Positions 1-23,278 of a stretch of DNA of 23,278 bases are shown one piece after another. Source of the DNA: a virus. The stretch's first letter is position 1. Each line of letters begins with the position of its first letter. The position numbers and the translations under genes were made by a program. The notes under the pieces were generated by a model. The model was not told the DNA's origin and did no database searches. It saw only the letters and a program-made list of their open reading frames with translations. The stretch covers positions 1 through 23,278 of IMG/VR virus record IMGVR_UViG_3300034407_002564; one strand, written 5' to 3'.

Positions 1-1
1 T

Positions 2-31
2 CCTTACGGTGCAAGACAACCGATGTCATAA
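2..31 (+). CDS. 3' end of an upstream gene (partial)
   Basis: Frame 2 reads PYGARQPMS and then a TAA stop at 29-31. The next gene's ATG starts two bases later, the tight spacing seen throughout this window. Only nine residues are visible, so no function can be given. An open frame in register with the next gene also runs to the left edge, so it is possible that gene starts further upstream and this fragment is spurious. Confidence 0.4.
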   Translation, partial: PYGARQPMS

Positions 32-33
32 TT

Positions 34-1935
34 ATGAATGTATATCAAAGACAAATGTTTGCAAATGGCGATGAAGTTGTAAATGTAGACAGACTCATCC
101 AATACTATACTGCTCAAGGATACAATCCAGTACAAGTAACAGAATTTGTAAAAGGTGAGTTTCCTGCAATTGAAACAGCAACTGTTTTGGATAAAATGCG
201 AGAATACAAAGAACTGTTTCCAGAAGATGCACAAAGGATGCCTCCAGCAGAAATTTCTCAAGAGGTACGAGCCGATTTAGAGCCAAACCAAATACAATAC
301 CAAGATGGAAGCAGACAAGATTTTAGTGTAGCTATAAATAGAATAAAAAATGACGATATAAGATTAGAAAATGTTTTTGCTTTATATAATACTCCTGGAG
401 TCAGTCTTGGAAGTAATGTAAAAAGTGCTGTAGAGGATTATATAAGAAGAAAACAACCAGAAATATTACAAACACGTGATGAATTTGGTAATCCTATACC
501 AATTCAAGATTTAAGAGGTAGAGGTATACAATCTTTAGATGAATACAGCGCAATTGATGCAATAAATGTGCCAACTTCATATCAATTTTTAGGTAGACAA
601 CTCCTTGGAGCAATCAAAGAAGGTGGAAGAGAAGGACTAGAGACGTTAGGTGATTTAGTTGGCGGTGAAGATGTAGGTGATCTTTTCAGAGGCGATTTTA
701 TGGATGGTGATCCAGACATGTTTATGCGAAGTGGTGGTAGAGATATAAACGCTGTAACAGAAATGGCTAAAGCTATGAACAATCCAGATCAAATCCGTAC
801 TAGAACTGGATTTATAGGTGACGCAGCCGTTGATACTATTTCTGATCTTTTTGGTTCTATAGATATGTCAACACCAAATTTAGATACTTTTGTAGATCAA
901 ACTAGAGAAAAAACTGGTTTAGATCCAATAGATAGAGATTTACAAAACATAAACGACGAACCTGTATCAAATGAAGCAAAAGATGCAGGACAGCCAGTAG
1001 TTAAAAATCAAGAAGTTCCTGTTACTGTAGTTGAAGAAAATAGCGGTGACGATGACGGTAAAGCCGATGAAAAAGTTGAAACTCCAGGAACAGGTGAAGC
1101 TGCAGAACCAGATATAACAGATGGTGAAGCAACTAAAAGAAACTTTGGCGAGTTTATACAAAGTCCTGACTTTATTCGATTTGCAAGAAACCTTGGTAAA
1201 GGTTTAGCAACTACTGGACAGATTGGACAAGGAATTGCATTAGGAGCTGCTGGGGCTGCTGAAGAGAAAGAAGCTGAAAGACAAGCAGAAAGGGAAGCAG
1301 AAATTGCAATGGCAACAAAGGAAGGAGGGTTTGATAGATTTCTCGCAGAACAAAGAGTAAAAAATACTGCACCTGATAAAATTGCAGAACAAACAACCAA
1401 ATTATCAGAAACTATCAATGATATTGAACAAGGTGAGATTAGTATGCAAATGTTCAATTCTGTAAAAGAAATAATGTCTGAATCGGAAATTACAGGATTG
1501 GGTGCGATAACTAATTCATTATTAGCGCAAGCAAAAGGATTTTTGCCTGGTGGTTCACAAGAACCAACTACCCCCAGAGAAAGAGCTATTGTAATTCTGG
1601 AACAAATTGCAAACGGTAACATTAAAACTATTACAGGTGAAAGTGGTAGAACAATATCTAATGTTGATAGACAGATTGCTGAAAAATTAGTTGGCAGTCT
1701 TAAAAATCCGCTTACAAGAGAGACAGAAGTGTTAGAAAGAATAGAAGCACAAATTAGAAGCGTAACCCAAAGAACTAACACAGCTAGAAATAAATATGAT
1801 GCAATAGGTTTGTACTTCACGTCAAACGGTTTGCCAATACCTCTTAGACCCAGAAGTTATGGTGTTCCAACAACAGAAGTTTCTGCTGCTAACCCATACC
1901 CCAACACTACATTCATAGATGCAACGAAAAAATGA
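34..1935 (+). CDS. Large putative virion (structural/internal) protein, 633 aa
   Basis: I see no enzymatic motif. The protein is acidic and mostly hydrophilic. A stretch at about residues 330-370 is rich in D, E and G and looks like a flexible linker. At about 390-415 there is a glycine/alanine helix-like segment (GKGLATTGQIGQGIALGAAG), followed by a charged E/A/R-rich coiled-coil-like stretch. Similar architecture occurs in large structural proteins of uncultured marine phages, but that is recall, not a search. The end overlaps the next gene by four bases (ATGA), so the two are translationally coupled and probably co-assembled. No strong Shine-Dalgarno precedes the ATG at 34, which sits two bases after an upstream stop, consistent with coupling. 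Tail, internal or capsid-associated location cannot be decided. Confidence 0.7.
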   Translation: MNVYQRQMFANGDEVVNVDRLIQYYTAQGYNPVQVTEFVKGEFPAIETATVLDKMREYKELFPEDAQRMPPAEISQEVRADLEPNQIQYQDGSRQDFSVAINRIKNDDIRLENVFALYNTPGVSLGSNVKSAVEDYIRRKQPEILQTRDEFGNPIPIQDLRGRGIQSLDEYSAIDAINVPTSYQFLGRQLLGAIKEGGREGLETLGDLVGGEDVGDLFRGDFMDGDPDMFMRSGGRDINAVTEMAKAMNNPDQIRTRTGFIGDAAVDTISDLFGSIDMSTPNLDTFVDQTREKTGLDPIDRDLQNINDEPVSNEAKDAGQPVVKNQEVPVTVVEENSGDDDGKADEKVETPGTGEAAEPDITDGEATKRNFGEFIQSPDFIRFARNLGKGLATTGQIGQGIALGAAGAAEEKEAERQAEREAEIAMATKEGGFDRFLAEQRVKNTAPDKIAEQTTKLSETINDIEQGEISMQMFNSVKEIMSESEITGLGAITNSLLAQAKGFLPGGSQEPTTPRERAIVILEQIANGNIKTITGESGRTISNVDRQIAEKLVGSLKNPLTRETEVLERIEAQIRSVTQRTNTARNKYDAIGLYFTSNGLPIPLRPRSYGVPTTEVSAANPYPNTTFIDATKK

Positions 1936-4900
1936 TTTACGATGTCAAAGTAAGACCAGATATAGTAATAAGAGTAGAGGCTAATAATGAAGATCAAGCT
2001 ACTCAGAAAGCGTTTGCCGAACTTGAAAAAACTGAAGGCTCTAAAGTTTACGATAAGGCATTTTTTGATTACGATACAGGCGTTAAAAGCACCAAGTTAC
2101 GTTCACTTTTGGGTATAGCTGAAGGTAGAGATCAAGCTGGCAGAGAGATAGAAAAAGAGGGTATTCTTACAACATACGCAGGCGATGAAGGTTTTACGTA
2201 TGACAGCAGAGGCAATCTTGCTATTACACCCGAAGGACAAAGAACACTCTCAGAAAAAAACCTATTTGATGAAAAATTATTCTCAGATAAAAATATTGTT
2301 ATTGATGAAAGAGGATTTTCATCTGGCGACTTTGCTGATTTTTCTGGTATTGCAGGCCCTGTATTTGGTGCAATAGCTGCGTTATCACCACACATGAGAG
2401 TAGCAAGATTTATAAAAACTCTTGTTGGTAATCAAAGATTTGCAAATATTTTAGCAAGTGGATTTGGTACTGCTGGCGGTAAAGCTGCAGAAGAAGCATA
2501 CGAATCTGCTAGTGACTTACAAAAACAATCGAAAGAAGAAATAGCAGACTTATTAACATCTGAATTTGTATTTGGTGCAGGTGCGCAAACTATAGGAGAG
2601 ATAGGAGGTGTTGGATATACTGCATTTTTTGGTAAAAAAGCAAACCCGAAGGACATTGCGAGTGCGCATGTTATGTCAAAAGGGTATGCGATGGATGATT
2701 ATCTACGTTTAGAGGAAAAAAAAGGCAGAGTATTAACAACCAAAGAAATTGATGCAGAATTTAAAAAAGGAAACATAGCTGACTTAGGCGAAAGAGCAGC
2801 TGCCAGTCTTTCTTATTTAGGAGCTGCTATACCTGGTAGAACACAAGCAATGGGTGAAGCTATTGCAGGTAGACAAGCAAGAGAAACAGGTTTTAAAAAA
2901 TATAATCAAGCGTTAGTCAGTAAATTAAGAGGGGACTTGGCTGATGCAGATGGTGCTTCCAAAGAGTTACAAAGACTCGTTGATTTAGATGCACCAGCCG
3001 CAGAAATAAAAATTGCAAAAGACAAATTGAAAGCTGCCGAAAGAAAAGCCAACAATCAACTAAGTAAAATGATAGACGATCTATCTGCACAGACAGGAGG
3101 TTTCGGGCCAATAATGCAAGCTAGTAGCAGATCCGACCTCGGCTTGAATGTGCAAAACACAATAAGAAAAGCATACAAAGACACAATGGAGCATCATCAA
3201 AAAATATACAAAGCTATTGACGATGATATGAGAGCCTTTCAAGGTGGCATAGTTCACGAAGAATATGTTACCAGGTTAGGAGCGAAACTGGACGAGGTAA
3301 AGAAATTTATAGATGATGAACTTGCTGATGAAAATGTACTTTTACAATACGCAGATGATTTAGGTGGACTGAATATTATAAAAGGTCTTTCAGAACAGAT
3401 AGGAAAAAAAGATGGCCCTTATAGTGGTGTTGTAAATCTTACTAAATTACGAAAAATAGAAGAAGCAATTAAAGGTGTGCAAGCTGCACAAAAATTAGGT
3501 AACGCAGGGTCTGCTGGACATTTTTTTGATGAAGTAAGGGACAAAATAACAAAAATCATTGATGAAGCAGATCAAACATTTATATATTCAGCAGAAGCTA
3601 TGGCTGGTAAATTTGGGCCACCTCCAAAAATACCATTTGCTGATGTATCTAAAGGATTGACAGCAGCAGATAGGGCAAAACTCGGCAACAAAAAGGAAGT
3701 TGCATCTTTAGTAGGAAGACTTAGAGCCGAACAACAATTATATCGAGAGGCAATAAAACCTTTTAATAACGCTAGAGTACAAAAAATAAAAACAGATAAC
3801 GAAAGACATGCAATAAATTCAAAAGATGTTTACGAGTATGTAATGAAAGCCAACAGAGGCGGTGACATGGAAGACATCATAAATGCGATGGCTAGAAGAG
3901 ATCCTGCAGTTGCGAATCAACTTAGAACAGATTTGACCAGAAGATTATTCAAAGATTCTCTTGATTCAGCAACAGACCCTGCTACTGGTATTGTTAATTT
4001 ACAAACTTATTCTAATAATATCTTAAAATATCAAGCAACTCTTGAGCCATTATTGGGTGCAAATTATTCTAAAATGGTTACTACACTACAAAACATGCGT
4101 AAGTTTGATCCAAAACTACAACAAAGAGATGTACTAAGATTAGTAAATGAAATAAGAACATCTAAAGATGCACAAGGTACAACTTTCGGTAAATTTTTAG
4201 ATTCTATCGAAGACAGAGCCGAAGCCAGTAACGCTAGATTGACTGTTGAAAAATCTCGATTGATGACAAATATAGAAAACTCAAATCCTGAAACAATAGT
4301 AGGTGCAATATTTAGACCACAAAGCGCAAGAGAAATAAATCAAGCAAAACAAATTTTATCGCCAGAGGCTTTTGCTGCGGTGAGAGAAGAGGCTCTTGAG
4401 AAAATGATTTACAAAGGTGTAAGACCTGGATCATCAGAAATATCAGAAATATTCAAACCTGGTGTTTTTCAGAGAGCTTTAGACTCGTATGGTGATGAAA
4501 CATTAGAGGCGATGTTTGGTAAAGAAATGTCAACTGCATTAAGGGGTTTAGCTAGAAGTTTACAAACTACAGTTGGAGCAACAGAAAAAGCAGGTGCTGG
4601 TACTATCGTCGCAGGTACGATAGCTGCGAACTTTTTTAACTTAAATGTGTTGCCACTTGCAGTTGGTTTGACTGTATATAAATCTTTCTTTAGTAGTCCA
4701 AAAGTGATAGCAGCACTTTCTAAATCAGACAAAGGTTCAATAATGACGGTTTTAAGTGCTGCCTCAAAAGCATTGAGAATCGCAGGTGTTACTGAATTAC
4801 GTGAAGGTACAGATGCAGGTATAGAAGCCATCAAAGAAGAAGGTGAAAGAACAGGTATTACGGATGCAGCAACTGAACAATTTAGGGATGTTGTTGACAT

Positions 4901-5105
4901 GCTTCCAACTCAAGCACCGTCATTAGATTTGAGATTGCCAGATGATGTTGCAACAGGTGGTACAGCAAGCGTTACACCAACAGCACCAGTAAGCAGGAGT
5001 CTTTTGGGTGGCTCTCCTGCAAACGAAGATATTGCAGCAAGACAGTTTGCGAGACAACAACCCAACATAGATGAAGAAATATCTAGGTTGATGAGATTAT
5101 CTTAG
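1932..5105 (+). CDS. Very large putative internal virion / DNA-ejection protein, 1057 aa
   Basis: The start codon overlaps the previous stop (ATGA). The protein is predominantly helical and charged. It has two glycine/alanine-rich hydrophobic stretches, near residues 137-153 (FSGIAGPVFGAIAALSP) and about 887-920 (TIVAGTIAANFF and following), which could insert in a membrane. A long helical, coiled-coil-prone centre carries many K/E/A runs. Great length, internal hydrophobic patches and position beside another structural gene fit internal or ejection proteins of podovirus-like phages. I see no lysozyme or transglycosylase active site, so the role is inferred from architecture. The stop codon TAG at 5103-5105 overlaps the stop codon of the opposite-strand gene, and no terminator lies between them. 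Confidence 0.65.
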   Translation: MIYDVKVRPDIVIRVEANNEDQATQKAFAELEKTEGSKVYDKAFFDYDTGVKSTKLRSLLGIAEGRDQAGREIEKEGILTTYAGDEGFTYDSRGNLAITPEGQRTLSEKNLFDEKLFSDKNIVIDERGFSSGDFADFSGIAGPVFGAIAALSPHMRVARFIKTLVGNQRFANILASGFGTAGGKAAEEAYESASDLQKQSKEEIADLLTSEFVFGAGAQTIGEIGGVGYTAFFGKKANPKDIASAHVMSKGYAMDDYLRLEEKKGRVLTTKEIDAEFKKGNIADLGERAAASLSYLGAAIPGRTQAMGEAIAGRQARETGFKKYNQALVSKLRGDLADADGASKELQRLVDLDAPAAEIKIAKDKLKAAERKANNQLSKMIDDLSAQTGGFGPIMQASSRSDLGLNVQNTIRKAYKDTMEHHQKIYKAIDDDMRAFQGGIVHEEYVTRLGAKLDEVKKFIDDELADENVLLQYADDLGGLNIIKGLSEQIGKKDGPYSGVVNLTKLRKIEEAIKGVQAAQKLGNAGSAGHFFDEVRDKITKIIDEADQTFIYSAEAMAGKFGPPPKIPFADVSKGLTAADRAKLGNKKEVASLVGRLRAEQQLYREAIKPFNNARVQKIKTDNERHAINSKDVYEYVMKANRGGDMEDIINAMARRDPAVANQLRTDLTRRLFKDSLDSATDPATGIVNLQTYSNNILKYQATLEPLLGANYSKMVTTLQNMRKFDPKLQQRDVLRLVNEIRTSKDAQGTTFGKFLDSIEDRAEASNARLTVEKSRLMTNIENSNPETIVGAIFRPQSAREINQAKQILSPEAFAAVREEALEKMIYKGVRPGSSEISEIFKPGVFQRALDSYGDETLEAMFGKEMSTALRGLARSLQTTVGATEKAGAGTIVAGTIAANFFNLNVLPLAVGLTVYKSFFSSPKVIAALSKSDKGSIMTVLSAASKALRIAGVTELREGTDAGIEAIKEEGERTGITDAATEQFRDVVDMLPTQAPSLDLRLPDDVATGGTASVTPTAPVSRSLLGGSPANEDIAARQFARQQPNIDEEISRLMRLS

Positions 5106-5575
5106 TTATAGTTAATTCCAAGTTCTTCTCTATCGAATCCTAACGGCTTATCTGACAAACAATCTAATTCGTCCCTGGAGAAGTGTATGTATGGCTCTGA
5201 GTCTTCGGGTAGTTGCGGTTCAGCAATCGTTCCGAATCTGACATCATATACTTTGTTTCTATCCCAAGTGTGTGAATACACGCTATCAGTCATAGCAAAT
5301 ACAATTACAAATGGATGATTGGTCGTTAAAGATAACGCACCGCCCATCCTGAGTTTGGATGCACTTAATAACAGCGTATCGTATCTATCGATACCGAAGC
5401 TGCGACACTTAACTTCAAGCCAGAATGATGACTGTTTACTTTCGCACCAATAGTCCAGTCCGTATGATACTGGTAATTTATTGCAACTGACTCCCCATAA
5501 TCCCTCTATAAAGCCAGCCACTCTCTCTTCTCTTTTCTGATCGTTGATTGTTTCCATCTTTGGTTTTGCGTTCAT
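5102..5575 (-). CDS. PD-(D/E)XK nuclease-like protein, 157 aa
   Basis: Residues 41-56 hold an Asp (D41 in GLDYW), then E54-V-K56 in FWLEVKCR, the spacing of a PD-(D/E)XK nuclease core. An upstream glutamate lies in the first helix (FIEGLWG). A later SASKL segment could supply the usual post-core lysine. Such single-domain enzymes in phages act as resolvase-, VRR-NUC- or restriction-like nucleases; the substrate is not readable. The start is firm: AGGAGG lies four bases before the ATG. It is the last gene of the leftward unit with the HTH regulator and prim-pol/helicase, and its stop overlaps the stop of the converging structural gene. That placement suggests a role in replication or repair. 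Confidence 0.65.
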   Translation of the reverse strand: MNAKPKMETINDQKREERVAGFIEGLWGVSCNKLPVSYGLDYWCESKQSSFWLEVKCRSFGIDRYDTLLLSASKLRMGGALSLTTNHPFVIVFAMTDSVYSHTWDRNKVYDVRFGTIAEPQLPEDSEPYIHFSRDELDCLSDKPLGFDREELGINYN

Positions 5576-5583
5576 TGTCCCTC

Positions 5584-7704
5584 CTAGTCTTCAAAGAAGT
5601 CAGGGTCAATTGCGACTATACGTTTCATTGGCCTACCTGTAGATTTTGTACGCACACTCTTTTCTTGTATCTCTCCTGCGTTCATTAATCTATTTATAAT
5701 CTCTTTGACCTCAAACGACTTCATTGATCTAAATATTTCTCTTCTATCAATATCCCTTCTACTGATACCTATTTCGCCTTGCGTTCTGATGAAACTCAAG
5801 ACTTGTTTTATTCTGCTTTCCATCTCAGAACCGGCCACTTTATCTTCACATGTATCAATCATTATCTGATCGTAATAATTGACATAATTAATAGCCCACT
5901 CTGTCATTTCACTTGATATGGTCTTAGCGTTTGGATTTTCTGCTAGTTGGCATATCAAAGCTAAACGCATGGCTTTTTCTTTTGTCCTGGATAAAAGAAC
6001 TTCTAATCCGTCTTTCTCTAGTTTGTCTTGTTGCTTAATTAAATCGTGAGCAAGTACATTCAATAAGTCTAACGAACTTTGGTCGAACTTCACGACTCTT
6101 TGTTTCATATCTAATTCTGAATTATTGATTGCCATCTGCTCCATTTCATTCATTGGTTGTCTTATTCGTCTTATCCATTCGCATACGTCGTAATCAGGTT
6201 CGCTGTAAGATACAAGTCTACCAACCGATCTAGGTAACTTTGATTCCACAACAATAAATCTATTCAAGAAACCATCTACAATACGACCAGTAGATAAAGC
6301 ACCATAAAAGTTACGTGGTACTGACATACCTATCAAAGTAATTGCAGGTTTGATTGTAGAGCGATCCATAGCCTCCTGTTGCTGTTTTGCGGTCAAAGTC
6401 ATCAAAGAGTAGTTGTCAGGTCTTAAAGTGCCGTGACAGCGACCCCAGGACTCCATAAGGACCTGTAGAGCGTCTTCTTTGTTTGAATTAGAAGCTTTTG
6501 CAATACTTTCTAATCTTTTACCGAATTCATCCATCACAGTTATATGTGTTGGTTTATGTCTAAGTAAACTATAAACAGCACCCGAACTGGTGTATCCATC
6601 ACCTGCCATAATGTCAGCGTGTCCTGATGCGTCTAATATTGATTCTATTGTAGTTTTTACGTTCTCTTTACCTTGTCCTGATTTTGCAATACACATAAAA
6701 AACAAAGATGAAAAGTTATTCATATCTGTTCTATATATACGACCAAGTGCGACAGAGCCAAAAGCCAATGCAGTTTGCATTGATAATGCAGGTTGCTGTA
6801 TGTGTGCGATTCTTTTTGAATACTCAAATACTTTTTTAAGAATACCTGGAGGATCATACAAGTCTTTCGGTTCTTTTATTGAGTATTGACTTTTCTTAAA
6901 TAATGGTGCTTGTTGGTTTTTTCTTTGATGGGTTTTGAGTATTGAATTTACGGTAGTTGATATTTCATTCTTTGATAATGGTGGTTTGTTTTGTAGATTC
7001 CATTGCTGAACAAAAAACTCAACCATTTCTATACTGACACCTTTAGCAATTAAGTTACCTGCCAATCTAGCTGCATTGTCATTACGACTGCCTTGAACCA
7101 CACCATCCATTGAAAATGGAGTAGATATTGGTTTGCCATTTATCTTTTCAGCACCTGTTATCTGTATCCAGTTCTCTTTTGTAAAGTCAGGTAAGTCGCT
7201 AGTGTTATGCCAATCCCACCCAGGGATGAATTTAGGTTCGTATATCGCACCAGTAGCATGTATGTTGTATGGTGCAATTATAAGACCGCCTGTACCTCTT
7301 ATATCAATTAACTTTGCAGGGTCAGACGTGTTGGTTCTTCTAGCTACATAAGTAGTATAGTTTTCTGGGTTATTATAGTAATAGTGCATACCCTTACCAG
7401 TAACAACCTTACATGGAGTGTTAGGTAAGTTTTCTTCTGCCCAATTGACAGCTTCTGGTGTGTCAGCATCTACAACGATAAATTTACCGCATATCAAAGC
7501 AACAACGAGATCGTCACGACCTTTAAACCATTTCGTTACTTGTTCTTCACTTGGAGGTTGCTCTTTAAATTGTTGCCAACCGCCTAATTCTTTTGGCGGT
7601 ACTTTGTTATGTCTCAATAAAGGTACAGGCTTATAGCCATGTTCCAGATAAGCGAGAGCAAGATCCAACGCAGTATCCTGCGCAGTTACCTCTATGTTAA
7701 GCAC
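5584..7704 (-). CDS. Bifunctional primase-polymerase / helicase, 706 aa
   Basis: The N-terminal prim-pol domain (about residues 10-160) shows the metal-binding pair D79-x-D81 in VVDADT, H107 in GKGMHYYY, and D134 with RGTGG. A PriCT-1-like helical domain follows at about 200-262 (RNDNAARLAGNLIAKG). From about 290 to 560 there is a P-loop ATPase with a Walker A variant (AKSGQGKEN, about 340-348) and a Walker B-like DEF at 392-394, as in phage helicases of the DUF3987 type. The C-terminal 70 residues look like a winged helix. The protein probably makes primers and unwinds the fork. It starts with GTG, sharing one base with the previous stop (TAGTG); no ATG precedes the conserved domain. It is the main evidence that the phage encodes its own replication initiation. 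Confidence 0.88.
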   Translation of the reverse strand: MLNIEVTAQDTALDLALAYLEHGYKPVPLLRHNKVPPKELGGWQQFKEQPPSEEQVTKWFKGRDDLVVALICGKFIVVDADTPEAVNWAEENLPNTPCKVVTGKGMHYYYNNPENYTTYVARRTNTSDPAKLIDIRGTGGLIIAPYNIHATGAIYEPKFIPGWDWHNTSDLPDFTKENWIQITGAEKINGKPISTPFSMDGVVQGSRNDNAARLAGNLIAKGVSIEMVEFFVQQWNLQNKPPLSKNEISTTVNSILKTHQRKNQQAPLFKKSQYSIKEPKDLYDPPGILKKVFEYSKRIAHIQQPALSMQTALAFGSVALGRIYRTDMNNFSSLFFMCIAKSGQGKENVKTTIESILDASGHADIMAGDGYTSSGAVYSLLRHKPTHITVMDEFGKRLESIAKASNSNKEDALQVLMESWGRCHGTLRPDNYSLMTLTAKQQQEAMDRSTIKPAITLIGMSVPRNFYGALSTGRIVDGFLNRFIVVESKLPRSVGRLVSYSEPDYDVCEWIRRIRQPMNEMEQMAINNSELDMKQRVVKFDQSSLDLLNVLAHDLIKQQDKLEKDGLEVLLSRTKEKAMRLALICQLAENPNAKTISSEMTEWAINYVNYYDQIMIDTCEDKVAGSEMESRIKQVLSFIRTQGEIGISRRDIDRREIFRSMKSFEVKEIINRLMNAGEIQEKSVRTKSTGRPMKRIVAIDPDFFED

Positions 7705-8042
7705 TAGCTTTCTTTCTTAGTTTCGTCTATTGGCCCGTAGATAGATTCAAAATCTAATTTACCGCCAGTATTCTTTATTATGATTTTTGCTTGCTTGATG
7801 GAGGGTTGTCTTCTGCCATACCTATATGCTTTTGCAGTTCCAGGAGTACATTCAAAAAGTTTTGCGGCTGCCTCCGTACCCATAAATTCTATGTATTGTC
7901 TCAACGTGTATCTTTGCACCTCTCTCTCCTTATATTCAGGTTCAAATCCCTCTTGGTAAAGGGTCTTGAGTATTTCAGTTGATAATTCTTTCTGCCTAAA
8001 ATAATAATTTGTAATCCATTGTTTGTTTTTTGTTTTGTTCAT
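7704..8042 (-). CDS. Helix-turn-helix DNA-binding protein (Cro/XRE-like), 112 aa
   Basis: Residues about 48-85 form a helix-turn-helix: QYIEFMGTEAAAKLFECTPG, then a recognition helix with TAKAYRYGRRQPS. The basic turn resembles Cro-like phage repressors, with K-Q-A-K-I-I closing the domain. The N-terminal 45 residues are charged and may dimerise or bind a partner. It is the first gene of the leftward replication unit and sits beside the divergent control region, which carries a 7-bp inverted repeat (8058-8088). The usual inference is a regulator of both divergent units, perhaps an autorepressor. Its stop overlaps the GTG of the primase. It could instead be a replication initiator that binds an origin in the same gap. 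Confidence 0.75.
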   Translation of the reverse strand: MNKTKNKQWITNYYFRQKELSTEILKTLYQEGFEPEYKEREVQRYTLRQYIEFMGTEAAAKLFECTPGTAKAYRYGRRQPSIKQAKIIIKNTGGKLDFESIYGPIDETKKES

Positions 8043-8057
8043 GCTACAATAAGTCCC

Positions 8058-8088
8058 AATTGAGTGAAAAACTAAGTGTAGCTCAATT
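8058..8088. promoter_or_regulatory. Inverted-repeat operator candidate in divergent control region
   Basis: AATTGAG (8058-8064) and its exact complement CTCAATT (8082-8088) flank a 17-base spacer, so half-site centres are 24 bp apart. They sit in the 83-bp gap between the divergent HTH gene and the ATPase gene, where the HTH product would be expected to bind. No convincing leftward -35/-10 pair could be chosen here; TATTGT on the minus strand (8051-8046) is the best -10 candidate. Confidence 0.4.
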
Positions 8089-8115
8089 TGTTATGAAATA
8101 AAAGTTAAACTTTAA

Positions 8116-8121
8116 TATAAT
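8116..8121 (+). promoter_or_regulatory. -10 box of the rightward recombination operon
   Basis: A perfect TATAAT lies five bases before an ATG at 8126. The best -35 is a weak TTATGA at 8091-8096 with a 19-bp spacer. Transcription would begin near 8128, inside the GGAGAAAG Shine-Dalgarno, so the functional start codon should be the second ATG at 8138. Confidence 0.55.
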
Positions 8122-8137
8122 TTTCATGGAGAAAGAT

Positions 8138-8854
8138 ATGAACGATAGTATATTATCACGTATAAAAACTCCAAACGAACTTGTGGAACAACAGGGTGCT
8201 AAATTGTTAATCTACGGTGAGTCTGGAGCAGGGAAAACGACTTCTCTCAAAACTGCACCTGGTAAAACCTTGGTTGTAAGTATGGAGAGTGGTTTATTAT
8301 CTATCAAAGATGCTGATAATTTGACAGCGATTGAAGTCAAAGAAGCATCAGAGATAGAAGAGATAGCACAAATGCTAGAAAATGGCACACTCGATTACGA
8401 CACAGTTTGTCTGGATAGTATTACCGAGATGTCAGAGATTTTGTTATCTCAAGAAAAAGCAAAATCAAAAGATCCACGCAGAGCATACGGAGAGGTAATC
8501 GAAGTAATGATTAAAACTATGCGTAGGTTTAGAGATTTGCCAATTCACGTTATATTCATCGCTAAACAAGCAAGGGAGCGTGATGAAGCTACTGGTATGT
8601 TTCACTATCAACCGATGATGGTGGGTGCTAAGTTGCCAACTCAAATACCTTACTTTTTTGATGAAGTGTTATGTTTAAGAACTTTTGATGATGAGAACGA
8701 AGAAGGCAAAAAAATTGTCAGTCGTTGGTTTCAAACAAGAGTTGGACAAAACTACACAGCAAAGGATCGGAGTGGGAAGTTAGAAGAGTTTGAAGCAACC
8801 AACTTATCCGATATTATTAATAAACTAGGATTTGCATCAGGGGGTGCAGTATGA
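8138..8854 (+). CDS. Sak4-like RecA-fold ATPase (AAA_24), 238 aa
   Basis: Walker A is GESGAGKT at about residues 27-34 and Walker B is YDTVCLDS at about 89-96. The later FIAKQARERD stretch fits the RecA-fold single-strand-annealing ATPases of the Sak4 group found in many phages. It likely binds ssDNA and promotes strand annealing or exchange in recombination-dependent replication. An ATG also exists at 8126, but GGAG at 8128-8131 gives ideal six-base spacing to the ATG at 8138, and the -10 box placement also favours 8138. The next gene overlaps by four bases (ATGA) and encodes a DUF669 protein, a known neighbour of Sak4 that probably binds ssDNA with it. Confidence 0.88.
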   Translation: MNDSILSRIKTPNELVEQQGAKLLIYGESGAGKTTSLKTAPGKTLVVSMESGLLSIKDADNLTAIEVKEASEIEEIAQMLENGTLDYDTVCLDSITEMSEILLSQEKAKSKDPRRAYGEVIEVMIKTMRRFRDLPIHVIFIAKQARERDEATGMFHYQPMMVGAKLPTQIPYFFDEVLCLRTFDDENEEGKKIVSRWFQTRVGQNYTAKDRSGKLEEFEATNLSDIINKLGFASGGAV

Positions 8855-9366
8855 ACGATTTTGAAGGATTAGATATAAGTATGGAAGAGGCAGATGGCGG
8901 TTCATTTATACCAGAGGGCGAATACCCTTGCATTATAAATGTATCTGAAAAGACGACATCGGCTGCAGGTAACGATTACCTAAAAGTAGAACTATCAGTA
9001 ACTGGTGAGAAATACTCTGGTTGGAGAGTAAGAAAGAACTTCAATCTTTGGTATCAACATGCAGATGCACAAAAACAAACCGAGATCAGAGGTTACGCTA
9101 ATAATGATTTTGCACGTTTGTTGAAAGCATGTGGAATGGATACACCGCCAAAAAGTGCTGTTGCGTTACAAGGTAAAGAAGTAATTTGCAAGTTAATAGT
9201 AAAAGAAGCGGAAGAGGGTTCGGAGTATGGGCCAAGTAATGAAGTACAGGCTTTCAGTAAAGCTGAAACGATGACTCCTCCAAAAGCATCTAATTTGCCA
9301 CCGAGTATGTCAAACGACAAAGAAGAGAAGGAAGATGATAAAGGGGCAAAACCACCTTCTTTATAA
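8851..9366 (+). CDS. DUF669 ssDNA-binding-like protein, 171 aa
   Basis: The protein matches the DUF669 pattern: an N-terminal FIPEGEYPCIINVSEKT strand pair, NDYLKVELSVTGEKYSGWRVRKNF, then an ALQGKEVICKLIVKEAEEG strand region, overall an OB-like beta layout over about residues 18-130. The last 35 residues are a low-complexity tail rich in K, E, D, P and S, as in proteins that use a flexible tail for protein contacts. It is translationally coupled to the Sak4-like ATPase and is best read as its ssDNA-binding partner. The tail ends in KPPSL and lacks the DDxIPF signature seen in the 136-aa protein at 11861-12271, so the window may hold two different ssDNA-binding systems. Confidence 0.8.
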   Translation: MNDFEGLDISMEEADGGSFIPEGEYPCIINVSEKTTSAAGNDYLKVELSVTGEKYSGWRVRKNFNLWYQHADAQKQTEIRGYANNDFARLLKACGMDTPPKSAVALQGKEVICKLIVKEAEEGSEYGPSNEVQAFSKAETMTPPKASNLPPSMSNDKEEKEDDKGAKPPSL

Positions 9367-9546
9367 TAACCACACGGCTCGCTAGGAGTCGAAAGAGATA
9401 CGTGTTTCTCCATACCCTAAATCATCACACTATCTCAACCTAGCAGATGTACCTTATAGCTAGAAAAGGCAACTCCTATAGCCTTTATTGAGCAACTTTG
9501 GTGCAGTTGTCTAGCAAGACGCACCTTTTTTTACAAGGAGAGATGT
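9367..9546 (+). other. Structured non-coding leader with several stem-loops
   Basis: No gene fits this 180-base gap inside a rightward operon. It holds four potential stems: CGGCTC/GAGTCG (9375-9391, one G-T pair, right after the stop), AAAGGC/GCCTTT (9465-9486), CAACT/AGTTG (9493-9509) and GGTGC/GCACC (9500-9525) before a T run. The last two share bases, so they exclude each other. It may be an attenuator or a processed RNA. I found no tRNA cloverleaf. Confidence 0.45.
9500..9532 (+). terminator. Rho-independent terminator candidate inside the operon
   Basis: GGTGC (9500-9504) pairs with GCACC (9521-9525), and an inner GTC/GAC pair extends the stem across a bulge. Seven T residues follow (9526-9532). 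The hairpin lies between the DUF669 gene and the resolvase-like gene, so it would cut or modulate expression of the downstream genes. An upstream CAACT/AGTTG stem would disrupt it. Confidence 0.55.
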
Positions 9547-9888
9547 ATCAAACCAAGTTCAGCAAAAGCAAAAGGCAGACTACTACAACAGAAGTTCAGA
9601 AATATGTTAGTAGATCTTCTTGGACTTGACGAAGATGATCTCGAAAGTCGCCCGATGGGGAGTGCTGGTGAAGATGTAATAATGGGTAAGCAATCCAGGG
9701 ACAAGTTTCCATATTCAATTGAATGTAAAAATCAAGAGTCTATAAATCTTTGGAAAGCCTACGATCAGGCATCAAAAAACTGTAAAGGATATGAGCCTTT
9801 AGTTGTCCTCAAAAGGAATCGAAGTAAAGTATTGGTTCTTTTAGATGCAGAATATTTTGTAAAACTGCATAATAACAAAAATGGATAA
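9547..9888 (+). CDS. Holliday-junction-resolvase-like PD-(D/E)XK nuclease, 113 aa, atypical start
   Basis: Counting from codon 9547, the reading frame gives IKPSSAKAKGR, then a helix, a PMGSAGEDV motif with D43, and SIECKNQE with E59-C-K61. This is the layout of a phage resolvase-like PD-(D/E)XK family whose N-terminus is normally KPSSAKAKGR (recalled, not searched). No ATG, GTG or TTG lies in frame upstream near the Shine-Dalgarno. The first in-frame ATG is at 9604 and would remove the conserved N-terminus. GGAG at 9537-9540 is six bases before ATC at 9547, so initiation at ATC, or a +1 shift from the out-of-frame ATG at 9543, is suggested. The end overlaps the next gene by eight bases. Likely role: processing of branched replication or recombination DNA. 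Confidence 0.75.
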   Translation: MKPSSAKAKGRLLQQKFRNMLVDLLGLDEDDLESRPMGSAGEDVIMGKQSRDKFPYSIECKNQESINLWKAYDQASKNCKGYEPLVVLKRNRSKVLVLLDAEYFVKLHNNKNG

Positions 9889-10804
9889 TCATTTAATTGA
9901 AAATTATTGGGAGCATCAAGAAGAAAAGATGTTCCTTCCAAAGAAGTTTGATTGTCCTGCATTGATTAGTTTTAGTGGTGGCAGAACGTCAGGCTATTTA
10001 CTGTATAAAATTTTAGAAGCATACGATGGGGTGCTTCCTGAAGATGTGCATGTTGTATTTGCTAATACAGGTAAAGAAATGGTACAAACTTTGGATTTTA
10101 TTAACGATTGTGCAAAAAACTGGAATGTAAATGTTAGGTGGTTAGAGTTAGACATACATGAAGAACGGCCAATTTATCGAACTAAAGAAGTAACATACGA
10201 AACAGCCAGTCGTAATGGTGAGCCGTTTGAAGCATTAATTAATAGAAAAAAGATGCTGCCAAATCCAGTTGCCAGGTTATGCACAATGGAATTAAAAATT
10301 GGTGTGATGAATCGTTTTATGAGATCACATGGATACAAGAGATGGGCGAATGTGATTGGATTAAGATATGACGAACCAAGAAGAGTATCTAAATCTGTAA
10401 AACAAAATGAATCAGGAAAGAACAAATACGAGTCATTAGTACCATTGTTTGATAATAAAGTAATGGTTAAAGATGTAGGTGATTTTTGGAGAAACAACGA
10501 TTTTGATTTGAATTTACCAAATCATAACGGCAAGACTTTAGCTGGAAATTGCGATCTTTGTTATCTCAAAGGTCAAAAAACATTGATTAAAATTATAAAA
10601 GAGAAACCAGAACTTGCTGATTGGTGGATAGAACAAGAGAGAAAATTACAAACATCTGCACAAAAAGAATTAGGTAGAGATGCTTATACAGCAAAATTTA
10701 GAAAAGACAGCAGCTACGTAGAGTTAGTTGAGTTAGCCAAACTTGATGCCAAACAAATAGAAATGTTTGAGGATGATGGTAGAAGTTGTTTCTGCCACGA
10801 CTAG
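9881..10804 (+). CDS. PAPS-reductase-like PP-loop protein, 307 aa
   Basis: A PP-loop SGGRTSG sits at residues 32-38. VVFANTGKE follows, then RLCTMELK, the Cys-Thr motif typical of phosphoadenosine phosphosulfate reductase-like enzymes. Three further cysteine sites, CDLC and the C-terminal SCFCHD, could hold an iron-sulfur cluster or zinc. Family members activate a substrate with ATP; in phages the substrate is unknown, and options include sulfate reduction, DNA or tRNA thiolation, or nucleotide metabolism. No dnd-type partner genes are visible, so a phosphorothioation role is not supported here. It overlaps the resolvase-like gene by eight bases. Its start has a weak Shine-Dalgarno, and M17 at 9929 is an alternative. 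Its stop overlaps the stop of the converging DUF3310 gene. Confidence 0.8.
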   Translation: MDNHLIENYWEHQEEKMFLPKKFDCPALISFSGGRTSGYLLYKILEAYDGVLPEDVHVVFANTGKEMVQTLDFINDCAKNWNVNVRWLELDIHEERPIYRTKEVTYETASRNGEPFEALINRKKMLPNPVARLCTMELKIGVMNRFMRSHGYKRWANVIGLRYDEPRRVSKSVKQNESGKNKYESLVPLFDNKVMVKDVGDFWRNNDFDLNLPNHNGKTLAGNCDLCYLKGQKTLIKIIKEKPELADWWIEQERKLQTSAQKELGRDAYTAKFRKDSSYVELVELAKLDAKQIEMFEDDGRSCFCHD

Positions 10805-11025
10805 CGGTTTTCTTCAATCAATTTTTGTAAGTACCACCTGGCTTTACGTAAATCTTCTACGCCATTTTTATCCTCATACCGCCATAAGTATTTGATGCAA
10901 CAGGCTTTTAGATGGCCTTTAAATTGTACTGCACTCATACTGGCTTGGATGGCATCAATACATTGTATTTCGCCTTTGTAATGGTCAGGGTTTATATTGT
11001 CTTTCATTTTCTCAGGTAATCTCAT
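10801..11025 (-). CDS. DUF3310 small protein, 74 aa
   Basis: The core NPDHYKGEIQCIDAI, then CCIKYLWRYEDKNGVEDLRKARWYL, is the DUF3310 signature found in many phages, often annotated only as a nucleotide-kinase-like or hypothetical protein. The catalytic role is unproven. The protein is the last gene of the leftward recombination unit. The ATG at 11025 overlaps the preceding exonuclease gene by 14 bases. An inner ATG at 11007 would give a four-base gap and starts just before the conserved core, so either could be used. Its TAG stop and the TAG of the PAPS-reductase-like gene overlap in a single CTAG. Confidence 0.82.
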   Translation of the reverse strand: MRLPEKMKDNINPDHYKGEIQCIDAIQASMSAVQFKGHLKACCIKYLWRYEDKNGVEDLRKARWYLQKLIEENR

Positions 11026-11851
11026 TTTCTAAATCCAATGTCACGATATTCGGACTGTTATATATAGTTGGTTTGTTACCCTTCATACATCTTTTGATGT
11101 TTTCCAGGTGCGTGTTCATTATTTCCCAAGCAACATCCATTTGCTTGTCTGTAATTATAAATACTTTACTTGCGTATGGTGGTTTCTTTTCTTGAGCCAC
11201 AAATACAAATTCTTTTACTTTATAGCCTGCAGCTTCCATTCCTCTTCTATACCAAGCAGCTTGTTCTGCATAGCCATACTTCAATACAGATTCTTTGAAA
11301 TACTCAGGAGAGCAACTGTAAGTGGTTTTATAATCTACGACTACGATTTCATGCGGTTTATGTGGGCCTCTTGGTTGGCAAATTACATCTGGACGGCACT
11401 TACATAATATTTTATCTTCATACCAATAGAATGAAGGTTCGGCTATTTTGCCATCACCATTCAAATACATATCACCCTCTGGAATCATATGGTCACGCAT
11501 CGCCATAATATCTTTATATTCGTTTTCTTTGATACAGCACATACCTCGATCCAGTATGTCTTGTTTGAGTTCCTTGTTTACTTTGGTGTATGGAGATCCA
11601 ACGATTACTCCAACGTCTCTGGTGAACGCATCTTCACCTTCTACTAATAAAGAGTGCGCTGCTGTCCCAAAATTCATAGCTGCTGTTGTTTCTTGTTCTA
11701 ATTCAAGCGCGTGTAACTGGCTCTCGCCAAATTTACGCACGTAAGATGAACTGATACCTATATCCGAGTGGTAATCCTCATTTGATATTGCAGTATAAAT
11801 AAACGCATCACCGCGTTTCTCACATTCGTATTGATCTAATGGGTGTTTCAT
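11012..11851 (-). CDS. RecE-like PD-(D/E)XK exonuclease (DUF3799 type), 279 aa
   Basis: Conserved elements in order: ISSSYVRKFGES (about 33-44), H66 in FGTAAHSLL, E138 in AEPSF, D155 in CRPDVI, the D173-Y-K175 pair in VVVDYKTT, and Y194-AEQAAWYR. This is the RecE/lambda-exonuclease-like pattern of 5'-to-3' exonucleases that make 3' ssDNA tails for an annealing protein. Here the likely partners are the Sak4-like ATPase and DUF669 protein in the facing operon. Length suits the stand-alone exonuclease domain without the large RecE N-terminal part. The start is supported by AGGAG six bases before the ATG. Being in a separate unit from Sak4 is slightly unusual, since these genes are often adjacent. 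Confidence 0.85.
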   Translation of the reverse strand: MKHPLDQYECEKRGDAFIYTAISNEDYHSDIGISSSYVRKFGESQLHALELEQETTAAMNFGTAAHSLLVEGEDAFTRDVGVIVGSPYTKVNKELKQDILDRGMCCIKENEYKDIMAMRDHMIPEGDMYLNGDGKIAEPSFYWYEDKILCKCRPDVICQPRGPHKPHEIVVVDYKTTYSCSPEYFKESVLKYGYAEQAAWYRRGMEAAGYKVKEFVFVAQEKKPPYASKVFIITDKQMDVAWEIMNTHLENIKRCMKGNKPTIYNSPNIVTLDLENEIT

Positions 11852-11860
11852 TTGGTTCTC

Positions 11861-12271
11861 CTAAAATGGAATCTCGTCGTCGAATTCGTCTTCATCAAAA
11901 TGATAGACTTTTTTCTTATTCTTTTTGTCATCAGGTGGGAACATGTTTAATTTCTTTTCAAACTCAAAGTAATCTTTCATATCTTCATCTTCAACAAAAT
12001 CTAATAACATAGTTTGTATGAGGTTTTCGCTATAAAAAGGCTCTGGCCAGAAGCCGAGCCTGTTATATATAGTTTGCATATTTTCTTGGAATGACTTTTT
12101 ATTGTCATACATTGGCTTACCGATAGATACCCAATAGTTTCTTATATCTCTCAGTTCTGATTTATCACCCTGGAAGATAATCTCATACTCTGTCTTCTCG
12201 TATGGCAAGTATATGTAACCGCCTTTAGTTCGATTGAAGACATAACACTTGATGGGTTTACCTATCGTCAT
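11861..12271 (-). CDS. Protein with an SSB-like acidic C-terminal tail, 136 aa
   Basis: The body (MTIGKPIKCYVFNRTKGG and following) matches no family I know. It has a strand-rich first half and a helical second half. A basic linker (DDKKNKKKVYH) leads to the C-terminus FDEDEFDDEIPF. Bacterial SSB proteins end in nearly the same hexapeptide (DDDIPF in E. coli), which recruits exonucleases, helicases and repair proteins. I infer an ssDNA-binding protein or an SSB mimic. A longer frame reaches an ATG at 12310, but GAGGAGAGG lies seven bases before the ATG at 12271 and marks that one. It sits directly upstream of the RecE-like exonuclease, nine bases apart, supporting a recombination role. Confidence 0.7.
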   Translation of the reverse strand: MTIGKPIKCYVFNRTKGGYIYLPYEKTEYEIIFQGDKSELRDIRNYWVSIGKPMYDNKKSFQENMQTIYNRLGFWPEPFYSENLIQTMLLDFVEDEDMKDYFEFEKKLNMFPPDDKKNKKKVYHFDEDEFDDEIPF

Positions 12272-12482
12272 TGGCAAGCCTCTCCTCTGCTTCTTTATAA
12301 ATATCATCAAACACGATAGGGTATCGCTCTCTTAATACAGTTAGAGCGTATGACATTCTATTCATTGATCTTAGATCGCTGCAAAACAATTCTGTAGATT
12401 CAAGATCAACAGGTTCAAAAGGTGTTACAGTTATTTTGCCAGGCGTGGCAATATCTTGTAGGGTCTTGTTTAGTTCAGACAT
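12258..12482 (-). CDS. Small unknown protein, 74 aa, first gene of leftward recombination unit
   Basis: No family recognised. The sequence begins MSELNKTLQDIATPGK, has a proline/acidic middle, and ends with a charged helix (FDDIYKEAEERLANDDR). The ATG at 12482 has GGAG six bases upstream; a TTG four codons earlier is in frame but overlaps that Shine-Dalgarno. Its 3' end overlaps the next gene by 14 bases. As the first gene behind the leftward promoter at 12515-12543, it is probably expressed early with the exonuclease, and could be a recombination accessory or a regulator. Confidence 0.65.
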   Translation of the reverse strand: MSELNKTLQDIATPGKITVTPFEPVDLESTELFCSDLRSMNRMSYALTVLRERYPIVFDDIYKEAEERLANDDR

Positions 12483-12514
12483 TTTATTCTCCAATAAATT
12501 ATGTATGTTATATC

Positions 12515-12543
12515 ATTCTACTGCATTGCATAATTATAAGCAA
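12515..12543 (-). promoter_or_regulatory. Leftward sigma70-type promoter
   Basis: Reading the minus strand, TTGCTT (12543-12538) and TAGAAT (12520-12515) are 17 bp apart. Transcription would start near 12508 and run into the 74-aa gene. The spacer contains one copy of the TGCATAAYTAT repeat and a second copy lies just upstream of the -35, so a bound protein would control this promoter. Confidence 0.5.
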
Positions 12544-12559
12544 CAGTTTGCATAACTAT
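12527..12559. repeat. TGCATAAYTAT direct repeat (operator candidate)
   Basis: TGCATAATTAT (12527-12537) and TGCATAACTAT (12549-12559) differ at one base and start 22 bp apart, about two helical turns, so both would face the same side of the DNA. They overlap and flank the leftward promoter. No third copy was seen in the 8.1-kb control region. Confidence 0.45.
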
Positions 12560-12575
12560 ATAAAGAAACAATATG

Positions 12576-12605
12576 TTGACCTATTGTTTAATATATGTTT
12601 ATAAT
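12576..12605 (+). promoter_or_regulatory. Rightward sigma70 promoter (TTGACC-18-TATAAT)
   Basis: TTGACC at 12576-12581 and a perfect TATAAT at 12600-12605 are 18 bp apart. This is one of the best promoters in the window. Transcription should start at about 12612, two bases before the leader hairpin, and serve the small genes and methyltransferases that follow. Confidence 0.7.
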
Positions 12606-12613
12606 TGAGGTAT

Positions 12614-12677
12614 AGGGTAAGGCAGGTACTACACCTTAAAAACAAAAGTAAACTACCTCCTGTCTTACCCTTTCTTT
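12614..12677 (+). promoter_or_regulatory. 5' leader hairpin / attenuator candidate
   Basis: AGGGTAAGGCAGG (12614-12626) pairs with CCTGTCTTACCCT (12659-12671) over 13 positions with one G-U pair, around a 32-base loop. GGTA/TACC can form inside as an alternative. The right arm includes CTCC (12657-12660), which could pair with the GGAG ribosome site at 12688-12691. TTTCTTT follows the stem, so termination, translation control or mRNA stabilisation are all possible. Confidence 0.6.
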
Positions 12678-12697
12678 AAATCAATATGGAGAAAGAA

Positions 12698-13000
12698 GTG
12701 GTTACAATAAAATTAGATTTAGATGATATAGGTTATTTATATAATACTTCTACTAGAAGTTTTTATTACGATCAAGCAGACAGATTCGAGTGTCAAGAAG
12801 AGATCAAAAATCCTTTTGACAAAGACGATGGAAATTACATGTATTGGATGGAAAGTCCAACAAGTGCATTGTTGTTTCAAAAAGTCTTAAAAGGATCTGG
12901 ATACATTACATTTTTATTGGCTGACTTGGCTGACGAAAATGTTGGATATGTTGTAATGACTAATTACTCAGGGAATTGGGAGGAGATATGCCAAGAATGA
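12698..13000 (+). CDS. Small unknown protein, first gene of methyltransferase operon, 100 aa
   Basis: No known family. The protein is acidic, starts with a beta-like segment (TIKLDLDDIGYLYN) and has a later hydrophobic stretch (YITFLLADLADENVGYVVM). The start is uncertain. An ATG at 12686 is in frame but has no ribosome site, whereas GGAG at 12688-12691 is six bases before GTG at 12698. The same ATGGAGAAAGA context precedes the Sak4-like gene, where the promoter also argues for the downstream start. With the ATG the protein would be 104 aa. It overlaps the next gene by 13 bases and lies behind the hairpin leader. Confidence 0.6.
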   Translation: MVTIKLDLDDIGYLYNTSTRSFYYDQADRFECQEEIKNPFDKDDGNYMYWMESPTSALLFQKVLKGSGYITFLLADLADENVGYVVMTNYSGNWEEICQE

Positions 13001-13158
13001 ATAATTTTCAAATATATGTAAGAAGGATGTACTATAAGAATTGCGATGAACGTAGAGATTGTGGAGAAAAACCTTACTTTGATTGGCAAGAATATTTAGA
13101 GAAAAACGAAAATTACCTCAAACAAAAATATCAGGAGAAGAAAAATGATGTGTCCTAA
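12988..13158 (+). CDS. Small charged unknown protein, 56 aa
   Basis: The protein is rich in K, E, N and Y, with two cysteines (NCDERRDCGEKP) whose spacing could bind a metal, though no full zinc site is visible. GGAGGA at 12978-12983 precedes ATG 12988 by four bases. A later ATG at 12997 is nine bases on and is less well placed. An upstream in-frame TTG at 12976 would overlap the Shine-Dalgarno. It overlaps the genes on both sides, which supports a real, coupled reading frame. Function unknown. Confidence 0.55.
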   Translation: MPRMNNFQIYVRRMYYKNCDERRDCGEKPYFDWQEYLEKNENYLKQKYQEKKNDVS

Positions 13159-13288
13159 ATGTGATGACGGCACTATTGTCACACAAGAGGCCGAGCCTGA
13201 TGTAGGTATTCCAAAAGTGCATTACTGCGACGAGTGTGATGAACAGTTTGATGAATATGAAATTGAAGAGATGAGGTATGATTTATGA
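13145..13288 (+). CDS. Zinc-ribbon mini-protein, 47 aa
   Basis: The frame reads MMCPKCDDGTIV, then an acidic middle, then HYCDECDEQFDEYE and a stop. CxxC pairs about 25 residues apart (CPKC and CDEC) form a classical zinc ribbon. Such mini-proteins in phages often bind nucleic acid or a host polymerase subunit, but nothing here shows the partner. GGAG at 13134-13137 is seven bases before the ATG at 13145; a second ATG follows directly. It overlaps the previous gene by 14 bases and the next by four (ATGA). Confidence 0.7.
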   Translation: MMCPKCDDGTIVTQEAEPDVGIPKVHYCDECDEQFDEYEIEEMRYDL

Positions 13289-13452
13289 GTAAAATGATTG
13301 TAAAAAGTCCCAAGATATATCAATACACTCTTTTGAACATAGTAAAAGATATCATCAACAAAGAACCTCTTGATGAAATGCAGAAGGACAGCCTCATTTC
13401 AAAGATAGAGTTATTACAACAAAGTCAACCGATTATCGAATTGGAGGGATAA
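13285..13452 (+). CDS. Small unknown protein, 55 aa
   Basis: The protein begins MSKMIVKSPKIYQYTLLNIV and continues with a helical, charged second half ending QPIIELEG. No family recognised. The start overlaps the zinc-ribbon stop (ATGA). The end supplies the TTGGAGGGA ribosome binding site of the next gene, one base apart. The dense, coupled packing is the main evidence that it is translated. Confidence 0.5.
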   Translation: MSKMIVKSPKIYQYTLLNIVKDIINKEPLDEMQKDSLISKIELLQQSQPIIELEG

Positions 13453-13453
13453 T

Positions 13454-13702
13454 ATGGCTAGATTTACAGATAACACGATATATAATGAAATGATAATGTC
13501 TATCATTGGTTTATTTGCCAAACTTGATTTAGAAACTCAAATAACTACTGTTAAGACATTGGCGCAAACGATTGAAAGACAACACAATATCAGTCAAATG
13601 GAGCGTGAATCTCTGGAAGAGCAAGAACATTTACTGCAACAGCAACACGAAATGATGCAAGCATTGTCTGATTTGGAAGAGAAATCAGGTTTATATAAGT
13701 GA
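13454..13702 (+). CDS. Coiled-coil small protein, 82 aa
   Basis: The N-terminal third contains a short hydrophobic helix (MIMSIIGLFAKL). The C-terminal half is a Q/E/H/L-rich coiled coil (EEQEHLLQQQHEMMQALSDL). GGAGG lies six bases before the ATG. The stop overlaps the GTG of the cytosine methyltransferase by four bases, so expression is coupled. A role as an adaptor or oligomerisation partner for the methyltransferase is possible but is inference only. Confidence 0.6.
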   Translation: MARFTDNTIYNEMIMSIIGLFAKLDLETQITTVKTLAQTIERQHNISQMERESLEEQEHLLQQQHEMMQALSDLEEKSGLYK

Positions 13703-14979
13703 AACCTAAAGTAGTTTTAAGTTTATTTGATGGTATGTCTTGCGGTCAGATTGCTCTGAATCGTTTAGGCATACCAATCAAAACATATTACGCATCAGAA
13801 ATAGATCCGTATCCAATCAAAGTTACCCAAGCAAACTATCCAGATACAATACAGTTGGGTGATGTCAGGGATATATCCTTGAAATCATTACCCGAAAAGC
13901 CTGATATTATACTGGCTGGTTCGCCTTGTACTGGATTTAGTTTTGCAGGTAAGAGATTGGCTTTTGATGATCCGCAATCGGTATTGTTTTTTGAGTTTGT
14001 CCGTTTACTAAAAGAGATCGAACCAGATTGGTTTCTCTTGGAGAACGTCAAAATGAAAAAAGAGTATCTAAATGTGATTACAGAACATGTAGGTGTTGAA
14101 CCCATACTTTTGAATAGCGCGTTAGTCAGCGCACAAAACAGATGGAGATACTATTGGACAAACATTCTAGGAATCAACGAACCCGAAGATAGAGGTATTG
14201 TACTTAGGGATATATTGGAAACAAATCCTGATAATTTTACGTTGATGTCCAGTAAATTTGTTACTAGAAAAAAAGATAGGAAATGTTTGATTGGTAACGA
14301 ACAAGAGAAAGCAAAGACTTTCAGCGCGATGGAATATATAAAGAATGGCAGACAAGGCGATTATATTGCGTGTGATGAAGATGGAAATACTAAGAGATTA
14401 CATAAACCCAAGCAAGTAGGAGTGGCTGCTGAGATAAATGGTCACGATATTTTGAAACGAGTGTACTCTCCTGACGGAAAATCGCCTACTTTGAACAGTT
14501 GTTCGGGTGGAAACCGAGAACCGAAGGTCGCAATCTATCAGAAACCGCGTAGCACAAACAAAGGTGGTATTCGAGCAAAAGACGGCAAAACCCCTTCACT
14601 TACATCAAGTTCTTGGCAAGAAAATAATTTATTGGTAAAAGCTGGTGCGATACGCGGTAGATATAACGGAGATGGAACTACCTATCAAAAACTTGAAATT
14701 AAAGATGATGGTAAGAGCAACACGCTGACTACTGTTGAGAAAGATAATGTATTGGTAGATTCCGAAATGCGTTGGCGTAAACTGACCCCGATTGAAGCTG
14801 AACGCCTACAAACAGTTGATGACAATTATACCGCGCACGTCAGTAACAGTCGTCGTTATCACATGTTAGGGAATGGTTGGACGATAGAGATTATCTGTCA
14901 CATATTAAAAAATATGGTGATTGTCGAGCAAGGTGGCGAGGTAGAGGATAGAAAAGGACAAATCGGGTTTGAATTTTAA
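13699..14979 (+). CDS. DNA (cytosine-5-)-methyltransferase, 426 aa
   Basis: All the core C5 motifs are present: motif I LFDGMSCG (9-16), the catalytic cysteine C77 in GSPCTGFSF, ENV (115-117), QNR (146-148) and the C-terminal RRYHMLGNGWT of motif X. The enzyme transfers a methyl group from S-adenosylmethionine to cytosine in its target site. The target-recognition region (about 230-350) holds three related DGKS/DGKT stretches (DGKSPTLNS, DGKTPSLTS, DGKSNTLTT), an internal repeat seen in similar phage enzymes. Translation starts with GTG overlapping the previous stop. No cognate endonuclease is visible, so the likely role is protecting phage DNA from restriction or marking it. Confidence 0.9.
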   Translation: MKPKVVLSLFDGMSCGQIALNRLGIPIKTYYASEIDPYPIKVTQANYPDTIQLGDVRDISLKSLPEKPDIILAGSPCTGFSFAGKRLAFDDPQSVLFFEFVRLLKEIEPDWFLLENVKMKKEYLNVITEHVGVEPILLNSALVSAQNRWRYYWTNILGINEPEDRGIVLRDILETNPDNFTLMSSKFVTRKKDRKCLIGNEQEKAKTFSAMEYIKNGRQGDYIACDEDGNTKRLHKPKQVGVAAEINGHDILKRVYSPDGKSPTLNSCSGGNREPKVAIYQKPRSTNKGGIRAKDGKTPSLTSSSWQENNLLVKAGAIRGRYNGDGTTYQKLEIKDDGKSNTLTTVEKDNVLVDSEMRWRKLTPIEAERLQTVDDNYTAHVSNSRRYHMLGNGWTIEIICHILKNMVIVEQGGEVEDRKGQIGFEF

Positions 14980-15814
14980 AACTAACAGAACTTTGTATGG
15001 CGATTGCCGAGAAACATTAAAAGAATTGCCAGAGCAATCCATTAACACCTGTATCACTTCACCGCCTTATTGGGGTTTGCGTGATTATGGAACTGGTGGT
15101 CAATTAGGTTTGGAAGATACGCCAGAAGATTTTGTTGAAAACTTAGTTAAGGTATTCAGAGAAGTAAAACGAGTGTTGCGAGATGATGGCACAGTTTGGC
15201 TTAACTTAGGTGATAGTTATTACAATTACAGACCGGGCAAAGGTCAGGCATTGATAAAACAAACTGTCAGTAACACGAATCAAGATTTACCTCAAGAAGT
15301 GGCAAGGCGAGCCAACAAGATTGACGGATTAAAAGAAAAAGATTTAGTTGGCATACCTTGGCGAGTAGCGTTTGCTTTACAAGCTGATGGTTGGTATTTA
15401 AGACAAGATATTATCTGGCATAAACCTAATCCGATGCCAGAGAGTGTGCAAGATCGTTGTACTAAATCACATGAATATATTTTTTTGTTAAGTAAAAACC
15501 CTAAATATTATTTTGATAATGAAGCGATTAAGGAAGATGCCGAGCCAGAAAAGCGCAACAAAAGATCAGTATGGACTATTACTACTAAACCATTTAAAGG
15601 CGCACACTTTGCTGTATTTCCACCTGATTTAATCGAGCCATGTATATTGGCGGGTTGCCCTAAAGATGGCGTGGTACTTGATCCTTTTATGGGTAGCGGA
15701 ACAACAGGAATGGTAGCGCAGCAATTAGGTAGAAAATGGATTGGTTGCGAGTTAAATGCCGAGTATATCAGTATGCAAAAAAATAGAACTGCTCAACAAG
15801 TTTTAGAGTTGTAA
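14969..15814 (+). CDS. DNA N4-cytosine/N6-adenine methyltransferase (beta type), 281 aa
   Basis: The catalytic motif SPPYWGLRDY is at about 31-40 and the SAM-binding motif DPFMGSGTTG is near 236-246, in the order IV then I of the beta class. IGCELNAEYI follows. SPPY is compatible with either N6-adenine or N4-cytosine methylation, so the base cannot be fixed. Translation likely starts at TTG 14969, since no ATG or GTG lies before the conserved NRTLYGDC segment; AAGGA lies about ten bases upstream. It overlaps the C5 methyltransferase by 11 bases, so both enzymes are made together. No restriction enzyme or modification-dependent nuclease is adjacent. Confidence 0.88.
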   Translation: MNFKTNRTLYGDCRETLKELPEQSINTCITSPPYWGLRDYGTGGQLGLEDTPEDFVENLVKVFREVKRVLRDDGTVWLNLGDSYYNYRPGKGQALIKQTVSNTNQDLPQEVARRANKIDGLKEKDLVGIPWRVAFALQADGWYLRQDIIWHKPNPMPESVQDRCTKSHEYIFLLSKNPKYYFDNEAIKEDAEPEKRNKRSVWTITTKPFKGAHFAVFPPDLIEPCILAGCPKDGVVLDPFMGSGTTGMVAQQLGRKWIGCELNAEYISMQKNRTAQQVLEL

Positions 15815-15822
15815 CAAAAAAA

Positions 15823-15831
15823 TGATATACT
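15823..15831 (+). promoter_or_regulatory. Extended -10 promoter giving a possible leaderless mRNA
   Basis: TGATATACT (15823-15831) is an extended -10 with TATACT at 15826-15831. The best -35, TTAGAG, is 17 bp upstream and weak. The predicted transcription start, seven bases after the -10, coincides with ATG 15838, and there is no Shine-Dalgarno. Confidence 0.45.
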
Positions 15832-15837
15832 CCCGAT

Positions 15838-16167
15838 ATGGAAGAGAAAACAACGCCTGACCTGAAAATCATATCACTTGAAGAAAGACGGCCTAAACCG
15901 AATCATATTGAGGGTAAAGAACGCCTGGATCTACTCTTTGAAGACTTTGTAAAGCGCGGTGCAAGACCCGAAATGGTCGCAGAAATGATACTGGCCTACG
16001 GAATATGCGAGGTATTGAATCACTCAGCGCGTCCAGAAATCGGTTTCGAATCGATCAGTCGGCTCTTGACTGACTCATTTAACCTCAATATGGAACAAGA
16101 ATACACTCAACCCCCTCAAAGTCGTAGTTTTGTCAGAAACGACGATGACGATGACAAAACTATTTAG
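15838..16167 (+). CDS. Unknown protein with acidic tail, 109 aa
   Basis: The protein begins MEEKTTPDLKIISLEERRPK. It has a helical centre (DLLFEDFVKRGARPEMVAEM, then ILAYGICEVLNHSARPE) and ends with a D-rich tail (NDDDDDKTI). No family recognised. No ribosome site precedes the ATG and a promoter sits right in front, so initiation may be leaderless. The last 40 bases contain two TTTTGTCA-type boxes, the start of a seven-box cluster that continues into the gap. G/C use is higher than in the preceding genes. It lies just upstream of the terminase small subunit, so a DNA-packaging or regulatory role is possible. Confidence 0.6.
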   Translation: MEEKTTPDLKIISLEERRPKPNHIEGKERLDLLFEDFVKRGARPEMVAEMILAYGICEVLNHSARPEIGFESISRLLTDSFNLNMEQEYTQPPQSRSFVRNDDDDDKTI

Positions 16168-16421
16168 CTTGTAGCCCTTTATTCATAGTATTTACGAGTT
16201 TTGTCAGTTTTGTCAGATAGTTACCCTTCCTATAAAGATCCGTATACAAAATGTAAAATAATCCTTCTGATATGAAGAAAAGAAAAGGGTATATAAGATA
16301 ATATAAGACAAAACCCCCCTTTTTTATTTAAATATATATTGTAGCCCTTTGTTTAAGCGGAATTAGTTTTGTCACACACATTCTGCCAGAACTCTGACAA
16401 AACTAATTTAATATGACAAAA
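16128..16421. repeat. Seven-copy TTTTGTCA box cluster
   Basis: TTTTGTCA occurs on the plus strand at 16128, 16199, 16208 and 16367, and as TGACAAAA at 16152, 16395 and 16414. Copies at 16199 and 16208 are perfect tandem 9-mers (TTTTGTCAG). The gap 16168-16445 has no gene. It also holds a 12-bp direct repeat, TTGTAGCCCTTT (16169 and 16339), and a C6T6 run at 16315-16326. Such a cluster fits iterons or operators for a phage DNA-binding protein. Confidence 0.7.
16361..16408. repeat. 14-bp perfect inverted repeat with inner palindrome
   Basis: AATTAGTTTTGTCA (16361-16374) is matched by TGACAAAACTAATT (16395-16408). The 20-base centre contains TTCTGCCAGAA (16381-16391), itself a perfect palindrome around one base. 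The arms carry the TTTTGTCA box. It could extrude as a two-tier hairpin or bind a dimeric protein. A T run does not follow, so it is not a simple terminator. Confidence 0.7.
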
Positions 16422-16429
16422 CCTTTTGT

Positions 16430-16435
16430 TATAGT
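16430..16435 (+). promoter_or_regulatory. -10 box upstream of the terminase region
   Basis: TATAGT with a weak TTTAAT -35 (16407-16412) at 17-bp spacing. The predicted start near 16442 is only four bases before ATG 16446. The -35 overlaps the right arm of the inverted repeat, so a repeat-binding protein could block it. Confidence 0.4.
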
Positions 16436-16445
16436 ATTTGTATAA

Positions 16446-16616
16446 ATGAAGATATTAGCGAATAAAAAGATAAGAGAATCGTTGCACCCAGACATTCGGG
16501 AGTTGTTAGAGTCGGAAATGATTGTTAATATTGCTACTACATTTCCTGGAGCAAGAGTGGTATATGCCGAAAGACACATACATAAGAAAAAGTGTAAAGA
16601 TAGAACCGACACTTGA
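16446..16616 (+). CDS. Small unknown protein overlapping terS, 56 aa
   Basis: The frame reads MKILANKKIRESLHPDIREL, then a helix, then IVNIATTFPGARVVYAERH and a basic tail. It is not in the terminase frame and overlaps its first 53 bases. The first 40 residues look protein-like, with alternating hydrophobic and charged residues and a LHPDIRELLESE helix. There is no Shine-Dalgarno, but a -10 box places transcription start just before the ATG. Function unknown. It could be a chance frame, since the basic tail comes from DNA shared with the terminase gene. Confidence 0.45.
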   Translation: MKILANKKIRESLHPDIRELLESEMIVNIATTFPGARVVYAERHIHKKKCKDRTDT

Positions 16617-17127
16617 AGAAACAGATGAAATGCCTATCGAATATCTAAATCAAGATGAAAAGCATTTAACTAAGCGACAAAGATTATTAGTTTGGAATCT
16701 TGTAAACGACCCACAATTAACGTATGCCGAGGCTGCTAAGAAGGCAGGATATAAAAATCCTATTGTTGTCGGGCGATATATGCGTAAGAACTCAACCAGT
16801 AAATATGCACATGTTCGTAGAGAATACGAGCGATTGATGGTCGAGGCAAAGAAGAAATTTGAATTAACGCATGAGAGGGCCGTTGAAGATCTATATAAAC
16901 TGCGTGATGATGCCTGGGGTAAGGGTGCATTTAACGCTGCGATTCAAGCCCAGGGATTGTTATTGAAGGTCGGGGGACTAATCGTTGATCGTCGGGAAGT
17001 ATTGCATGGGAAGATCGATCAAATGAGTCGGCCCGAAGTAGAAAGGAGACTTCAGGAATTACTCGGAGAGAAGTCGGTCGGGATTATTGAGAATAAATCG
17101 GGAACTAAAGCCCTGGAGAGCAAATAA
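16564..17127 (+). CDS. terS: Terminase small subunit, 187 aa
   Basis: Near residues 38-70 is a helix-turn-helix with KHLTKRQRLLVWNLVNDPQ followed by LTYAEAAKKAGYKN, the DNA-recognition domain of XtmA/Terminase_2-like small subunits. A long helix (ELTHERAVEDLYKLRDDAW) and KVGGLIVDRREVLHGKIDQM, then a short R/E helix, match the oligomerisation part I recall from marine phage small terminases. It would bind the packaging site and recruit the large subunit, which is not in the window. A TTG at 16522 is in frame, but the ATG at 16564 opens the natural MPKDTY start. The gene carries repeated GTCGGG motifs, and pac sites often lie within or near terS. Confidence 0.7.
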   Translation: MPKDTYIRKSVKIEPTLEETDEMPIEYLNQDEKHLTKRQRLLVWNLVNDPQLTYAEAAKKAGYKNPIVVGRYMRKNSTSKYAHVRREYERLMVEAKKKFELTHERAVEDLYKLRDDAWGKGAFNAAIQAQGLLLKVGGLIVDRREVLHGKIDQMSRPEVERRLQELLGEKSVGIIENKSGTKALESK

Positions 17128-17249
17128 TATGTCGGGAAGAAATACACTAAAAACAGAGTCGGGCATTACAGTTGAGTATGAGATAAACGAACAAGGTTTC
17201 CAGATATTCGGGGATTATACAGACAGCGAGTATCGGGAAATAATCCCGA
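16768..17249 (+). repeat. Recurrent GTCGGG / TCGGG motif in and after terS
   Basis: GTCGGG occurs at 16768, 16969, 16991, 17077, 17131 and 17158, with further TCGGG at 17098, 17208 and 17233, nearly all on the plus strand, in otherwise AT-rich DNA. ATCGGG and CCCGAT (17232-17250) form a short inverted pair. I saw no GTCGGG in the first 16 kb on visual scanning. It may be a packaging or recognition signal embedded in coding sequence. Confidence 0.5.
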
Positions 17250-17287
17250 TAGTCGCCAGTCTTGAAGTAGAAAAGAGATCAACTTAG
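17129..17287 (+). CDS. Small unknown protein, 52 aa
   Basis: The protein begins MSGRNTLKTESGITVEYEIN and ends EIIPIVASLEVEKRST; its strand-rich, acidic make-up suggests a small beta fold. GGAG at 17115-17118 precedes the ATG by ten bases, and the terminase stop is one base before the ATG. An earlier in-frame start would run far into terS. Its stop overlaps the stop region of the leftward 68-aa gene by nine bases. Several TCGGG motifs lie inside it. No family recognised. Confidence 0.55.
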   Translation: MSGRNTLKTESGITVEYEINEQGFQIFGDYTDSEYREIIPIVASLEVEKRST

Positions 17288-17485
17288 ATCGCCTTCTTTC
17301 GTTAGTATACTTCTCATAATTGATTCTACGGAGTCTACTATATCTATATATTCATCTTGCTTTTCTTCTGTCCTGTATCCTTCGTCATCATAAATTGGAT
17401 CAATTGAAGAATATTCAAGTATGTATTCAGATAACATTGCATATAGCTCTACCCATTTTTCATCTGGAACAATAATTTTACTCAT
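17279..17485 (-). CDS. Small acidic unknown protein, 68 aa, last gene of leftward operon
   Basis: The protein begins MSKIIVPDEKWVELYAMLSE and has a C-terminal helix with DIVDSVESIMRS. That IVD-VE helix resembles the 49-aa protein two genes upstream (NIVDAVERTVEMF), so the two are probably diverged copies. It begins on the shared junction cassette (CATCAGTAATCTCCTTTA on the plus strand, 17483-17500), which gives it AAAGGAG seven bases before the ATG. It overlaps the previous gene by eight bases. It lacks the KEISDE ending of its neighbours, as expected for the last gene with no further junction. Function unknown. Confidence 0.6.
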   Translation of the reverse strand: MSKIIVPDEKWVELYAMLSEYILEYSSIDPIYDDEGYRTEEKQDEYIDIVDSVESIMRSILTKEGDLS

Positions 17486-17633
17486 CAGTAATCTCCTTTA
17501 CTTTGACAATATCTTCCATATCCCAAGGTATTTCGCACCATTCTCCATTTCTACAAATATGTATTGTAGTATTTTCAATTTCATCTTCTTCAACACATAT
17601 ACCTGTAATATCTAAAATGTAAGTTTTACTCAT
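17478..17633 (-). CDS. Small acidic unknown protein, 51 aa
   Basis: The protein reads MSKTYILDITGICVEEDEIE, a beta-like middle with two cysteines, and ends DIVKVKEITDE. It is translated from ATG 17633 with AAGGAG seven bases upstream, both supplied by the repeated junction cassette at 17631-17648. The last residues KEITDE are encoded by the next copy of the same cassette. It overlaps its neighbours by eight bases on each side. No family recognised; the coupled overlaps argue that it is translated. Confidence 0.6.
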   Translation of the reverse strand: MSKTYILDITGICVEEDEIENTTIHICRNGEWCEIPWDMEDIVKVKEITDE

Positions 17634-17775
17634 CAGAAATCTCCTTAAACATTTCTACTGTTCTTTCTACTGCGTCAACTATATTAGTTTCTTCGTCAAA
17701 TTCTCCACTTGTTGAATTGGCTTGTTCATCAATATAATCAAATACTTTGTTAAAATTCTCTTTAGTTAGTTTCAT
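17626..17775 (-). CDS. Small acidic unknown protein, 49 aa
   Basis: The protein begins MKLTKENFNKVFDYIDEQAN and ends with NIVDAVERTVEMFKEISDE, a helix resembling the C-terminus of the 68-aa protein (DIVDSVESIM). Start and Shine-Dalgarno come from the junction cassette at 17773-17790, and the last six residues come from the cassette at 17631-17648. It overlaps its neighbours by 8 and 14 bases. It is probably a member of a small paralogous family of early phage proteins. Function unknown. Confidence 0.6.
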   Translation of the reverse strand: MKLTKENFNKVFDYIDEQANSTSGEFDEETNIVDAVERTVEMFKEISDE

Positions 17776-17914
17776 CAGAAATCTCCTTTACGAATATCTT
17801 ATATACATCTTTGACTTGTTCCATTGCCTTTTCGTATGTTATTTCACCTTCGTCCCATTGTTCGTAAATACGATTGATCTCAAAATGAATTGAGTCTAAA
17901 TTATTCATTATCAT
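17762..17914 (-). CDS. Small acidic unknown protein, 50 aa
   Basis: The ATG at 17914 (MIMNNLDSIHFEINRIYEQW) has AAGGAG seven bases upstream from the junction cassette at 17912-17929. An ATG at 17965 is in frame but lies inside the upstream gene without a ribosome site. The C-terminus is helical and ends VYKIFVKEISDETN, again with the cassette-encoded KEISDE. The overall EKAMEQVKDV helix is similar in position to the IVD-VE helix of its neighbours. Function unknown. Confidence 0.6.
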   Translation of the reverse strand: MIMNNLDSIHFEINRIYEQWDEGEITYEKAMEQVKDVYKIFVKEISDETN

Positions 17915-18137
17915 CAGAAATCTCCTTAATAGCTTGTCTTTTAGTTTTAAACCATTCACCGCCATTTTCTGTTGCTAATACATAGCCATAGTTTCTTGGC
18001 TCTCCATTTGGTTTCTCAAATATGTAAAAACCAATGTTAGGAAAACCGCCTTGATTCGGTTTCCATTCATTACAGTCTTTTTTATGTTGTTCAAAACCTC
18101 TACGATTATATTCTCTGCAAGTTATTACCTCAGTCAT
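17901..18137 (-). CDS. Small unknown protein, 78 aa
   Basis: The sequence begins MTEVITCREYNRRGFEQHKK and has a compact centre with aromatic and glycine-rich strands (GGFPNIGFYIFEKPNGEPRN), then GGEWFKTKRQAIKEISDDNE. The last part resembles a small DNA- or RNA-binding fold, but no family is recognised. AGGAG lies seven bases before the ATG. Its end encodes the KEISDD version of the shared junction cassette, making it the first donor in the chain of junction-linked genes. A hairpin (18168-18191) sits just upstream. Confidence 0.65.
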   Translation of the reverse strand: MTEVITCREYNRRGFEQHKKDCNEWKPNQGGFPNIGFYIFEKPNGEPRNYGYVLATENGGEWFKTKRQAIKEISDDNE

Positions 18138-18167
18138 TTACTTTCTCCTAGTTTAATAAATATAATA

Positions 18168-18191
18168 AAATCCACCATTGCTGATGGATTT
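18168..18191 (-). terminator. Hairpin with flanks shared with 22383-22405
   Basis: AAATCCA (18168-18174) and TGGATTT (18185-18191) form a seven-bp stem with a ten-base loop; minus-strand transcripts then read TTATTATATTTATT. It lies between the 94-aa and 78-aa genes. It may be a partial terminator or an mRNA-processing or stabilising hairpin. ATAATAAA and TTGATATATTCA flank it, almost as at 22377-22415. Confidence 0.45.
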
Positions 18192-18205
18192 GATATATTC
18201 ACTCC

Positions 18206-18490
18206 TTAGATAGTAATGGTTAATGGTTTGGCTAGTTCTTCATCATGTTCTTTATCTAATACCCAACTATATCTATCTACTAACTCTTGATCTGTAGATT
18301 CATAGTAATCAGACATGATGCCATCATCTCCCCAGTAGCGTAGAATCTCACATCTCCTCAATATCTCGTTTCTATTTTTCTCAGATAACGGAATAGGATA
18401 TTGTTTCCTTCTTTTTTTGATTTCCAAATCATATTTTCTTTTGGATTCTACTGGATCAAAATCTGGTATTTCATAATTTAAATCGCTCAT
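18206..18490 (-). CDS. Unknown charged protein, 94 aa
   Basis: Highly charged and helical, with MSDLNYEIPDFDPVESKRKY at the start and a basic stretch (KKRRKQYPIPLSEKNRNEIL) in the middle, then RYWGDDGIMSDYYESTDQEL. No known motif. A short gap of four bases separates it from the upstream gene, whose end provides GGAG; AGGATA lies just before the ATG. A hairpin follows the stop. Probably a small phage accessory protein. Confidence 0.6.
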   Translation of the reverse strand: MSDLNYEIPDFDPVESKRKYDLEIKKRRKQYPIPLSEKNRNEILRRCEILRYWGDDGIMSDYYESTDQELVDRYSWVLDKEHDEELAKPLTITI

Positions 18491-18494
18491 TATC

Positions 18495-18749
18495 CTAATC
18501 TCTCCCCATTACAGGGATTGTCTCCAATCCCTCAATAGAAGTAGCTAAAGAGCCACCATCGTTACCTTCATCATCTGCCATTGGGAATATCCAAGAGCCA
18601 TCAGTAAATGTGATGGCTAAAGGAAGTTTATACCACATCATTTCCTCACCTTCTTTTGGTGATAGATATTCAATCTTGGCAATGGTTTTTCCCACCAGTT
18701 CTGATGAAATCTTCTTTTCCCATCTATCAGTAGTCTTATCTTTACTCAT
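18495..18749 (-). CDS. Conserved phage protein of unknown function, 84 aa
   Basis: The centre KIEYLSPKEGEEMMWYKLPL, then FTDGSWIFPMADDEGNDGGS and LATSIEGLETIPV, resembles an unnamed small family I recall from cyanophages and marine phages, whose hallmark is DDEGNDGG followed by a short hydrophobic end. No biochemical role is known to me. AGGAG is seven bases before the ATG, which overlaps the previous stop by four bases. It sits in the operon of other small unknown proteins. Confidence 0.68.
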   Translation of the reverse strand: MSKDKTTDRWEKKISSELVGKTIAKIEYLSPKEGEEMMWYKLPLAITFTDGSWIFPMADDEGNDGGSLATSIEGLETIPVMGRD

Positions 18750-19207
18750 GCTTGTTCTCCTATCGGGTTTCCTTGCATATCAGTTAAAGTAAGATTACCT
18801 CCCTCTTTCTTATCACTCTTGAATAACCTTTCAGCTAATGATTCTCCAATCACATACTCTTTATTGGTATTCAAATCTCGGATAATAAATGGTTTCTTTC
18901 TTGCTCTCGGTTTGAAACCAACAAGAGCAATATCCATTCCATCAAGTTTGGCTATTTTATTTTGATCAAGCATTTTCCATTCCATACTATCTCTTGATTC
19001 AAGTTCATACTTTAATGCCTTTTCTGATTCTGATAATGCACCTTTTACAGATAATTTGAATCCTGTAAATTTGACTCCATCATCATCAAATCTAGCGTTA
19101 CCTAATTCAAAACTTAACCCATATTCTTTCAATATAGATGGTAGTTTCTCGTTTAAGATTTCTCTAACTAACTTTGCATTAGTTCTATTCATCTCAGTTA
19201 TTTTCAT
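18746..19207 (-). CDS. Unknown protein, 153 aa
   Basis: The N-terminus MKITEMNRTNAKLVREILNE is followed by a mixed alpha/beta centre with GVKFTGFKLSVKGALS and a KPRARKKPFIIRDLNTNKEY segment, ending in NLTLTDMQGNPIGEQA. The repeated basic patches could bind nucleic acid, but I recognise no family. The start shares one base with the upstream stop (TAATG), and its end overlaps the next start (ATGA). Part of the leftward small-protein operon. Confidence 0.65.
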   Translation of the reverse strand: MKITEMNRTNAKLVREILNEKLPSILKEYGLSFELGNARFDDDGVKFTGFKLSVKGALSESEKALKYELESRDSMEWKMLDQNKIAKLDGMDIALVGFKPRARKKPFIIRDLNTNKEYVIGESLAERLFKSDKKEGGNLTLTDMQGNPIGEQA

Positions 19208-19845
19208 TATTTTTCTCCTATGTTATTAATGAAATTTATAAAAGTTTGTTTTGGGAATTTATCATCAAGATAATATTCAGTTTTACCATTGAGTAAATCT
19301 TTGATGAAATTTCTGACTTCGTAGTCTTGCCATTCTTTTACTTTTAAATGGTAATTTGTGTGATATTCCAACAATTGTTTAATCGCATACATATCAATTT
19401 TTTTTACAAAATTAACTACCTCATCAAAATACATGGTATAGAGTAAATTATTCGTCACCTCTCCATAATCAAATTCATAAGTAACAGCAAATTTCCAATC
19501 TTCAAATTCAGATAAATCTTGATGACCAATACCAAGATATGCTTGTTGTCTACCTTCTAGTGTTGGGTGATTAATCCATATCTGATAACCATTGTGAGAG
19601 AAACTTGGTAATTCATCATTACCATAAGATACATTTTCCCATTCATCAGGAATATCTAAGTATCTGTAATAATCTTCCCAAGTGAGTTTTTTCTGATAAT
19701 CTAACTCATCAAGTAACTCTTCATCAGTATAGTAATTAACACATTGAAGGCATAATTCATAACCCATTTGCTCTTGGGTATTATTTTCGTCTTCAAATTT
19801 GCCACACAATACACATTCTGATTTGCCACTAGGTATAGTTCTCAT
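19207..19845 (-). CDS. Unknown protein with N-terminal zinc-finger-like cysteines, 212 aa
   Basis: Residues 10-36 hold CVLCGK and CLQCVNYY, two CxxC pairs about 20 residues apart, consistent with a zinc knuckle. The rest is aromatic and acidic with long helical stretches (KKLTWEDYYRYLDIPDEWEN, then a Y/D/E-rich region) and no recognisable catalytic motif. The start shares one base with the upstream stop (TAATG), with GGAG nearby. It could recognise a nucleic acid or host factor through the zinc finger, but this is only a possibility. Confidence 0.65.
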   Translation of the reverse strand: MRTIPSGKSECVLCGKFEDENNTQEQMGYELCLQCVNYYTDEELLDELDYQKKLTWEDYYRYLDIPDEWENVSYGNDELPSFSHNGYQIWINHPTLEGRQQAYLGIGHQDLSEFEDWKFAVTYEFDYGEVTNNLLYTMYFDEVVNFVKKIDMYAIKQLLEYHTNYHLKVKEWQDYEVRNFIKDLLNGKTEYYLDDKFPKQTFINFINNIGEK

Positions 19846-20267
19846 TATTGGCTCTCCTTCAATTTGTCAATTTCGTTTGTGAGAGCAAACATTTTTGGCA
19901 CTCCATTTTTGAGAGTATCGTAAAATGTGAATCCGTCACTATTATCATAAAACTCCCATTCAATTTCTTTATGCTCATGTATGATTGATAAATTATCTTG
20001 GATTGTTTGATATATTCGGTTTCTTAAATTATCTTCAAGCATATCTGCATAATATAAACCAAACATACATAATTGAGTTTCATCTGTTGGGAATCTCTGA
20101 CTACAATCTAATTCACCATTTGGCATTTCATACATATCATTTATTAGCCATAAGGTTTCATCTGTCAGTTTGAGATCATGTGAAAAATGCACACAACCAC
20201 CACCAGAATAAAACCAACCTAAATCGTATTTATCCATTAGATTTTTTTCTTGATCTGATATTTGCAT
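19845..20267 (-). CDS. Unknown aromatic/acidic protein, 140 aa
   Basis: The protein starts MQISDQEKNLMDKYDLGWFY and contains GGGCVHFSHDLK, then PNGELDCSQRFPTDETQLCM and an acidic, aromatic helical end. Three cysteines are scattered and do not form an obvious metal site. It shares a one-base overlap (TAATG) with both neighbours, so it is firmly embedded in the operon. No family recognised; the high content of D, E, Y and F could suit a DNA-mimic-like surface, but that is speculative. Confidence 0.6.
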   Translation of the reverse strand: MQISDQEKNLMDKYDLGWFYSGGGCVHFSHDLKLTDETLWLINDMYEMPNGELDCSQRFPTDETQLCMFGLYYADMLEDNLRNRIYQTIQDNLSIIHEHKEIEWEFYDNSDGFTFYDTLKNGVPKMFALTNEIDKLKESQ

Positions 20268-20710
20268 TATGCAATCTCCTCTGATGGCAAATTACTCAGA
20301 GCAATATCTAATGGTGTAAACTTTGTATGATAGGCAATATAATGATCGTAATTGTCGTCAGGATTATCTATAGTTTTGAGTTCTGAAACATACCACCTAT
20401 CATTTTTAAACAAGTAGATATATTCTGCAAAAATATCACTTCTAAATGCGTACATAAAATTATACTCACTATCAAATTCCTTTGCTTTGGTATCTTCGTT
20501 TCTCCAAGTATTGTAGAAACGGCTATCCTCTATTGTTTTTCCTAAAGATGAGCAATCACTTTGTTTTATTATAGATGATGCTAATTCATAACTGTTGTAA
20601 TGATTGTTTAGGATATTACCGTTGTATTCCAAATATCCATCACTATGACAATATATTGAGGATATTGATTTATCTTTATTTTCTATTGCAATTTCACTTC
20701 TTGTAGACAT
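20267..20710 (-). CDS. Conserved STRS-type protein, 147 aa, first gene of leftward operon
   Basis: The N-terminus MSTRSEIAIENKDKSISSIY continues with CHSDGYLEYNGNIL. This resembles a family I recall from phages and plasmids (S-T-R-S-x-I-x-I, then SIYCHxDGY), whose function is unknown and which is sometimes linked to anti-restriction regions. The remainder has a helical NHYNSYELASS part and an aromatic C-terminal half. AGGAG precedes the ATG, and a promoter candidate lies at 20747-20775. As first gene of a long leftward operon it is probably expressed early. Confidence 0.7.
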   Translation of the reverse strand: MSTRSEIAIENKDKSISSIYCHSDGYLEYNGNILNNHYNSYELASSIIKQSDCSSLGKTIEDSRFYNTWRNEDTKAKEFDSEYNFMYAFRSDIFAEYIYLFKNDRWYVSELKTIDNPDDNYDHYIAYHTKFTPLDIALSNLPSEEIA

Positions 20711-20746
20711 TGTTTGTATCTCCTAATTTATTTCTATTGAGGGTTC

Positions 20747-20775
20747 ATTATACATTATTTGGAAACAAAATGTAT
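20747..20775 (-). promoter_or_regulatory. Leftward promoter candidate for the small-gene operon
   Basis: On the minus strand TATAAT (20752-20747) has a weak ATACAT -35 (20775-20770) with 17-bp spacing. Transcription would begin near 20740, about 30 bases before the first gene's start codon. Only the -10 is convincing. Confidence 0.4.
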
Positions 20776-20872
20776 ACATATTAGTTAATTATTTATTCTA
20801 TATAATAGGAATACATATGAAAAATAGCATTTATCTAACCTCGTTTGGCTCTACATCTACAGAAATGAAAAT

Positions 20873-21043
20873 GTCGGGTGTCGGGTTCATCTTTAAGTGT
20901 CGGGTGTCGGGTTATCTCTTATATATAGATATAGATGATGATAGATATATATAGATAGATGATGATATTGAGATATTGTCGGGTGTCGGGTTTAGTCGGG
21001 TGTCGGGTTAATAATTAGAATCCGACAAGACCGACAGACCGAC
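20873..21043 (+). repeat. GTCGGGTGTCGGGTT iteron-like array plus inverted CCGAC boxes
   Basis: Four perfect 15-mers begin at 20873, 20899, 20978 and 20995; each is a tandem pair of GTCGGGT plus T. Three CCGAC boxes in the opposite orientation follow at 21022, 21031 and 21039. Between and after them lie ATGATAGATA-type tetranucleotide repeats (20925-20977 and 21044-21070). The 494-base gap between divergent operons (20711-21204) holds no convincing gene. The pattern suits a replication or packaging initiation region, or a protein-binding cluster. Confidence 0.75.
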
Positions 21044-21088
21044 AGATAGATAGAGACTGATAGATAGATTTATATCGAATCTAGGTAG

Positions 21089-21120
21089 CCCAGGAAATTT
21101 TTAGATCTAAAAAACCTGGG
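21089..21120. repeat. Long interrupted palindrome (CCCAGG...CCTGGG)
   Basis: CCCAGG (21089-21094) and CCTGGG (21115-21120) enclose a perfect 16-bp palindrome TTTTTAGATCTAAAAA (21098-21113), separated only by AAA and A. A two-part hairpin or cruciform could form. It lies between the repeat array and the rightward promoter at 21143. T-rich loops and lack of a downstream T run argue against a classical terminator. Confidence 0.65.
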
Positions 21121-21142
21121 TTATATATAGATAAAATCCTGG

Positions 21143-21172
21143 TGGACAATTTGTTTATTATCGTTGTATAAT
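21143..21172 (+). promoter_or_regulatory. Rightward sigma70 promoter (TGGACA-18-TATAAT)
   Basis: TGGACA at 21143-21148 and TATAAT at 21167-21172, 18 bp apart. Transcription would begin near 21179, 26 bases before the first start codon of a three-gene operon. A TAGGA ribosome site lies between. Confidence 0.65.
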
Positions 21173-21204
21173 AAAGATTCAATTAATCAATATAGGAAAT
21201 AAAA

Positions 21205-21381
21205 ATGAAAGATAAAAACGAAGTACAACTTCATCAGCAAAATAATCAGCCAGTCCAATTGGATGATTTTCGCAATCTTAAAGCGTGGCAAGATGGTTCA
21301 CTTATTAATACTGATCCGCTTGATAATATGAGTTTAAAAGACCTTAAAAAATTAGCTAAAATTTTAGAGGGGGTGAAATAA
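21205..21381 (+). CDS. Small unknown protein, 58 aa
   Basis: The frame begins MKDKNEVQLHQQNNQPVQLD, then NLKAWQDGSLINTDPLDNMS and ends with a basic helix KDLKKLAKILEGVK. No family recognised. TAGGA lies nearby upstream and a promoter sits at 21143-21172. Its stop and the next ATG share one base (TAATG), and its last three residues GVK are encoded by a junction repeated once more downstream. It is the first gene of a rightward three-gene operon. Confidence 0.62.
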   Translation: MKDKNEVQLHQQNNQPVQLDDFRNLKAWQDGSLINTDPLDNMSLKDLKKLAKILEGVK

Positions 21382-21526
21382 TGGATATTCAAAAAGTTCA
21401 AAATGAAAATGGTGGTGTAGAATATCACGTAATAGATCAAGGTATTATTCAATCTTTTTATAGTTTAAAAAAAGCAAATGAATATATAAGATATGTGCTT
21501 GAATTGTCTAAGGGGGTGAAGTAATG
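21369..21526 (+). repeat. Two-copy GGGGGTGAARTAATG gene-junction cassette
   Basis: GGGGGTGAAATAATG (21369-21383) and GGGGGTGAAGTAATG (21512-21526) differ at one base. Each encodes G-V-K-stop of one gene and the Shine-Dalgarno plus ATG of the next. GGGGTGA can pair with an unusually long part of the 16S 3' end. Confidence 0.75.
21381..21524 (+). CDS. Small unknown protein, 47 aa
   Basis: The frame begins MDIQKVQNENGGVEYHVIDQ and ends with YIRYVLELSKGVK. It looks like a small strand-strand-helix unit. The GGGGGTGAA ribosome site at 21369-21377 is an extended match to the 16S end and is reused before the next gene. One-base overlaps (TAATG) on both sides give tight coupling. Function unknown. 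Confidence 0.62.
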   Translation: MDIQKVQNENGGVEYHVIDQGIIQSFYSLKKANEYIRYVLELSKGVK

Positions 21527-21790
21527 AAATCATATCCAATATGGAATATTGTTACCGCTTGCATATATAAGGGTGCTAAATCATATGGCGTTAAAAAAAC
21601 TGGTGATGTAGAAGTAAGAATAGGAACAAGCGCGAGCAACTCTTATACATTCTTAAAGCATTCGACAACTCACCGCCAATTAGATAATGGCGATAGAGTT
21701 TATCGCTTTTATATTGACGGCAAAGTAATTAAAGAAGCGTTATTAAAAAAGGGAGCAAGCGAAGTTATAATAATGGATAAAGTTGCTTAG
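21524..21790 (+). CDS. Conserved marine-phage protein of unknown function, 88 aa
   Basis: The protein begins MKSYPIWNIVTACIYKGAKS and has the YGVKKTGDVEVRIGTSASNS segment, then a beta-rich end. I recall related proteins with a PIWN-VTACIYK start in several marine phage genomes, without assigned function. The ATG comes from the second GGGGGTGAAGTAATG junction. A strong terminator follows 24 bases after the stop, marking the end of this operon. Confidence 0.65.
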   Translation: MKSYPIWNIVTACIYKGAKSYGVKKTGDVEVRIGTSASNSYTFLKHSTTHRQLDNGDRVYRFYIDGKVIKEALLKKGASEVIIMDKVA

Positions 21791-21813
21791 ACTAACCACC
21801 ACCCCGAAACAAA

Positions 21814-21840
21814 GACCGCCAGAAATGGCGGTTTTTTTTT
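21814..21840 (+). terminator. Rho-independent terminator
   Basis: ACCGCC (21815-21820), loop AGAAAT, GGCGGT (21827-21832), then nine consecutive T residues (21832-21840). It ends the rightward three-gene operon. Confidence 0.85.
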
Positions 21841-21950
21841 GGTCGGGTCGGGTCTTATTTTTTAGATCTATTGCGCATTTAATCACGCTCTTATATATGA
21901 TGACTGATAGATATATATAAATCAGTCGGGCGGTCGGGTCGGGTCTTATT
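21841..21950 (+). repeat. Two-copy 19-bp GGTCGGGTCGGGTCTTATT repeat
   Basis: Perfect copies lie at 21841-21859 and 21932-21950, 91 bases apart. Each contains two GTCGGGT units. Each is followed by a short A/T stretch and AGATC (21864 and 21954). The GTCGGGT core is shared with the array at 20873-21009. The gap 21841-22096 contains no gene. Confidence 0.75.
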
Positions 21951-22011
21951 ATTAAGATCAGGAAAAAAATTGGCTGCGCCCCCAGATAGGATAGATAAGA
22001 TATTATATAGA

Positions 22012-22126
22012 AGACCCCAGGCCAGGTTCGATATAAATCTGAGACTGAGAGTCGCCTGGTCTGATGTATGGGGCTGCCAAAGTTATTTCAGATAACAAAA
22101 CGGCCCAATAAATGAGCCGTTTTTTA
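22012..22126 (+). ncRNA. Candidate structured small RNA (speculative)
   Basis: AGACC-AGGC (22012-22022, two-base bulge) can pair with GCCTGGTCT (22054-22062), with an inner GACT/AGTC hairpin near 22043-22053, and the region ends at a good plus-strand terminator (22097-22126). The terminator lies far from any rightward gene, which suggests an RNA product. No convincing promoter was found and no known RNA family is recognised. Confidence 0.25.
22097..22126. terminator. Bidirectional terminator
   Basis: AAAACGGC (22097-22104) pairs with GCCGTTTT (22116-22123), loop of 11, followed on the plus strand by six T residues. On the minus strand GCCGTTTTG is also T-containing. It could end both a rightward RNA and the leftward small-gene operon. 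Confidence 0.75.
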
Positions 22127-22128
22127 AT

Positions 22129-22176
22129 AAAAAGGCGGTTTTTTAGTTTAATATAGGAGAACCAAGGATAACCGCC
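22129..22176 (-). terminator. Leftward terminator candidate
   Basis: On the minus strand GGCGGTT (22176-22170) pairs with AACCGCC (22140-22134) and TTTTT follows. It lies 21 bases after the stop of the 51-aa gene. The 29-base loop makes it less certain than the next one. Confidence 0.5.
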
Positions 22177-22196
22177 AACCTTGAATTCTTTGGTAA

Positions 22197-22352
22197 TTAC
22201 ATCTCAGTATAGCCGTCAAACCAAACGCCTTTTTCTCTGGTGTCATCTCTTTGGCAATGAGCTTGCGCTTCTTCTAAAGTTAACCCTGTTTTAATTACTT
22301 TGTGATTGTCAGGGTGGTCATCATCAAAAGTAAATCTTACTATCTTATACAT
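22197..22352 (-). CDS. Conserved small phage protein, 51 aa
   Basis: The frame reads MYKIVRFTFDDDHPDNHKVI, KTGLTLEEAQAHCQRDDTRE, KGVWFDGYTEM. This resembles a very widespread small phage protein with the same K-TGLTLEEAQ-HC and WFDGY end, function unknown to me. AGGAG lies eight bases before the ATG. It is the last gene of the leftward operon and is followed by two terminators. A hairpin sits between it and the previous gene. Confidence 0.78.
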   Translation of the reverse strand: MYKIVRFTFDDDHPDNHKVIKTGLTLEEAQAHCQRDDTREKGVWFDGYTEM

Positions 22353-22382
22353 CTTACTTACTCCTATTTATTAAACATAATA

Positions 22383-22405
22383 AAGCGCATCCTTGGGGTG
22401 CGCTT
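22383..22405 (-). terminator. Strong intercistronic hairpin
   Basis: AAGCGCATCC (22383-22392) pairs with GGGTGCGCTT (22396-22405), ten bp with one G-U, three-base loop. Minus-strand transcripts then read TTTATTATGTTTAATAAATAGGAG, so it is a weak terminator or a processing or stabilising hairpin ahead of the 51-aa gene. Confidence 0.55.
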
Positions 22406-22412
22406 GATATGT

Positions 22413-22829
22413 TCAACTAGCTAATCTTATTTTCTCAGCGATACCTTGAAAGATTTTCTCTTCTACTTCATCGCGTTGCTCTGAGTCAAAATAATATTTA
22501 CCATTTCTTGCGAATATCTTTTTGATAATAGGTAGTTTTATAAAATCCTCATTTTCGCAACCGATACATAACGATAATTTGCATATATCATCAAGGCAGC
22601 ACAATTCATCCTTGAATATATCTAAAAGCAATTTTCCAATAAACTCAGATTCATCAGCGTTTATATCTCTTATACCGATTTCAAAATCTAACATTTCTTG
22701 AGGTTTATAGTTGTATGTGAATATCGCGTTGATACTCAATCTTGGTTTAAATCCGATAGTAGTTGGATTACTGTCCGCCTTTGGTAAAGGTGGTAATTGT
22801 TTCATTAAATCTTCTAGTTTTTTATTCAT
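22413..22829 (-). CDS. Unknown protein, 138 aa
   Basis: Begins MNKKLEDLMKQLPPLPKADS and has a beta-rich first half with GFKPRLSINAIFTYNYKPQE. A cysteine-rich stretch (ELCCLDDICKLSLCIGCENE) carries five cysteines and could hold a metal site. It ends with a charged helix. AGGAGGGGC precedes the ATG. No family recognised. It lies between two hairpins in a leftward operon of three genes. Confidence 0.62.
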   Translation of the reverse strand: MNKKLEDLMKQLPPLPKADSNPTTIGFKPRLSINAIFTYNYKPQEMLDFEIGIRDINADESEFIGKLLLDIFKDELCCLDDICKLSLCIGCENEDFIKLPIIKKIFARNGKYYFDSEQRDEVEEKIFQGIAEKIRLAS

Positions 22830-22858
22830 ATCTTTGCCCCTCCTATAAGGCTAGATTG

Positions 22859-22876
22859 CCCCCTCGGATGAGGGGG
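22859..22876 (-). promoter_or_regulatory. Perfect GC hairpin before the 138-aa gene
   Basis: CCCCCTC (22859-22865) and GAGGGGG (22870-22876) form a seven-bp stem with a GGAT loop. No T run follows on the minus strand, so it is not a standard terminator. It stands about 15 bases from the ribosome site and could tune translation or protect the message. Confidence 0.5.
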
Positions 22877-22888
22877 ACTTGGTTTGGT

Positions 22889-23053
22889 TTATAGACCTTG
22901 CTTAATCATCTCTTTGCAGATTTTCTGAGCGTCAACATATAATTCGTCAACATCTTCTTGTCTACCTGATGCCATCATCAAGCCCATAAATTGTAGTTTA
23001 AACAGAAGAAATTCTGCTTGGGTTTGCTCTTTTTCTTGTTGAACTTCACTCAT
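22889..23053 (-). CDS. Small helical unknown protein, 54 aa
   Basis: The frame reads MSEVQQEKEQTQAEFLLFKL, then QFMGLMMASGRQEDVDELYV and DAQKICKEMIKQGL. It looks like a two-helix protein with a hydrophobic middle. AGGAG is six bases before the ATG and a strong promoter lies upstream (23088-23115), so this is the first gene of a leftward operon. No family recognised. Confidence 0.65.
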   Translation of the reverse strand: MSEVQQEKEQTQAEFLLFKLQFMGLMMASGRQEDVDELYVDAQKICKEMIKQGL

Positions 23054-23087
23054 TTTGTTCTCCTATATTGTTGTTAAGTGAGATTGT

Positions 23088-23115
23088 ATTATAACATATG
23101 GTGACATCCTGTCTA
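23088..23115 (-). promoter_or_regulatory. Strong leftward promoter with extended -10
   Basis: On the minus strand TAGACA (23115-23110), 16-bp spacer and TATAAT (23093-23088), preceded by TG in the extended position. Transcription starts near 23081, about 28 bases before the first start codon. Confidence 0.72.
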
Positions 23116-23190
23116 CACTCATTTGATAAATAATTGTATTTATTTTAGAGGTCAGCAGCCTAGATATAGGGACTCTATTCACCAGGTAAA

Positions 23191-23237
23191 TCGGAAAAGT
23201 CGGAACAGTCGGATATGACCGACCCCCCCAAATCGGA
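23191..23237. repeat. TCGGA repeats with 9-bp period
   Basis: TCGGA at 23191, 23200 and 23209, exactly nine bases apart (TCGGAAAAG, TCGGAACAG, TCGGATATG), then an inverted CCGAC at 23219 and a further TCGGA at 23233. The gap 23116-23278 holds no gene; a TTGACA at 23261 may be the -35 of a rightward promoter whose -10 falls outside the window. Confidence 0.6.
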
Positions 23238-23278
23238 TTAGGTACTTATAGTTGCGTGACTTGACAATAAAACACATA

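Follow-up and report, generated by a model that had tools for sequence, protein, structure and literature searches.

An oriented GTCGGG zone beginning in the putative small-terminase gene of a family of uncultured marine phages, probably a packaging-recognition zone

The pac site of phage P1 consists of a short hexamer that is repeated in clusters within the small-terminase gene pacA, and in this respect it is similar to the zone of GTCGGG hexamers described in this paper. The P1 site differs in that another hexamer is used, which is Dam-methylated and covers about 160 bp in all, and to our knowledge P1 has no second cluster kilobases away. For phage P22, pac was located inside terS, and the present zone resembles it as a putative packaging-recognition sequence that lies within the small-terminase gene and is asymmetric (PMC9611059). 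However, P22 contains a single 22-bp site, whereas the present zone repeats a 6-bp word along about 5 kb, both within terS and past it. In SPP1, pac is formed by direct repeats at the small-terminase gene (PMC4737164). Sets of direct repeats at this gene are also present here, and the DNA-binding domain of the SPP1 small terminase resembles that of the TerS described below (structures 3zqq and 4zc3). Unlike the present zone, SPP1 pac is compact and located around promoters and the gene start, with repeats that are longer, fewer and of disputed specificity. The iterons of phage and plasmid origins are likewise short direct repeats beside AT-rich DNA, but the zone identified here extends inside coding genes, is kilobases wide and lies away from the replication genes.

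The window, i.e., the whole stretch of DNA that was analysed, comprises 23,278 nucleotides of the IMG/VR virus record IMGVR_UViG_3300034407_002564. The following features are present:

16564..17127, + strand: putative small-terminase gene terS, 187 amino acids, carrying the first motif cluster
16768..17163, + strand: cluster 1, within terS and directly behind it, with GTCGGG at 16768, 16969, 16991, 17077, 17131 and 17158 and the variant GTCGG at 17027 and 17073
17279..20710, - strand: small leftward genes clustered in the interval that separates terS from the array; the copies found here in relatives are on the + strand, antisense to the genes
20823..20831, + strand: box AATAGCATT, left of the array, role unassigned
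20873..21009, + strand: cluster 2, the array first reported, four GTCGGGTGTCGGGTT copies (eight GTCGGGT)
21022..21043, - strand: three CCGAC boxes in inverted orientation, which read GTCGG on the - strand, limited to a few close relatives
21089..21120: palindrome CCCAGG...CCTGGG
21205..21790, + strand: small rightward operon comprising three small ORFs, preceded by a promoter-like site (21143-21172)
21842..21943, + strand: cluster 3, GTCGGG in five copies, located beyond the terminator-like hairpin that follows the rightward operon
23199..23223: weak matches close to the end of the window, GTCGG twice and CCGAC once

An earlier note had described the array as four perfect 15-mers, each a dimer of GTCGGGT, which are followed by three inverted CCGAC boxes, embedded in AT-rich GATA-type repeats and accompanied by a large palindrome, in a 494-base gap between divergent operons. 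This description proved accurate. The gap separates the ORFs 20267-20710 (-) and 21205-21381 (+), and exact copies of GTCGGGTGTCGGGTT are located at 20873-20887, 20899-20913, 20978-20992 and 20995-21009, with eight GTCGGGT counted across them. GATA/ATATAG-type repeats are interspersed among the array elements, the three boxes are present at 21022, 21031 and 21039, and the palindrome has the form CCCAGG...AGATCT...CCTGGG. Since boxes and palindrome are not conserved in relatives (the palindrome is absent already in L010), they are local features and were dropped as parts of the signal. A box of the type AAT[A/C]GCAT[T/C], in contrast, is conserved: of 22 distinct intergenic arrays, 21 are preceded by it at a distance of 19-75 bp on the left side. 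In L061, a phage of the group with about 50% TerS identity, a direct repeat of about 115 bp (9492-9650) that includes a AATCGCATT box and GTCGG sits at the array position. The leftward ORF 20267-20710, which adjoins the array, matches PHROG 1987 of unknown function; cyanophages and Vibrio KVP40-like phages encode homologues.

This array belongs to a wider GTCGGG zone, of which it forms a single cluster. In the window, the hexamer occurs 19 times, all copies being on the + strand and within 16768-21943, and no copy is present in the first 16.5 kb. From 16564 onward, the 19 copies compare with 0.65 expected (p ~1e-21). When the pentamer GTCGG was listed on both strands, clusters were identified at 16969-17158 in terS, within the array and at 21842-21938, with almost every copy on the + strand. 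A literature search for the hexamer in connection with phage returned nothing relevant. The window stops short of terL. Directly to the left of terS, genes for C5-cytosine and N4/N6 DNA methyltransferases are located (13699-15814), which are missing from some relatives, and a PAPS-reductase-type gene is found at 9881-10804 amid replication and recombination genes.

The case for the 187-amino-acid product being a small terminase is good but indirect. It matches PHROG 1595 (terminase small subunit) weakly, with an E-value of 0.0011, and is 31-35% identical to homologues annotated as terminase small subunit in the Pelagibacter phages HTVC027P and HTVC023P and in phage DSL-LC04. An alignment-based model of moderate confidence (pLDDT 61) was matched to 4zc3 with a Z-score of 5.8 and 1.7 A over 55 residues, and 2ao9, 3zqq, 6w7t and 7joq were found within the next five rows of the structure comparison; all five are small terminases. 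Like the solved small terminases, the model has an N-terminal helix-turn-helix (HTH) together with helices for oligomerisation. A single-sequence model was poor, Foldseek alone gave E-values without significance for the TerS model, and a search of solved structures with the TerS sequence found no terminase.

The earlier note had suggested looking for the array in related phages, and the array with its surrounding motif was indeed found again in dozens of related marine contigs. An exact search of IMG/VR for the 15-base repeat matched 104 stretches, many of which are marine contigs with a homologous intergenic array of varying copy number and spacing. A search with the TerS protein, blind to the motif, identified 80 loci. 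At a TerS identity of at least about 68%, almost every locus has GTCGGG at or close to the top of the hexamers downstream of terS, and in the group of about 50% identity it has this rank in most of those with enough downstream sequence; upstream of terS it is close to absent in the 80 loci. The motif is mostly retained down to about 50% TerS identity, and it is absent in the relatives of 31-35% identity. It is conserved with the terminase lineage, as is expected for a pac-type site.

For a pooled set, 31 non-redundant records were used, which, like all the relatives, are metagenomic or single records lacking reads and an assigned host; about one third had entered via the motif search and the rest via protein similarity. 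Here, GTCGGG heads the list of all 4096 hexamers by a wide margin between terS and +5.5 kb, with 364 copies inside the zone versus 24 in the remaining, four times longer sequence, and the reverse complement is present twice inside and 22 times outside. The zone edges are sharp at terS and at about +5.5 kb, with counts near zero across 16 kb on either side. In G012, G066, G067, G068/G069, G070 and G047, few copies lie outside the stretch that leads from terS in the direction of terL; apart from G070, each of these records has an identified terL, which lies to the right of the motif zone. The zone accordingly starts in terS and ends before terL, the position expected for a pac-type site, and the ratio of 364 forward to 2 reverse copies is an asymmetry able to set a direction. 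In five contigs with replication genes that end before terS (G045, G049, G050, G051 and G053), a single copy was found in about 119 kb. The relatives carry both the packaging and the replication module, and no gene swap separates the two.

The motif is selected as DNA, independently of the direction of transcription. In 29 terS genes, 143 copies were counted, compared to a mean of 19 and a maximum of 28 in 300 codon shuffles; these copies use all three reading frames, and the copies in the terS coding sequence are the most invariant ones. In the leftward genes, GTCGGG is present 46 times on the antisense strand versus 12 in shuffled sequences (maximum 19), while the + strand genes to the left of terS contain 4 copies versus 6 in shuffles. 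The use of three frames, the excess over codon shuffles and the constant strand across leftward genes imply that GTCGGG acts as DNA. Because copies antisense to leftward transcription are nevertheless in excess, a role as RNA, or as operator for the whole set, is unlikely. An RNA element was also dismissed on the grounds that no Rfam family is present in the window and that the motif strand is independent of transcription. In several relatives, the tail of TerS contains a motif-encoded Ser-Gly (AAGTCGGG encoding Lys-Ser-Gly), an indication that the protein sequence has accommodated the DNA signal.

Location, polarity, multiplicity and selection at the DNA level fit with a packaging-recognition zone. 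The most likely function of GTCGGG is to tag the DNA of the phage as the one to be packaged into capsids, and the zone is probably a distributed, directional recognition zone that is read by terminase. It would consist of repeated one-way hexamers, from terS through the array to about 5.5 kb past the terS start. In the simplest case, a TerS ring with its many HTH domains would bind several hexamers at once, GTCGGGTGTCGGGT being a predicted candidate target for the 187-amino-acid protein. Such a ring makes repeated sites a natural target, as has been discussed for PaP3 and lambda (PMC7672466). By binding several hexamers, terminase would pick phage concatemers out of the host DNA, and the shared orientation of the hexamers would direct packaging to the side where terL and the structural genes lie. 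We infer that TerL would then make the first cut in or near the zone and that packaging would proceed by a headful mechanism.

Several observations count against the packaging reading. The most serious one concerns TerS itself: after the start of its HTH, the main clade and the 50% clade diverge strongly while the motif is unchanged, and this variable stretch should presumably hold the recognition helix, so that clades sharing one motif would differ in the helix that reads it. Known pac sites are compact, whereas the present copies are distributed over about 5 kb, and a minimum of the GC skew also falls in or near the zone. For SF6, the DNA-binding domain of TerS showed little specificity for its pac repeats (PMC4737164).

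A variable presumed recognition helix facing an invariant motif leaves room for another reader or for a Chi-like role. A packaging signal read by TerL, or by another DNA-binding protein of phage or host, is a minor possibility: TerL is more conserved than TerS in the clade (76-85% identity to G012), but TerS is the recognition subunit where this has been studied (PMC7672466), and no specific candidate protein was found in this analysis. In a Chi-like role, which is considered unlikely, a host nuclease of the RecBCD/AddAB type would enter the unpackaged end after the first packaging cut, and oriented GTCGGG to the left of the cut would stop degradation and promote recombination. The same word in different phages would then reflect a shared host enzyme, which agrees with a motif that stays constant while TerS varies, as do its strict orientation and its clustering beside the terminase genes; by analogy to E. 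coli Chi, the orientation suits an enzyme that enters from the right. However, the rest of the genome is depleted in copies rather than enriched, and the densest and most invariant cluster is located in terS, at the far end from terL. Avoidance of type III restriction was rejected, as it accounts for the orientation but not for the local enrichment, and the copies outside the zone are balanced (24 versus 22).

The earlier note had leaned towards a replication origin and left packaging and regulation open; of these options, packaging is now the best supported, and the origin has become the weaker one. As iterons, pairs of GTCGGGT would be bound by the prim-pol/helicase or by an HTH protein, which would open the AT-rich repeats. 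The direct repeats do lie beside AT-rich repeats in a divergent intergenic gap, and in four long records (G012, G066, G067 and G069) the detrended cumulative GC skew, a plot of which the note had proposed, reaches its minimum within or close to the zone. Gene direction may equally account for this minimum: divergent operons meeting at this position predict it as well, and the skew does not decide on an origin. An origin is improbable, since the most invariant copies lie within the terS coding sequence, single copies in one orientation are scattered through genes over kilobases from terS to +5.5 kb instead of forming a compact locus, and the prim-pol and initiator-type genes are 9-13 kb away in sequence free of the motif. 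Far less probable is a function as operator, at which a phage repressor such as a 112-amino-acid HTH protein would control transcription from the divergent promoters. Promoter-like sites flank the array at 20776-20747 (-) and 21143-21172 (+), and window positions 7704-8042 resemble the PHROG 35 repressor; but such promoter-like matches are no commoner than in shuffled sequence, and the copies in terS, the antisense copies in leftward genes and the constant strand would all be left unexplained. Plain tandem-repeat noise was discarded, because the motif is also placed singly inside the genes of these AT-rich phages. Among the matches listed for a pattern of two GTCGGGT pairs, many are unrelated bacterial genomes; tandem heptamers (L189-L308) were found in Planctomycetota, cyanobacteria, Lentisphaerae and Oceanospirillales, and probably represent short tandem repeats of the ordinary kind. 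No phage satellite that borrows the motif was seen: where low-GC contigs have strong clusters, they are members of this phage family, and L062, the sole 40% GC contig without a family match, contains scattered copies only.

In four annotated distant relatives (HTVC027P, 023Pt_psg01, DSL-LC04 and HTVC023P), TerL is 58-61% identical and GTCGGG is absent. HTVC027P, 023Pt_psg01 and DSL-LC04 (TerL 60-61%) share the layout of terS and terL with repeats in the gap between them, but the words differ and their function is putative. Two of the four contain one-way motifs of another sequence in this gap. In the cultured Pelagibacter phage HTVC027P (L404, MN698241), arrays of AGCTTGA/GGCTTG with a 7-bp period are located at 16502-17738, and GCTTG occurs 25 times forward and 5 times reverse in the gap versus 4 and 51 elsewhere. 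In 023Pt_psg01, GCTCG is present in the gap 14 times forward and twice reverse, together with five copies of GGGCCCACCC, which is found nowhere else in the stretch. This gap (L442, MW574966, 9037-11511) also holds five 28-nt repeats containing GGGTGGGCCC and repeats of the CAAGCGAG type, both confined to it. DSL-LC04 has a CGGCCCA array of weak signal immediately upstream of terL, and HTVC023P has 33-bp tandem repeats after terS; in the gaps of these two phages no clear short polar motif was identified, which counts against the packaging reading. The overall repeat density of the gap is unremarkable in HTVC027P and HTVC023P, and of these two, HTVC027P alone has specific words that stand out. 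Within the family, G069 contains a TTCGGG array in the right part of the gap (7270-7370 in terS-forward orientation), a possible case of motif drift, as its terS retains GTCGGG. These parallels are suggestive, not proof. It is conceivable, though tentative, that each lineage has its own one-way word (GTCGGG, TTCGGG, GCTTG or GCTCG) across kilobases and coding genes of both strands, and that terminase reads many weak oriented sites, with word and reader drifting together.

How a small terminase selects phage DNA is an open question, and for most of the phages examined, pac was bound in vitro weakly or without specificity (PMC9611059, PMC4737164). A visible, oriented and repeated signal in and beyond terS, as carried by this family of uncultured marine phages, offers a defined sequence for studies on the purified protein. 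It also suggests a purely computational route to packaging zones and their polarity in the genomes of uncultured phages.
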